A program made the translations under genes and the position numbers. 64,000 nucleotides of DNA from assembly GCF_028369105.1 (NCBI RefSeq), contig NZ_JAQNDO010000001.1, forward strand, positions 11,316,501 through 11,380,500, in the 5' to 3' direction. Source of the stretch: Polyangium mundeleinium. Lineage in GTDB: Bacteria; Myxococcota_A; Polyangia; Polyangiales; Polyangiaceae. Within the stretch, counting starts at the first letter, position 1; each line of letters opens with the position of its first letter. Shown piece after piece: positions 1 to 64,000 of this stretch. Under the pieces are notes generated by a model. That model was not told where the DNA came from and ran no database searches. It saw only the letters and a list, made by a program, of their open reading frames with translations.

Positions 1-685
1 GCACCTTTTCTGCTGCGGTTTCGATGTCGTACTCGACTCGTTTGAACTCGAAGCGTTTTACTTCGCTGTCGTAGATCGTGTAGCTCGCGCGGTTGTCGTA
101 GTCGCGCGGCTGGCCGACCGATCCGACGCTCACGATGTACTTCCTGTTAGGGTCGAGCGTGAAGTCGACCGCGGGCAGCTCTTCCACGGTCGTCGGCGTC
201 AGCGCGAAGACCTTGCAGAGGTGCGAGTGGCCAATGAGGGTCAGATGCCCGAGCTCGCTGTACATCGGCAGGCACTCGCGTGCTTGCTCCGGGGCGAAGA
301 TGTACTCGAACTCCTCCAGGCGAACCGGCGAACCGTGGCAGAGGTCGACGCCGATGTCGGTCAACTTCTCCTGGTACGGCAGGTTCTTGAGCCAGGCGGC
401 GTTCTCGGCCGAGAGCATCGACGCGTGGGTGTCGAGTGCCTGACGAGCGGCCTCGTAATAATACGAGTAGTCCATTCGTCCGGCGACGGCCGCATCGTGA
501 TTCCCGAGGATCGTTTTCTTGGCGATCTTCCGGACCAGATCGGCGCATTCGTTTGGGGATCCGCCATAGCCTACCGTGTCGCCCAGACAGTAGTAGACAT
601 CGATGCGCTCGCGCCGGTACGCCTCCAGCACAGCACTGAGCGCCTCGTAGTTGGCATGCGTGTCGCTGAAGACTCCAATCCGCAT
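1..685 (-). CDS. Metallophosphoesterase, calcineurin-like (C-terminus cut by window edge)
   Basis: Reading from ATG at 685, the frame stays open to the window edge, giving about 228 codons. The metal-binding motifs of the YfcE/calcineurin-like phosphoesterase superfamily appear in order: SDTHAN near residue 7, GDTVGYGG near 40, GNHD near 70 and GHSH near 160. Such proteins are binuclear-metal phosphodiesterases or phosphatases. The 'GD-x-VGYG-x-x-P-x-EC' wording matches the bacterial branch often annotated as a putative serine/threonine phosphatase, but substrate cannot be told from sequence. The gene is divergent from the gene at 907 across an AT-rich spacer. Only the last residues appear to be missing. 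Confidence 0.88.
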   Translation of the reverse strand, partial: MRIGVFSDTHANYEALSAVLEAYRRERIDVYYCLGDTVGYGGSPNECADLVRKIAKKTILGNHDAAVAGRMDYSYYYEAARQALDTHASMLSAENAAWLKNLPYQEKLTDIGVDLCHGSPVRLEEFEYIFAPEQARECLPMYSELGHLTLIGHSHLCKVFALTPTTVEELPAVDFTLDPNRKYIVSVGSVGQPRDYDNRASYTIYDSEVKRFEFKRVEYDIETAAEKV

Positions 686-906
686 GTGCGTGAGGACCGG
701 AGGGTAGCATGAGGCACCTACCGTTACGGTAGTATTTTCGTCGAAAAAAATTTTCCTTCGGAACGGCCTTTTTTAAAGGGTTTCGTCGCTTAAAACGATG
801 CCCTTCGTTAGAGAACGAACACGAAGATCCAGCGTGTTCTCGCGCCTCACGAACGCAAAGCGAGCGCTCGTGGCTCCCACGCCGAAAAGATGGAAGGAAG
901 GGTCGC
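686..906. promoter_or_regulatory. AT-rich divergent intergenic region with a short inverted repeat
   Basis: This 221-bp spacer separates divergent genes and holds an unusually AT-rich stretch (about 720-800, with runs of A and T) in otherwise very GC-rich DNA. A 6-bp inverted repeat, TTCGTT (804-809) and AACGAA (814-819), could be an operator half-site pair. A purine-rich ribosome-binding site (AAGGAAGG, about 894-901) precedes the GTG at 907. Promoters for both flanking genes are expected here, but I cannot place -35/-10 boxes with confidence. Confidence 0.4.
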
Positions 907-1701
907 GTGACAGGGACGAACGGGAAAAGCAACGGCAAAGCCAACGGTCACGTGATCCCATCGGCGACCACGCAGGGCACGAGCGAACGTTCGAACGCGC
1001 CCATCACGCCGCCGCCGCCGCGCGCGGTGCAGGACCTCGCGGACTCCTGCGTTCGATTCGTCGAGCGAGCCATCGGCTTCAAGCTCGACTTCGAACCCGA
1101 GACCTTGCCCGTGCTCGATCACTACATCGAGAAAGCACGCGAAGACACGCGTGATCGCAAGGAGGCGCGCCCGCTCCTCGCGCAGGCCATCGGCGCCTAC
1201 CTCGGCGAGATCGCGCGCCGCAAATTCCAGGGCTTCTGGCGCCTCGAAGACGAGCACGATCCGCGCTCGTGGCGCGTCGAGCTCGAGCCCGTTTACTTGA
1301 TCCTCCGCCCGATCGAGCTCGCCACGCGCGCGCTCGATCTGCCCCCCACGCCCCCGCGTGACGCTTCTCCGATCCAGGGGCGCAAGGACGAGGACGCAGA
1401 CGAGGACGACGACGAGAACGAGGGCACAGAGGCGGCCGCGGAGAGCGAGGCGACGCCGGACGAGGTCGTCATCCCCGATCCCATGGATGACCTCGGCCCT
1501 GCGCTCCTCGAACTCGACGAGGACGACCAAGCGGCCGTCGCCGAGCGCCTCGCCTTGCTCCCGCCCGTCTCCGACGCCGAGTACCACGCCCCGTCGACGC
1601 ACCTGGAAGTCGTCGAGATCATCGTGGAGACCATCCGCGCCCGCCGCATGGCCGCTGGCATGGAGGCCGACGCGCACCTCGAGCCCGACGACTACTCCTG
1701 A
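907..1701 (+). CDS. Hypothetical protein upstream of tssM-like gene, acidic centre
   Basis: 264 residues from GTG at 907, supported by an AAGGAAGG ribosome-binding site 6 bp upstream. The first 35 residues are low-complexity (Gly/Asn/Lys/Pro). Residues about 40-145 form a well-composed globular block, followed by a strongly acidic Asp/Glu stretch (about 158-180) and a second, helix-like block to the end. I do not recognise a family, and there is no signal peptide or membrane segment, so it is probably cytoplasmic. It lies 80 bp upstream of the TssM-like gene in the same direction and could be its partner (inference from position only). Confidence 0.72.
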   Translation: MTGTNGKSNGKANGHVIPSATTQGTSERSNAPITPPPPRAVQDLADSCVRFVERAIGFKLDFEPETLPVLDHYIEKAREDTRDRKEARPLLAQAIGAYLGEIARRKFQGFWRLEDEHDPRSWRVELEPVYLILRPIELATRALDLPPTPPRDASPIQGRKDEDADEDDDENEGTEAAAESEATPDEVVIPDPMDDLGPALLELDEDDQAAVAERLALLPPVSDAEYHAPSTHLEVVEIIVETIRARRMAAGMEADAHLEPDDYS

Positions 1702-1781
1702 ACACGCGTCTTCCTGCGAAGACGGCCTCGATCCGAAGGATGCGGAGCGAGGGCGGCCCCTCGTGATAAGGTCGCTCCACC

Positions 1782-4727
1782 GTGTGGTGGGTTCTATCTG
1801 CGCTCCTCGCGCTGATCGTCTGGGCGCTCTGGTACATCCTCAAGCTGCCGCTCTGGCTCCCGATCGTCGGCACGGTGCTCATCGTGCTCGTCTCGGTCGT
1901 GCGGCTCCTCTGGAACCGGATCCGGGCAAGCCGCGCCGCCTCCGCGCTCGAGCGCGCCATCGCGCAGCAAGGCGCGCAGCAGGCGCTCAACGCGCGGCCC
2001 GAGCGACGCGCCGAGATCCAGGAGCTCCAGAAGCAGGTCCAGGGCGGCATCAACGCCCTCAAGACCTCGAAGCTCGGCAAGAACAAGAAGGGCGGGGCGG
2101 CCGCGCTTTACTCGCTGCCCTGGTACGTGATCATCGGCCCTCCGGGCGCCGGCAAGACGACCGCGCTGAAGCACTCCGGCCTCGTCTTCCCGTTCGCGGA
2201 TCCGCGCGGCGGCGGCGTGCGCGGCGTCGGCGGCACCCGCAACTGCGACTGGTGGTTCACGAACGAGGCGATCCTGCTCGACACCGCGGGCCGCTACACG
2301 ACGGAGGGCGACGACCACGACGAGTGGATCTCGTTCCTCCAGATGCTCAAGCGCTACCGCAGCCGCAAGCCGATCAACGGCGTGCTCGTGGCCATCAGCA
2401 TCGCCGAGCTCATCGACGCCTCCGAGCAGCAGATCGAGTCGACCGGCAAGAAGCTACGCGCTCGTATCGATGAGGTCATGACCCAGCTCCAGATGGTCGT
2501 GCCCGTCTACGTGCTCTTCACGAAGTGCGACCTCATCGCCGGCTTCATCGAGTTCTTCGGCGACATCCGCAAGAGCGACCGCGCGCAGGCCTGGGGCGCC
2601 ACGGTCAAGCTCACCGAGAACAAGTCGAACCCCCAGCAGCTCTTCGAGCGCGAGTTCGACACGCTCGTCCAGAAGGTCCACGCCCGTTCGCTGAAGCGCC
2701 TCGCGCAGGAGCGAAACCGCGAGGCGCGCGAGCGCATCTACCAGTTCCCGCTCGAGTTCGCGGGCATCAAGCGCAACCTCACCGAGCTCGTGCAGACGAT
2801 CTTCGCGGTGAACGCCTTCCAGGGCACGCCGCTCTTCCGCGGCTTCTACTTCACGAGCGGCACGCAGGAAGGTCGCCCGCTCGATCGCGTGCTCGCGCGC
2901 ATGGGCCACGCGATGGGCATCCGCCCGCCGGAGACCGCGGCGCAGCAGGTCACCGAGTCGAAGAGCTACTTCCTGCACGACGTCTTCATGAACGTCGTCT
3001 TCCCCGACGGCGACGTCGCCTCGCGCAGCGCGGCCGAGATCAAGCGGCAGAAGATCATGCGCATCGCGGTGAGCGCTGCCGCCTTCACGCTCGGCCTGAT
3101 CCTCTCCATCCCGAGCATCCGCTCCTTCGCCCAGAACCGCGAGCTCATGTTCTCCACGCAGGAGCGCGTCGAGACCGCGATGAAGATCAACTGGGGTGAA
3201 GGCGAGCCGGGCCCGAAGCTCGATCAGCTCGATCCCGTCTTCAATCGCCTGAAGGAGCTCGACCAGTTCCGCGCGAACCTGCCGCTCAGCTACGGCTGGG
3301 GCATGTACCGCGGCGAGGAGATCTATCGCCCCGCCGTCACCGCGTACGTCGCGCTCCTGCAGACCGGCTTCGTCCTGCCCTGCAAGACGAAGCTCGAAGA
3401 TCGCCTCAAGAGCGCGAAGGGCAAGCAGTACCTCCGCGAGCGCACCGATCTGAAGACGTACCTCATGATGAGCGACGTCGCGAACCTCGACGTCGACTGG
3501 GAGACGGGCCGTCTCACGGGCCTCTGGGCCGAGATCCTGAAGGCCACGAACAGCACGATGCCGGAGTACGAGCTCAAGGAGCGGCTCGCCAAGCACGTGC
3601 GCTACTACCTGGAGCTCGTCAAAGACAAGAAGGTCCTCCCGCTGCCCGCGGACAAGGCCCTCGTGGAGAACGTCCGCAAGACGCTCCAGTCCGTCCCGGT
3701 GCAGGACCGTTACTACGAGCTCTTCGTCAACAGCCTGAACGACGAGCGGTACGACGAGGCCGGCGACGATCGCAAAGAGAACCGCAAGTACCCGCCGCTC
3801 AGCCTCGCCGACCTCTTCGTCGATCGCCCGAACGCGACGAAGCTCATCCAGAGCGCGCGGTACCAGAAGGACAAACGCTTCAAGGACGTCGAGGGCCCCT
3901 ACACGGACAAGGGCCACTACATCGTGGTCCTCAACGTGGCGAACGCCGAGGCGCTCCTGCTCAGCGAGCAATGGGTGGCGCCGCTCGGGCCCGACGAGGC
4001 GGTCGACAAGATCCCGACGAACCTGAAGCGCCTCTCGGAGGACTACGACCAGCGCTACATCGAGCAGTGGAGCGACTTCCTCGCCGACATCACGATCACC
4101 CCGCCGTCGACCGTGAAAGAGGCGCTCGACCTCTACAACATCCTGCTCAACACGCCCTACCCGTACCTGCAGATCCTGCGCGCGGTCGAGGACCACACGC
4201 AGTGGAAGAAGTACAAGAAGGGCGACGGTCCGAGCGTGAACAAGGACGAGTTGAACAAGATGTTCAACACCAAGCTCCAGCAGCAGTTCTCGCAGAAGAC
4301 CGGCGGTCTGCGCATCACAACGAACGTCGACGTGACGAAGATGGGCGAGCGACCGAGCACGGTGCCGCCCTCGTTCGCGGCGCTCATCTCGTTCGGCGTG
4401 CCGCCCGAGAACACGCGCCCGGGTCAGCCGATCACGGACACGCCGCTGCAGAAGTACCTCGACAGCCTCACGGAGCTGCGCCGAGTCATGCAGGACATCC
4501 CGGCGCCGCCCACGTCGACGGACATGATCAACCTGAGCGAGCAGCTCTCGGACGTCGCGAAGAAGGTTGAAGCCTTCCTGCAGCCGCTCGACGAGAAGGC
4601 CAAGGCGCTCTTGCGGCCGCTGCTCCTGAACCCGCTCAGGATCTCGGGCACGCGCATCGCGGCGCCCGGCGGCGGCAACTACGTCGACAAGCCGAAAGAG
4701 CGGTTCCCGAACCCGTTCCGGCGCTAG
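1782..4727 (+). CDS. tssM: TssM/IcmF-like type VI secretion inner-membrane protein, short form
   Basis: 981 residues from GTG at 1782. Two hydrophobic segments at the N-terminus (about 2-22 and 26-44) are followed by a cytoplasmic GTPase-like domain with Walker A GPPGAGKTT (119-127), a Walker B-like LLDTAGRY (about 165) and a TKCD motif (about 246). A third membrane segment lies near 427-447. This is the TssM/IcmF layout. TssM bridges the inner-membrane base of the type VI secretion system to the TssJ lipoprotein through its periplasmic part. Here that part is only about 530 residues, against roughly 700 or more in enteroaggregative E. coli TssM (known family size), so the extreme C-terminal domain may be missing. 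No other T6SS gene is visible in the window. Confidence 0.88.
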   Translation: MWWVLSALLALIVWALWYILKLPLWLPIVGTVLIVLVSVVRLLWNRIRASRAASALERAIAQQGAQQALNARPERRAEIQELQKQVQGGINALKTSKLGKNKKGGAAALYSLPWYVIIGPPGAGKTTALKHSGLVFPFADPRGGGVRGVGGTRNCDWWFTNEAILLDTAGRYTTEGDDHDEWISFLQMLKRYRSRKPINGVLVAISIAELIDASEQQIESTGKKLRARIDEVMTQLQMVVPVYVLFTKCDLIAGFIEFFGDIRKSDRAQAWGATVKLTENKSNPQQLFEREFDTLVQKVHARSLKRLAQERNREARERIYQFPLEFAGIKRNLTELVQTIFAVNAFQGTPLFRGFYFTSGTQEGRPLDRVLARMGHAMGIRPPETAAQQVTESKSYFLHDVFMNVVFPDGDVASRSAAEIKRQKIMRIAVSAAAFTLGLILSIPSIRSFAQNRELMFSTQERVETAMKINWGEGEPGPKLDQLDPVFNRLKELDQFRANLPLSYGWGMYRGEEIYRPAVTAYVALLQTGFVLPCKTKLEDRLKSAKGKQYLRERTDLKTYLMMSDVANLDVDWETGRLTGLWAEILKATNSTMPEYELKERLAKHVRYYLELVKDKKVLPLPADKALVENVRKTLQSVPVQDRYYELFVNSLNDERYDEAGDDRKENRKYPPLSLADLFVDRPNATKLIQSARYQKDKRFKDVEGPYTDKGHYIVVLNVANAEALLLSEQWVAPLGPDEAVDKIPTNLKRLSEDYDQRYIEQWSDFLADITITPPSTVKEALDLYNILLNTPYPYLQILRAVEDHTQWKKYKKGDGPSVNKDELNKMFNTKLQQQFSQKTGGLRITTNVDVTKMGERPSTVPPSFAALISFGVPPENTRPGQPITDTPLQKYLDSLTELRRVMQDIPAPPTSTDMINLSEQLSDVAKKVEAFLQPLDEKAKALLRPLLLNPLRISGTRIAAPGGGNYVDKPKERFPNPFRR

Positions 4728-4738
4728 CGTCTTGTCCC

Positions 4739-4763
4739 GAGGGGGACGCCTCGCGTCCCCCTC
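4739..4763 (+). terminator. Terminator-like hairpin after the tssM-like gene
   Basis: Perfect 11-bp inverted repeat: GAGGGGGACGC (4739-4749), 3-nt loop, GCGTCCCCCTC (4753-4763). It starts 12 bp after the stop codon, between convergent genes. No T-tract follows, so it may act as a factor-dependent or bidirectional terminator. Confidence 0.55.
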
Positions 4764-4845
4764 TCAGCCTGGCAGAGCCCGGCCGATTCACCCCCCGAGG
4801 CGAGCTCGCTGTGCGACCTCGCAGAGCAGCGATCGAATCACTGCT

Positions 4846-5316
4846 CTATGCGAGGATGCGCTGCATCTCCAGCGCGTCCTCGTCGTTGTCCGCGTAGTAC
4901 TTCTCCCGCACCCCCGACACGACGAAGCCGAACTTCTCGTAAAGCCGAATCGCAGGCTCGTTCGAGCGCCGCACCTCGAGCAGCACGAGCCGCACGCCGT
5001 TCTCCGTCGCGAACGCGAGCGCCGCCTCCACGAGCACCGCCCCGATCCCGCGCCGCCGGACCTCCGGCGCCGTCGCGACGTTGAGCACGTGTAGCTCGTC
5101 CACGACGTGCCACGCGACGAGGAACCCGAGCGCCCGCGGCCCTTCACCCGGCGCCCCACCCCGCGCGACCCACACACGCGCCCAGGGCCGTTCGAGCTCG
5201 TCCACCGGCGAGAACGACGGCCCCGCGAACGCCGCGCGCGCGATCGCCGCGAGCTCTTCCGCGTCCTCGATCTCGCGCTCGACGCGCGTCACCGACACCT
5301 GCAGACGCTCGCTCAC
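4846..5316 (-). CDS. rimI: GNAT N-acetyltransferase, RimI-like (ribosomal S18-alanine type)
   Basis: 156 residues when started at the GTG at 5316, whose bases overlap the TGA of the upstream VWA gene (GTGA). A longer frame to 5388 is possible but would intrude 73 bp into that gene. The GNAT fold is clear: a β4 strand 'ELHVLNVATAPEVRRRGIGAVLVEAAL' region contains the acetyl-CoA P-loop (R-R-R-G-I-G), followed by a 'LEVRRSNEPAIRLYEKFGF' region typical of RimI. RimI acetylates the N-terminal alanine of ribosomal protein S18. Members of this subfamily can have other peptide substrates, so the exact target is inferred. Confidence 0.82.
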   Translation of the reverse strand: MSERLQVSVTRVEREIEDAEELAAIARAAFAGPSFSPVDELERPWARVWVARGGAPGEGPRALGFLVAWHVVDELHVLNVATAPEVRRRGIGAVLVEAALAFATENGVRLVLLEVRRSNEPAIRLYEKFGFVVSGVREKYYADNDEDALEMQRILA

Positions 5317-6500
5317 TTCGGCACTTCCGTCGGGCAACCGCTCACGATCTGCACCTGCTTCACCTGCCCGCCCTGAAGCCGCTCGCAAGCCTTGCCGAGC
5401 AGCCGCACGCTCGACGGCGGCTTCCAGATCCAGCCGTCGGGATCGTTGTACGGCAAGACCTCATCGTCCAGGTACACGTTCGTCATGCCCTCTTCGTCCG
5501 GCGGATCCACGATCTCGAACTCGCACGTCACCGCGACCGCCGCGATCTCCGCGAGCACGCCGCCGAGGGATCCGAGCTCGCTCACCGGGTAGTAGAACGG
5601 CGCCGTATCCTTCGTCGAGCCGCCCGCGATCGCCATCGCGTCGAGCACGCCCGCGTACGCCTCGCTGCCCGGGATCCCCACGACGAACACCTCGATCCCA
5701 CCCGCGCGCAAAGCCTCGATCGCGGCCACGGTCGCGGGCTCGTCCACGCAGAACGTTGGACCCCAAAGCTGTCCAGGCGCGCAGCAGTTCGTCCCCATGG
5801 ACAGACATGCTTCGTCGCCTTCGACGTTCGGCTGGCAGTCCTCGATCTCGCACGACGCCGATTCGTTGCAGTTCGGACCTCCGTCCGTCGCGAGAATGAC
5901 GTACGTCTTGCCTTGGAGCGCGAGCAGCGTCGGCGTGAGCGCTTCGAGCGTCGGCGAGATCGGCGTCCCGCCGACCGGGTTCGTCGCAGTCGTCAAGCGG
6001 ATCCCCGTGGTCGTGGGGCCGTCCTCGCCCGTGATCGGATCGCCCTGCGTGACCGGAAAGACCTGCTTCCCCGCCGCGCATTGATCCTGATTCGACCCCT
6101 GCGCAGGCAGAATCGCCACGCCCACCTTCACGAGCGGCCCGAGCTTGCGCACGAGCCCCACGACCGCGGCGCGCACCGCGTCGTATCGCGTTCCTCCGGG
6201 TGCGGGCGCGTTCATGCTCCCCGAAGCGTCGAGCACGAAGTAGAGGTTCGGCGCGTCGACGATCGCCTGGTGCACCTCGTTGCCGCAATAACCGCCCGCG
6301 TCGGGCGCCGGCGGTCCGCCTCCACCGCCGTCAAAACCGCCTTCACCGCCCGCATCGGCCGCGGGCCGCGGCGGGCGCGGCGGCAAGGCGTCGTCACTCG
6401 TCGACCCACACCCTCCGATCGACGACGCGACGCCCCACGCGCCGAGCAACACGAACGAGGCCACGATCCCCCGAGCTGAACGAAGCGCGCGCGTGTCCAT
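5313..6500 (-). CDS. VWA-domain lipoprotein
   Basis: 395 residues from ATG at 6500 (a GTG lies directly before it at 6503). A hydrophobic signal segment ends in a lipobox-like SIGGC near residue 30, so the protein is probably a lipoprotein. A low-complexity Pro/Gly/Asp linker (about 37-70) leads into a von Willebrand A domain with the MIDAS motif DASGS (about 92-96) and a later 'ILATDGGPNC' strand (about 207), consistent with divalent-metal-dependent binding. A Cys-rich insertion (about 210-245) is typical of myxobacterial surface VWA lipoproteins. The C-terminal domain is unrecognised. It is translationally coupled to rimI downstream, which need not imply shared function. Confidence 0.8.
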   Translation of the reverse strand: MDTRALRSARGIVASFVLLGAWGVASSIGGCGSTSDDALPPRPPRPAADAGGEGGFDGGGGGPPAPDAGGYCGNEVHQAIVDAPNLYFVLDASGSMNAPAPGGTRYDAVRAAVVGLVRKLGPLVKVGVAILPAQGSNQDQCAAGKQVFPVTQGDPITGEDGPTTTGIRLTTATNPVGGTPISPTLEALTPTLLALQGKTYVILATDGGPNCNESASCEIEDCQPNVEGDEACLSMGTNCCAPGQLWGPTFCVDEPATVAAIEALRAGGIEVFVVGIPGSEAYAGVLDAMAIAGGSTKDTAPFYYPVSELGSLGGVLAEIAAVAVTCEFEIVDPPDEEGMTNVYLDDEVLPYNDPDGWIWKPPSSVRLLGKACERLQGGQVKQVQIVSGCPTEVPK

Positions 6501-6542
6501 CACACCCGATCGTAGCAGGACCGGGCCACGCGCTCTCGATCG

Positions 6543-7790
6543 TCAGGGCTCGCGATAGAACCGCGGAACGCGCCGCGAGATGCTCGTCAGCACCTCCCAC
6601 GGGATCGTGCCTGTCGTCTCGGCGATCTCCTCCGCCGTGATGACGTCACGCCCGAGCGCGCCCTCCTGCTGCCCAAGGAACACGACCTCGTCGCCGATGC
6701 GCGCGGCCGGGATCTCCGTCATGTCGAGCATCGTAAGATCCATCGACATCGTGCCCACCATCGGCACGCGCCGCCCGCGCACGAGCGCGTGGCCGCGGTT
6801 CGAAAGCTTCCGATCGAGGCCATCCGCGTACCCCATCGGCACGGTCGCAATCACGCTCCGCCGCGGCGCCCGCCACGTGTACCCGTAGCCGATCGGCTCT
6901 CCTGCCTCGACCGTCCGTAGCGCGACGACCTCCGTCCGCACCCGGATCACCGGCTTGAGCTCCGGCGCGAGTCCGGGCACCGGCGACACACCGAAGAGCG
7001 CGACGCCCGGCCGCACCGCATCGAAGCGCGCTTCCGAGAGCCGCATCGCGCCCGCGCTGTTCGCCGCGTGCACGAAGCGCGGCGAGAACCCGCGCGCCCG
7101 CACGCGGCCTCGCGCCTCTGCGAACCGCGCGAGCTGCTCCATCGTCGGACCGAGATCGTCGCCATCCGCGCACGCGAGATGCGTCATCAGCCCATCGAGC
7201 TGCACCTCCGGCCGACCCTCGAACGCGTCGAGCACGTCGTCGAGCTCCGACATCGTCACGCCGAGCCGCCCCATGCCCGTGTCCACCTTCAGGTGCACGC
7301 GCACGGGCCGACCTTCGCTCTCGTACCGCGCGAGCGTCGCGATGCGCTCGATCTGCCCGGCGTCGTAGACGACCGGCACGAGATCCCGCGCGAGGATCTC
7401 CTCGAGCCCCTCGCGCCGCGGCCCGTAGTAGCCGCCCATCACCAGGATCGGCACGCGGATCCCCGCGTCCCGAAGCTCGATCGCCTCTTCGAGCAGCGCC
7501 ACGCACAAGCCCGGCATCCCGGCGCGTTCGAGCGTACGCGCGACCGCCGCCGAGCCGTGCCCGTATGCATCGGCCTTGAGCACGCCCCAGATCGCCGGCG
7601 TCGTCTTGCCGTCGCCGAACATCTTCTCGAGGACGCGGTAGTTGTGCCGCAAGTGCGCGAGGTTCACCTCGGCGCGCGTCGGCCTCACGGCGTCCGCGGG
7701 TGCGGCCCTGCGCGGCTTCAACACCCGAATTGCACCCCGCCCCCCCTCATGGGGAGCCACCCCGTCCTCGTATGCGGGCAGCGACGTCAT
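6543..7790 (-). CDS. alr: Alanine racemase
   Basis: PLP-dependent interconversion of L- and D-alanine, supplying D-Ala for peptidoglycan. 415 residues from ATG at 7790. Upstream codons remain open but are arginine-rich and unlike a protein N-terminus, and the conserved part begins about 40 residues after this ATG. The PLP lysine lies in 'VLKADAYGHG' (about residue 70), and the conserved 'GYADG' and 'SMDLTMLD' motifs of the C-terminal β-domain are present, with a 'RVPMVGTMSMD' strand. Length agrees with the family apart from a 35-40 residue N-terminal extension. It sits 39 bp downstream of the VWA lipoprotein start, on the same strand. Confidence 0.93.
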   Translation of the reverse strand: MTSLPAYEDGVAPHEGGRGAIRVLKPRRAAPADAVRPTRAEVNLAHLRHNYRVLEKMFGDGKTTPAIWGVLKADAYGHGSAAVARTLERAGMPGLCVALLEEAIELRDAGIRVPILVMGGYYGPRREGLEEILARDLVPVVYDAGQIERIATLARYESEGRPVRVHLKVDTGMGRLGVTMSELDDVLDAFEGRPEVQLDGLMTHLACADGDDLGPTMEQLARFAEARGRVRARGFSPRFVHAANSAGAMRLSEARFDAVRPGVALFGVSPVPGLAPELKPVIRVRTEVVALRTVEAGEPIGYGYTWRAPRRSVIATVPMGYADGLDRKLSNRGHALVRGRRVPMVGTMSMDLTMLDMTEIPAARIGDEVVFLGQQEGALGRDVITAEEIAETTGTIPWEVLTSISRRVPRFYREP

Positions 7791-7860
7791 CTCGTTTGCC
7801 GATACCCATACGCCTAGCAAAACGTCAAGATTCCGAGTCTTTTTGCTTCTGCGCCCGTGC

Positions 7861-8460
7861 TCAGAAGCACTTGCGCATGCAGCGCTTGTACTGCCCCGTG
7901 CATCCGCGCTCGCACGTCGCCGTCGTGCAGCCCGCCTTGCACTCGTTCCACGTCGCTTCGCATGCCGCCGCGCAGGTGGATCCGGGCGGCACCAACGACG
8001 CGTCCGCCGCTGCATCCGTGGATGCGTCCGCCGCGGGCCCCGACGTCCCTGCGTCCACCACGAGCATCATCGGCGGCGGCGCGAGCGCCGTCGTTGGCTC
8101 TGGCACTGCGGACGCCACGCGCGGCTCGTCCGTGCCGAGGTCCGACTCTTCGTAGTCGCTCGCGCCGCTGAGCTGCTTCATGCGCAGCTTCGCGTACTCG
8201 ACGCGATCACGCGTCTGTCCGAACGTGTAGAACTTCGTCCACTCTTCCCAGCACGCCTTCCGGATCGTGGGCTTGACGTGCTTCTCCATGTCGAGCGCCA
8301 TGCAGTGCTCGAAGCGCACATCGCCCTCGTACACGGCGTTGATGCTCGCGCCGCACGAGGCCGTCACGAGCGCCACCACTCCGGCTACACCGAGACGCAC
8401 CCGCGTGATCGCCCTGGGCAGAGCCCTGCGGGGACGTGACGGCGTGGGCGATCTCGGCAT
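7861..8460 (-). CDS. Lipoprotein with two C-x3-C-x6-C-x3-C repeats
   Basis: 199 residues from ATG at 8460; a second in-frame ATG at 8487 would add nine. An Arg/Pro-rich start and hydrophobic segment end in a lipobox-like VTASC. A middle domain with few cysteines (including 'HCMALDMEKHV') is followed by an Ala/Pro/Asp-rich linker. The last 40 residues hold eight cysteines in two tandem units of C-x3-C-x6-C-x3-C, a spacing suited to disulfide-stapled helical hairpins. No family is recognised. Probably an envelope lipoprotein. Confidence 0.72.
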   Translation of the reverse strand: MPRSPTPSRPRRALPRAITRVRLGVAGVVALVTASCGASINAVYEGDVRFEHCMALDMEKHVKPTIRKACWEEWTKFYTFGQTRDRVEYAKLRMKQLSGASDYEESDLGTDEPRVASAVPEPTTALAPPPMMLVVDAGTSGPAADASTDAAADASLVPPGSTCAAACEATWNECKAGCTTATCERGCTGQYKRCMRKCF

Positions 8461-8533
8461 CGATGGCGAGTCTACCGCGAAGGCCATCTTTCGCAGACGA
8501 CCTCGACCTTGCGTGAAAACTTCGCGATCTCGT

Positions 8534-8562
8534 TTGAACTTCGACCGAACATGGCCTACCTT
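8534..8562 (+). promoter_or_regulatory. Candidate promoter for the 39-residue basic protein
   Basis: TTGAAC (8534-8539) and TACCTT (8557-8562) are separated by 17 bp, a plausible housekeeping-type -35/-10 pair located 60 bp before the ATG at 8622. The -10 box matches consensus only partly. Confidence 0.35.
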
Positions 8563-8621
8563 CCCGCCCTCCCTACAGGAGCGGCCGTCCATCGCGCCGC
8601 GCAAGACGAGGAAGTCGGCTC

Positions 8622-8741
8622 ATGTTCCTGATGCTCTCGAAGGGTCCTCGGAAGACCAACCGCAGCAAGTCGAAGCGCCACCGCGCGAAGTTGAAGGCGA
8701 AGAACAAGGGTCGCCGCAACCGGATCTACCAGCGCGGGTAA
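8622..8741 (+). CDS. Very small, highly basic protein (39 residues)
   Basis: ATG at 8622 follows a GAGGAAG ribosome-binding site (8608-8614). The frame runs 39 codons to TAA at 8739-8741; a second in-frame ATG lies at 8631. After a hydrophobic start (MFLML) the product is almost wholly Lys/Arg/Asn/Ser, with segments such as KTNRSKSKRHRAKLKAK and a C-terminal NRIYQRG. The composition resembles ribosomal or RNA-binding mini-proteins, but I cannot assign it to a named ribosomal protein. Its ribosome-binding site, upstream promoter candidate and downstream hairpin make a real gene likely despite the length. Confidence 0.65.
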   Translation: MFLMLSKGPRKTNRSKSKRHRAKLKAKNKGRRNRIYQRG

Positions 8742-8766
8742 GCCCCCCGGGCTCAGCCCAAACGCC

Positions 8767-8805
8767 AACGGCCGAAGACGTCTCCACGAGAGACCTTCGG
8801 CCGTT
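8767..8805. terminator. Hairpin terminator between the small basic gene and mglA
   Basis: Perfect 11-bp inverted repeat AACGGCCGAAG (8767-8777) and CTTCGGCCGTT (8795-8805), followed on the plus strand by TTTT at 8811-8814. It lies between convergent genes and could serve both. Confidence 0.7.
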
Positions 8806-8896
8806 CGGCATTTTGTCGACTGGATGAAAGACGACCGCCCCGGCACCTCGCGCATGCGAGACACCGAGGCGGTGCGTGGGGTCGTGAGACGACGGT

Positions 8897-9487
8897 TTAG
8901 GGGCCGCCCTTGCGCAGCTCGGTGAGAACGAGCTTTGCGACGGCCTTCAGCGTGTCGAACACGCCGACGCCGGTACGCGCGACGCCCTCGTAATCAGGGA
9001 CGTTCATCGGGTTGAGCTTCTGGCGAAGCTCTTCGACGGTGGCGACCTCGGGCAGGTCGCGCTTGTTGTACTGGATGACGTACGGGATCTTCTCGAGCTT
9101 GTAGCCCTGCTCGTCGAGGTTCGTCTTGAGGTTCTCGACGGACTCCTCGTTCGCTTCCATGCGCTCGACCTGCGAGTCGGCCACGAACACGACGCCGTCG
9201 ACGCCCTTCAAGATGAGCTTGCGGCTCGCGTCGTAGAAGACCTGACCGGGCACCGTGTAGAGGTGGAACCGCGTCTTGAAGCCGCGAATTTCGCCGAGCG
9301 CAAGCGGCAGAAAGTCGAAGAAGAGCGTGCGATCCGTCTCGGTCGCCAGCGAGATCATCTTCCCCTTCGCGTCGGGGTTCGTGCGCTCGTAGATGTACTG
9401 CAAGTTCGTCGTCTTCCCGCACAAACCCGGGCCGTAATAGACGATCTTGCAGTTGATCTCGCGCGCCATGTAGTTGATGAAGCTCAT
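8897..9487 (-). CDS. mglA: MglA, Ras-like polarity GTPase
   Basis: 196 residues. Motifs of the MglA family are all present: P-loop GPGLCGKTT (about 19-27), the '[14 protein letters not shown]' switch-I region, 'YTVPGQ' for switch II, and NKRD (about 140) for guanine recognition. MglA is the small GTPase that sets leading-pole identity for gliding and type IV pilus motility in myxobacteria and is switched off by its GAP MglB (established for Myxococcus xanthus). It starts 11 bp after the mglB stop codon in the same operon, with GAG at the stop codon as a weak ribosome-binding site. Confidence 0.96.
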
Positions 9488-9498
9488 CGCGCGCGCTC

Positions 9499-9981
9499 CT
9501 AGTCGTTGAAGAGGTTGTCGATGTCTTCGTCGGTGATCTCGGCGAACGGAGAGTCGGCGCCGGGATCCGCGACCTTCTTCAAGAGCGCCTCGAAGATGTT
9601 GTTCAGCTCCTCGCTCGCCCGGCGGACGCGCAAACGCACGAGGCCCAGGCTGGACTTGGAGTCGAAGATCACCACGAGGATGACGCGGTTGCCGACGAGC
9701 TGGATGTGGATGTTCGCCTTCTCGCCCTCGTGGAACTGAGTCGCGAACTCGTTCTCCTTGAGGAGCTTCGCCATCCCGCCGGTGGCCGCGATGTTGCCGG
9801 CCGTCAGCGACGCGAGCGACGTGGTGTCGAGATTGTCCACGTCGCCGCTCGCAGCGATCAGCTGCCCGTTCTTGTCAACGATGAAAACGACCTTCGCATT
9901 GGCGTCCTTGACGAGGCGATCCACGACATTCTGGATCTGATTGAACTCCTCCTCGTACATCACCATCTGAGGATTGACCAT
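9499..9981 (-). CDS. mglB: MglB, roadblock/LC7 GTPase-activating protein
   Basis: 160 residues with a strong GGAGGA ribosome-binding site (9985-9990 on the minus strand) before ATG at 9981. A roadblock/LC7 fold spans about 10-125: helix, then the strands [31 protein letters not shown], and an amphipathic helix. The C-terminal tail after residue 140 is acidic and ends FND. In M. xanthus MglB dimers act as GAP for MglA at the lagging pole. Gene order mglB-mglA and product size match that system. Confidence 0.95.
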
Positions 9982-10451
9982 CGTTCCTCCGCCAGCGCTT
10001 CCGCGATGGGGTCTTCGTCTCGTTGCCTAGAGTGCTTTCGTTCCGCCGGATCCGCCGGAGGGCCCCGTCCCCGAAATGACGGCGCGGGAGAGCCACCCTC
10101 GCGCACCCGCTCGAGCTCTTCGCACGGGCGCACATTCGACGCGTGCAGCGATGGTTCTATCCGAAGCAGGCGTCGCGGAGCAAGGTGGCCTTTCGGAACG
10201 AACGCGCAGATTCCTGCCCGACCCCTCCACGAGCGCCAAACCCGGAGCGCCTCCGCACCATGGCCCCCCGCGAGGATCGCGAACGCTGGTAATGTGGATG
10301 ACCACCCCATCCCACGCACCTCAAGCGTTTCCCGCGACAACTCACAAAAAAGCCGCAAAAAAGCCGCCTGCCACACAGCGCGACGCACCCGCGTCCGCAC
10401 GGTCGTGAAGCTCGCCGGAGCGGGCCGCGTCCTCCCCTTGACCAGCCGGTC
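9982..10451. other. 470-bp intergenic region upstream of mglBA and the TPR gene
   Basis: No convincing gene is seen; open frames here have atypical composition and no ribosome-binding site. It must carry the promoter of mglBA (leftward) and that of the TPR/transglutaminase-like gene (rightward). The one clear structure is a tandem 11-bp repeat, AAAAAAGCCGC, at 10346-10356 and 10357-10367, placing two A6 tracts one helical turn apart about 85 bp before the ATG at 10452. Confidence 0.5.
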
Positions 10452-13400
10452 ATGGCACGGGATAGCCCGACGATGGCTCGGAAACGTGGTGCTCTCCTGG
10501 ATCGCGCGACACGCGCGAAGGCACGGTTCGCCCTCGCGTTGACTTTCGCCTGCTGCGCGATCGCCCCGACGCACCCGGCGAGCGCAGAGGGCGGGACGAT
10601 CCACCCCGACGTGCTCGAAGCGAGCGCCGCGATCGCCTCCGCGAAGGGCCCCGCCGCCTACACGGCGCTGCGTGATCTCTGGCGAACGTGGGATCGCGCG
10701 GATCCGACGCACGTCGAGGAAGCGATCGTCGCGGCGACGGAGAACAAGGCGCTCCCCGCGCCCGTGCGTGTCTACGCGGAGCTGCTCGGCGCCTACGCCA
10801 GGCGACGCCGCGGCGACCTCGAAGGCGCGCTCGCGCGCATCGAAAAGCTCGGGTTCGTCGGCCGATACATGACGGTCGGCCCCTTCGACAACGACAACAA
10901 GACGGGCTTCGCGCTCGACTACCAGCCCGAGGCCGAGCTCACCGAGGCCATCCCCGCGGGCCGCGCGTACGAAGGAAAGGAGCGCGCCGTGCGCTGGCGC
11001 GTGCCGCCGACGATGTCGTCGTACGGGTGGTTCGACTTCGGCGACATCCTGCGCCCGCGCGAGTCGGTCTGCGGCTACGCGACGACGTTCGTCCGCGCGC
11101 GCCCCGGCACGAAGGCGCGCAAGGCGACGCTGTGGATGGGCTCCGCGGGCGCGTTCAAGCTCTACTACGACGGCGAGAAGATCCTCGAAGACGGGGCCTA
11201 TCGCGACCTCGACATTGACAGGCTCGCGACCACCGTGACGCTGCGCCCGACGTTCAGCCGCATCACGGTGAAGGTCTGCGGCGACGAGGAAGCGCCGAAG
11301 TTCGCGCTGCGCATCGGCGACGAGACCGGCAAGCCCGACCTCGACGTCGAGGTGCGCGCAGACCTCGAAGCGAGCACCGAGGCCGCCGCCGCGATGAAGG
11401 AGCGCGCGAAGACGAAGGAGCCGAAGGAGCAAGGCCGCGGTGTCGTCGGGCCCGTGCAGGCGTTCGAAGCGCTCACGTCCGGCAAGAGCCCCGCGCCCGC
11501 CGCGCTGGAGCAGTACGCGCGGTACCTCGCGATCACCGGCGGCGACCCGAAGGCCGAGCACAAGGCGCGAGACCTCGCGCGCCGCGCCGCCGAGGCCGAG
11601 CCGACGGTGCCGCGACTGCTGCTCGCCGGCGAGCTCGCCGAAGATCGAAATCAGCGGCGCGCGTGGGTCGAACGCGCGAGCACGCTCGCGAAGACGAACG
11701 AGGAGAAGCTCGACGTCCTGCTCTCCGAGGCGCACCTCGCGCGCACGGGAGCGAACTGGCGCGACGCGGTGCCGATCTACGAGCGCATCCTCGCGCTCGA
11801 CCCGGACAACCTCGGCGGCACGCTCGGCCTGGTCGAGCTCTCCATCGAGGCGGGCCTCAAGCGCACCGCGCTCGGCATGCTCGAGAAGGCGGTGCAGAAG
11901 AACCCGCGTTGCGTCTCGCTCCTCTCCGCGCTCGCCGCGCAACTTCGCTCGCTCGGTCGCGACACCGAGGCCGAGGAGGTCGAGGCGCGCTACGCCGCAC
12001 TGCGCTTCGACGATGCCGAATTCCTGAGCCAGAAGGTAGAGCTCGCCGTGGCGCGCCGTGATGCCGCAGGCGCGGAGCGATGGCTGAACCGCTTCCTCGG
12101 CGTCGACGCGGGCTCGGCGTGGGCGCGAGGTCTCGCGGCGCGCACGTACCGCGCCCTCGGCCAGAAGGACCGCGCGCTCGCGACGTATCAGCAAGCGCTC
12201 GCAATGGCGCCCGAGGACGTGCAGACGCTACGCGCGCTCTCCGACCTCTACGGAGAGGAAGGGGATCGCGACAAGCAGCTCGACCTCTTGCGGCAGATCC
12301 TCACGATCGTCCCGCAGGCGAAGGAGGTGCGCGAGTACGTCGAGCACATCGAGCCGAAGGCGCCGCGCGCGGACGAGGCGTACGCGTGGGCGCCCGAGAA
12401 GTTCCTTCCGATGCGGAAGGAGCCCGCGCAGGGCTACCCGATGCGCTTCATGCGCAACGTCACGGTGACGACGGTCTACCCGAACGGCCTCGCGAGCCGC
12501 TTCCACCAGGTCGTCTTCCAGCCGCTCACCGACGAGAGCGCCGCGTCCGCGCGCCAGTACGACTTCGCTTACGAGGCCGACCGCCAGACCGTTGATCTGC
12601 GCGCCGCCCGCGTCTACCGCGCGAACGGCAAGATCGATGAGGCGATCGAGAGCGGCGAGGGTGCCGCCGACAACCCCGCCATCTCGATGTACACGTCGCA
12701 GCGCGCGTTCGTCGTCCTCTTCCCGCGCCTCAACGCGGGCGACGTCGTCGAACTGCGCTACCGCGTGGAGGACGTCGCGCCGCGCAACGAGAAGTCCGAC
12801 TACTTCGGCGAGATCCAGTACCTCCAGAACGACCACCCCATCGCGAGCAGCGAGTACGTCCTCATCACGCCGAAGGCGCGCCGCTTCTTCATTCGCACCG
12901 ACCGTCTCCCCGGGCTCGTCGAGGACGTGAAGGAGGAGGGCGACAAGCGCATCTACCGCTTCACGGGGACAAACGTCCCGGCGCTCGCGCCCGAGCCCAA
13001 CATGCCGCCCTGGTCCGAGGTGCTCGGCACGGTGCACGTCTCCACGTTCGACACGTGGGACGCGGTGGGCGCGTGGTACTGGGGCCTCGCGCGAGAGCAG
13101 TTCGACGTCGACGACGAGGTGCGCAAGCGCGCCCGCGAGCTCACGAAGGGCCTGACCGACGACGCTGCGAAGGTGAAGGCCATCTACAAGTTCGCCACGC
13201 AGACGCGCTACGTCGCGCTCGAGTTTGGCATCGAAGGCATCCGGCCGCGTCGCGCGGCGCAGACGCTCGCGCGCGGCTGGGGCGACTGCAAGGACAAGGC
13301 GACCTTGATCGTCACGATGCTGCGCGAGCTCGGCATCAACTCGACGATCGTCCTGCTCCGCACGCGCATGCGCGGCGACATCGCCCCCGAGCCCGCGAGC

Positions 13401-14213
13401 CTCGCGCCCTTCGATCACGCGATCGTCTACGTGCCGTCGATGGACCTCTACCTCGACGGCACGGCCGAGCACACGGGCTCGATGGAGCTGCCCGTGATGG
13501 ATCGCGCGGCGATCGGCCTGCTCGTCAACGAGGGCAAACCCAAGCTCGTGCGGCTGCCGCAGCCGCCGCCGGAGCAGTCGCTCACGCGCCGCCACGTCGA
13601 GGTGACGCTCGCGGACGGCGGCGCGGCGCAGCTCGTGTCGGACGTGCAGGTGACCGGCGCGTACGCGCCCGACTGGCGCAGGCGGTACCTCGCCGAGGGC
13701 ACACGCCACGAGCGCGCGTCGCAAGACCTCGCCTCGGACTTCGGTCCGATCGAGCTCGAAAAGGGCCGCGCGGGCGTGGAGACGGGCGATCTCGACGACG
13801 TCGAGCAGGCCGTGAAGATCCGTGCCCGCGGCAAGGCCACGAGCTTCGCGCGGCGCGAGGGCGATGCGCTCAGCGTGCCCGCCAGCATCACGCCGCGCCT
13901 CGTCGCCGAGCTTGCGCCTTCGTCGAAGCGCACGCTCGACGTCACGCTTACGGCGCTCACGAGCCGTGAAGAGGAGTGGGTCATCAAGGTGCCCGCGGGC
14001 ATGAAGGTCCGCGCGGCGCCCACGGCGCAGAAGCTCGACACGCCCTTCGGCGCGTTCCACGTCACGGTGGAGCAAGCGCCGGGCAAGGTCACCGTGCGGA
14101 CGGGCCTGTCCTTCAAGAAGGCGCGCGTCACGCCGGCCGAGTACGAGGCGTTCCGCTCCTTCTGCGAGGCCGTCGATCGCGCCTTCGGCCAGCGCATCGT
14201 GGTGGGGAAGTGA
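10452..14213 (+). CDS. Exported TPR protein with DUF3857 and transglutaminase-like domains
   Basis: 1,253 residues; a second ATG at 10473 could be the true start. A hydrophobic segment followed by an A-S-A site (about 27-46) indicates export. The middle (about 430-620) has TPR-like helix pairs, including two around 'DRALATYQQALAMAPEDVQ'. Residues about 640-850 fit DUF3857, and about 900-1010 fit a transglutaminase/protease-like core with Cys in GDCKDKA (about 945), His in FDHAIVY (about 987) and Asp in YLDGTAE (about 1001), a complete triad. The C-terminal β-rich part resembles DUF3858. Function is probably envelope-related and unassigned. Its stop codon overlaps the start of the next small gene. 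Confidence 0.85.
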   Translation: MARDSPTMARKRGALLDRATRAKARFALALTFACCAIAPTHPASAEGGTIHPDVLEASAAIASAKGPAAYTALRDLWRTWDRADPTHVEEAIVAATENKALPAPVRVYAELLGAYARRRRGDLEGALARIEKLGFVGRYMTVGPFDNDNKTGFALDYQPEAELTEAIPAGRAYEGKERAVRWRVPPTMSSYGWFDFGDILRPRESVCGYATTFVRARPGTKARKATLWMGSAGAFKLYYDGEKILEDGAYRDLDIDRLATTVTLRPTFSRITVKVCGDEEAPKFALRIGDETGKPDLDVEVRADLEASTEAAAAMKERAKTKEPKEQGRGVVGPVQAFEALTSGKSPAPAALEQYARYLAITGGDPKAEHKARDLARRAAEAEPTVPRLLLAGELAEDRNQRRAWVERASTLAKTNEEKLDVLLSEAHLARTGANWRDAVPIYERILALDPDNLGGTLGLVELSIEAGLKRTALGMLEKAVQKNPRCVSLLSALAAQLRSLGRDTEAEEVEARYAALRFDDAEFLSQKVELAVARRDAAGAERWLNRFLGVDAGSAWARGLAARTYRALGQKDRALATYQQALAMAPEDVQTLRALSDLYGEEGDRDKQLDLLRQILTIVPQAKEVREYVEHIEPKAPRADEAYAWAPEKFLPMRKEPAQGYPMRFMRNVTVTTVYPNGLASRFHQVVFQPLTDESAASARQYDFAYEADRQTVDLRAARVYRANGKIDEAIESGEGAADNPAISMYTSQRAFVVLFPRLNAGDVVELRYRVEDVAPRNEKSDYFGEIQYLQNDHPIASSEYVLITPKARRFFIRTDRLPGLVEDVKEEGDKRIYRFTGTNVPALAPEPNMPPWSEVLGTVHVSTFDTWDAVGAWYWGLAREQFDVDDEVRKRARELTKGLTDDAAKVKAIYKFATQTRYVALEFGIEGIRPRRAAQTLARGWGDCKDKATLIVTMLRELGINSTIVLLRTRMRGDIAPEPASLAPFDHAIVYVPSMDLYLDGTAEHTGSMELPVMDRAAIGLLVNEGKPKLVRLPQPPPEQSLTRRHVEVTLADGGAAQLVSDVQVTGAYAPDWRRRYLAEGTRHERASQDLASDFGPIELEKGRAGVETGDLDDVEQAVKIRARGKATSFARREGDALSVPASITPRLVAELAPSSKRTLDVTLTALTSREEEWVIKVPAGMKVRAAPTAQKLDTPFGAFHVTVEQAPGKVTVRTGLSFKKARVTPAEYEAFRSFCEAVDRAFGQRIVVGK

Positions 14214-14476
14214 CCGAGCGCGCGAGCACGCCGGAGGGGCCGCCGAAGCTGCCCGAAGGCGTGCTCGCGGTGCGCCTCGGCCCGGGCGCGAACTGCTCGT
14301 CCGCGGGCAGCGCCATCGACATCCTCTTCTACGGGAGCGTCGTCGTCGGCGCGCTTGCGGTGGCCCTCACGGCCGCGCTGACGCCGCGCGAGCGCCGCGA
14401 ATCGTCGGACGAGACCCACGACGGCGGCGCGAACGACACGAACAAGAACGACACGAACGATCCGAACGGCACGTAG
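14210..14476 (+). CDS. 88-residue membrane protein coupled to the TPR/transglutaminase-like gene
   Basis: GTG at 14210 overlaps the upstream TGA (GTGA), so translation is probably coupled. Residues 1-35 contain a Pro/Gly-rich lead and a single Cys in 'GPGANCSSAGSAID'. A hydrophobic helix (about 38-60) follows, then 'TPRERRE' and a polar tail with repeated N-D-T-N units. One membrane pass with a positively charged flank suggests that the tail is cytoplasmic. I do not recognise the family. The coupling suggests it anchors or assists the upstream exported protein. Confidence 0.68.
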   Translation: MTERASTPEGPPKLPEGVLAVRLGPGANCSSAGSAIDILFYGSVVVGALAVALTAALTPRERRESSDETHDGGANDTNKNDTNDPNGT

Positions 14477-14504
14477 GCCGCCGGCGCATCGAACACCGGC
14501 GGCC
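14476..14504. terminator. Bidirectional hairpin between convergent genes
   Basis: Perfect 9-bp inverted repeat GGCCGCCGG (14476-14484, starting at the last base of the TAG) and CCGGCGGCC (14496-14504), between the 88-residue gene and the end of carB. No T-tract. Confidence 0.5.
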
Positions 14505-14515
14505 CTCGTTGCCTC

Positions 14516-17500
14516 TCAGGACGACGGGTTCCACTCCTGGAGCGAGCGGACCCGGTACGAAGCACGCGCGTCGTGCGCGCTCGCCTCCAGGACGTCGACC
14601 GCGGCCATCGCGGCCGCCATCGTCGTGAAGTACGGAACGTTGGCGAGCAAAGCATTCCGCCGGATCGGGTAGCTGTCGCGGATCGACCGCGCGCCAACCG
14701 TGGTGTTCACGACGAGCGCGACCTCGCCTGCCTTCATCGCGTCGACGACGTGTGGCGAGCCCTCGTTCACCTTGTTGATGGGCGTCGCGGGGATACGCGC
14801 GCGGGCGAGCGCCTGCGCCGTCCCGCTCGTCGCGAGGATCGTGAAGCCGAGCGCGCGCAGCCGCCGCGCGATGACACACGCCGCGGGTTTGTCGTCGTTC
14901 TTCACCGAGATGAACGCGCACCCCGTGTTCGGGAGCTGCATGCCCGAGGCTCGCAGCGCTTTGCCGAACGCGTGCGCGAACGTCGGCGCGATGCCCATCA
15001 CCTCGCCCGTCGATCGCATCTCCGGACCGAGCTGCGTATCGACGCCCGGGAACTTCGCGAACGGGAAGACGGACTCCTTCACGGCCACGTGTTGCGGCAT
15101 GACCCCGTCCGTGATGCCGAGCTCTGCGAGCGTCTTGCCCGCCATCACCTGCGCCGCGATCTTCGCGAGCGGCCGGCCCGTCGCCTTCGACACGAAGGGC
15201 ACGGTGCGCGACGCACGCGGGTTCACCTCGAGGACGAAGATCGCACCGCCCTTCACCGCGAACTGTATGTTCATGAGGCCGATGACGCCGAGCTCCAGCG
15301 CGAGCTGCCGCGTCTGCTCGATCGACGCCACCACCTCGAGCGGCAGCGAATGCGGCGGTAACACACACGACGAGTCGCCCGAGTGGATCCCGGCCTCCTC
15401 GATGTGCTGCATCACGCCGCCGATCACGACCTCGCGACCGTCGCCGAGCGCGTCGACGTCCACCTCGATCGCGTCCTCCAAGAACTCGTCCACGAGGATC
15501 GTGTGCGTGCCGGCCTCGCGCGCGGCCTCGACCGCCGCGTGGATGTACGCCTCGAGCTCCTTCTCCTCGTGGCAGATCATCATCGCCCGCCCGCCGAGCA
15601 CGTACGAAGGTCGCACGAGCACGGGGTAGCCGATCGATCGCGCCGCCCCGATCGCCTCCTCGACGCTCGACGCAACCGCCGCGCGCGGACGCTTGAGGCC
15701 GAGCTTCGTGAGCAGCGCGTCGAAGCGACCTCGATCCTCGGCGCGATCGATCGCGTCCGCGGGCGTGCCGAGGATCGGGATGCCGGCGCGCGCGAGCGGC
15801 ACCGAGAGCTTCAGCGGCGTCTGCCCGCCGTACTGCACCACGACACCGACGAGCTCACCGTCCTTGCGCTCCTCGTCGCAGATCGAGAGCACGTCCTCGA
15901 ACGTCAGCGGCTCGAAGTAGAGCCGGTCGGACGTGTCGTAGTCAGTCGAGACCGTCTCCGGGTTGCAGTTGACCATGATGGTCTCGAACCCGAGGTCCCG
16001 CAGCGCGAACGCTGCATGCACGCAGCAGTAGTCGAACTCGATCCCCTGCCCGATCCGGTTCGGCCCGCCGCCCAGGATGACCACCTTGCGACGTCCGCTC
16101 GGCGCGGCCTCGCTCTCGCGCTCGTACGTCGAGTAGAGGTACGGCGTCTTCGCCACGAACTCCGCCGCGCACGTGTCCACGCGGCCGAACACTGCGCGCA
16201 CGCCGAGCGTCATCCGTAGCGCGCGCACCTCGTCCTCCGTCCGCCCGACGAGCCGCGCAATCGCCCGATCCGAGAAGCCGAGCCGCTTCGCATCACGCAG
16301 CGTGCCCTCGTCGAGCGTGCCCTTCTCCTTCGCGACCTCCGCGAGCGTCCGCTCGAACCGCACGATCCGATCGATCTGCGACAGGAACCAGCGATCGATG
16401 CGCGTCGCCTCGTACAGCGCCTCCAGCGGGATCCCGAGCCGCACTGCGTCCGCCACGTAGAAGAGGCGATCCGCGACGGGCACGCCGACGATCTTCTCCA
16501 GCGCCGCGACCAGATCCTCGTGGCTCGCCGGCGGCATCTCCACGGGCACCGACGGCTCGCGCGGCGCGTCCATCAACATGTCGCGCGCTTGGTTCGGGTC
16601 ACTGCCGAGCTGCCGGTAGTCGACCTTGCCGAGCAGCGACTCCAGGCCATCACGCCCGATCTCCAGCGAGCGCGCCGCCTTCTGCAACGCCTCGGCGAAC
16701 GTGCGCCCGATCGACATCACCTCGCCGACGCTCTTCATCTGCGGCCCCAGCCGCCGATCCGCACCGGGGAATTTTTCGAAGGCGAAGCGCGGCCACTTCA
16801 CGACCACGTAGTCGATCGTCGGCTCGAACGCCGCGCTCGTGCCCGTGATGTCGTTCGTCAGCTCGTCGAGCCGGTAGCCCACCGCGAGCTTCGCCGCGAT
16901 CTTCGCGATCGGATACCCCGTCGCCTTCGAGGCGAGCGCGCTCGACCGCGACACGCGCGGGTTCATCTCGATCACCACGAACCGACCGTCCTCGGGGTTC
17001 ACCGCGAACTGGACGTTCGATCCGCCCGTCTCCACCCCGATCTCCGTCATCACCGCGCGCGCCGCGTTCCGGAGCCGCTGGTACTCGCGATCGGTCAGCG
17101 TCATCGAGGGCGCGCACGTGATCGAGTCGCCCGTGTGCACACCCATCGGATCGATGTTCTCGATCGAGCAGATCACGATGAAGTTGTCCGCCTTGTCGCG
17201 GATCACTTCGAGCTCGAACTCTTTCCAGCCGAGCACGCTCTCCTCGATCAGCGTCTCGTGCGTCGGCGACTGCTCGATCGCCCAGCGCACCTTCGCATCG
17301 AGCTCCTCCGGCCGGAACGCGATCCCGCCGCCCGTGCCCCCGAGCGTGAAGCTCGGCCGCACGATCACCGGATACCCGAGCGGCGCGCCCCAAGGCCCCG
17401 ACGTCTCGGCCAGCGCGCGCGCCTCCTCCACGCTCTTCACATGCCCCGACCGCGGACACGTGAGCCCGATGCGCTCCATCGCCGCCTTGAACAGCGCGCG

Positions 17501-17884
17501 ATCCTCGGCCTTGCGGATCGCCGCGGGGCTCGCGCCGATGAGCTCGATCCCGAGCCGCGCGAGCACCCCTTCCGCGTCGAGCGCGAGCGCCAGGTTCAAG
17601 GCCGTTTGACCACCAAGCGTCGGCAGGATCGCATCGGGCCGCTCGTGTTCGAGGATCGCCGTCAACGTCGGTACGTCGAGCGGCTCCACGTACGTTCGGT
17701 ACGCGAGCTCTGGGTCCGTCATGATCGTCGCCGGGTTCGAATTGACGAGGATGACCTCGTACCCCTCGGCCGCGAGCGCCTTCGCGCCCTGCGTTCCCGA
17801 GTAGTCGAACTCGCACGCTTGTCCGATGATGATGGGACCAGAGCCGATCAGCAGGATCTTTCTCAGATCGTCACGGCGCGGCAT
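14516..17884 (-). CDS. carB: Carbamoyl-phosphate synthase large subunit
   Basis: 1,122 residues, slightly longer than the usual ~1,070. It makes carbamoyl phosphate from bicarbonate, glutamine-derived ammonia and 2 ATP, for pyrimidine and arginine synthesis. Two homologous ATP-grasp halves are clear: the N-half starts '[22 protein letters not shown]' and the second repeats it as '[20 protein letters not shown]' (about 600). '[11 protein letters not shown]' and '[11 protein letters not shown]' mark the two carboxy-phosphate/carbamate sites. The last ~170 residues form the MGS-like allosteric domain. The small subunit gene carA is not adjacent, so it must lie elsewhere. Confidence 0.97.
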
Positions 17885-17941
17885 CGGGCGGGCGAGTTAG
17901 CACCGGAACGCGGCACCGTCGATGTGTGCGCGAACGGTCGC

Positions 17942-19477
17942 TCAGAAATCGAGGCTCGCCACGAAGACATCCTGGAAATCGTCGCGGGTGGCGAGCTCCA
18001 CGTGCCGGACCCGCGAGCGGACATCCGCGAGCCTCGCCCGCGCCGCCTCGGAATCTCGTGCGAACACCGTCGCTCCTTCGAGCGAAGCGTTGCCCACCGC
18101 GACGACCGCTGACGGATCCACCTCCGGCAGCATCCCGAGCCGGATCGCCACGTCGTGCCGGAGATGCGTCCCGAACGCGCCTGCCACCGCCACCCGCGCG
18201 AGATCCTTGTCCCGGATGCCCGCCGTCATGCAGAGCAGCTTCGTCGCGGCCCGCAGCGCGCCCTTCGCGAGCTGCAGCTCGCGGATGTCCATCTGCAGGA
18301 GATCCACGCCCCGCGCGAGCGTAATCCGATCCGCGCCCGACGCGATCGCTCCATCCTTCGCCACGATCCCCGCGCGCACGAGCTCGCCCAGCACTTCGAG
18401 CAGCCCCGTCCCGCAGATCCCTTTTGCCTTCACCGTCCCGATCGTCGTCGGGCGGATGGCCCCATCGTCCCGCACCTCGACCCGCACGATCGCGCCAGGC
18501 TCCGCGCGCATCCCGACGGAAATGTTTCCGCCCTCGAACGCTGGCCCCGCGGGCGTCGACGACGCGTAGAGCGAGCCCTCGTGCGCGAGCATGATCTCGG
18601 TGTTCGTCCCGATGTCGATGAGCATGCGCGGAGGCCCCGAACGATCGAGCTCGGTCGCGAGCACCGCCGCGGCCGTATCACCGCCGACGAACGATCCGAG
18701 CAGCGGGAACGTCGTGAGCGTCTCCCCGGACAAACCCAGCTCCGCGGCCGGCCCGGTCCGTTCGTCGAAGAACGGCGGCGTGTACGGCGCTTCGGCCAGG
18801 CTCGTCACGTCCGCGCCCCAAAGCAGCGTCGTCATCGCGCTGTTCGCGGCCACGACCCACCGCCGGATCGCGCCGTCTTCCGGAAAGATCCGCCCTCGCG
18901 CAGCACCTTCGAGGAGCCGCAGCGTCTCGCGCGCGTCCTCCGTCAGCTCCTCGCGCGCCTGCTTTCCTTGCAGCGCGTGCGTCAGCCGCGTCATCACATC
19001 GTGACCACGACGCACCTGCCGGTTCAGTACGCTCGCCTCGCCGAGCACCTCCCCCGTGGCCGGATCGATCGTCCGGAGCTGCACGCTCGTCGACCCAAGA
19101 TCCACCGCGGCATCCACGATCTTCGGCAGCTCCCCGGTCGCGAGCCGCGTCACGCTCGGCGCCGCGCGCAGATCGAACCGGCTCTGCACCTCCACCGTGA
19201 CGGGCGTGCGCGGCCGGATCCGGCACGAAAGCCGGAGGCCCTCGCGGATCATCCCTTCGCTCAGCACCGCGCGGTCCTCCTCGGTCGGCGGCGCGTTCCC
19301 GGCGAGCACGCGGACGATGCATTTTCCGCACGACCCCCGACCGCCGCAGGGCGCGTTGATCGCGATTCCGCGCGAATGCGCGACTTCCAGGAGCGAATGT
19401 CCAGCGTGGAAGCTCACGGTGGTGCGGACGGGGGATCCGTCGCTGGACGGCTCTTCGAAGGTGGCGCGGACGAGCAT
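17942..19477 (-). CDS. RACo-like 2Fe-2S/ASKHA protein (DUF4445 family)
   Basis: 511 residues. The N-terminal ferredoxin-like domain has C44-x5-C50-x2-C53 and C85, the plant-type 2Fe-2S ligand pattern. The rest is the DUF4445 ASKHA domain, with 'DLGSTSVQLR' (about 128) and 'LIDIGTNTEIML' (about 290) as phosphate-binding strands and 'AGAFGTHLRHDVAIRLGMLPEV' near the C-terminus. Characterised relatives reductively reactivate corrinoid proteins at the expense of ATP (established for RACo/RamA-type proteins). No corrinoid protein or methyltransferase gene is nearby, so its client is unknown. It starts 57 bp after carB's start codon region, on the same strand. Confidence 0.82.
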   Translation of the reverse strand: MLVRATFEEPSSDGSPVRTTVSFHAGHSLLEVAHSRGIAINAPCGGRGSCGKCIVRVLAGNAPPTEEDRAVLSEGMIREGLRLSCRIRPRTPVTVEVQSRFDLRAAPSVTRLATGELPKIVDAAVDLGSTSVQLRTIDPATGEVLGEASVLNRQVRRGHDVMTRLTHALQGKQAREELTEDARETLRLLEGAARGRIFPEDGAIRRWVVAANSAMTTLLWGADVTSLAEAPYTPPFFDERTGPAAELGLSGETLTTFPLLGSFVGGDTAAAVLATELDRSGPPRMLIDIGTNTEIMLAHEGSLYASSTPAGPAFEGGNISVGMRAEPGAIVRVEVRDDGAIRPTTIGTVKAKGICGTGLLEVLGELVRAGIVAKDGAIASGADRITLARGVDLLQMDIRELQLAKGALRAATKLLCMTAGIRDKDLARVAVAGAFGTHLRHDVAIRLGMLPEVDPSAVVAVGNASLEGATVFARDSEAARARLADVRSRVRHVELATRDDFQDVFVASLDF

Positions 19478-19514
19478 GGATTGCGGAGGCTAGCTCTTGG
19501 GGACCTTCGCGGCC

Positions 19515-19544
19515 TTGACAACCCCCGCACCCGTCCGCCATAAA
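19515..19544 (+). promoter_or_regulatory. Candidate sigma-70 promoter of rpmI-rplT-pheS
   Basis: TTGACA (19515-19520, perfect -35) and CATAAA (19539-19544) with an 18-bp spacer, about 95 bp before the rpmI ATG. This leaves a leader long enough for regulation. Confidence 0.55.
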
Positions 19545-19580
19545 GCTCGCCCCGCCGCATCTACCTTGGTTTCGAACGGC

Positions 19581-19597
19581 GCTCCGACGGTCGGAGC
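19581..19597 (+). promoter_or_regulatory. Leader hairpin upstream of rpmI
   Basis: 7-bp inverted repeat GCTCCGA (19581-19587) and TCGGAGC (19591-19597) with a 3-nt loop in the mRNA leader. L20 represses its own operon through leader RNA in other bacteria (established), so this is a candidate control element, but no specific L20-site likeness is demonstrated. Confidence 0.3.
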
Positions 19598-19639
19598 GAG
19601 GCCAGGCAGAGCGCACCCTCACGGGAGCGAGAAGGCATC

Positions 19640-19837
19640 ATGCCGAAGATGAAGACGAACCGGGCCGCCGCGAAGCGCTTTCGCGTCACTGGCTCGGGCA
19701 AGATCCGCCGGAGCAAGGGCGGCTTGAATCACTGCATGCAGGAGAAGAGCAAGAAGCGCCTTCGCCGTCTCCGCAAGAACGACACCGTCGACACTGCGAT
19801 GGAGGGGCGTGTGAAGCTCCTTCTCCCCTACCGCTGA
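19640..19837 (+). CDS. rpmI: 50S ribosomal protein L35
   Basis: 65 residues, the normal L35 size, beginning MPKMKTNRAAAKRFRVTGSGKIRR with a GAGAAGG ribosome-binding site. Basic throughout. It is first in the rpmI-rplT-pheS group. The initiation factor gene infC, usually directly upstream, is absent. Confidence 0.97.
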   Translation: MPKMKTNRAAAKRFRVTGSGKIRRSKGGLNHCMQEKSKKRLRRLRKNDTVDTAMEGRVKLLLPYR

Positions 19838-19861
19838 TCCCGAGCAAGAGAGGAGCGCCCA

Positions 19862-20215
19862 ATGCCGAGAGTCAAGCGTGGGTTCAAAGCCCGTCGTCGT
19901 CGTAACCGCGTCCTGAACCTGACCGAGGGGTATTTCCTTGGCAGGAAGAACCGCTACCGCCAAGCCGTCGAGGTCCTGCGCCACGCGTGGGAGTACGGCT
20001 ACGTCAGCCGCAAGCTGAAGAAGCGGGATTTCCGGCGCCTCTGGATCGTCCGCATCAACGCCGGTGCCCGCACGAACGGCACGACGTACTCCCGCCTCAT
20101 GAGCTCGCTCAAGAAGGCGAACGTCACGCTCGATCGGAAGATCCTGTCTGAGCTCGCCATCCACGATCCGGCGTCGTTCGGCGCGGTCGTGAAGCTCGCG
20201 GGCGGAAGCCGCTAG
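19862..20215 (+). CDS. rplT: 50S ribosomal protein L20
   Basis: 117 residues, the normal L20 length, with 'MPRVKRGFKARRRRNRVL' start and 'RDFRRLWIVRINAGAR' core. L20 is an early 23S rRNA-binding assembly protein and often a translational repressor of its own operon. An AGAGGAG ribosome-binding site lies 24 bp after rpmI. Confidence 0.98.
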   Translation: MPRVKRGFKARRRRNRVLNLTEGYFLGRKNRYRQAVEVLRHAWEYGYVSRKLKKRDFRRLWIVRINAGARTNGTTYSRLMSSLKKANVTLDRKILSELAIHDPASFGAVVKLAGGSR

Positions 20216-20231
20216 GCAGGGAGGACGGGGC

Positions 20232-21292
<1,061 letters not shown>

Positions 21293-21302
<10 letters not shown>

Positions 21303-23020
21303 GCCGCGAGCGTCGTGGCCGAGACGGCCGCCGCTCCCTCGAACGAGACCACGTCATCCGCGATCGCGAGCGGCCCCGGCCGATGCGTCACGATCAGGAT
21401 CGTCCGTGCGCCTCGCTGCGCCGCGAGCGCCGCGAGCACGCGCGCCTCGGCCTCGGCATCGAGCCCAGACGTCGGCTCGTCGAGCAAGAGCACCGGCTGA
21501 TGGCTCGCGACCGCGCGCGCGATCGCCACGAGCTGCCGCTCCCCGCCCGAGAGTTCATGCCCCCCGGCCGCGATCCTCGCCCCGCCTCGCGCCTCGGCGA
21601 GCCCGAGCCCTCCGACCTCGTTAAGCGCGCGCCGGATCTCCGCAGCGGGCGCATCCTTCGCGCCGAGCCCCACGTTCTCCTCGATCGTCCCTGACACGAT
21701 CGCCGCCTCTTGCGGCACCCACGCGAACGGCCGTTCGTCTGGACCGACCCCTGCGCGCGTCAGCTCCTCCCCGTCGTACCGAAGCGCCCCTTCCGTCGCG
21801 GGCACGAGCCCGAGCAGCCCCCGGAGCAGCGTCGTTTTCCCACTCCCGGTCGGGCCTACGATCGCCACGATCCGCCCTGGCTCGGCCGTGAACTGCACAG
21901 CCCGCCCGTTCACGCCGCCCACGTCGAAACGCAGCCCTTCGACCGACAGCCGCGCCAGCGGGAACCGACTGCGCGCCCCTTGCACACTCGCCGCCTCGAC
22001 CGCTTCGAGCGCGGCCTCAGCGCCTCCGACCTGCACGCTTGCTTCGAGCGACCCGAGCGACGCCGCGCCTCGCTCGATCGCCGTCCGCGCGTCCCCGAGA
22101 TCCCGCAACGGCCGATACGTCAGAAAAAACACCGCTGCGAATGCAACGAGCGACCCATCGCCGAGGGACGGCTGCGACCGCTCGATCCACACGCAGACGC
22201 CAAGCAAAGCGGCTGCGGCGAGCACCTCGTTCGCCCCCGAGATCGCGCCTCGCGTTGCTTCGGCCCGCGCGGCGGACCGACCGGCCTCGTCCCCTGCCCT
22301 TCCCAGCGCTGCATGCACGCGCCGGGCGGCTCCATACGTTCGCCATAGATCCAGATGCCGTACCAGCTCGTCTACAGCGGAATGCAGGCCCTCTGCGAGG
22401 CGCGCCGACCGCGCGTGATGCCCCCGAACGAACCGCCGCGCGAAGGCCAGGATCAGCGCGAACGGCGCGAGCAGCAGGAGTGCGGCGATCGCGAGGCGCG
22501 AGGACAGGCAGAGAAGCGCCACAGCAAGCGGAACGAGGTGTGCAATCGCACGAGCGGCCGCGAGCACACCTTCATCGACGCCACGCTCGACGTCGCGAAT
22601 ACGCACGGTGATCGCAGCGAGGGAGGCGGCGGCCGCGCTCGGCGGTTGCCCTTGAAGCACGATCGCGGCGGTGATCGTACGCCGAATTGCGTTCCCGACC
22701 TGAAAGACAGCACGCTTCTGGCCGTAGATGGAGAAGGTGCTCGCTGCAGTCTTTACAAGGGACGCCCCGAGACCGATAGAAGCCAGAAAAATCGGATGAT
22801 GCAGGGCGTCGCGGGGGTCGACAAGGGCGCTGAAGGAAGCAAGTTGCCTACCCATCAGCGCCTGTCCGAGAAGGCCAGCGCACGAAGCCAAGATTCCATG
22901 GGCTATCGCCTGCACCAGGGTAGCCCCAGAAAACATCCAACAGTTTCGCCGATCGCGGCGGAGCTCGTGAACGACACGCACGACGAATGCCCGACTGGAC
23001 GTGTTCTCAGTCGGCATCAT
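21293..23020 (-). CDS. ABC exporter, fused membrane and ATPase domains
   Basis: 575 residues. Several hydrophobic helices in about 28-320 form a type I ABC exporter membrane domain. The ATPase follows with Walker [10 protein letters not shown] (about 388), signature LSGGE (about 490), Walker [11 protein letters not shown] (about 512) and a switch His in THRPG. Two Met codons begin the frame (23020 and 23017). One half-transporter is encoded, so a homodimer or an unlinked partner is required; substrate is unknown. Its 3' end overlaps pheS by 10 bp on the opposite strand. Confidence 0.85.
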
Positions 23021-23496
23021 CGACTACAACGGAGCGCGCAAGCATGGGAGCACACCGCCATCGAGGCAGTCCATCGCCCACCGCCTCGCATGACGGGGAG
23101 CCGGCCTCCCTGCATGCCTCGTCGGAGGATGCTCCTAGCATGCCGGCCGGCGGAAGGCCCGGCCCGGGACCGGGAAATTCGGGAACATACACCGATGACG
23201 GCATGAAATTTGCAGAATTCATCGAGAAGACGAGCGATCCAGTCTCCAGCATTGCATCCGTGAACGGCGGCCCGAGCCAGCCGATTTCTTCTCGGAGAGG
23301 ATCCACCGGAATCAAACCGCACAATCCCCCGTTCAGCCCCCTATCGGGCAGCGGGAACAAGGGCCCAGCCATGGCGAGCTTCGAAACCCCGACGAGCCCG
23401 GACCGATCCCTCCTTGACCCGGCCGAGAGCTTCCACTCTCGAAAGGGTGATTCCGAAGAAGTGAACGAAAAACCCTCCACCGCAACGAAGAGCAAG
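23021..23496. promoter_or_regulatory. Divergent intergenic region between the ABC exporter and the sigma factor
   Basis: Although an open frame continues from the sigma gene back to 22987, this 476-bp stretch has lower GC and no protein-like composition (for example the segment after ATG 23203), so I treat it as non-coding or leader. It should hold both promoters. A GAGAG/CTCTC inverted repeat at about 23425-23440 is the only structure I notice. Confidence 0.4.
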
Positions 23497-25224
23497 ATGA
23501 GCACGTCGACCGCCCGCCGCCCCGATGCCAACCGCCCCTCCACCAAGGCCGCGATGACGGGCTCCACGACGCGCACCGCCTCGGCCCCCAAGCCCGCCCG
23601 CGGGAGCGCGCCCGGTCGCCGCGGTGCCGCCGTCGCGAATGCACGCCCGGTTCGTCGCAGCGGAACGATCGAGCGCCGGCCGAAGGGCCAGGAGCCCGAG
23701 CAAACGCAGGCGCCGGTCGACGACGAGGCGCACCTCGACGACGCGCGCAGCAAGACGCCCGCCGCGCCGCTCGCCAAGGAGCCGCTCGCCGCGTCGGACA
23801 TCGACATCGGCATGCTGGATGACGAAGGCGCGGCCGCGGAAGAGGCCGCCGCCATCCGCCCGCGGCCCGAGATGCACGATCCGGAGCCGACGACGGCCGA
23901 GTTCATCGACCTCGAGTTTACGCCGCTCAGCCGGCCGGATTCTCCCCGGACCAACGCGGACCGCGAGCTCAAGGACATCGAGGAGGGCGGCGGTGACTCC
24001 ATGCTCGCGCGGTATTTCCGCGACATGGCGCTGCACCCGGTCATGGGCCCCGAGGAGGAGCTCGAGACCGCGCGTGCCGTCGAGCGCACGGAGATCGATC
24101 ACTGGGTCGCGCTGCTCTCGTACCTGCCCGCGGCCGAGTTCGTGCTCGACGCGCTCGCCGAGGACGTGGCGAAGGCAGGTGAGGACGAGGTGAAGGCGCC
24201 GCAGATCGAAGAGCTGCAGAAGCTCGTGAAGATCGCGAAGAAGCAGAAGTACAAGCTCGCGCCCGAGCACGAGAAGGCTTGGAGCCAGCTCACGAACGAG
24301 CTCGCGACCGTGATCCGCCTGCCGGATTCCGACCGCCTCTGGATGTCGCGCGCCAGCAGCATCGCGCGGGATCTCGTGCGCGAGCCGGACTTCGAGGAGG
24401 ACACGATCGCCGACACGGAGGAAGGCGCGCCGATCCGGCCGCCGCGCCCGACGCTGCCGATGTCGCCGTCGTACAAGCGCTACCTCGATCGGGTCGAGAA
24501 GACGTTCCAGGCCCAGCACGACGCGAAGAACCGGTTCGTCAAGGCGAACCTCCGTCTCGTCGTGTCGATCGCGCGCCGCTACAACCGCGGCCGGTTGCCG
24601 CTGATCGACCTCATCCAGGAGGGCAACATCGGCCTCATGAAGGCGGTCGAGCGCTTCGACCACAACCGCGGCTACCGCTTCTCGACGTACGCGTCGTGGT
24701 GGATCCGGCACGCGATCAGCCGCGCCCTCGCCGACAAGGGCCGCGCGGTTCGCATCCCGGTGCACATGCTCGACACGTACAACCGCGTCGCCCGCGCGAC
24801 CCAGGCGATCATCGCGCGCACGGGCCACGAGCCGACGATCGAGGAGCTCGAAAAGGAGACCGGCGTCCCGCGCGAGAAGCTCGACAAGGTGAAGGACTTC
24901 TACGCCGAGACGCCGTTCTCCCTCGATCGCCCGGTCGGCGACGAGGACGGGCGCAAGTTCATCGACTTCCTCCAGGAGGAGAACGCGCTCTCGCCGTTCG
25001 ATCACCTGGCGAACCGCAAGTGGAGCGACGAGGTCCGGCGGCTGCTCACCACGCTGACGCCGATCGAGTCGCGCATCATCCGCTGGCGTTTCGGCCTCGA
25101 CGACGAGGACGAGCTCACGCTCAAGGAGATCGGTGACAAGTACAACCTGTCGCGCGAGCGCATCCGCCAGCTCCAGGAGCAGGCGCTCGTGAAGATCCGC
25201 AAGCAGATGCGCGACTACTACTGA
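23497..25224 (+). CDS. RNA polymerase sigma factor, RpoD family (probably group 2)
   Basis: 575 residues from ATG at 23497; a GTG at 23461 is the main alternative. The first ~150 residues are low-complexity (Ala/Arg/Pro, then acidic). Region 1.2 is seen at '[20 protein letters not shown]', region 2 at '[38 protein letters not shown]' with the -10 reading helix '[19 protein letters not shown]', then region 3 and region 4 ending in '[16 protein letters not shown]'. The [10 protein letters not shown] variant differs from the usual primary-sigma wording (QAITRAIAD), which favours a group 2, stationary or developmental sigma. It could still be the housekeeping factor of this organism. Confidence 0.88.
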
Positions 25225-25260
25225 GGTTCGGCGGGGCAACCCCCCGCACAACCCGCCTCA

Positions 25261-25299
25261 CCAAAGGCCACGTGGAAAAACCCTCCACGTGGCCTTTGG
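25261..25299. terminator. Long perfect hairpin between the sigma gene and dacB
   Basis: 15-bp perfect inverted repeat CCAAAGGCCACGTGG (25261-25275) and CCACGTGGCCTTTGG (25285-25299) with a 9-nt loop, between convergent genes. Probably a bidirectional terminator; a short CTTT follows. Confidence 0.75.
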
Positions 25300-25375
25300 C
25301 TTTCGAGGGGGTATGACATTCGTGTCATCACGCACGGGCACGGCGTGCGCGATCTGAGCAAGCGATGCTCTCGAG

Positions 25376-26899
25376 CTACCGGTCCTTCCAGAGGGCACGT
25401 GCAGCCGCCTCGACGACCTTGTCGATCCCGCCGCGCGCCTGGCCGACCTTGCCGGGAATGCCGTTCACGTAGATGGAGAACGCGAGCGGCGCGCGGCCCG
25501 GAGGGCCGAGCACGTAGCCGGAGAGTGATGCGACGGCGTTCAAGGTGCCGGTCTTGGCGCGGACGATGCCGCGATCCCCGAGGTTCTTGAAGCGCCCGCG
25601 GAGCGTGCCGTCGGCGCCGCCAACCGCGAGGTGCGCGAGGAACTCGGGGCCCATGGTCACGTCGCGATACGCGGCGCGGAGGAGCGCGGTGGTGCCGAGC
25701 GGCGTGATGCGGTTCGCGTCGAAGAGTCCCGAGCCGTTTTTCACGACCATCCCCTCCTCGAACGCGCCGATCTCCTTGAGGTATGCGGTGATGACCTCGG
25801 CGGCGCCCTCGGCCGTGCCCGGGCGCGCCTTCTTCTCGGCGCCGACGGCCTTGAAGATCATCTCGGCATAGAAGTTGTCGCTGTCCTTCCCAAGCAGCGC
25901 GAGCAGCTCGCCGAGCGGGCGCGATCGATGCGACGCGAGCAGGCGCTTTTCCTTGGCACCGCCGAGCTTCACGGCGCCCTCGACCTCGATGCCCGCCGAC
26001 GCGAGGACCGCGCGCAGCGCATGGCCCGGCACGAGGCGCGGATCGTCGAGGCGCCGCCGAACGCGCACGACGCGCGAGTTCTCGGGTAGATGGCCGCCTA
26101 CGCGCGCGACGAGGCGATCTCCCTTCGGCGAGAGCTCGAGCGTGATCTTCTCCGGATCCCCCTTCTTCGTCGTCCGCACCGTCCCCACGACGTCCACGAA
26201 GCCGATCGGATCGACGCGCACCTGCGCGTCCTTGCCTTTCTCCGCTGCGCGCACCGAGAGCGTCACCGTGTTCTCGTCGAGCGCGACTGCGGAGACCGGC
26301 GCGCGGAACGGCGCCCATTCATTCGGCTGCTCCTCGAACGCCGGCGGCACGAAACGATCGTCGAAGTAACTCTGGTCGACGACGATCGCGCCCACGCGTC
26401 GCACGCCCGCGGTCACGAGCTCGCGCACCATGGGCCAGAGCGCCCCGCCGTCGAGCGAAGGATCCCCCTGCCCGCGCAGAACGAGCTCCGGGACGCGATC
26501 GCCGTCGAGCTTGCCGTAGAGGCCCGTCACGAAGCGATGCCCCGGCCCGAGCAGGCGCAGCGCCGCGGCGGCCGTCACGAGCTTCGCGTTCGAGGCGGGG
26601 TTGAAGGCAACATGCCCGTCACGCGCGGCGACCGTCTCCCCTGTCCCCACGTCGGCGAAGGCGACGCCGACGGTCCCGCCCCAGCCCTTTACGTCCGCCG
26701 CGAGCTTCTCCATCGCTTGCAGCATCGGCCCTGCCTCGATCGACGCGCGGGGGCGCGCCGCTGCTTCGGCGCTCGGGCGCTCTGCCGGTGCCGACGCCGG
26801 GCTCGCGGCGGGGGTCGGGACCTCCGAGCGCGCCGAGGCGGTGAGGGCGAGGAGCGCGAGGCCGGCGAGCGTGGGGCGAAGACGGCTGCCTTGGTGCAT
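25376..26899 (-). CDS. dacB: D-alanyl-D-alanine carboxypeptidase/endopeptidase, PBP4 type
   Basis: 507 residues with a signal peptide (about 1-25) and an Ala/Pro linker. Serine penicillin-binding motifs are present: SNAK (about 104, nucleophile Ser), SDN (about 345) and KTGT (about 455), in S13 family order, with the large insertion between the first two motifs typical of PBP4/DacB. It trims or cleaves peptidoglycan stem peptides in the periplasm. Confidence 0.93.
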   Translation of the reverse strand: MHQGSRLRPTLAGLALLALTASARSEVPTPAASPASAPAERPSAEAAARPRASIEAGPMLQAMEKLAADVKGWGGTVGVAFADVGTGETVAARDGHVAFNPASNAKLVTAAAALRLLGPGHRFVTGLYGKLDGDRVPELVLRGQGDPSLDGGALWPMVRELVTAGVRRVGAIVVDQSYFDDRFVPPAFEEQPNEWAPFRAPVSAVALDENTVTLSVRAAEKGKDAQVRVDPIGFVDVVGTVRTTKKGDPEKITLELSPKGDRLVARVGGHLPENSRVVRVRRRLDDPRLVPGHALRAVLASAGIEVEGAVKLGGAKEKRLLASHRSRPLGELLALLGKDSDNFYAEMIFKAVGAEKKARPGTAEGAAEVITAYLKEIGAFEEGMVVKNGSGLFDANRITPLGTTALLRAAYRDVTMGPEFLAHLAVGGADGTLRGRFKNLGDRGIVRAKTGTLNAVASLSGYVLGPPGRAPLAFSIYVNGIPGKVGQARGGIDKVVEAAARALWKDR

Positions 26900-27033
26900 G
26901 GGAGCTTCCTACAACGTCCGGGTCGGGCGCGCGCATCCGACGAGGGCAGACGAGGGCTTTCATTGTGCGGACAGCACGAGACCTTGCTAGGGTCGAGTCA
27001 AACTCGCTCCTCTCTTTGGGACCGGAGAAGACC

Positions 27034-27567
27034 GTGGCTCTTCACACCTCGACCTCGCACCTCACCTTGGGGCTCTCGATCTCCATCCTGCTCGTGGCCT
27101 GTGGTGGCGCTCAGCCGAAGCAAGCCGGCGACGACTCCACCTGGGAGAAACCGCCGACGAAGTCCACCGACGAGAGCAGCGCGAAAAGCGAAACGCCGTC
27201 CGGCGACACCGCCGAGGACACGAAGTGGACCGGCGCGTCCGAGCCGGCGAAGCTCAACGAGGACCAGATCAAGCAGATGGAAATCGCGCTGAAGCGTGGC
27301 CAGTCGAAGGCCACGAACTGCGCGACCGTCGTCGAGAACGGCCCGACGGGCGAGGGCCCGGTGTCGGTCACGTTCGACGGCAAGATCGGCAAGATCACCG
27401 ATGTCGAGGTCGGCGCGCCGTTCGCGGGGACGCCGGTCGAGCAGTGCATCAAGCGCTCGTTCATCGGCGAGTATTGCTTGCCGTTCGAGGGTGATCCGAA
27501 GGTCGTGAAGTACACGGTGAACCTGCCCGCGAAGCCCGCCCCGGCGACGCCGCCGAAGAAGAAGTGA
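27034..27567 (+). CDS. Lipoprotein with AgmX/TonB-like C-terminal domain
   Basis: 177 residues from GTG at 27034, chosen because GGAGAAG (27024-27030) precedes it and the signal peptide then ends in a proper lipobox (LLVACGG). A charged low-complexity linker (about 30-75) leads to a domain reading 'GPVSVTFDGKIGKITDVEVG', then 'EQCIKRSF', which resembles the C-terminal domain shared by AgmX/PglI and TonB-family energy-transduction proteins (inference). Two cysteines in it (about 107 and 138) could form a disulfide. It overlaps the next gene by 4 bp (GTGA). Confidence 0.72.
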   Translation: MALHTSTSHLTLGLSISILLVACGGAQPKQAGDDSTWEKPPTKSTDESSAKSETPSGDTAEDTKWTGASEPAKLNEDQIKQMEIALKRGQSKATNCATVVENGPTGEGPVSVTFDGKIGKITDVEVGAPFAGTPVEQCIKRSFIGEYCLPFEGDPKVVKYTVNLPAKPAPATPPKKK

Positions 27568-28070
27568 CGCGCGGAATGAAGCACGCCTCGATCCTCGTCA
27601 CGCTCGCGCTCTTGCTCGGCTCTTCGCAGAGCTTCGCCGAGGAGACGGAAGAAGCCCCGGCGCCGCGGTATCCGCCGTCGTCGGTGCGGCCGAAGCTCAT
27701 CGGCGGCGGGCTCGCGCTCACGGCGATCGCCTACGGCGTCGGCTTCGTGGCCGCGACGAGCTGGCCCGACGCGCCGGGCGCGGAGTCGTTGAAGATCCCG
27801 ATCGTCGGGCCGTGGATGGCGATCGCCGAGAACAAGTGCGGGGATCCCACGTCGACCGATTGCTCCGGGTCGATCTGGCTGCGCGGGCTTCTGACGGGGC
27901 TCGGAGGGCTCGCGCAGATCGGCGGGCTCGCGCTCGTCGCCGAGGGGATCATCATGAAGACCGAGGCGGTCGCGCCGAAGCCCGCGGAGGCGGAGCAGAG
28001 CGCGTTCATCATGCCGGTGCCGATCGTGGCGCCGAACATGACCGGGCTCGGGCTCGTCGGCCGGTTCTAG
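27564..28070 (+). CDS. Hypothetical membrane protein, coupled to the preceding lipoprotein
   Basis: 168 residues from GTG at 27564 (overlapping the upstream TGA), or 164 from ATG at 27576. A signal peptide is followed by two hydrophobic segments (about 45-65 and 108-132) separated by a loop with two cysteines (about 92 and 100). No family recognised. Overlap with the upstream lipoprotein gene suggests a two-gene unit. The 3' end overlaps the convergent FAH-fold gene by 4 bp. Confidence 0.68.
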   Translation: MTRGMKHASILVTLALLLGSSQSFAEETEEAPAPRYPPSSVRPKLIGGGLALTAIAYGVGFVAATSWPDAPGAESLKIPIVGPWMAIAENKCGDPTSTDCSGSIWLRGLLTGLGGLAQIGGLALVAEGIIMKTEAVAPKPAEAEQSAFIMPVPIVAPNMTGLGLVGRF

Positions 28071-28975
28071 CTCTTCACGCGGCGAAACGGCGGCGGCTCG
28101 GGGCCGCGCACGGGCCGCGCCGCGACCTTTCCGAGACGATCCACCGCGACTTCGAGCGTCGCGCCAAAGGTGAGGCCGAGGCGCCGTGCGGCCTCGCTGC
28201 TCCCTTCGATCGGTGGAGCACCAACGATATCGCCCGGCATCAACGTGACGTGGCGGCTGACGAAAGCGAGCGACTCGGCGAACGAAAGCGCCGGCGCAGC
28301 AGGCCGCGCGAGCTCTTCAATCACGCCGCCCACGCGCAGGCGGACGTGTGCGTCGTCGAGCGCGCCGGCTTCGTCCTTCGTGACGAGCACGGGGCCGAGC
28401 GTCGCGGCGAAGTCACGCGCGCGGAAAGCTCCGCTCGTTCGTTCCTGTTCACGCGCGACCCAGCCGAGCAGGATCGTGAAGCCGAGGATCGCGCGCTCGG
28501 CTTCGTCCACGGTCGCGGCGCGGAGCTCATCGCCAAGCAGCACTGCGATCGAGATCTCGACGTCGGGCCGCGGCTCGTTCGGCGGGAAGGCGACCGATAG
28601 CTTGTGCCCCAACAATCCGCGCGGGTTGCCGAGGTGGTAGCGAGGTTCTTCGCCGTCGGCCGTACCGACGAGCTGCACGAGCAGCGCGCGCTCGGGCAAG
28701 CAAGGCGGCAGCCAGAGCAGCTCGTCGGGCCAGAGCCTCGCTTCCGTGGGGCGCTCGCCAGCGCAGAGCGCATCGTCCAGGACATCGAGGCCCGCGCCGC
28801 CGACGGAGAAGACGCGCGCGAAAAAATCTTCGGCGGTGGACAAGCCCTCGTCCTCGTCGAGGAGGGGTTCGGCGCGCCTCCGCTCGAGCTCGGCGACGTC
28901 GTAGAGGCAGCCGTCACGTTCGAGCGCGATCCGCGGGACCGGCGAGGACGGAAGGAGGACACGGGCAAGACGCAT
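28067..28975 (-). CDS. Fumarylacetoacetate hydrolase (FAH)-family protein
   Basis: 302 residues from ATG at 28975; a TTG at 28981 would add two. The central and C-terminal part has the FAH fold: 'RPDVEISIAVLLG', then 'ILGFTILLGWVAREQE' and 'FRARDFAATLGPVLVT', followed by a β-rich C-terminus containing 'LMPGDIVGAPP'. Family members cleave or decarboxylate β-diketo acids using a divalent metal, but the ligand pattern here is a divergent variant, so catalysis is uncertain. Stands alone. Confidence 0.75.
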   Translation of the reverse strand: MRLARVLLPSSPVPRIALERDGCLYDVAELERRRAEPLLDEDEGLSTAEDFFARVFSVGGAGLDVLDDALCAGERPTEARLWPDELLWLPPCLPERALLVQLVGTADGEEPRYHLGNPRGLLGHKLSVAFPPNEPRPDVEISIAVLLGDELRAATVDEAERAILGFTILLGWVAREQERTSGAFRARDFAATLGPVLVTKDEAGALDDAHVRLRVGGVIEELARPAAPALSFAESLAFVSRHVTLMPGDIVGAPPIEGSSEAARRLGLTFGATLEVAVDRLGKVAARPVRGPEPPPFRRVKS

Positions 28976-31952
<2,977 letters not shown>

Positions 31953-32102
31953 ATGCGCTCTTCAGCCGTCGCCCTGCGTCCCGTCACGATTCGGTCATGC
32001 ACACGTGTGGCTCACGAGATGCACGCGTGACGCGTGGTGCAGCGCGTCGCGCGTCATCGTGTTGCGCAGTGCGCACGGCGCGCGCGGGAGAAGGAGGATC
32101 GC

Positions 32103-32753
32103 GTGAAGGTGCGAGAGATCATGAGCACGCCGGTGACCACACTCGAGCCCGACGACAACCTCGCGTTCGCCGAGGAGCTCATGACCGTCGAGCGCGTGCG
32201 TCACTTGCCCGTGCTGGATGGCGACGTCCTCGTGGGCATCTTGTCGCACCGCGACATCGTCGCGGCCTCCGAGTCGATCCTGAAGAAGCCGGCCGCTGAT
32301 CAGGATCTCGAACGGAAACGCAAGGCGAGCGTCCGCGAGGTCATGCGCAAATCGGTGGACACGATCGGCCTCGACGAAGATGCAGCCGACGCGGCGGACC
32401 TCATGCTGACGGAGAAGATCGGCTGCTTGCCCGTGGTGGACGAGTCGCGTCGGCTGCTCGGCATCGTGACCGACGCGGACTTCATGGCGATGGCGCGAGA
32501 CGCGCTTCGCGCCGGGAAGATCACGCGAGCGGCGAAGCAGCCGGTGGCGCGTGCGTCCGCAAGGACGAGGACGAGGCCTTCGCTCGCGAAAGGGACGGCG
32601 AAGAGCGCGGCGACGGCGACGGCGACACGAGGGGCGAAAACGATCGCATCGAAGAAGGGGATGGCGACGAAGATCGTGCCGAAGGTCTCGGTGAAGGCGC
32701 ACGCGCGCAAAGGCGCGGCCACGAGGAAGGCTCCAACGCGTCGGAGTGCGTGA
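32103..32753 (+). CDS. CBS-pair protein with histone-H1-like basic tail
   Basis: 216 residues from GTG at 32103, with an ideal AAGGAGG site (32091-32097) 5 bp upstream, which decides the start. Two CBS domains occupy about 1-60 ('VREIMSTPVTTLEPDDNL') and 75-130 ('VREVMRKSVDTIGLDEDA'), the paired adenine-nucleotide-binding Bateman module. From about 140 to the end the protein is almost entirely Ala, Lys, Arg and Thr, resembling histone H1 or bacterial AlaLys-rich DNA-binding tails. A Bateman module fused to such a tail could link nucleotide status to nucleic-acid binding (inference). Confidence 0.85.
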   Translation: MKVREIMSTPVTTLEPDDNLAFAEELMTVERVRHLPVLDGDVLVGILSHRDIVAASESILKKPAADQDLERKRKASVREVMRKSVDTIGLDEDAADAADLMLTEKIGCLPVVDESRRLLGIVTDADFMAMARDALRAGKITRAAKQPVARASARTRTRPSLAKGTAKSAATATATRGAKTIASKKGMATKIVPKVSVKAHARKGAATRKAPTRRSA

Positions 32754-32765
32754 CGACCGCGTGGA

Positions 32766-33701
32766 TCAGAGCGTGACGACGTCGATGGGCGGGCCCGCGG
32801 AGACCGTGACCTCCGAGGCGCGCAGCACGTCGCCGTCGAGCACGTAGGGCCCTTCGGGCGAGAAACGCACGACGAACGAGCGCGTGAGATCATCAAAAGC
32901 GCCTGCGCCGCCGATCGGCTTGCCGAGAAGGACGAGCGGCGCGCGCGGGCCGAGCGAGCGAGGAGGCAGAGGGCTCGCGACGAGGTGCGGGCTATCGAGG
33001 TCTTCGCCCGCGCGGTGGTTGACGCGCATGCCGAGGCCGAGGTCACGCACGACGGAGGCGCACACGAGCGACCAGCGATCGGAGGTGAGGCGATGCCCGT
33101 CGACCTCGATCGTGCACGGCATGGGCGTGAGCACTTGCTGTGCATACGGACCATCGACGAACGACTCGACGAAGATCCGGCCGGCGATCCGTGCCGCACC
33201 GCCGTACCCGCGCGCGCCATCCGCGTAGTAGAGGTCGAAGAACCGCGCGACGAGGCCGGTGCCGAAGATGAAGCCGATGCGCGTCGTCTCCGCGCCCTCG
33301 CGCGCCTCGCGCACGCGCAGCGTGGCCCTGCGTCGCGAGGCGAGCGCGCGGGAGGCGAGGAGCCGCGTGAGCAGCCGCCTGGGATCCCCCTGCATGCCGA
33401 AGTTCCGCGCGACGGTGGCGACGGTGCCGCCGGGCAGGAGCGCGAGGCGCGGGAGCGAGGCCTCGCCGAAGGCCCGCGCGAGCGCCGTGACGCCGGCCAT
33501 GAAGCTGCCGTCCCCGCCGGAGAGGATCACGAGGTCCGTGCCACGCGCCGCGATCCGCGCGCAGACGGCGTCGAGCTCGGCGACCTGCGTGGTGGGATGA
33601 ACCTCGGCGACGCCCGCGCAGATGCGCCTCACGTCGTCGAGGAGCGAGGGCCGTCGGCGGTAGAGGCGAGCCGTGATGTTGGCGATGACGTCGAAACGCA
33701 T
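32766..33701 (-). CDS. Diacylglycerol kinase-family lipid kinase
   Basis: 311 residues. The catalytic-domain signature GGDGSF (about 62) and 'LPGGTVATVARNFGM' follow a Rossmann-like N-terminus, as in YegS/DgkB/sphingosine-kinase-fold enzymes; the C-terminal part is β-rich. Probable lipid phosphorylation at the membrane, with unknown substrate. It is convergent with the CBS gene. Confidence 0.85.
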   Translation of the reverse strand: MRFDVIANITARLYRRRPSLLDDVRRICAGVAEVHPTTQVAELDAVCARIAARGTDLVILSGGDGSFMAGVTALARAFGEASLPRLALLPGGTVATVARNFGMQGDPRRLLTRLLASRALASRRRATLRVREAREGAETTRIGFIFGTGLVARFFDLYYADGARGYGGAARIAGRIFVESFVDGPYAQQVLTPMPCTIEVDGHRLTSDRWSLVCASVVRDLGLGMRVNHRAGEDLDSPHLVASPLPPRSLGPRAPLVLLGKPIGGAGAFDDLTRSFVVRFSPEGPYVLDGDVLRASEVTVSAGPPIDVVTL

Positions 33702-33891
33702 GAACGGAAGGCCCTCGCGACGCCGAGGCCTGTAGGGGCGCGGACGCGATGGGCGTGTTCGGGAGACAAAAGAGCCCCCCGAAGCGCGCAGGGTGACGCA
33801 CCGGAGGCGCGGGGGAAAGGGCCGAGCGCGCGCGGGCCACGGAAGGCTTTGCGAGTCGGGGCGAGGTCAGGTAGCTCGAAAGGAACGCCCG

Positions 33892-35223
33892 ATGATCGCT
33901 CGCCGCACGAAACTCCCGCGCGCCCTTGGAAGTCTCCTCGTCCTTGCTCTCGCTGCAGGCTGCGGCGGAGGCCCGGCGCTGCGCGCCGCGGAGCAAGGCG
34001 ATCTCGGCGGGGCGAGGCGCGCGCTCGCGTCCGGCTCCGCGCAGGAGACCGTCGGCGAGGCCGAGGCGCGTCGCATCGCGCGCGTCGTACTCGAACAAGA
34101 GGTAAAGGCCGCGAAGGGGGACGCCGGCGTGAGCAAGCTTCGGGAGCTGCCGTCGTGCGCCGAAGGGCTCGACGACGTGCTCGAAGCACGCGCCGCGGGC
34201 AGTGACGAGGTCGCGGCGATCGCGGCGCTCATCCGCTTCGATGCGCGCCTGTGGGATCGCGACGATCTCGCGGAGGCAGCACGTACAGCGCTCGCATCGA
34301 AGGGCGCGTCGGGCGCGTGGCGCGCGGTGGAGGCGCGTGGGCTCGTCGCGTACGCGGACGGCACGCAGCGCAGGAGCCTGTTTACCGACGGGGACCAGGC
34401 CGTGCGTCTCGCGGCGCTCAAGGCCTCGTTCGACGCGTTCGATCCGAACGACACCGAGGCGCTGCTCGAAGCGGCGCGGCTCGATCCGCACCCGCCCGCG
34501 CGTTTGCAGGCGATCGACGCGGTCGGCAACCTCGGCGGCGAGCGCGTCGTGCTCGCGCTGAAGGATCTCTTCGTGAAGGCCGACGAGGACGAGCGGGTCG
34601 CGATCGTGGGCGCGTGGTCCTCGGCGCGCGCACTGGACGCGGGCGGGCGAGCGCAGCTCGTGCGCGTGTCGCAGGCCGAACGAGGCTTGCCGCAGATCGT
34701 GGCAGCGGCTGTGCTCGTCCGTCAGCCCGGTCCCGGCGCGGAGGACGCCGCGGGCATCCTCGCGCGGTCGATTGAGACCGGCTCGACGCGCGAGCGGGTG
34801 TTCGCGATCCACGCGGCGACGCTCGATACGCCGAGCGTGCGCGAGGCTCTCGTGAAGGCGCGGAGCGACGCGGACGAGGACGTCGCGATCGCGGCGCTCG
34901 GCCGTGGCCTGGAGATGGCGCCGGCCGAGGGCGAAGGCGCGAAGCCGAAAGAGCGCGCCGAGATCACGCAGAAGCTGCTCGGCCTCGCGAAGGGCAAGGG
35001 CATCCGCGCGTTGCTCGCAAAGGCGGCGCTCGCGCGGGCGGGCTCGCGCGAGGTGCTCCCGCTCCTCACGGAGGACGCGCGCTCGACGAGCGAGCAGGCG
35101 CGCAAGGTCGCGGGCACGTCGCTCGTAGCGCTCGGCGAGCTCGGGCGCGCCGCGCTGCTCGCGGTCGACGCCGACCCGCGCGTGCGCACGGGCGTCGCGT
35201 GCGCGATGCTCCGGGCGAAGTAG
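33892..35223 (+). CDS. HEAT-repeat lipoprotein
   Basis: 443 residues from ATG at 33892 with AAAGGA 7 bp upstream; 33 earlier in-frame codons are Arg-rich and not needed. A lipobox LAAGC (about 21-25) follows the signal peptide. The rest is an α-solenoid of short helix pairs such as 'ARLQAIDAVGNLGGERVVLALKDLF' and 'VREALVKARSDADEDVAIAALGRG', typical of HEAT/PBS-lyase-type repeats, used as protein-binding scaffolds. Probably periplasmic and lipid-anchored; partner unknown. Convergent with the next gene. Confidence 0.75.
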   Translation: MIARRTKLPRALGSLLVLALAAGCGGGPALRAAEQGDLGGARRALASGSAQETVGEAEARRIARVVLEQEVKAAKGDAGVSKLRELPSCAEGLDDVLEARAAGSDEVAAIAALIRFDARLWDRDDLAEAARTALASKGASGAWRAVEARGLVAYADGTQRRSLFTDGDQAVRLAALKASFDAFDPNDTEALLEAARLDPHPPARLQAIDAVGNLGGERVVLALKDLFVKADEDERVAIVGAWSSARALDAGGRAQLVRVSQAERGLPQIVAAAVLVRQPGPGAEDAAGILARSIETGSTRERVFAIHAATLDTPSVREALVKARSDADEDVAIAALGRGLEMAPAEGEGAKPKERAEITQKLLGLAKGKGIRALLAKAALARAGSREVLPLLTEDARSTSEQARKVAGTSLVALGELGRAALLAVDADPRVRTGVACAMLRAK

Positions 35224-35235
35224 CGGTTTGTCCGG

Positions 35236-37326
35236 CTAGAACCGGGAGACGACCTCGAGCCGCGCGCCCTCGAAGGGCGGGAAGAGGCGGCAGACGCCGG
35301 AGACGCAGCGGATCGCGCCGCGCCGCTGCCCGACGAAGAGGTTCACGGTGTTCACGAGCCGCGAGGCCCACGTGTCCGTGCTCCCGGATCGGTACGTGAG
35401 GCCGCCGCTCAGGTAGTGGCAAAGCACGACCTTGAACTCGTCTGCACCGGCGAGCTCGGGCTGGCAGCCGGGGCGCGTCGAGTACTCGTAGCCGAAGACC
35501 GCCGAGAGGTGCGGCGACCAGTGGAGCGCCGTGTAGTTCTCGCCCTCGTTCCACACCCGACCGTGCGTCGCGGGCAGGTAGCGGTTGCGATGAAACCCTT
35601 GGAGCTGCAACGAAAACGGGCCCTTGATGTGCTTGACGAGGTCGTAGCGGATGTAGCCCTCGTAATAGAGGACGTCCGTCTCGCCCGGCGCCCGCGTGCC
35701 GAGCGTGGGCACCGCGCGCTCCGCGATACGCGCTCCGATCCAGGCGCGCGCGTGCGACTTGCCCTGCTCGCGGCTCATGTCGATGCCCACGGCCGTGTCC
35801 CACGTGTCCGTGCGGAACTGGTCGTCCATCGACTGGCAGAGGTCGTTCGTGGGCACCTCCGTCCAGCTCCGGTAACGACCGAGCCAGCCGTACACCGACG
35901 TGTGCTCGTCGTACTTGAAGTTCGCGGTCGCGCGGCCGCCGGTCATGCACACGTTCGGCGACTCGATCGGCTCGATGTAAATCGGCTCCGCGGTCGGCGG
36001 CGCGCTGTAGGCGACGACGCTGTACTCGGGGGCGCTATAGCCAGGCGTCGTCACGTCGATGTTCGAACCGAGTGGGAAGAATTTTCGGTTGTGTTTGCCC
36101 TCCAAGGAAAGCTGGAGCTTTCCGAGGCCGAAGTTCGCGTTCGCGTACACCGCGTACCCCGACACGTCCGCTTGCCGCTCCGTCGCCGTGCCTTGCGCGT
36201 CGATCGCGCCCACGTGCCCGTCGCGGAGTTGCTGCCCCGCGACCTCCACGTAGAGGTCGCCGATCCCCGCGATCGACGGCACGTTCACCGATCCGCTGAA
36301 CGTCCGAATCTGATTGTGCGAGCGGCCTCCGGGCAGGACCGTGAACTCGGGGAACTGCGCGTAGCAGTGATCCACGCACGTCGAATCGCCCGTGGCGCAG
36401 GCGTTCCTGCACGCGAGGTTCTCCTCGGTGAAGGATTTGCGCACCAGCACCGACGCGTTCGCGGCGAACTGGATGGCGTCGATCCCGCCTTCGACGCGGC
36501 CGCCGAAGATCGTGTCCTCGAGGTAACTCGGCCTCGGCTCGGCGACGATCGGCTGCCCGTTGATGGCGTACGTCGTCGCGGGCTTCGCGTCCGGAAAGCC
36601 GAAAAACAAGGGGGATCCTGCGCCGTGCAGACGCCGACCGCTCACCTCGTCGAAGCGCAGCGGGTTCATCTGTCCCGCGAGCAGCGTGGCGCCGATCCGC
36701 GCCGGCCCGAGCTTCTTGTCGAAGACGACCTTCCCACCGCGGATCGTCGTGTCGATCGCGAGTTCGTCGATCTTGCGCACGCTGAGCACGAGGCCGCGGC
36801 CGAGCTGCGCGTAGAAATCGCCGATCGTGATGTCTAGGCCCGGCTGGTTGTATCCGACGTAGAGTTTGGCCGGGTACACGCTGTTCAAGAACCGCGTGTT
36901 CAGCTCGTTGTAGAAGCGGTTCGCATAGTCGATCGTCTGCGGGACCTGGGCGTTCGGATCCGCCTGCTTTACCGCGTCGATCTGGCGCTGCGCGATCACC
37001 TGCGCCTCGGTCCGCTTCGTCGTCAGGTAGTAGAGCGCCGAGTCGAGGCGCACGCCGACGCGGAAGCGCCACCACGTCGCCTGCACGTTCAGGCGGTTGA
37101 TCCACTCGCCGTAGTCGTCGTCGACGATCGGCCGCGGGTTGAACGCCCTTGGATCGTGGTTGCGGTTGTCCCAGCGATAGTCGACGACCGTGGTGTTGGT
37201 GACGTCGAGCCCGATCGGCTCACCTGCCGGCCCGGGCAAGTCGAGCGCGCTCGCGGCGGGCGCGATCGCGAGGCTTCCGAGGGTGACGGCCAGCGCAGCA
37301 GCGGCGCGACGCGAGGAAGATCTCAC
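35236..37326 (-). CDS. Predicted outer-membrane beta-barrel protein (DUF6029-like)
   Basis: 696 residues from GTG at 37326, with a clean signal peptide cleaved after A-S-A (about 27). The mature part alternates polar and hydrophobic residues in short strands, is rich in Tyr, Trp and Gly, and ends in F, as outer-membrane barrels do. A loop with four clustered cysteines lies near 307-323 (C-x3-C-x6-C-x3-C). This looks like the DUF6029 family of uncharacterised barrels (inference). The next genes on the strand encode two thioredoxin-fold lipoproteins. Confidence 0.72.
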   Translation of the reverse strand: MRSSSRRAAAALAVTLGSLAIAPAASALDLPGPAGEPIGLDVTNTTVVDYRWDNRNHDPRAFNPRPIVDDDYGEWINRLNVQATWWRFRVGVRLDSALYYLTTKRTEAQVIAQRQIDAVKQADPNAQVPQTIDYANRFYNELNTRFLNSVYPAKLYVGYNQPGLDITIGDFYAQLGRGLVLSVRKIDELAIDTTIRGGKVVFDKKLGPARIGATLLAGQMNPLRFDEVSGRRLHGAGSPLFFGFPDAKPATTYAINGQPIVAEPRPSYLEDTIFGGRVEGGIDAIQFAANASVLVRKSFTEENLACRNACATGDSTCVDHCYAQFPEFTVLPGGRSHNQIRTFSGSVNVPSIAGIGDLYVEVAGQQLRDGHVGAIDAQGTATERQADVSGYAVYANANFGLGKLQLSLEGKHNRKFFPLGSNIDVTTPGYSAPEYSVVAYSAPPTAEPIYIEPIESPNVCMTGGRATANFKYDEHTSVYGWLGRYRSWTEVPTNDLCQSMDDQFRTDTWDTAVGIDMSREQGKSHARAWIGARIAERAVPTLGTRAPGETDVLYYEGYIRYDLVKHIKGPFSLQLQGFHRNRYLPATHGRVWNEGENYTALHWSPHLSAVFGYEYSTRPGCQPELAGADEFKVVLCHYLSGGLTYRSGSTDTWASRLVNTVNLFVGQRRGAIRCVSGVCRLFPPFEGARLEVVSRF

Positions 37327-37360
37327 GCGCGCCTTCTACCATGACGCGCGCGGCGTCCGA

Positions 37361-37888
37361 TCACTCCGCGAGGGCCTTCTCGACCTCGACAGCGAGGGTT
37401 TTCTCGTCACCCGCGGTGTATCCACCACGCTTGTGCATGATCGAACCGTCCTTGCTGATCAGCACCGTGAAGGGCAGCTCGCGCTTCGGATTGTAGCGGG
37501 CCGTCACCACGGTCTCCTCGTCGAGCAGCACGGGGAAGACCATGTCCTTCGAGCGCACCACGCTGCTCACCTGCGCGCGCGACTCCGGCCCGTCGGCGGA
37601 GACGGCGAGCACGACGAAGCCGCGATCCTTGTGCTTTTTGTAAAGGTCGACGAGGTGCGGCATCTCGATCATGCAGGGGTCGCAGGTGGTCGACCAGAAG
37701 TCGATGAGCACCACGCTGTTCCCCTTGTAGTCGGAGAGCCGGACCTGCTTGCCGTCGAGCGACGGCAGCGTGAAGTCGGGTGCCGTCGCGCCGCCGCCGG
37801 CCTTCGCGGAGGGCATTTCGCCGCCACACGAGCTGAGGAGAAGGCCGGCGAGCGCGGCGCCGAGGACGTGAGCTTTTTGCGCGTTCAT
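37361..37888 (-). CDS. TlpA-like thioredoxin-fold lipoprotein, CDPC active site
   Basis: 175 residues from ATG at 37888. Lipobox LLSSC in the signal peptide, then a redoxin domain: 'PDFTLPSLDGKQVRLSDYKGN', active site W-S-T-T-C-D-P-C (about 70) and cis-Pro region 'LPFTVLISKDG'. TlpA/ResA-like proteins reduce or isomerise disulfides in the envelope; the C-D-P-C dipeptide differs from the standard C-G-P-C and may shift redox potential. Separated by 58 bp from a second thioredoxin-fold gene upstream. Confidence 0.88.
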   Translation of the reverse strand: MNAQKAHVLGAALAGLLLSSCGGEMPSAKAGGGATAPDFTLPSLDGKQVRLSDYKGNSVVLIDFWSTTCDPCMIEMPHLVDLYKKHKDRGFVVLAVSADGPESRAQVSSVVRSKDMVFPVLLDEETVVTARYNPKRELPFTVLISKDGSIMHKRGGYTAGDEKTLAVEVEKALAE

Positions 37889-37946
37889 CCTCGCATCATG
37901 CCGCAAAGGAGGAGGGGCGGCACGCGCGCAAAAGCAGGCGAGAGGG

Positions 37947-38657
37947 CTACAACGTCCCTGCGATGACCTTCTCGAAGGTCTTCCAGTACGTCGCCGGAGG
38001 CGGACCGGCGTACGTGTGAACGATCGCCATCGTCCGCGTGTCGATGATGATGTTCGCCGGGAACGAATCGCTCTCCCAGAGAGCCGCGAGCTTGCCGCCC
38101 GGATCGGTCACCGACGGGTAGTCGATGGCGAACTTCTTCACCCACTTCGTCAGGTCTTCGGGCGTCGCCGGCGAACCGGAGATTCCCTCCGCGAGCGCGA
38201 GAAGGAACTCGCCGCCAATCGGGTTGTACTCCGCGCGCAGGCCCGGGAGGACCTCGGCCGCCTCGTACTGGCAAGGGCCGCACCACGAAGCGGAGATGAT
38301 GATCGCGAGCGCCTTCGGCTTCGGCGTGCCCGCGGGGAACACGGAGTTTTCCGGAAAAACCCCGTCGCCCGTCGGATTGTAGAACTCCGCAAAGGAGATG
38401 AATCGCACGCCGTCGCCGATCTTTTCCTTCGCGTTCGGAAAACCGATGAGCTCGTAATTCTGCGCTATCGAGCCCTTGCTGATGCCGAAGGGACCCGCGG
38501 GATACGGGAGCGCCCACGATCCACGCGGAAGTTGCCCCGTTTGATCCGGGAACCCTGGTGTCACGTTGCCATCGCCCTCGTCACTGCCGCAGCCGATCAA
38601 ACCGAAAGCTGCCGTCAGACCGAGAACCAAGCACCGAAAGAGCACGTCGTTTCGCAT
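37947..38657 (-). CDS. Thioredoxin-fold lipoprotein, CGPC active site
   Basis: 236 residues from ATG at 38657; a longer frame upstream to 39047 has no ribosome-binding site and its content is not protein-like. Lipobox GLIGC (about 22). A ~90-residue N-terminal extension precedes the redoxin core with active site S-A-S-W-C-G-P-C (about 134), 'YPSVTDPGGKLAALWES' and the cis-Pro-containing strand 'FPANIIIDTRTM'. Likely an envelope thiol-disulfide oxidoreductase, paired with the downstream CDPC protein and divergent from the Cys-rich lipoprotein gene at 38845. Confidence 0.87.
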   Translation of the reverse strand: MRNDVLFRCLVLGLTAAFGLIGCGSDEGDGNVTPGFPDQTGQLPRGSWALPYPAGPFGISKGSIAQNYELIGFPNAKEKIGDGVRFISFAEFYNPTGDGVFPENSVFPAGTPKPKALAIIISASWCGPCQYEAAEVLPGLRAEYNPIGGEFLLALAEGISGSPATPEDLTKWVKKFAIDYPSVTDPGGKLAALWESDSFPANIIIDTRTMAIVHTYAGPPPATYWKTFEKVIAGTL

Positions 38658-38844
38658 GATGCCACCGCGCCTGGAATGAGGTAGGTCGGAATGGTCCTCG
38701 CGGGGGTTCGGGGCGTCAAGCGCCCTCCTTGCAAAAGGCCTCGCACGGACCGGATCCGTACCCAGGCAAGATGCGTGGAACACGGCACCGTCCCATGCAT
38801 ACCCACACCCGCGGAGGGACGGCCCTCCAAGGTTCGAGGCCATC

Positions 38845-40170
38845 ATGCAGCATTCTCCTGTTCTCCGTCCCCGGCAGCCGCGCCTTCGTTTTGCCGCCGC
38901 CCTCTCGCTCCTCTCACTCCTTTTTGGTGGCGCGCTCGGCGCCTGCTCCGAGGAGGAGGCGGTGCCGTTCTGCTTCGGCGGCTTCGTCACCGCGGACGGC
39001 AAATGCGAGGGGAAGTGCACCCCCGACAAGTGCCTACCCGGCAACACGTGCGTGGAGAACCGCTGCGTCCTCGAGTGCGCCGGTCACGCCGATTGCCTCG
39101 CGGACGGCACGCAGGACTGCACGCCCGCGGTCGAGGACGACACGAAGCGTGAAATGTTCGCCTGCCAGCCGAACGAGAAGCCCTTCGGCTTCGGCTTCAA
39201 GTGCCCCTTCGGCGACGAGTGCAGCAAGACCCTCTCCTGCCCGCAGACGGGGTCGCCCTGCTTCCTCGATCAGTGCGGCGGCGCGCCCGACACCTGCAAG
39301 CTCGACGAGACCTACTGCTACGGACGTGCAAACTGTCTCGTCGGCAAATGCCCCGACAACACGCCCTGCACGGTGCTCGCGTGCGCGCCGGGCGAGTGCA
39401 CGGCGCCGCTCTCCTGCCTCTCGGCCGCCGAGGGTGATGCCGATGCTTTCTGCACCAAGCAAGATTGCCAGAGCGACGCCGAGTGCCCCGGCGGGTTCTA
39501 CTGCGGCACGACCCGCGAGGCGCGCGCGCTCTGCGGCAGCATGAACCCCGCCAAGGGCAACAACGGCCTCTGCGGTCAGTCGAACGACCCGTGCATCGAG
39601 CCGAGCTCGCTCGGGCAGGGCAACACGATGTTCGAAGGCCAGCTCTGTGTACTCCGGAAGACGTGCGTCCAGCGCGACACGTGCGCCCCGTGCAACACTG
39701 ATCTGGACTGTTCACAGATCCCGAACAGCCACTGCATCTCGCTCCCGAACGACACCACGAAGCGCTGCGCCTCCGAGTGCGTGAAGGACTCCGACTGCGG
39801 ACGCTCGTTCGAGTGCAAGCCCGTGAGCGACGCCGCTCCGGACGGACCGAAGGCGTGCTTCCACCGCTTCGGCGCCTGCGTCGGCGAGGGCAAATACTGC
39901 GAGCCCTGCGTGACTGACGAGGACTGCGGCCCGCTCACCGGCCGCTCCGTTTGCATCCAGGCCACCGACGGCAGCCGCGGCTGCGTCGATCTCAGCACGT
40001 CCGGCGGGGCCTGCATGTCGAACAACGACTGCCCGCTCTCGCCGAGCGGCAAGCACGCCGAGTGCGACCTCAACCCGGGCTCGCAGAACTACCAGAAGTG
40101 CCAGCTCTTCCCCTACACGCTCGCCAACCCCGCGAACCCGAACCAGGGCGGCGAGGCGAGCTGCTGGTAA
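38845..40170 (+). CDS. Cysteine-rich lipoprotein (about 53 cysteines)
   Basis: 441 residues. Signal peptide with lipobox L-G-A-C (about 31-34). By hand count there are about 53 cysteines (12% of residues), many in motifs of the kind C-x2-5-D-x-D-C (such as CVTDEDC, CVKDSDC, CMSNNDC), recurring every 30-50 residues. This spacing resembles the EGF-like or Dickkopf-like modules of myxobacterial surface lipoproteins. Probably a disulfide-stabilised outer-surface protein; function unknown. Its divergent neighbours are thioredoxin-fold lipoproteins. Confidence 0.82.
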   Translation: MQHSPVLRPRQPRLRFAAALSLLSLLFGGALGACSEEEAVPFCFGGFVTADGKCEGKCTPDKCLPGNTCVENRCVLECAGHADCLADGTQDCTPAVEDDTKREMFACQPNEKPFGFGFKCPFGDECSKTLSCPQTGSPCFLDQCGGAPDTCKLDETYCYGRANCLVGKCPDNTPCTVLACAPGECTAPLSCLSAAEGDADAFCTKQDCQSDAECPGGFYCGTTREARALCGSMNPAKGNNGLCGQSNDPCIEPSSLGQGNTMFEGQLCVLRKTCVQRDTCAPCNTDLDCSQIPNSHCISLPNDTTKRCASECVKDSDCGRSFECKPVSDAAPDGPKACFHRFGACVGEGKYCEPCVTDEDCGPLTGRSVCIQATDGSRGCVDLSTSGGACMSNNDCPLSPSGKHAECDLNPGSQNYQKCQLFPYTLANPANPNQGGEASCW

Positions 40171-40205
40171 CAGAAGCTGGTCTCTTCCGGTCTCAATCGA
40201 TCCTC

Positions 40206-40240
40206 GCCGCGCAAAAACTTTCGCCGCGCGCGGCACGTTT
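40206..40240 (+). terminator. Possible terminator after the Cys-rich lipoprotein
   Basis: GCCGCGC (40206-40212) pairs with GCGCGGC (40228-40234), followed by ACGTTTCTTTC. The loop is long (15 nt) and a competing palindrome lies inside it, so confidence is moderate. Confidence 0.4.
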
Positions 40241-40386
40241 CTTTCGCACCCTCCCCCCCGTGATCCGGGGATTCCGCGAGGGCCCCGGGGATGGACGGGA
40301 GGGTGCTCACGTCGCACTTCGCATGGCGCAGAAGGTGCACGTGCGCTTCAACGTACCCATCACTTCTTCAACAAGGAGAGCTTCGC

Positions 40387-41565
40387 ATGTCGCAGAAAAA
40401 CAAGTGGATCCGCCTCGTCGCCGCACCCGCCTTCGTGCTCGGAGTTGGCCTCACCGCCGGCCTCGGTTGCAGCGACATCGCCGACATCGCCGAGGGTTGT
40501 GACGAGTTCCGCGCCGACGCGCAGTGGGGCGCGAACCTCGACATCGACTTCCGCGTCAAGTCGTTCATGGGCGCCTCGGGCGCGTTCATCACGCTCGCCG
40601 ATCAGATGATCGCCGACGTCACCGCGGCCTGCCAGGGCATCGCCAAGGCGACGAATCGCGACGAATCGAAGTGGTCGAAGCTCGAGGGCGCCGCGCGCCT
40701 CGAGGCCGTGTGCAAGGAGGCGGAGCTCGGCTTCGACGAGGTGATCAAGGCCAACGCGAACGTGGAGCTCGTCGCGCTCGTCGAGGGCGGCAAGTGCGAG
40801 GCGAGCCTCGACGCGTCCGCCGAGTGCAACGCGCGCTGCGACGTGAGCGGCCAGTGCACGCCGGCGCAGCTCGAAGCCAAGTGCGAGCCGGGCAAGCTCG
40901 CGGGCACGTGCAAGGCCGAGTGCAAGGGCGCCTGTACGGCCGACGTCGGCGCCACGGTCGAGTGCCGCGGCTCGTGCAGCGCCGTCTGCAACGGCAAGTG
41001 CGACGGCCAGTGCTCCTCGGGCGACTCGAACAACTGCAACGGCCGCTGCGACGGCACGTGCGAGGGTACCTGCTCGGGCGCGTGCGAGCTCGAAGCCAAC
41101 GCCGCTGTGCAGTGCGACGGCACCTGCCGCGGCGAGTGCTCCGTCGAGTTCGAGGCCCCGCACTGCGAGGGCAAAATCACGCCGCCCGAGTGCGAGCTCG
41201 ACGCCGACTGCCAGGCGAGCTGCAACGCGCAGGTCCAGGCGAATGCGTCGTGCACGCCGCCCAAGGTCACGATCGAGCTCGCGGGCGGCGCCACCGCCGA
41301 CCTCGAGGCGCTCGCGGCTGCGCTCGAGGAGCACCTGCCGAAGCTCATCGTCACCGGCATCGAGCGTGGTCAGGCCGCGCTCGACGCCGGCGAGGTCCTC
41401 GTCGAGGTCGGCGGGAACCTGGAGGGTGCGCTCACGTCGAGCGGCAAGGCCTTCGTCTGCGCCACGGAGGCGGCGAGGGCCTCGCTCAACGCGAGCGTCG
41501 AGGTGAAGGTCTCCGTCGAGGCCAGCGCCAGCATCGGCGGCAAGGCTGCCGGCTCCGTCCAGTGA
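40387..41565 (+). CDS. Cysteine-rich lipoprotein with C-x3-C periodic core
   Basis: 392 residues from ATG at 40387, supported by an AAGGAGAG ribosome-binding site. Lipobox G-L-G-C (about 25-28). About 31 cysteines, most in residues 135-290, where runs of C-x3-C (such as CNGKCDGQC and CNGRCDGTC) repeat with a period of four, giving a one-sided Cys array. Helical, Ala-rich blocks flank it on both sides (about 40-130 and 300-392). No recognised function; strongly myxobacterial in style. A textbook terminator follows. Confidence 0.8.
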   Translation: MSQKNKWIRLVAAPAFVLGVGLTAGLGCSDIADIAEGCDEFRADAQWGANLDIDFRVKSFMGASGAFITLADQMIADVTAACQGIAKATNRDESKWSKLEGAARLEAVCKEAELGFDEVIKANANVELVALVEGGKCEASLDASAECNARCDVSGQCTPAQLEAKCEPGKLAGTCKAECKGACTADVGATVECRGSCSAVCNGKCDGQCSSGDSNNCNGRCDGTCEGTCSGACELEANAAVQCDGTCRGECSVEFEAPHCEGKITPPECELDADCQASCNAQVQANASCTPPKVTIELAGGATADLEALAAALEEHLPKLIVTGIERGQAALDAGEVLVEVGGNLEGALTSSGKAFVCATEAARASLNASVEVKVSVEASASIGGKAAGSVQ

Positions 41566-41577
41566 GCGCCTGATCGA

Positions 41578-41623
41578 CGCGCCGCCCGGCCGCTCTTCGC
41601 GCCGGGCGGCGCGTTTTCTTTTT
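41578..41623 (+). terminator. Rho-independent terminator
   Basis: 13-bp perfect stem CGCGCCGCCCGGC (41578-41590) and GCCGGGCGGCGCG (41601-41613) with a 10-nt loop, followed by TTTTCTTTTT (41614-41623). It lies 12 bp after the stop codon of the C-x3-C lipoprotein. Confidence 0.92.
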
Positions 41624-41741
41624 GTTTCGCCCCGGCCGTTTTTCCCGACAGCAGCGCGCACATGCGACGGCGGAACGGGTTGACGACACCCGTGGCTGGT
41701 CCTAACAGACCGGCTGCCCCGCGCCTGCCCCGAAGGAAATC

Positions 41742-42851
41742 ATGGCAATCACGGTCGAATCCGCGAAAATCGCGCTCGGAAGGGTCGAGGACCCCGAGCT
41801 GTCTCGCCCCCTCGCCGACGTCGGCATGCTGGGAGACGTCATCGTCGAGGGCGACAACGTCACCGTCGTCCTCACGCTCACGACGCCGGCGTGCCCGTAC
41901 AGGGAACGGATCCAGGACGACGTGACGGCGGCACTCAAAGCCGCGGGCGCGGCGAACGTGTCGATCCGTTGGACCTCAAACGTTCCCGAGCGCAACATCA
42001 TGGCCGACGATCCTTGCCCCGGCGTGAAGAACATTGTGCTCGTCATGAGCGGCAAGGGCGGCGTCGGAAAGAGCACGGTCGCCGCGAACCTGACGCTCGC
42101 GTTGAACCGCCTCGGCTGCCGCGTGGGCCTGCTCGACGCGGACATGTACGGGCCCAGCGTGCCCACGATGCTCGGCGTGATGGGCCGTCCGACCTCGTCC
42201 GATGGACAGCGCTTCCTCCCGCTCGAGCGCTTCGGCGTGAAGCTCATGTCGATCGGCTTCTTGCTCGAAGACGCGCGTCAAGCCGTCGTGTGGCGCGGGC
42301 CGATGATCCAGAACGCGCTGCTCCAGTTCATGAAGGACGTCGACTGGGGCACGCTCGACTACCTCATCCTCGACCTGCCCCCCGGCACGGGCGACATCGT
42401 GCTCACGATCTCGCAAAAGCTGCGCACCACGGGCGCCGTGGTCGTTACGACGCCGCAGGAGGTCGCGCTTCAGGACGTTTACAAATCGGTCTCGATGGCC
42501 CAGAAGGTGGGCATCCCCATCCTCGGCGTCGTCGAGAACGAGAGTTATTTCATCTGTGACGGTTGCTCCGCGCGTCACGAGCTTTTCGGCTCGGGCGGCG
42601 GTCAGAAGATCGCCGAGTTCGCGGGCGCCCCGCTGCTCGGCCAGATCCCGCTCGATCCTTCGGTGCGGGAGTGGGGTGACGCAGGCACGCCCGTCGTGCA
42701 GGCGGCGCCCGACAGCTCGGTCGGCCGAGCGTTCCTCGAGGTGGCGCAGCGGCTGGCGGCCAAGGTAAGCGTGCACGACCTTGGTCGTGGGGGCTCCCTC
42801 CGCATCGACCGTAGCGGCGGCCAGCAGCGGTTTTTACCCATCGTACGTTGA
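41742..42851 (+). CDS. apbC: Mrp/ApbC-type Fe-S cluster carrier P-loop ATPase
   Basis: 369 residues with AAGGAA before ATG at 41742. An N-terminal MIP18/DUF59 domain (about 1-75, with the conserved T-x-P-A-C-P) is fused to a deviant Walker A P-loop GKGGVGKST (104-112). 'ILDLPPGTGD' is the Walker B region, and a CxxC in 'FICDGCSARHELFG' (about 268) binds the bridging 4Fe-4S cluster at the dimer interface. Mrp/ApbC/Nbp35 proteins transfer Fe-S clusters to apo-proteins. The last ~20 residues form a basic tail beyond the usual end. Confidence 0.93.
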   Translation: MAITVESAKIALGRVEDPELSRPLADVGMLGDVIVEGDNVTVVLTLTTPACPYRERIQDDVTAALKAAGAANVSIRWTSNVPERNIMADDPCPGVKNIVLVMSGKGGVGKSTVAANLTLALNRLGCRVGLLDADMYGPSVPTMLGVMGRPTSSDGQRFLPLERFGVKLMSIGFLLEDARQAVVWRGPMIQNALLQFMKDVDWGTLDYLILDLPPGTGDIVLTISQKLRTTGAVVVTTPQEVALQDVYKSVSMAQKVGIPILGVVENESYFICDGCSARHELFGSGGGQKIAEFAGAPLLGQIPLDPSVREWGDAGTPVVQAAPDSSVGRAFLEVAQRLAAKVSVHDLGRGGSLRIDRSGGQQRFLPIVR

Positions 42852-42999
42852 AAAAGCGTCTCGAAGTTCGAGCGCTGTGCGCGGAGACCTCGCGCCTGTG
42901 CACGAGGTACGTTATGTTTTCCGTCCCCTTCCGAGCTAAGCGTATGCGCGAAGGTCGTCCCCCGACGGCGCGCGCCGCGAGCGGGGCCCGAGATCCCGG

Positions 43000-44871
43000 A
43001 TGAACACGGACAACAACACCACCGAGGCGGCAGAGGTCCAGAAGGACGCCGCGGCGCCCGAGGCGCAGCCGCAGAACCAAACGCCCGAGGCGAGCACCGA
43101 GGCCCAGGCCCCCTCGCCCACCGCCGCTCCATCCCGCGAAGAGTGGGAGGATGAGCAGCCGGGAGACGACATTGGCAACCGCTTGCCAGGCGCCGGCGGT
43201 AGGCCGCAGGCGAGCCCTGCGGCGACGGCCGAGGGTCCGGGCGGCGACGCGAAGAAGCGCAAGCGCCGCAGGAAGCGCAAGGGTCCCCCGGGCGCGCAAG
43301 GTCCGACGGCGGAAGGCGCAGCCGAAGGGGCCGAAGGCGCCGAGGCGAGCGACGGCGAGGACGCGGAAGGCGAAGACGCGGAGGCCGGCGAGGCTTCCGA
43401 GGCCCAAGCCGGAGGCGAAGCGCCGCAAGGCAAGCGCAAGGATCGCCGCAAGGACAAACAGGCCGCTGCAGCGGCCGCGGCCCAGCGAGAGCGCCCTGCG
43501 TTCAGCGTGGGCGAAGAGGTCTTCGGCAAGGTCTGCAAGGTGACGGACCAGGCGATCTGGATCGACATCGCAGGCAAGGCGACGGGCCTCTTCGATCGGC
43601 AAGAACTCGGCGACGAGGAAGTGCCGGCCGAGGGCGATCAATTCATCGCGAGCGTGCAAAGCACGGGCGTTCGCGGCGGCATGCTGGTCCTCTGCAAGGG
43701 GCAGCCGAAGCCGCTCGACGAGCTGAAGACGCAGCTCGAAGCCGCATCGCAGAGCGGCGAGCCGGTCTTCGGCTTCGTGACGGGCGCGGTGAAGGGTGGC
43801 CTCGAAGTTGATCTCGGCGGCCTCCGCGCGTTCGCGCCGGCCTCGCACGTGGACCTGCGCCACGGCGCGGATCTCTCGAACCTCGTCGGTCAGCGCCTCG
43901 ACTTCGTGGTCGCGCAGTACGCGAAGAAGGGCCGCGACATCGTGGTCTCGCGCAAGCGCATGCTCGAAGAGGATGCGCGCCGCCTGCGCACCGAGGCGCT
44001 CAGCAAGGTCACGCCCGGCAGCGTGCACAAGGGCATCGTGCGCAAGGTCGTGGCGTGGGGCGTCTTCGTCGCGCTGCCCGAGGCGGGCAACGTCGAGGGC
44101 CTCATCCACATGACCGAGGCGAGCCACGATCGCAGCGCGCGGCTCGGCGACCTCTTCCGTCCGGGCGCGGAGATCGACGTCAAGATCATCCGCATCGACG
44201 ACAAGGGCAAGCTGTGGCTCAGCCACAAGGCCACGACCGCCGATCCGTGGGACACGGTGAAGGAGAAGTACGCGGTCGGCACGAAGCACAAGGGCAAGAT
44301 CGCGCGCCTGCAGCCGTTCGGCGCGTTCATCGAGCTCGAGGCCGGGATCGACGGCCTCTGCCACACGGCGGACATCTCGTTCAAGCAGGTCGAGCACCCG
44401 AGCGAGGTGGTGAAGGTCGGCGACGAGATCGACGTCGTGGTCGCGAGCTGCGATCCCGGCGCGCACAAGATCGGCCTGCACCCCGCGCTGCCGAGCGGCG
44501 AGGAGGAAGAGCCGCGTCAGCGCGTGCAGCAGTACAAGGCCGTGAAGGTCGCCGTCGTGCAGGCCGTCGAGGGAGGCCTCTCGGTCCGCGTCCTCGGCGT
44601 CACCGGTCGCGCGGCGCGCGGCTTCATTCCGGCGGGCCACACGGGCACGGCGCGCGGCACCGATCTCCGCAAGGAGTTCCCCGTGGGCACGAAGCTCGAT
44701 GCGAAGGTGCTCGAAGTCGACCCGCGCCGTGGCGAGGCGAAGCTTTCGATCCGCGCGCTCAAGGAGGACGCCGAGAAGCAGGCGTACCAGTCCTACCGCG
44801 CGGGTGTCGCCCGCGAGGCGAAGTTCGGCACCTTCGCCGACCTCATGAAGAAGAGCCAATCCAGCCACTGA
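43000..44871 (+). CDS. S1-domain RNA-binding protein with five S1-like repeats
   Basis: 623 residues. The first ~165 are low-complexity, acidic and then basic (a K/R-rich block near 82-95, then Glu/Ala repeats, then another K/R block). S1-like OB folds follow at about 167-235, 245-325, 330-410, 420-500 and 505-590; the third and fourth are closest to canonical S1 ('SVHKGIVRKVVAWGVFVALP', 'KHKGKIARLQPFGAFIELEAG'). It could be a ribosomal protein S1 variant or a separate mRNA-binding regulator; the unusual N-terminus argues against standard rpsA. It has its own terminator. Confidence 0.85.
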   Translation: MNTDNNTTEAAEVQKDAAAPEAQPQNQTPEASTEAQAPSPTAAPSREEWEDEQPGDDIGNRLPGAGGRPQASPAATAEGPGGDAKKRKRRRKRKGPPGAQGPTAEGAAEGAEGAEASDGEDAEGEDAEAGEASEAQAGGEAPQGKRKDRRKDKQAAAAAAAQRERPAFSVGEEVFGKVCKVTDQAIWIDIAGKATGLFDRQELGDEEVPAEGDQFIASVQSTGVRGGMLVLCKGQPKPLDELKTQLEAASQSGEPVFGFVTGAVKGGLEVDLGGLRAFAPASHVDLRHGADLSNLVGQRLDFVVAQYAKKGRDIVVSRKRMLEEDARRLRTEALSKVTPGSVHKGIVRKVVAWGVFVALPEAGNVEGLIHMTEASHDRSARLGDLFRPGAEIDVKIIRIDDKGKLWLSHKATTADPWDTVKEKYAVGTKHKGKIARLQPFGAFIELEAGIDGLCHTADISFKQVEHPSEVVKVGDEIDVVVASCDPGAHKIGLHPALPSGEEEEPRQRVQQYKAVKVAVVQAVEGGLSVRVLGVTGRAARGFIPAGHTGTARGTDLRKEFPVGTKLDAKVLEVDPRRGEAKLSIRALKEDAEKQAYQSYRAGVAREAKFGTFADLMKKSQSSH

Positions 44872-44888
44872 TCTGATTGGCCGAACGA

Positions 44889-44931
44889 TCACGCGCCCCG
44901 CGGCCGAGAGGCCCGGGGCGCGTGACCTTTT
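44889..44931. terminator. Strong hairpin terminator after the S1-domain gene
   Basis: TCACGCGCCCCG (44889-44900) pairs with CGGGGCGCGTGA (44914-44925), and the inner GGCC/GGCC (44902-44905, 44910-44913) extends the stem to a GAGA tetraloop. CCTTTT follows. It lies between convergent genes. Confidence 0.88.
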
Positions 44932-44945
44932 GTGGTCCAATCATT

Positions 44946-47388
<2,443 letters not shown>

Positions 47389-47392
<4 letters not shown>

Positions 47393-48153
47393 GAAGCGGC
47401 CCCGTGCTCGTCCTGGACCGGCAGCTCCGCGAGCGCACGCCCCGCGTCCGTCGGCCTCTCGTTCACGATGTCGCGCCGTACCGAGCCGTCGCGCATCTCG
47501 ACCACGCGCCCTGCGCAGTCGGCGATGTCGCGCTCGTGCGTGACCAGCACGATCGTGATGCCTTGCTCCCGGTTGAGCCTTTGCAGCAGATCGAGCACCT
47601 CGTAGCTCGTGCGGGTATCGAGGTTGCCCGTGGGCTCGTCGGCGAGCAGGAGCGGCGGCTGCGTCACGAGCGCGCGCGCGATCGCGACGCGCTGCTGCTG
47701 ACCGCCGGAGAGCTGGTTCGGCGTGTGGTGCAGGCGCGCGCCGAGGCCGACGGCGGAGAGCGAGTCGAGCGCGCGTTTCCTTCGCTCCGCGGCGCCGACG
47801 CCTCGGTACACGAGGGGCAGCTCGACGTTCTCCAGAGCCGTCGTGCGGGGCAGCAGGTTGAAGCCCTGGAACACGAAACCGATGAGGTGGTTTCGCACGA
47901 TGGCGCGCGCGTCGTTGCTCCGCGCGCCCACGTCGATCCCATCGAGGATGTACTGGCCACGCGTCGGACGATCGAGGCAGCCGATGATGTTCATCATCGT
48001 GCTCTTGCCCGAGCCGCTCTGCCCGATGATCGCGACGAACTCGCCCTTCCGGATCGTCAGGTTCACGCCTCGGAGCGCGCGCACCACGACCGCCTCCGTG
48101 ACGTAGTCCTTGTGAATCTCGACGAACTCGATGATCGGCGGGGCGTCCTTCAT
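47389..48153 (-). CDS. ABC transporter ATPase, MacB/LolD type
   Basis: 254 residues from ATG at 48153 (GTG at 48156 is the alternative). Walker A GQSGSGKST (about 45), Q-loop FQGFNLLP, signature LSGGQQQR (about 148), Walker B LLLADEPTGNLD (about 170) and a switch His in THERD. This domain organisation, ATPase next to MacB-like permeases and a MacA-like adaptor, defines tripartite macrolide/peptide/lipoprotein-type exporters; substrate unknown. It overlaps the first permease gene by 4 bp. Confidence 0.93.
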
Positions 48154-48165
48154 CACGTCCCTCGC

Positions 48166-49476
48166 CTAGAACGGCCTGCGACCGCCGCGACCGCCCTTGG
48201 CCCCTTCGTCGGTCTCTTCGGTGACGACCTTTAAGGTGCCGATGTCCGTGCGCAGCGCCGTGTGGACGCCATCCGTGATGCCGATGTCCACCTCGCGCAT
48301 CTCGATCTGCTCGGCACCCTGGGTCTCGTTGGTGAGCAAATAGATGCGCCCTTTGCCTGCGGGCAGCGGCGGCAACGGCTCTTGCGGGATCGGCTTGCCC
48401 TCCTTCGTCATCGGCGGGGAGGGCTTGAAGCGCAGCGCCGCGTTCGGCAGGCGCTTGATGCCCTTCGCCTCGGCCGAGTGGATCGTCGCCGTCGCCGTCA
48501 TCCCGGGGCGCAGCTTGATGTCGGGGTTCTCGACCTCGATCACCGCGGCGTACGTCACGACGCCCGCCTGGTTCACGGGGCTGTACCGCACCTGGCTCAC
48601 GAGCCCCTTGAACGACTCGCCCGGGAACGCATCGACGCGGATGTCGGCCGTCATGCCTTCCTTCAAGCGTCCCACGTCCGCCTCGTCGATGTCCGCGAGC
48701 ACGCGCATCTTGCGGAGGTCCTGGGCGATCACGAAGAGCGTGGGCGTCTGGAAACCTGCGGCGATCGTCTGTCCGGGATCGACCGCGCGGTTGATCACGA
48801 CGCCCTCGATGGGCGAATAGATCTTCGTGAAGGCGAGGTTCGTATTCGAGCGCCGCAGCGTGGCGTTGAGCTGCGCGACCTGCGCCTTGGAGGCCGCGAC
48901 GTCGGCGAGCGCGATGTCGTAACTGCCTTGCGCGGCGTCGAGATCCGCCTGTGATCCCACGCCTTCCTTGAACACCTTGCGCGCTCGTTCGAGCCGCACC
49001 TTCGCCGTCTCGAGGTTCGCGTCGGCCCGCTTGACGCTCGCGTTCGCCGCCGCCACCTGCGCGGCGTTTGCGTCGATCTCGGCGCCGAGGAGCTGCGTAT
49101 CGATCTCCGCGAGCAGATCCCCGGCCTTCACGTGGGTGTTGAAATCGACGTGGACCTTCGTGATGCGCCCGGAGACCTGCGCGCCGATCTGCACCTCGGT
49201 GACCGGCTTGACTTGCCCGGTCGACTGAATCGTCTCGAAAACATCGCCCTGCGTGAGGGCCGCGCTCACGTACCGCGCGGGCGGCGGCGGCTTCGTCTTC
49301 TGCAGATAAAGCATCCCGCCCGCCACGACCCCTGCGAGGACGACCAGGATGATGAGCCAGCGGAGCCATTTCCCCCGGCCTTCGACGCGGGACAGCGCCT
49401 TGTTCAGGTCGGGCCGCTCGGCCACGTTGTTCCGAGCCTGTCCGCCCGCATCGAGGTGCACTCCCGGATTGGCCAT
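48166..49476 (-). CDS. MacA-like periplasmic adaptor (HlyD/RND-MFP family)
   Basis: 436 residues from ATG at 49476. One N-terminal membrane helix (about 35-55), then the MFP fold: a lipoyl half-motif near 'GQVKPVTEVQIGAQVSGRI', a coiled-coil hairpin (about 110-195) and a second half 'YSPIEGVVINRAVDPGQTIAAG', with a β-barrel and membrane-proximal domain after it. The Pro/Gly-rich C-terminus ends in R-G-G-R-G-G-R-R-P-F. It would link the MacB-like permeases to an outer-membrane duct encoded elsewhere. First gene of a four-gene minus-strand operon. Confidence 0.92.
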   Translation of the reverse strand: MANPGVHLDAGGQARNNVAERPDLNKALSRVEGRGKWLRWLIILVVLAGVVAGGMLYLQKTKPPPPARYVSAALTQGDVFETIQSTGQVKPVTEVQIGAQVSGRITKVHVDFNTHVKAGDLLAEIDTQLLGAEIDANAAQVAAANASVKRADANLETAKVRLERARKVFKEGVGSQADLDAAQGSYDIALADVAASKAQVAQLNATLRRSNTNLAFTKIYSPIEGVVINRAVDPGQTIAAGFQTPTLFVIAQDLRKMRVLADIDEADVGRLKEGMTADIRVDAFPGESFKGLVSQVRYSPVNQAGVVTYAAVIEVENPDIKLRPGMTATATIHSAEAKGIKRLPNAALRFKPSPPMTKEGKPIPQEPLPPLPAGKGRIYLLTNETQGAEQIEMREVDIGITDGVHTALRTDIGTLKVVTEETDEGAKGGRGGRRPF

Positions 49477-49580
49477 GACGGACCCCGTGATAGCACGGAG
49501 GAGCCTTCGGGCGCGGCCGTGGCGGAGGATCTGCGGCAAGGCTTGAAGGGGCGACGCCTACGTGGCACATCCACGGGCCC

Positions 49581-50192
49581 ATGTCCCAGCCTGCCATTGG
49601 CCCCGATACGCGCGTCTCGCTCTCGTACGTCCTCTTCGATGAGGACGGAGACACGGTCGATCGCGCCACCGAGAAAGAGCCACTCGAATACGTCCACGGT
49701 TACGCGCAGATCCTCCCGGGCCTCGAGCGGGCGGTCGAGGGCATGCGGGCGGGCGAGCGCCGCGAGATCATCGTCGAGGCAGCAGACGCTTTCGGCGAGC
49801 ACGACGACGAGGGCGTCTTCGAGGTCGACAAGGCCGACTTCCCGGACAGCGAGCACGTGACGCCCGGCGACGAGTTCATCGCGCAGGCCCCCGACGGCGA
49901 ATCCATCGCGATGCGCGTGGTCGAGGTGCTCCCGGACGCGTTCGTCGTGGACACGAACCACCCGCTCGCAGGGCAGAAGATTCGCTTCGAGGTCGTCGTG
50001 CACCACGTGCGCGCGGCGAGTGACGAGGAGATCGCGGAAGCGCAGGCCGAGCTCGAAGAGCGCGCCCACGGCGACGACGAAGGCGGCGGCTGCTGCGATC
50101 ATGATCACGACCATGATCACGACCACGGCCATGATCATGGACACGCGGCCGAGGGCGGCGGACATCTCGTCCAGCTCTCGCGCAAGCGCTGA
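49581..50192 (+). CDS. slyD: SlyD-type FKBP peptidyl-prolyl isomerase with metal-binding tail
   Basis: 203 residues. FKBP halves at about 1-70 and 125-150 surround the insert-in-flap chaperone domain (about 72-125), as in SlyD: 'VSLSYVLFDEDGDTVD', 'YVHGYAQILPGLERAVEGM' and a strand ending 'VVVHHVRAAS'. The tail (about 163-195) holds CC and alternating His-Asp and His-Gly repeats, the Ni/Zn-binding feature known from E. coli SlyD. It folds or delivers metals to client proteins. It begins the plus-strand envelope-stress-like cluster. Confidence 0.93.
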   Translation: MSQPAIGPDTRVSLSYVLFDEDGDTVDRATEKEPLEYVHGYAQILPGLERAVEGMRAGERREIIVEAADAFGEHDDEGVFEVDKADFPDSEHVTPGDEFIAQAPDGESIAMRVVEVLPDAFVVDTNHPLAGQKIRFEVVVHHVRAASDEEIAEAQAELEERAHGDDEGGGCCDHDHDHDHDHGHDHGHAAEGGGHLVQLSRKR

Positions 50193-50245
50193 GAGGTTTG
50201 CACCCGGGGGGGAGCAAGTCCGACCAAGGGAGACACGACGAACCG

Positions 50246-50563
50246 ATGAAAGCTGCTTCCGATCAGGGTTACTTCTCCGCGCTTGCCCATGATCTCCGGG
50301 TGCGCGAGCGCCTCCTCGCCGCGGGCGTGATCTCGCAGGCGGACATCGACAGTTACCTCGCCGGGCTCCCCGAGCTCGAGACGGAGGCCGAGGGGCTCGG
50401 CATTCCGCAGCCTGCGCTCGTCTCCGCGTCCTCGGCGCCGGCCCCAGCGCCGCAGCCCGTTGCGACGGCGGCGGCTCCGGCTCCGGCCGTGAGCAGCGCG
50501 GCGGTCGAGGTCGAGGATGACGTCGACGACGACGACGCAGCCGACGAGGCAGGCGAGGCGTGA
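50246..50563 (+). CDS. Small hypothetical protein with acidic C-terminus
   Basis: 105 residues from ATG at 50246, preceded by GGGAGA. An N-terminal helical block (about 1-45, 'LAHDLRVRERLLAAGVISQADIDSYL') is followed by an Ala/Pro-rich linker and a terminal run of Asp, Glu and Val. No recognised family. Its stop overlaps the next gene's GTG (GTGA), so it is probably expressed together with the DUF1844 protein and the HtrA-like protease. Confidence 0.7.
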   Translation: MKAASDQGYFSALAHDLRVRERLLAAGVISQADIDSYLAGLPELETEAEGLGIPQPALVSASSAPAPAPQPVATAAAPAPAVSSAAVEVEDDVDDDDAADEAGEA

Positions 50564-50850
50564 GCAGCCCGGACGATCGCGACGCGCCGCCTCCGGGGCA
50601 GCTCCCGAAGCTCGACTTCTCGATCTTCGTGATGTCCATCATCGGCTCGGCGCACGTCCATCTCGGCGACATGCCCGGCCCGGATGGGCACTCGGAGCGC
50701 AGCCTCGACCTCGCCCAGCAGAACATCGAGCTCCTCACGCTGCTCGAGGAGAAGACGAAGGGAAACCTCACGGGCGAGGAAGAGCGGCTCCTCACGCAGG
50801 CGCTCGACGAGTTGCGCGAGCGCCTCGCGGAGGTATCCAAAGAAACGTGA
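50560..50850 (+). CDS. DUF1844-family protein
   Basis: 96 residues from GTG at 50560, overlapping the previous stop. The core 'LDFSIFVMSIIGSAHVHLGD' followed by a helical 'ARQ/QQNIELLTLLEEKTKGNLTGEEERLL' part matches the DUF1844 family, small cytoplasmic proteins of unknown function found in many bacteria. Its TGA overlaps the GTG of the HtrA-like gene, so expression of the three is coupled. Confidence 0.85.
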   Translation: MSSPDDRDAPPPGQLPKLDFSIFVMSIIGSAHVHLGDMPGPDGHSERSLDLAQQNIELLTLLEEKTKGNLTGEEERLLTQALDELRERLAEVSKET

Positions 50851-52040
50851 GCTCACGTCGTCCGCCGCTCTCGCTCCTCGTCCTGATCTCGTGGCTCCTC
50901 GTGGCCGCGTCGGCGTGCGGCAAGGGCGGCGGAGCGTCGAGTGGTTCGTCCCCGTCGGGCGAGGGCACGTCGTCGCTCCCGCCCGGCGCCATCGCGCTTC
51001 CGAGCGGCACGGCGTCCACGGCGCTGCCTCCGGCGCTCGCGCAAACCGCTCCCTCCGCGCCGGCGATCGTGACGGCAGAAGGCACGCCGATCTCCTTCGC
51101 GCCTCTCGCGAAGAAGGCGGATCCGGCCGTGGCGACGGTGAAAGCGCGCGTCGAGAAAGAGACCTCGTCGGGCCGCCGGCGTGCTGTCTCCGAGGGCCTC
51201 GGCACCGCGTTCGTCTATGACCCCGAGGGGTTCATGCTGACGAACAACCACGTCATCGAGGACGCGACGGACATCGTCGTCGGCTTCGTTGATGGCCGTG
51301 AAATGCGGGCGACGGTCGTCGGCCGGGACAAGCACACGGACATCGCGGTCTTGCGCGTCGACGAGCGAGGGCTTCCTTCGCTTTCGCTCGGCGACTCGGA
51401 TGGGATCGACGTGGGCGACTGGGTCGTCGCCATCGGCAACCCGTTCGGCCTCTCGCATACGGTCTCTGCGGGCATCCTCTCGGCGAAGGGCCGCACGCGC
51501 GACGATGTCAAAGGCCTCGATCCCAGCGGTTACTTCAACTTCCTCCAGACGGACGCAAGCATCAACCCGGGCAACTCGGGCGGCCCGCTGCTCAACATGC
51601 GCGGCGAGGTCGTGGGCATCAACGCGGCCGTCCGCGCGAATGCGAACAACATCGGCTTCGCGATCCCGATCAACATGGTCAAGCAGCTCCTGCCCATGTT
51701 GCTGCGCGACGGGAAGATCCGGCGCAGCGCGCTCGGGGTCTTCGTCGACGCGCTGAACCCGATCGAGGCGGGACGCCTGCGCCGGCCGGATCGCAAGGGC
51801 GCGTGGGTGCAGAAGGTGATCGCGGGTGGGCCGGCCGATCGTGCTGGGCTCTCGCCCGACGACGTCATCGTCGCCTTCGACGGCAAGTCCGTCGCCGATC
51901 CGAACGAGCTGCGGTGGCTCGCGAGCATCGCGGGCGTCAACAAGACGGTGTCCTTACGGATCGCGCGTCTCGAGCGGGTCTTCGACGTCCGCGTAACGCT
52001 CAGCGAGCTCGAGCCGATCGACGACCGTGAGGAGCCTTGA
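50847..52040 (+). CDS. HtrA/DegP-family serine protease, lipoprotein
   Basis: 397 residues from GTG at 50847 (GTGA overlap with the DUF1844 gene); earlier in-frame codons belong to out-of-frame readings of upstream genes. A lipobox-like ASAC (about 22) implies lipid anchoring. The S1C trypsin-like domain has the triad His in NNHVIE (about 135), Asp in HTDIAVLRV (about 163) and Ser in NPGNSGGPL (about 243). A single PDZ domain follows (about 295-380, 'KVIAGGPADRAGLSPDDVIVAFDG'). One PDZ and a membrane anchor resemble DegS, the protease that releases RpoE in E. coli; an ECF sigma/anti-sigma pair lies just downstream. Confidence 0.9.
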   Translation: MSSRRPPLSLLVLISWLLVAASACGKGGGASSGSSPSGEGTSSLPPGAIALPSGTASTALPPALAQTAPSAPAIVTAEGTPISFAPLAKKADPAVATVKARVEKETSSGRRRAVSEGLGTAFVYDPEGFMLTNNHVIEDATDIVVGFVDGREMRATVVGRDKHTDIAVLRVDERGLPSLSLGDSDGIDVGDWVVAIGNPFGLSHTVSAGILSAKGRTRDDVKGLDPSGYFNFLQTDASINPGNSGGPLLNMRGEVVGINAAVRANANNIGFAIPINMVKQLLPMLLRDGKIRRSALGVFVDALNPIEAGRLRRPDRKGAWVQKVIAGGPADRAGLSPDDVIVAFDGKSVADPNELRWLASIAGVNKTVSLRIARLERVFDVRVTLSELEPIDDREEP

Positions 52041-52082
52041 CCTTTCGGCCGGAAGGCCGATCGCCTAGAGTATCACCTCGCC

Positions 52083-52919
52083 GTGCCCCCCATTCCCACG
52101 CCCCCGGACGAGTCCCTCCGGCCCGAGCCGGCCGACCCGACGGACGACCAGACTGAAGGCGCCCTGGGGCTGCCGGACGATCTCCCTGACGCCCCGCCGC
52201 TCCCCGAAGCCGCGATCGGCCGTCTCGGCCGCGTGAATAGGTCTTCGCAGGAGGCGTCCAACAAAGAGGCCCGAAGGCGGGAGGCAGAGGAAGATCGTGA
52301 GCTCATCCTTCGGGCACAGAAGGGGGACCAGGCGGCGTTCAGGCGGCTCGTGGAGCGCCACCAGCGCCGCGCCTTCGCGATTGCGATGGGTCTCGTCCGG
52401 GACGAGAACGACGCACGCGAGCTGGTTCAGGATGCTTTCTTGCGGGTCTACCGCAACCTCAACTCCTTCCAGGGTGGCTCGTCGTTTTTCACCTGGCTCT
52501 ACCGGATCGTCACGAACCTCGCGATCGACCTCATGCGCAAGCCTGGGCGTCGGGACGCCGAGCTCGTCGACGGACAAGCCGCTTCGGAGGAGCCGACGGA
52601 GTTTCCGCTGGTCTCTCGCATCGATGGCGCCGACCCGATCGACGTCATGCGCCGCCGGGAGATCGCGAGCCGCATCCAGGATGCCCTCGATGCCCTGCCC
52701 CCCTACCACCGAGGCGTGATTCTGATGCGTGAGGTCGAAGGCATGTCGTACGAAGAAATGGCCGTTGCCATGGGCGTCTCGAAAGGGACGATCATGAGCC
52801 GGCTGTTCCACGCCCGGCAGAAGCTCCAGCGCGCGCTCGCGGATTGCTACGCGGAGGAAGGGCGTTCGCGAAGCGGCCATACGGACGAGATCCCAGCCGA
52901 GCCGGAGGAGGCGCCGTGA
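52083..52919 (+). CDS. ECF sigma factor, RpoE-like
   Basis: 278 residues from GTG at 52083, 42 bp after the protease gene. An acidic/proline-rich N-terminal extension of ~75 residues precedes sigma region 2 ('LVERHQRRAFAIAMGLVRDENDARELVQDAFLRVYRNL', about 90-150) and region 4 with a helix-turn-helix 'MSYEEMAVAMGVSKGTIMSRLFHARQKLQRAL' (about 225-258). ECF sigmas redirect RNA polymerase to envelope-stress or other regulons. Its stop overlaps the start of the anti-sigma-like gene, typical of sigma/anti-sigma pairs. The long N-terminal extension is unusual for ECF sigmas. Confidence 0.92.
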   Translation: MPPIPTPPDESLRPEPADPTDDQTEGALGLPDDLPDAPPLPEAAIGRLGRVNRSSQEASNKEARRREAEEDRELILRAQKGDQAAFRRLVERHQRRAFAIAMGLVRDENDARELVQDAFLRVYRNLNSFQGGSSFFTWLYRIVTNLAIDLMRKPGRRDAELVDGQAASEEPTEFPLVSRIDGADPIDVMRRREIASRIQDALDALPPYHRGVILMREVEGMSYEEMAVAMGVSKGTIMSRLFHARQKLQRALADCYAEEGRSRSGHTDEIPAEPEEAP

Positions 52920-53665
52920 CCACGAAGACGATGAACGGAGAAGCGCACGCGACGCGCACGAAGCGGCCGCCGACGGACCTCGAGCTGATGATGTACGTGG
53001 ACGGCGAGCTCGAAGGCGAGCGGCTGCGCGAGGTTCGTCAGGCCCTTTCGCGTGACAGCGCACTGCGAAACAAGGTCGCCGCGCTCTCGCTCTCGGCCTC
53101 GATCGTCCGGGAGAACGCCGAGAGCGCTGCGACGATCGACCTGACCGACGGGATCATGGCCCGCATCGCGGCCGACAAGAGCCCGACGCGTGACGCGAGG
53201 GACGACGCGCCCGCGCCGCTCGACGCGCCGCTCGAGCGCAAGGACGCCGAGGTGAAACCGCTGCTTCGGCCGGGCCTCGACAAGGCGGCGGCGAAATCGC
53301 CCCCGTTGAACGACAACTCGCGCGGGATCTTCGCGCTCGCGGCGATCGCGGTCGCGGCGGCGGCGGGCCTCATGATCTGGGGGCGCATGGATGTCGGTAC
53401 GCCGCATCCGCAAGGTGCGCCGGTGGCCGCAGCCACCACGCCCGCGGAGCTGCCCGCGACGCCGGCCCCGACGACTGCGGAGGCGGCGCGTGTGGCCGAC
53501 ACGGATGCGCAGGACGGTGATGCCGAGCCGGGCGTGGCCGTCGCAGCCGTCGACTTTGGCACCAAAATCGGCACGATCTTTTACGTGCCGGCGGAGGCTG
53601 CCACGTCGAACCACACCACCACCGTCGTGTGGCTGGCCGACGATTCCGCTGGAGGAGAACAATGA
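52916..53665 (+). CDS. Putative anti-sigma factor, single-pass membrane protein
   Basis: 249 residues from GTG at 52916 (GTGA overlap with the sigma gene). The N-terminal cytoplasmic part (about 1-130) includes 'LELMMYVDGELEGERLREVRQAL', the beginning of the anti-sigma domain as in RsiW/zinc-finger anti-sigmas, but the usual H-x3-C-x2-C zinc motif is missing. A membrane helix (about 142-160, 'GIFALAAIAVAAAAGLMIWG') leads to an Ala/Pro-rich periplasmic part that ends in 'TTTVVWLADDS'. Likely sequesters the upstream sigma until proteolysis. It overlaps the next gene by 4 bp (ATGA). Confidence 0.85.
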   Translation: MTTKTMNGEAHATRTKRPPTDLELMMYVDGELEGERLREVRQALSRDSALRNKVAALSLSASIVRENAESAATIDLTDGIMARIAADKSPTRDARDDAPAPLDAPLERKDAEVKPLLRPGLDKAAAKSPPLNDNSRGIFALAAIAVAAAAGLMIWGRMDVGTPHPQGAPVAAATTPAELPATPAPTTAEAARVADTDAQDGDAEPGVAVAAVDFGTKIGTIFYVPAEAATSNHTTTVVWLADDSAGGEQ

Positions 53666-54168
53666 GGCTCCCGCTGTTTGCTTTGCTCGTGGCCGCGTTC
53701 GGGCTGTCGCTCGGGCACGTCCCCTCCGTGGCGCATGCCCAGGACGCCGCCGCCGCTCAGGCGGACGCATCCGTTTCGATGGAGATCGTGGTCCTCCACG
53801 GCACGAACGACGGCACGGGCATCGACCCCAAGATCGGCAAGATGCCCGAACTCGCGAAGCCGCCGTTCTCCTCGTACAACAGCTACAAGCTGCTCGATCG
53901 CTCGAAGCAGACCTCGTCCAAGGCGAGCCCCTCCACGCTGAAGCTCCCGAACGACAGGGTGCTCAAGGTCTCGCTGAAGGACGTCGTCCAGCCGGCGAAA
54001 AAGGGCGAATCGAAGCGCTACGTCATCAGCGCGAGCATCCAGAAGCCCGGCGGCAGCGATTTCCTCCCGCTGCTCGAGGTCAACGCAAAGGCCGGCGAGA
54101 CCTTCTTCGTGGCCGGCCAGAACCACAAGGGCGGCGTCCTCGTCATCGGAATCAAGGTCAATCCCTGA
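53662..54168 (+). CDS. Secreted protein in the sigma/anti-sigma operon
   Basis: 168 residues from ATG at 53662 (ATGA overlap with the anti-sigma gene) with a strong GGAGGA site. Signal peptide cleaved after A-H-A (about 27). The mature part is β-rich and Lys-rich ('VVLHGTNDGTGIDPKIGKMPEL', 'DRVLKVSLKDV', 'RYVISASIQKPGG'). No family recognised. Position suggests a periplasmic sensor or regulator acting on the anti-sigma protein (inference). Confidence 0.75.
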   Translation: MRLPLFALLVAAFGLSLGHVPSVAHAQDAAAAQADASVSMEIVVLHGTNDGTGIDPKIGKMPELAKPPFSSYNSYKLLDRSKQTSSKASPSTLKLPNDRVLKVSLKDVVQPAKKGESKRYVISASIQKPGGSDFLPLLEVNAKAGETFFVAGQNHKGGVLVIGIKVNP

Positions 54169-54174
54169 ACTCGG

Positions 54175-54180
54175 TATAGT
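54175..54180 (+). promoter_or_regulatory. Possible -10 box before the M23-like gene
   Basis: TATAGT (54175-54180) lies 9 bp before the ATG at 54190 and 6 bp after the previous stop codon. It is near-consensus in a GC-rich context, but no matching -35 is evident and transcription would start at or near the AUG. Confidence 0.25.
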
Positions 54181-54189
54181 GAAGGGCGG

Positions 54190-54834
54190 ATGCTCCCCCG
54201 CTCGTCTTTCTTCGCCCCCCTCCTCGTCGCCGGAAGCCTCCTGCTCTCCGCCTGCGGCGGAAGCGCTCCTCCTCCGAACATGCCGCGTTATGCACCCGGG
54301 ACGGTGCTCTACCGGCTCCCCGTCGTCGGCCAGTGGCGCGTTTACCGCACGCACTACGGCGCGAACAACGACCAGGCCTACGCGCTCGATCTCGTGATCG
54401 ACGACAACATGCCGAAGTCGCAGCGCAACGAGGACCATCCCTCGTACAACCAGCCCATCGTGGCCGACGCGCCCGGCGTCGTGGTGGTCGCGGTCGACGG
54501 CGTCCCCGACAACGTCCCGGGGCGCGCGAACAAGTACGATATGCACGGCAACTTCGTCGTGCTCGATCATCAGAACGGCGAGTACTCGCTCTTCGCGCAC
54601 TTCATCCCGGGCACTGTGCGCGTGCGCAAAGGCATGTTCGTCCCGGCCGGCACCGAGCTCGGTCGATGTGGCAACTCAGGGCACTCGTTCGCGCCGCACC
54701 TGCACTGGCAGATCATGACGGACGCGGACGCGAGTTCCGCGCGCGGCGTCCCGCCTCGGTACACGCCCTACGAGCGCAACGGCGCAATGTCGGTCGAGCT
54801 CCCGCAGAAGGGCGATCGCCTCCTCGCGAAGTAG
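54190..54834 (+). CDS. M23-like (LytM-fold) lipoprotein, possibly inactive
   Basis: 214 residues. Lipobox LLSAC (about 21). The β-sheet domain of M23 endopeptidases is seen: 'YALDLVIDD' (about 61), 'VADAPGVVVVAVDGVPDNV', 'YSLFAHFIPGTVRVRKGMFVPAGTELGRCGNSGHSFAPHLHWQI'. The terminal HLHW and the AH ligands remain, but the first His of the H-x3-D motif is replaced (A-Y-A-L-D). Either a degenerate peptidoglycan-binding/activator protein such as EnvC-like ones, or a divergent enzyme. It follows the sigma operon by 21 bp. Confidence 0.82.
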   Translation: MLPRSSFFAPLLVAGSLLLSACGGSAPPPNMPRYAPGTVLYRLPVVGQWRVYRTHYGANNDQAYALDLVIDDNMPKSQRNEDHPSYNQPIVADAPGVVVVAVDGVPDNVPGRANKYDMHGNFVVLDHQNGEYSLFAHFIPGTVRVRKGMFVPAGTELGRCGNSGHSFAPHLHWQIMTDADASSARGVPPRYTPYERNGAMSVELPQKGDRLLAK

Positions 54835-54843
54835 AGCGCGCCG

Positions 54844-56076
54844 TCAGCGCTGCGGCGGCTCGCTCGGAGATGCGGCGAGCGGAAGATCGAGCTCGAAGAC
54901 CGTGCCCTTCTCCACGTGGGCGTGTGCGCGGATCTTGCCACCGTGCGACGCGACGATGTTCCGCACGATGCTGAGCCCGAGGCCCGAGCCCGTGCCGTCG
55001 GTCTTCGTCGTGAAGAACGGCTCGAAGATCTTCTCGAGGTGCGCGGCGTCGATGCCGTGGCCTTCGTCCTGGATCGTGATGCGTACCGCGTCGCCGACAT
55101 CGGACATCGCGGTCTTGATGATCAGGCGTCCGCCCTGCTCTCGCATCGCGTGCGCGGCGTTCGTGAAGAGGTTGACGAAGACCTGCGCGAGCTGACCGGC
55201 GACGCCACGAACGAGGCGCACGTCGCCGAACTGGCGCTCGACCTCGACGTGCATCTCGCCGAGCACGTGATCACAGAACACGAGCGCGCGCTCGATCGTG
55301 TCGTGGATGGCGACGGGCGCGGGCACGGACGCGGTGGGGCGCGAGTACGCCATGAGGTCGCGCGAGAAACGCAGGATGCGCTCGGCGGCTTCGTTGATGC
55401 GCGCGAGGCGCTCGACGTCGGCGGGATCCGCCTCCGTGCGCAGAGCTTTTTTGTGGAGGTAGTCCGAGTACGCGACGATCGACGTGAGCGGGTTGTTGAG
55501 CTCGTGCACGATGCCGGCGGCGATCTGGCCGAGCGAGGCGAGCTTGCCAGCCTGGATGACCTGGGCTTCGAGCTCCTTCACCTCGGTGCCATGCGCGCGC
55601 GCCGCGCGATGCATGCGCGCGTTGCGGAGAGCTGCGGCGAGCGCGAGCGCGAGGCGATCGACGAACGCATCCATCGAGCCCGTACCGGCGAAGCGCGCTT
55701 CGTCGTCGGAGGCGAGGTGCAACGTCGAGCCCTCGTCGGCGTTGATGACGACGACACGCTCGAACGCGTACTCGGGGAAGAGCCGCGTCGGATCGGGGGA
55801 TTCCGCGCCTTCGCTGCGCGCGCCTCGGCGCACGACGACCTGCCCTTCGCTACCGCCCGGCACGCAGACGCCGATCGCCGCGTCGGGCAGCGCTTCGAAT
55901 GCTGCGGCGACGAGCGACGTGGCTGCTTCCTCCGCGCTCGCGGCGGGTGGGATTTCGCAGGAGGCGACGAGCAGAGCGTCGAGCCACTCCACAGGGAGAT
56001 CGCGGCGCATCGCTTTCCTTTGCGTGATCGGGATCTGAGATTCCCGCATCGGAGCTTCGAGACCTTCGGCACCCAT
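54844..56076 (-). CDS. Cytoplasmic sensor histidine kinase (GAF-like + HisKA + HATPase)
   Basis: 410 residues from ATG at 56076, three bp after the stop of the upstream REC-PAS protein. No membrane helix. Residues about 30-160 look like a GAF-type sensory domain. The dimerisation phosphoacceptor has HELNNPL (about 193), and the HATPase domain is complete: N-box 'QVFVNLFTNAAHAM' (about 295), G1 'DEGHGID' (about 335) and G2 'GTGSGLGLSIV' (about 365). A functional kinase by motif. Tight linkage to the upstream protein, which lacks an ATPase domain, suggests they act together. No response-regulator gene is adjacent apart from the REC domain of that protein. Confidence 0.92.
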   Translation of the reverse strand: MGAEGLEAPMRESQIPITQRKAMRRDLPVEWLDALLVASCEIPPAASAEEAATSLVAAAFEALPDAAIGVCVPGGSEGQVVVRRGARSEGAESPDPTRLFPEYAFERVVVINADEGSTLHLASDDEARFAGTGSMDAFVDRLALALAAALRNARMHRAARAHGTEVKELEAQVIQAGKLASLGQIAAGIVHELNNPLTSIVAYSDYLHKKALRTEADPADVERLARINEAAERILRFSRDLMAYSRPTASVPAPVAIHDTIERALVFCDHVLGEMHVEVERQFGDVRLVRGVAGQLAQVFVNLFTNAAHAMREQGGRLIIKTAMSDVGDAVRITIQDEGHGIDAAHLEKIFEPFFTTKTDGTGSGLGLSIVRNIVASHGGKIRAHAHVEKGTVFELDLPLAASPSEPPQR

Positions 56077-56079
56077 CTC

Positions 56080-58110
56080 TCACCCGAGCGCTCGGTTGGG
56101 GTCCTCTTCGCTGGACCGGTCCAGGTCGATGATCTTCGCTGCCCCCACGTACGCCTTGGTTTCGTAGCGCGTGATCTTGCCGATCTTCCGGACGATCTCG
56201 GCCATTCGTTCCGCCTCCCCGAGGATCGTCGACGCTGCGGAGCGGACGGACGCCGGGTCCTCCGCCCTCCGGTTGATGAGCTCTGCGTAGCCGAGCACGC
56301 TCGTGAGCGGCTGGTTCAGCTCGTGCGCGGCCGCGCCCGCGAGCTCCGCGATGAGCGCCTGTTTTTCGCGGGCACGGAGCTCATCTTGCGCCTTCGTCAA
56401 CTTCGCCTCCATGCGCAGTCGCTCGCGAAGGTCCGTGAAGAGACCAACGGAGCCGTCGGGCCGATCGTCCTCGACGATCAGCGCGGCCGAGAGGAGCACC
56501 GGGATCAGCGTGCCGTCCTTCGCGAGCGCTTCCGTCCGGTAGCCTTCGAGCCTCCCCGGGCCTCCGTGCTCCGGTGATTTGATGAGCCGCATGATCTGCG
56601 AGGCGCGGTTCGGCACGTAAAGGTCGCGCACGTTCATCTCGCCTATCACCTCATTCGCGCGGTAGCCGTAGATGCGCTCCGCGGCGCGATTGAAGAGGCG
56701 AATCACGCCCTCGTTGTCGGCCGAGATGATCGCGTCGACCGAGCTCTCGATGACGCGCTCCAAAAATTCCTTCGTCTTCTTCAGCTCGGCGGCGATCGCG
56801 CGATCATCGGTCACGTCGCGCAGGCTCACGAGGATCGCGCCGCCGTCCTCGCGCAGCACCGAGCTCGAACTCACGCTGATGATGCGACGCTCGCAGGCGA
56901 TCTCGCTCGAACGGCGGATCGTGATGTCGACCATGTGCGGGAAGATGTTGCGCTTGAAGCTCCTGCGAATGCGGTTGAGCGTCGGGAGGTCCTTCGGATC
57001 GACGACGTCGGCGAGGCGGCTCGCGGCGAGCTGCTCCTCCGAGAGCCCCGTGATCTCTCTCGCGCGCGCGTTCGAGAAGAGGATTCGGCCGTCCACGTCG
57101 ACGACCACGATGCCATCAGCGGCCGAGTGGAAGAAGTCGGCATACCGTTCGAGCGCGGCGAGGCGGCGCTCGGCCTCGAAGCGGGCGACGTTGATCTCCT
57201 GCGTCTGATCGCGGAGCGACTGCAGGATCTTCGCGTTGCGCAGCGCGATGGCCGTCGCGTTCGCCACCGTGCGCGCGAGCGAGAGCTCGTGATCACGCAT
57301 CGTCCCCGGCTGCCGCGCGCGCAGGAAGAGCACGCCCATGGGTTTGTCGTCGTACACGATCGGGACGAGCGCGAGCGAGCGGAAGGAGTTTTGCGGCAGA
57401 TCCGCGCGCACGACCTCGAAGAGTGGGTGCGTCGCAGCGTCCTCGATCACGAGGACCTCACCCGTCTCGAGGGTCCGCCGGATCTCCGGGTACTTGTCGA
57501 GGACGATGGGCAGATCGCGCAGCTCCCGATCGTCGCTCGCGGCCACGACGTACCCCGTGTCGACGTTGTCGCCGACGAGCACGATGCTGCATCGATCGAC
57601 CCGCGCCACTTCGGCGATGCGACGTACGACCGTGAAGAGGATGTCGCGGAAGTCGAGCGTCGACGAGAGCGCCTGCGTGAGCTCCAGGACGACACGCGCG
57701 TCTCGCTCACGACGCCAGAGCGCGTCGACGTACTCACGCATGCGAAGCTGGCCGCGGATGCGCGCGAGGAGCTCTGCCGGGCGGAACGGCTTTCGAACGA
57801 AGTCGTCGGCGCCTGCGTCGAAGGCGCGTGTGATGTCGCCGTCCGTGTCGAGCGCCGTCAGCACCACGACCGGGACGTCGCCGATGCGCGTGTCTTCGCG
57901 CAGGTGACGAAGCACCTCGAAGCCGTCGGGCGGAGCCATGACGAGGTCGAGCAGGACGAGCGATGCGTCTCGCTCGGCGAGCCACGCGAGGGCCTCGGTG
58001 CCGGACGCCGCCGTGGCCACGGGGATGCCGGCGCCCGCGAGCGCCTGCGTCAGCACGTGTCGGCTGACGGCGTCGTCGTCGACGACGAGCACGGGGAGCG
58101 CGGGGAGCAC
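56080..58110 (-). CDS. REC-GAF-PAS-PAS-HisKA protein lacking an ATPase domain
   Basis: 676 residues from GTG at 58110. REC domain (about 1-120) with the phosphoacceptor in 'LVLLDLVMAPPDG' (Asp ~55) and 'VVVLTALD'; a GAF domain (about 150-300); PAS domains at about 320-440 ('SAADGIVVVDVDGRILFSNARAREITG') and 450-570 ('SSVDAIISADNEGVIRLFNRAAERIYG'). A HisKA helix with AAHELNQPL follows (about 605). The protein then ends in 'TRYETKAYVGAAKIIDLD' and a short acidic tail, with no HATPase domain. Its phosphoacceptor His must be served by another protein; the complete kinase encoded next is the obvious candidate. Confidence 0.9.
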   Translation of the reverse strand: MLPALPVLVVDDDAVSRHVLTQALAGAGIPVATAASGTEALAWLAERDASLVLLDLVMAPPDGFEVLRHLREDTRIGDVPVVVLTALDTDGDITRAFDAGADDFVRKPFRPAELLARIRGQLRMREYVDALWRRERDARVVLELTQALSSTLDFRDILFTVVRRIAEVARVDRCSIVLVGDNVDTGYVVAASDDRELRDLPIVLDKYPEIRRTLETGEVLVIEDAATHPLFEVVRADLPQNSFRSLALVPIVYDDKPMGVLFLRARQPGTMRDHELSLARTVANATAIALRNAKILQSLRDQTQEINVARFEAERRLAALERYADFFHSAADGIVVVDVDGRILFSNARAREITGLSEEQLAASRLADVVDPKDLPTLNRIRRSFKRNIFPHMVDITIRRSSEIACERRIISVSSSSVLREDGGAILVSLRDVTDDRAIAAELKKTKEFLERVIESSVDAIISADNEGVIRLFNRAAERIYGYRANEVIGEMNVRDLYVPNRASQIMRLIKSPEHGGPGRLEGYRTEALAKDGTLIPVLLSAALIVEDDRPDGSVGLFTDLRERLRMEAKLTKAQDELRAREKQALIAELAGAAAHELNQPLTSVLGYAELINRRAEDPASVRSAASTILGEAERMAEIVRKIGKITRYETKAYVGAAKIIDLDRSSEEDPNRALG

Positions 58111-58166
58111 GGAACGAGACTATCCGCGGTCGCGCAGGAAGGGAAACGTGCAGCCGCTCTTCCGCT

Positions 58167-59195
58167 TCAGGAGAACAGATCGCCCTGGGGTGTTCCCTTC
58201 ACGGGCATCGGCTTGCCCAGGTGCTCGTAGGCCTTTCGCGTGGCGATACGCCCGCGCGGCGTGCGGCCGAGGAAACCCTGCTGGAGGAGGTAAGGCTCGT
58301 AGACGTCCTCGATCGTGTCGCGCGGCTCGCTCAGCGCGGCGGCGATCGTGTCGATGCCGACAGGGCCTCCGTCGTAGTGATCGATGATCACCATGAGCAG
58401 GCGCCGATCCATCTCGTCGAGGCCGGCGGCGTCGATCTCCAGGCGCTCGGCGGTGATGCTGGCGATCTTCGCGGTGATGCGGCCCGTGCCGAGGATCTCG
58501 GCGAAGTCGCGCGCGCGGCGCAAGAGGCGGTTCGCCACGCGCGGCGTGCCGCGGGCGCGCGCGGCGAGCTCATGGGCGCCGGCGTCGTCGATGGGCACCT
58601 CGATGAGCCGCGCGCTCCGCGTGATGATGCGCTGGAGATCCTCGACGGGGTAGAAGTCGAGGCGCACGACGTAGCCGAAACGCGAGAGCAGCGGCGCCGT
58701 GAGCAGGCCCGTGCGGGTCGTCGCGCCGATCAGCGTGAAAGGCTTGAGCGCGAGCTGGATCGTCGTCGCGTACGGGCCGTCGCCCGTCATGATGTCGATC
58801 TTGAACGCCTCGATCGCAGGGTAGAGGCTCTCCTCGACGGCCGGCGTGAGCCGATGGATCTCGTCGATGAAGAGCACGTCGCGCGCTTCGAGCTTCGTGA
58901 GCAGGCCAGCGAGCGCGCCCTTGTGCTCGATGGCCGGGCCGCTCGTGGCGTGCAGGTTCACGCCCATCTCGCGCGCCACGATGTGCGCGAGCGTCGTCTT
59001 GCCGAGGCCAGGCGGGCCGCAGAAGAGGGTGTGATCGACCGGCTCACGCCGACGTTTCGCGGCCTCGACGAAGACCTTGAGGTTCTGCCGGTGCTTGTCC
59101 TGCCCGACGTACTCGTCGAGCGAGTCCGGCCGGAAGAGCCGATCGAAGCGGTCGTCGTCCGCGGTGGACGCCGGAGAGATCACGCGCTCGGACAT
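58167..59195 (-). CDS. ruvB: Holliday junction branch-migration helicase RuvB
   Basis: 342 residues, normal length. AAA+ motifs: Walker [12 protein letters not shown] (about 60), Walker B FIDEIHR (about 110), arginine-finger region '[18 protein letters not shown]', sensor 2 '[20 protein letters not shown]'. The C-terminal winged helix carries '[44 protein letters not shown]'. RuvB drives branch migration in recombination together with RuvA; ruvA and ruvC are not next to it. Confidence 0.98.
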
Positions 59196-59240
59196 GCGGC
59201 AGGACGTAGCCCGTACGAAGGGAGGAGGGAAGGCGCCGGT

Positions 59241-61145
59241 TCAGCCAAGCGCGGGCTTCGAGGAGAGCCGCGGACGGCTGCCCGGGATCACGAGGGGGAG
59301 CCAGCACTGTATGACGGGCGCGCCGTCGGGGGTGTCCTCCACCCTCACGGAGCCGCCGTGCAGCTCCATGATCGACTGCGCGAGGCTCAAGCCGAGGGTG
59401 AGGCCACGGCCACGCGAAGTGGCGCGGCGGGCGAAGAGAGCTTCGAGCTCGGCGCGCGTGGTGTTGCGGCTACCGAGCTCGACGTCGATACGCACGGCCT
59501 GGCCCGGTTCGGCAGGACGGAGGGCGCGCACACGAACCGCGCGAGAGGCCGCATCGGCCGCCGACGCCCGGATCGCATGCGCGACGACGACGGCGATCGC
59601 GCGCGCCGTGTAGGCAGGATCCACGGGGATCGTCGGCAGCCCCTCGGCGACCTCGAGGACGACGTCGTTCTGCGCGTCGCCCGAAAGCTCGCGCGCCTTG
59701 CGCACGGCGTCCGTCGCGAGGAGCGCAACCTCGGTCGCGCGCGGCATGAGCGTGAGCTGTCCGGCCTCGACGCGCGCTGTGTCCAGGATCGACTCGATGA
59801 GGCCGAGCAGCTCGCGGCCGCGGTTCGCGATGAGCGCGAGGCTCTCGCGCTGGCTCACGGTGAGCTCCTCGCGACCGACGAGCTCCGCGAAGCCGAGGAT
59901 CGCGTTGAGCGGGCTCTTCAGATCATGACTCACGCTCGCGAAGAGCAGGCCTCGCATGCGCTGCGCAGCCTCCTGCGCTTCGAGCGCGCGCTCCTGCGCG
60001 CCGGCGAAGATCCGGAAGCGCTCGGCGAGCACCTCGATCGCCCGCCCGAGCCGCGCGACGAGCTCGAAGCGCGCAGGCCGCGCGATCTGCGTCGCGCCGC
60101 GCAGCACGCTCTCCGTGCCGAGCAGACGCACGCGGTGCGTGGCGAGCTTGAGGTCGGCCGCGAGGGCCTGGCCGATCAGCACGCCGAGCAGCGCCGCGAG
60201 AAGGACGAACGCAAGGGCGATCGCCACACCCTCCGTCGTCACGGCGGGGTCGAGCTCGGCCGTGAAGCGCACGTCGGCCTGGCCGTCTTCGAGCGGCACG
60301 CTGAGCACGAGCTCGCCGTCGACCTCACGCCGGAACGTGGGCTCCCCGTCGCGCCGCGGGCCGGTGATCCTCGCGAGAAAGCCGTGCTCCGCGGCCGCGG
60401 CCACGGCGTCCTCCCGCGCGTTCTTGTTGCCCTGCCCCGGCCCTGGATCGAGCGCGATCTTCGCGAGGAGCTGCGCCGTGTTTTTCCGGCTCTGCTCGGT
60501 GAGCGTGCGCATGTGCGCGTGCGTCGTGAGCACCGCGCCCACGCCCACGAGCGCGACGGGCGCGACGACCGCGATCAAGAACTTCTGGAGAAGCCTGCGG
60601 CGCGGGATCTGGTGCAGCTCCTGCGATTCGAGCAGCGTGGTGATGGGCTCGATCGGGACGAGCTCGAGCAGGCGCACCGTGGCGGCGCGGATGAACACGT
60701 ACTGGATGAGCGACGCGGCGCCGACGATGGTGATCGTGAGGCAGAGCAGGCTGATGGCACGGCCCTGATCGAGCTTCTCCGGACGGACACCGGGCGCGAT
60801 GCCGGCGAAGGAAACGACCGAGCCGACGACGAAGGTCCGCAGCGTGATCGCGCTCGGCAGCGACGCGAGCTCCCCGAAGTCCTGCGAGCGTACCGTCGCC
60901 GTGCCCCCCGAGAGCACATGCAAAAGCGCGCGATGCTTGTGGACCCGCAGCAGCGTCACGAGCAAGCACAGACCAAACGCGACGATCATCAGCGCAGCGC
61001 CGGTGACGAGGACGTTCTTCGTCATCATCCAGTCCAGCACGATGAGGTTCGGCGCGAGCAACGCGATGGCGCAGAAGCCCCCGAGGCCCGTGAGGAGCTG
61101 GCGGACCAGGATGTTGCGCGTGAAGGTGCGGGCGACGTCGTTCAT
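59241..61145 (-). CDS. Membrane histidine kinase-like protein with degenerate ATPase domain
   Basis: 634 residues from ATG at 61145, overlapping the stop of the upstream kinase gene (ATGA). Several hydrophobic helices in about 15-215 and another near 285-310, then a HAMP-like linker, then HisKA with SHDLKSPLNAIL (about 413). The HATPase region keeps its fold and a G2-like 'GRGLTLGLSLAQS' (about 595), but the N-box is changed to 'AIAVVVAHAIRAS' (no Asn pair) and no D-x-G-x-G G1 box is seen. It therefore may not bind ATP and may act as a partner or scaffold for the canonical kinase encoded directly upstream. Confidence 0.87.
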   Translation of the reverse strand: MNDVARTFTRNILVRQLLTGLGGFCAIALLAPNLIVLDWMMTKNVLVTGAALMIVAFGLCLLVTLLRVHKHRALLHVLSGGTATVRSQDFGELASLPSAITLRTFVVGSVVSFAGIAPGVRPEKLDQGRAISLLCLTITIVGAASLIQYVFIRAATVRLLELVPIEPITTLLESQELHQIPRRRLLQKFLIAVVAPVALVGVGAVLTTHAHMRTLTEQSRKNTAQLLAKIALDPGPGQGNKNAREDAVAAAAEHGFLARITGPRRDGEPTFRREVDGELVLSVPLEDGQADVRFTAELDPAVTTEGVAIALAFVLLAALLGVLIGQALAADLKLATHRVRLLGTESVLRGATQIARPARFELVARLGRAIEVLAERFRIFAGAQERALEAQEAAQRMRGLLFASVSHDLKSPLNAILGFAELVGREELTVSQRESLALIANRGRELLGLIESILDTARVEAGQLTLMPRATEVALLATDAVRKARELSGDAQNDVVLEVAEGLPTIPVDPAYTARAIAVVVAHAIRASAADAASRAVRVRALRPAEPGQAVRIDVELGSRNTTRAELEALFARRATSRGRGLTLGLSLAQSIMELHGGSVRVEDTPDGAPVIQCWLPLVIPGSRPRLSSKPALG

Positions 61146-62716
61146 CCCTCCCCCTTCCTCCGCGGCAGCGGCATCGGCGGCGGCGTCATCGAGTCGAGCA
61201 GGCGCGACGGGCGCGGCGGCGGATCCGAGGAGAGATCGATCACGCGCGAGTCGCTCGACGACTCCACGATCGTGCCCGGATCCGCGAGGTGCGGCAGGGT
61301 CGCGGTGAACGTCGAGCCGCGCCCCATCTCGCTGCTCACGTCGATCGTGCCGCCGTGCATGTGCACGAGCCGCTTCGTGATCGCGAGGCCGAGCCCCGTG
61401 CCCCTGCGGCGCGACTGCGCGTCGCCGAGCTGCCGGTACTCCTCGAAGATCGCCGCCGTCTGCTCGCGCGGGATCCCCGGCCCCGTGTCGCGCACGATGA
61501 TCGCCACGAACGATCCGCGCGCCTCGATCTTCACGGTCACCGTTCCTCGCGCCGTGAACTTCACCGCGTTCGAAACCAGGTTCGTGATGATCTGCCGCAC
61601 GCGCCGCTTGTCCGCGTACGCATAGAGGCGGCTCTCGCCCGTTACTTCGAGCCCCAACGGTTTGTTCGTGATGATCGCGGTCGCCTCGCGCACGACCTGC
61701 TCGGCGATCTGACGGACATCCACGGGCCCACGCGAAAGCTGCAGCGTGCCCGTCTCCAGCGCGGAGAGCTCGAGGATGTCGTCGATGAGCTGCCGCAGGT
61801 GCTCGCCGCTCGTCCGGATCACCGCCAGCGACTCGCGCGCCTCGTCGCTGAGCGGGCCGTCGACCTCGCTCTCGAGCACGTGCGCGAAGCCGAGGATCGC
61901 GTTCAGCGGCGTGCGCAGTTCGTGGCTGAGACCGGCGAGGAACGCCGAGCGCTCCTTGTCCATCTCCGACGCCTGCAGCAGATCCGCGCGGTAGCTGCGC
62001 TCGGCGGCCGCGAAGCGCGTGACGAGCAGGTTGAACGCGGCCGTCAGCACGCCGACCTGATCGAGCGAGCGGATCGGGATCGGCTGCCCGGTCGGCGCCG
62101 CGTCGGGCCGGGCCATGTCCACGATGCGCTCACGCACGTACTCGACGTCGTCGCGGAGCTGCTTCGTGAACGCGACCGCGACGGAGACCGCCACGCCGAG
62201 CAGGAGCACGGTCAGCGCCGCGACCGCGTTCACGAGCGGCACGTAGCCCGGCGGCGGGCTCGGCGCGGAGACGAACGCGAGCACCGCGATCCCGTCGAGC
62301 GGCGGATCCAGCGGGCGCGCGGCGAACCGCACGCGGCCGAGCGCCGTGCGTGTCTCACCGCTGCCGGCCGCGAGCAGCCGCTGCACCTCGGCCTTGTTCG
62401 GCGGACCGAAGCTCTCGTCGACGAGGATCTGCCCGCCTTGCTCGACGAGCAGGAGCTCCGTGCCGCTGCGCCTCGCCGCGCGCCCTACGATCTCGGGCCG
62501 CTCCTCCACCGCTGCGACGCGCATCCGCGCGGCGAGCGTTCTGGCGATCGCGGCGGCACGGAGGGACGATGCGTCGTCGCTGATCCGACGGAGTTGCGCG
62601 ATGCCGAGCAGCGCGATGGCGAACGCCGTCGCGATGCCGATCACCAGCACCAGCACCGGCGCCACCGGCAAGAGCGGGAGGCTGCCGCGGAACAGTCGAA
62701 ACGGGATGCGCCGCAC
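61142..62716 (-). CDS. Membrane sensor histidine kinase, canonical
   Basis: 524 residues from GTG at 62716. Two membrane helices (about 15-42 and 178-200) bracket a periplasmic sensor region of ~130 residues, followed by HAMP-like linker and HisKA with SHELRTPLNAIL (about 270). The HATPase domain is complete: N-box 'QIITNLVSNAVKFT' (about 385), G1 'DTGPGIP' (about 420), G2 'RGTGLGLAITKRL' (about 450). A Pro/Arg-rich cytoplasmic tail (about 495-524) follows. It is translationally coupled to the degenerate kinase-like protein downstream. No cognate response-regulator gene lies nearby. Confidence 0.94.
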   Translation of the reverse strand: MRRIPFRLFRGSLPLLPVAPVLVLVIGIATAFAIALLGIAQLRRISDDASSLRAAAIARTLAARMRVAAVEERPEIVGRAARRSGTELLLVEQGGQILVDESFGPPNKAEVQRLLAAGSGETRTALGRVRFAARPLDPPLDGIAVLAFVSAPSPPPGYVPLVNAVAALTVLLLGVAVSVAVAFTKQLRDDVEYVRERIVDMARPDAAPTGQPIPIRSLDQVGVLTAAFNLLVTRFAAAERSYRADLLQASEMDKERSAFLAGLSHELRTPLNAILGFAHVLESEVDGPLSDEARESLAVIRTSGEHLRQLIDDILELSALETGTLQLSRGPVDVRQIAEQVVREATAIITNKPLGLEVTGESRLYAYADKRRVRQIITNLVSNAVKFTARGTVTVKIEARGSFVAIIVRDTGPGIPREQTAAIFEEYRQLGDAQSRRRGTGLGLAITKRLVHMHGGTIDVSSEMGRGSTFTATLPHLADPGTIVESSSDSRVIDLSSDPPPRPSRLLDSMTPPPMPLPRRKGEG

Positions 62717-62774
62717 GTTCGTCTCGCCCGCGAACGAGCATCATCCGCCCGCGCACGGCCTTCAAGGGGAAGGC

Positions 62775-63365
62775 TCAGGTCGGACGCGGATCGGTCCCGA
62801 GAAGCGCGAAGACCGCGTGATCGAGCCAGCGGTTCTCACACCACTCCGCCTGCCGTGCGATGCCCTCGAAGCGGAAGCCGAGCCGCCCGATCACCCGCAA
62901 CGAGGCGTGGTTGTCCGTCGCGGCCGCGACCCGCACGCGATGCGCGCCCATGTACCGGAACGCGAACTCCACCGCCGCGCGCGCCGCCTCCGTCATCAGC
63001 CCGCGCCGCATGCTCTCCTTGCGCAGCCAGTACCCGAGCTCGCATGAGCGATGCATGTGCACGCACGACTCGAGCCCCACCACACCCGCGAACGTGCGCC
63101 CCGCGCGCTCCCGGATCGCGAAGCGCACCGCGCGCCCTTGATCCCAGTCGGCCACGCACGCCTCCGTGAAGCGCACGCTCGACGCGGGCTCCGTGTAGTA
63201 CTGCACCCACGGCAGCCACTTCGAGAGCAGCGGCCGCGACCCGTTCACCGCGAGCCACACCTCGGGCGAGTCCGCGGGATCGACGGGCGCGAGCAGGAGA
63301 CGTGGCGTCTCGATGGGCTGGGCACGAAGATCGGCGCGCGGCGGGATGACCAGCATGCGCGTCAC
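62775..63365 (-). CDS. GNAT acetyltransferase, RimJ/RimL-like
   Basis: 196 residues from GTG at 63365, which overlaps the TGA of the upstream gene; ATG at 63356 would give 193. It opens with 'IETPRLLLAPVDPADSPEVW', the RimJ/RimL start, and has the acetyl-CoA loop region 'LRKESMRRGLMTEAARAAVEFAF', then 'RVRVAAATDNHASLRVIGRLGFRFEGIAR'. Such enzymes acetylate N-termini of ribosomal proteins or small molecules; target unknown. Confidence 0.86.
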   Translation of the reverse strand: MTRMLVIPPRADLRAQPIETPRLLLAPVDPADSPEVWLAVNGSRPLLSKWLPWVQYYTEPASSVRFTEACVADWDQGRAVRFAIRERAGRTFAGVVGLESCVHMHRSCELGYWLRKESMRRGLMTEAARAAVEFAFRYMGAHRVRVAAATDNHASLRVIGRLGFRFEGIARQAEWCENRWLDHAVFALLGTDPRPT

Positions 63366-64000
63366 TTGCAGACGAAGCGCGCCGCGTAGGGTTCGAGTTG
63401 CCCCGCCTCGAAGTCGAGCCACGCGATGAACCACTCGCCGGGCGCCTTGCCCGTGATGATCGCGGGGCTCGGCTGCGCGCCGCTCACGCGGGCGATCTTC
63501 GTGGAAGGACCGACTCCATCGCGGCTGATCGGCGCGGTCATCACGCCGCCCTTCTCGAACCACACGATGCGCGCGTTGCCCGACGCGTCGACGCCGACCG
63601 CCGGGTGACCGCCCAGCTTGCTGAAGCGTTTGTCCCGCCAGAGCGGCTGCGCGTTTGCTGCGTCGAGGTACGCCGCCGACACGCCCGAGTTGCTCTCGCC
63701 GTCCCACACGAGGAAGCACGCGTCCTTGCTGCACGCGATCCCCGTCATGTCGGCCTTCGACTTGTCGGTGTTCACGACGATCGTGTCACCGATCCAGCGA
63801 TCGTTGCGGTCGCCCTTCTTGCGCGCCTCGACGCCCTTGCCCACGTCGGCGAGCGGCAGGCGCATGTGGTACGCGATCTGGTTCGGCGTGCGCTCCAGCC
63901 GGAACGAGACATGCGCGGCGTCGCCCGCGATGCCGACCATCGGCGAACGCACGCGTGGCTTCTGCGGACCGGTGGGCACGAAGTCCGTCGCGCGCACCGG
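63362..64000 (-). CDS. Hypothetical protein, N-terminus cut by window edge
   Basis: The frame is open from the right edge to a TGA at 63362, at least 211 codons; a GTG at 63997 is available but the real start probably lies beyond the window. The sequence shows repeating β-strand units ending in 'W' ('FLVWDGES', 'RIVWFEKGG', 'WFIAWLDFE'), as in β-propeller-like or FG-GAP-like folds, and two cysteines (about 88 and 93). No family is recognised. Coupled by 4 bp to the GNAT gene. Confidence 0.65.
   Translation of the reverse strand, partial: PVRATDFVPTGPQKPRVRSPMVGIAGDAAHVSFRLERTPNQIAYHMRLPLADVGKGVEARKKGDRNDRWIGDTIVVNTDKSKADMTGIACSKDACFLVWDGESNSGVSAAYLDAANAQPLWRDKRFSKLGGHPAVGVDASGNARIVWFEKGGVMTAPISRDGVGPSTKIARVSGAQPSPAIITGKAPGEWFIAWLDFEAGQLEPYAARFVCK

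Follow-up and report, generated by a model that had tools for sequence, protein, structure and literature searches.

A conserved redoxin and DUF6029 barrel gene pair hints at a possible disulfide system of the outer membrane that has gone unrecognised

The genes at the locus

The window analysed here is a stretch of 64,000 nucleotides from Polyangium mundeleinium. The first-pass annotation described in it a cluster of five genes (positions 35236 to 41565) coding for an outer-membrane barrel, two redoxin lipoproteins and two Cys-rich lipoproteins, and all five are present. The barrel gene (35236..37326, minus strand) codes for 696 aa with 10 Cys; its start as listed is a GTG, and a later start is possible. 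The protein lies above the gathering cut-off of the Pfam family DUF6029 (PF19494; 49.8 vs 27 bits), the sole family reported for it up to E 1, and a relative from Bacteroidota scores 396.5. When the barrel profile was compared with solved structures, it matched just three RecA chains, which were judged spurious. The AlphaFold2 model of the barrel has a mean pLDDT of 64.5, a pTM of 0.68 and about 24 strands as counted from the strand list. The cysteines which concern us here, all encoded on the minus strand, are a pair in the hairpin preceding the last strand (codons C674 to G687, CVSGVCRLFPPFEG, 35266..35307), a second pair (codons C460 to C497, 35836..35949) and a four-Cys loop made of a twin CX3C (C306/C310/C317/C321, 36364..36411).

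RDX1 (37361..37906, minus strand) is a ResA/TlpA-like redoxin with the lipobox LSSC, and its true start is likely the ATG at 37888. It belongs to the AhpC-TSA/Redoxin family (90.9 bits vs a cut-off of 26), its CxxC being the CDPC within WSTTCDPC (37673..37684, minus strand), and its top PDB matches are ResA (4nmu, E 1.9e-21). The ResA family is linked to cytochrome c maturation. RDX1 shares fold, CxPC site and family with ResA, TlpA and CcmG, but it stays below the curated ResA cut-off (NF002854; 107.8 vs 170 bits) and is linked to a barrel; in a tree which included 12 of the 13 paralogs of this one genome it groups with barrel-linked redoxins of other phyla, apart from these 12, with a support (84/87) that is not firm.

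RDX2 (37947..38657, minus strand; lipobox LIGC) carries its active site CGPC within SASWCGPC (38271..38282, minus strand). It falls below the AhpC-TSA cut-off of Pfam (17.8 vs 26 bits). Judged by its sequence it is nevertheless a thioredoxin-fold lipoprotein: the RDX2 profile matches RDX1 (hhalign 99.7%), the PDB gives a thioredoxin-family match (E 8.4e-4), and the lipobox Cys, the WCxxC and a Pro at the expected cis-Pro place are invariant in 20 of 20 alignment rows of the family.

Divergent from RDX2, on the plus strand, lies CYS53 (38845..40170; lipobox LGAC), a lipoprotein with 53 Cys, and then CYS31 (40387..41565, plus strand; lipobox GLGC), with 31 Cys, or 33 if read from an earlier start at 40291. 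In the alignment of the CYS53 family 20 of the 22 invariant columns are Cys. Pfam gave no match for CYS53, and the Myxo_Cys_RPT model (TIGR04201) scores 15.1 bits against a cut-off of 25; CYS31 matched just Bactofilin, below the cut-off, and there is no profile kinship between the two (hhalign 1.7%).

Conservation of the neighbourhood

Neighbourhoods were taken from 77 of 88 Polyangiales genomes with a match, giving 80 loci (five from the genus of the window, whose own locus was excluded), and from 40 of 92 genomes with a match outside the order, of which 35 gave a called barrel of more than 350 aa; loci with short flanks (L001-L030, L111-L140) do not enter the counts. A redoxin gene is found directly upstream of the barrel gene, on the same strand, in 75/80 loci in Polyangiales and in 29/35 outside, where a further 2 are fused, and only 4 of the 115 have no redoxin nearby (L054, L081, L085, L159).

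The fusions carry the redoxin at the N-terminus of the barrel and occur naturally in Myxococcota (L148 and L166, one family), Acidobacteriota (L249) and Fibrobacteres (L186). The one from Acidobacteriota passes the DUF6029 cut-off (30.6 vs 27), and in its model a ResA-fold domain predicted with confidence is followed by a linker of low confidence and then by the barrel. The redoxin domain filled the matches in a structure search with the fusion model, so the search speaks to that domain and leaves the barrel part aside; TlpA-Sco and TlpA-cytochrome oxidase complexes (4txo, 4txv) are among these matches.

The two kinds of gene are also absent together. Over 144 genomes barrel and RDX2 are both found in 87 and neither in 51, with the barrel only in 2 and RDX2 only in 4, in counts which ignore phylogeny and use a cut of 1e-20 for RDX2, chosen after the gap in E-values had been seen. 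In view of adjacency, fusions and joint absence, chance clustering was rejected. The proposal of the first-pass annotation called for a neighbourhood conserved in relatives, and the cluster does recur, also in distant ones.

In a motif scan a barrel was accepted when the motif lay in an open frame and the barrel profile matched. By this test 106 stretches out of 117 hold a barrel, and these come from twelve named phyla, while 11 failed; at least five records (L254, L267, L282, L289, L295) appear to duplicate genomes of the other set. A redoxin or Omp28, a CxxC lipoprotein, is fused or found within 1 kb in 84 of the 106, and ten of the twelve barrel-bearing phyla have such a partner, while 5/106 barrels lack one over that distance although at least 1.8 kb of sequence is available on both sides (L187, L196, L284, L294, L296). 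The CxxC is retained in 197 of 200 redoxin-profile matches of at least 140 aa. Omp28 (PF11551) of Bacteroidota was the Pfam match of all 5 proteins tested. It resembles RDX2 in being a CxxC lipoprotein encoded next to a DUF6029 barrel, but the profile kinship between them is weak (hhalign 32% probability, E 4.8e-4, against 72% for Omp28 and RDX1), and PF11551 gave no match to RDX2 up to E 1.

Other neighbours were dropped as core members. The CYS31 family occurs in 18 of the 80 Polyangiales loci and is probably peripheral, a HEAT lipoprotein occurs in 9/80, and the Mrp, S1 and DAGK genes look like local synteny. The gene for the Mrp/NUBPL iron-sulfur carrier, a cytosolic protein, is a frequent neighbour (20 loci including the window).

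The paired cysteines of the barrel

Among 114 aligned barrels found by similarity, the pair C-x-x-G-x-C of the last hairpin (C674/C679) is present in 113; the single barrel which lacks it is cut by its contig. Two further Cys pairs are gained and lost solely as pairs: both cysteines or just one are found in 60 and 0 barrels for C460/C497 and in 10 and 0 for the other, as compared with 113 and 0 for the hairpin when the cut barrel is set aside. In an alignment of 37 rows, of which 36 had been picked by the hairpin motif itself, C674, G677, C679, R680, P683, F685 and G687 are invariant. The AlphaFold2 model has a mean pLDDT of 57 across residues 671-680, which contain the pair, and by its topology the hairpin should probably face outward once the barrel is assembled.

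The first-pass annotation had pointed to the four-Cys loop, which is partly helical in the model. As a shared feature it did not hold up, since the twin CX3C is found in just 5 of the 114 barrels, all of one genus, and it has been dropped from the core. The conserved barrel cysteines are C674/C679, which that annotation did not mention.

What the redoxins may act on

The explanation we favour, and to which we give about an even chance, is that the outer membrane has a dedicated thiol-disulfide module, in which the redoxins would serve the Cys pairs of the barrel and, in Polyangiales, also the Cys-rich lipoprotein. Together with the exported, ResA-like RDX1, a lipoprotein of thioredoxin fold, which is RDX2 in Myxococcota and probably Omp28 in Bacteroidota, would form, break or reshuffle disulfides of the DUF6029 barrel. 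Their main target would be the C-x-x-G-x-C-R pair in the last hairpin, adjoining the C-terminal strand. Barrel assembly normally begins from the C-terminal strand, and DsbA takes part in the oxidative maturation of LptD. The redox state of the hairpin pair could in an LptD-like manner license assembly or gating of the barrel, and in Polyangiales the lipoprotein redoxin would additionally have taken on the Cys-rich lipoprotein. The gene content, the adjacency and its conservation, the fusions, the joint absence and the pairing of the cysteines are observed, whereas it is inferred that the redoxins act on the barrel cysteines, which way electrons flow and what role the barrel has. LptD is likewise an outer-membrane barrel whose activation is controlled by its disulfides, with lipoproteins (LptE, LptM) assisting (PMC10567701). 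It differs in that the window barrel gave no match to the LptD family of Pfam up to E 1, and in that here a redoxin gene adjoins or is fused to the barrel. A redoxin in the periplasm should not be able to reach an outward-facing hairpin, unless it does so while the barrel is being assembled or by way of the lumen, or unless the contact comes from a lipoprotein at the surface, and shared regulation alone could explain why redoxin and barrel genes are adjacent.

A model closer to the first-pass annotation makes the redoxins folding enzymes (oxidase or isomerase) for the Cys-rich lipoproteins, and the barrel a neighbour or an exporter of them. Several observations agree with it. The CYS53/CysB family, found mostly within the class Polyangia, is confined to genomes with RDX2 (72/72; 71 of the 72 also have the barrel), and at least 73 of its 78 copies lie within 2.5 kb of RDX2, the distance counts being lower bounds. 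CYS and RDX2 stay together even in G140, G121 and G122, whose barrel lies on a different contig, and nine loci have one RDX2 beside the barrel and a second beside CYS53. Outside Polyangiales, however, 30 of 35 loci have redoxin and barrel with no Cys-rich gene within three genes of the barrel (5/35 have one), and the CYS profiles matched only two of the 117 motif-scan stretches (L282 and L295, both records from Myxococcota or Deltaproteobacteria). Cys-rich genes are moreover common in the sampled regions (72 of 459 near genes vs 28 of 380 farther ones). Of the five genes whose co-occurrence the first-pass annotation had suggested checking, redoxin and barrel go together, as do CYS53 and RDX2, while CYS31, like the four-Cys loop, is peripheral; the cluster is conserved but its core is a different one, the redoxin-barrel pair being wider than the Cys-rich set. 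This model is thus partly supported, though not as the whole story, and we consider it unlikely as the main explanation.

DsbD and CcdA are inner-membrane relays, in which the Cys pair of a membrane protein stands between two thioredoxin-fold partners. By analogy, a thiol relay might cross the outer membrane from a periplasmic RDX1 through the barrel Cys pair to a surface-located Omp28 or RDX2 and on to the Polyangiales Cys-rich lipoprotein. It would be a widespread counterpart of DsbD, differing by its outer-membrane place and its beta-barrel, that moves reducing or oxidising equivalents to extracellular disulfide proteins such as these lipoproteins. The presence of two redoxins per barrel, and of a Cys pair that is almost invariant and probably faces outward, is consistent with this. 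Acidic residues following the lipid Cys resemble surface-export signals of Bacteroidota, and in the motif-scan loci L181-L260 a crude pattern found them at +2 to +5 past the presumed lipid Cys in 31 of 37 Omp28 proteins, although it chose a Cys within the signal peptide in at least 5 of the 37; the same pattern detects no lipobox-like site in 35 of 42 RDX1 matches of these loci. The RDX1 of the window is itself a predicted lipoprotein, however, just one Cys pair is invariant, and both the path through the lumen and the surface location of the partner are putative. We hold such a relay to be quite improbable.

DUF6029 might also be a porin for export of polysaccharide or protein, the hairpin pair being a structural disulfide and the redoxins merely co-regulated. 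The solved folds nearest to the model of the barrel, whose mean pLDDT is 64.5, are the FimD/PapC usher pores (3ohn_B, Z 18.4, rmsd 4.3, 375 aligned), followed by OccK porins (Z 15.5) and AlgE (Z 14.5), while Foldseek TM-scores are about 0.35. The model's count of about 24 strands would suit a 24-strand usher pore, but there is no Usher match in Pfam up to E 1, and the nine window genes scanned with Pfam include no chaperone, pilin, or other pilus or polysaccharide gene. Among the open-access papers searched, one names DUF6029. A polysaccharide role has been suggested from the similarity of Wzi-like barrels to DUF6029 (PMC9603273). An adjacency in 75/80 loci and four redoxin fusions are hard to reconcile with co-regulation alone, and we rate this possibility as very unlikely.

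Least probable of all is that hairpin and Cys-rich lipoprotein bind a soft metal such as copper and that the redoxins hold both in the reduced state, a service which TlpA renders to Sco and CuA: the ResA/TlpA-type fold of RDX1, the matches of the fusion redoxin to 4txo and 4txv and the Mrp/NUBPL neighbour, though cytosolic, may be quoted for it, but the barrel cysteines are gained and lost as pairs and CYS53 is weakly like a Cys repeat (15.1 bits, cut-off 25).

The periplasm and the inner membrane are known sites of disulfide chemistry, and a few barrels, LptD for example, rely on Dsb enzymes. Among the matches listed in searches of the open-access literature (on Omp28, TlpA, outer-membrane thiol transfer and Cys-rich myxobacterial lipoproteins) we found no description of a redoxin-barrel module. 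Our analysis suggests that the outer membrane may have a disulfide system which has so far gone unrecognised. If the thiol-disulfide module we favour is real, a barrel family spread over twelve named phyla would have a dedicated outer-membrane redox system. DUF6029, at present without a known function, would become part of a system open to testing, and a candidate enzyme would be at hand for the Cys-rich lipoproteins of Polyangiales.

The locus and its neighbourhood

The genes RDX2 (37947-38657), RDX1 (37361-37906) and a barrel with a DUF6029 match (35236-37326) lie on the minus strand and likely form a single operon; the gaps between them are short, that from RDX1 to the barrel being 34 bp. 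RDX1 is ResA/TlpA-like, and RDX2 a thioredoxin-fold lipoprotein of more distant kinship. Divergent from RDX2, on the plus strand, are the genes for a 53-Cys lipoprotein, CYS53 (38845-40170), and, following it, a 31-Cys lipoprotein, CYS31 (40387-41565). Single-sequence searches of the genome (13.25 Mb) found no second copy of CYS53 or the barrel, 13 TlpA-like paralogs of RDX1, and weak further matches to RDX2 (next E 2.3e-6); at E ≤1e-6 the RDX2 profile matches five places.

The first-pass annotation had suggested looking for the same neighbourhood in relatives, and it is found there. In the order Polyangiales the barrel is present in 88 of 144 genomes by the window protein and in 89 by profile. 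We sampled 80 loci from 77 genomes, with approximate gene starts because the genes were called by a custom codon-bias script. In 75 of them a same-strand redoxin lies immediately 5' of the barrel; one further locus has it within four genes, three lack it, and one meets a contig edge. Outside the order 40 of the 92 genomes with a match were fetched, and in the resulting 35 loci the redoxin is directly upstream in 29, fused in 2, within four genes in 2, absent in 1 and at an edge in 1. The redoxin active site is conserved in these loci: CxxC is present in 197 of 200 redoxin-profile matches of at least 140 aa, the others being two peroxiredoxin-like proteins and one weak match.

Two layouts recur in the order, one with CYS53 divergent from RDX2-RDX1-barrel, the other with CysB (of the CYS53 family), RDX2 and the barrel all in one direction. 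Rearranged loci (L045, L047, L050, L052, L086, L090, L093, L094, L096) have two RDX2 copies, one next to the barrel and the other next to CYS53, which might reflect duplication of the redoxin to serve two clients. A protein of ~600 aa with 9 Cys and partial likeness to RDX2 is found near the barrel in L034, L035, L036, L048 and L057. Outside the order, 14 Myxococcota loci encode one of a set of related proteins within two genes after the barrel; the one scanned (L142:3787-4737) contains NADase_transloc and F5/8 type C domains. Immediately 3' of the barrel in L145, L170 and L174 is another set of related proteins, of which the one scanned (L145:3599-5326) is a radical SAM protein.

Using a cut of E <1e-20 for RDX2, picked after a gap in the E-values had been seen, barrel and RDX2 are both present in 87 of the 144 genomes and both missing in 51; the barrel is alone in G009 and G036, RDX2 in G008, G070, G120 and G124 (Fisher p 1.4e-31, kinship ignored). 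In the window's own family 13 genomes have no barrel; the CYS family is missing in all 13 and RDX2 in 11 at the same cut. Five genera (g4, g15, g18, g19, g20) contain both barrel-bearing and barrel-free genomes, and therefore joint loss of the barrel-linked genes probably happened more than once.

Cysteine pairs and predicted structure of the barrel

The barrel cysteines were counted in 114 aligned Myxococcota barrels, collected by similarity and not by motif. C674 and C679 are both present in 113, the exception being a barrel running off a contig end (L105); the residue following the second is mostly Arg, in some barrels Lys. C460/C497 are both present in 60 barrels and C621/C636 in 10, and neither pair is ever represented by a single Cys. 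The cysteines are gained and lost in pairs, as expected of disulfides or dithiol pairs. The four-Cys loop pointed out by the first-pass annotation is present in the window barrel as a twin CX3C (C-x3-C-x6-C-x3-C, 36364-36411), modelled partly as short helices within a barrel loop, but it occurs in 5 of 114 barrels, all from one genus.

The model of the window barrel is middling (pLDDT 64.5, pTM 0.68) and, counted from its strand list, has ~24 strands. C674/C679 sit at the tip of its last hairpin, within a segment whose pLDDT averages 57. Barrels of this kind as a rule have a periplasmic C-terminus, and the hairpin tip would therefore face outwards. The closest solved folds are the FimD/PapC usher pores (Z 18.4, rmsd 4.3, 375 aligned; Foldseek TM-scores only ~0.35), followed by OccK porins (Z up to 15.5) and AlgE (14.5), a hint, not proof, that the barrel may be a large pore.

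Occurrence in other phyla and fusions

A DNA pattern for the C-x-x-G-x-C hairpin, scanned across one genome per species, gave at least 117 stretches. Among the matches listed, 106 of 117 hold a barrel that bears the motif and also matches the barrel profile (73 among the first 80 and 33 among the remaining 37), and they come from at least twelve phyla or candidate phyla: Bacteroidota, Ignavibacteriota, Sumerlaeota, Fibrobacteres, WOR-3, Eisenbacteria, Acidobacteriota, Fermentibacteria, Hydrothermus, KSB1, Delongbacteria and Myxococcota. Conservation of the motif is circular in a set chosen by the motif; the redoxin linkage is not. Among the same matches, 84 of the 106 barrels (61 of 73 and 23 of 33) have a redoxin or Omp28, a CxxC lipoprotein of Bacteroidota, within 1 kb, or a fused redoxin. 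In seventeen of the other 22 the flanking sequence on one side is shorter than 1 kb, and no partner was found within 1 kb at L187, L196, L284, L294 and L296, which have at least 1.8 kb on both sides. Two groups among the matches listed, WOR-3 and Delongbacteria, have no partner at this distance; L187, a WOR-3 locus, has a redoxin 2.8 kb upstream. The five Omp28 proteins tested all gave the Pfam match and contain CxxC. An Omp28-related protein of Paraprevotella, set apart by its predicted WD40 and Ig-like domains, recruits trypsin, and the passages treating it state no link to the barrel module (PMC9477747).

A redoxin forms the N-terminus of the barrel in the Myxococcota loci L148 and L166, both from one family, in the Acidobacteriota locus L249 and in the Fibrobacteres locus L186. 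The L249 fusion passes the DUF6029 cut-off (30.6 vs 27) and is modelled as a confident redoxin domain of ResA fold (residues 27-172), a low-confidence linker and the barrel. Beside it is a separate redoxin with DWCGPC (L249:2972-3856), which itself has a carboxypeptidase-regulatory-like match below the cut-off. A tree of 73 redoxins, rooted at the midpoint, sets 42 barrel-linked sequences of several phyla apart from 12 own-genome paralogs, with support (84/87) below the mark for a firm branch. The Sumerlaeota-type set, together with the Fibrobacteres fusion, falls outside the barrel-linked group, and an additional TlpA encoded near a barrel groups with an own-genome paralog.

Possible functions of the module

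DUF6029 has been suggested from similarity to be a polysaccharide porin, in a discussion whose relevant part leaves redoxins unmentioned (PMC9603273). No description of the redoxin-barrel module was found among the matches listed in the literature search; the nearest known mechanism is LptD maturation (PMC10567701).

The first-pass annotation proposed that the redoxins may be folding enzymes with the Cys-rich proteins as their clients. The CYS family is present in 72 of the 144 genomes, with RDX2 in all 72 and the barrel in 71. CYS53 and CysB can be aligned as a single family, in which Cys fills 20 of the 22 invariant columns (hhalign 94%, in a type of comparison where Cys-richness can mislead). 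Against the emphasis on such proteins, Cys-rich genes in the order are enriched only about twofold near the barrel (72/459 vs 28/380 farther away, p 2.4e-4), and outside the order they are rare near it, occurring in 5 of 35 loci (5/187 near vs 0/109 farther genes, p 0.16). We consider it unlikely that serving Cys-rich clients is the main function. Proteins with still more cysteines occur in some loci: one of ~780 aa with 106-108 Cys immediately after the barrel in L067, L068, L101 and L102, and a 1086-aa protein with 189 Cys two genes beyond the barrel in L103.

A thiol relay spanning the outer membrane, encouraged by the absence of a lipobox-like site in 35 of 42 RDX1 matches and an acidic residue following the Cys presumed to carry the lipid in 31 of 37 Omp28 proteins (both L181-L260, by a crude pattern which mis-picked the Cys in at least 5 of the 37), seems improbable.

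We infer that the redoxins act on the Cys pairs of the barrel. The genes would then constitute a thiol-disulfide module directed at the barrel, which in Polyangiales would also serve the Cys-rich lipoprotein, a reading for which we hold the balance to be even.
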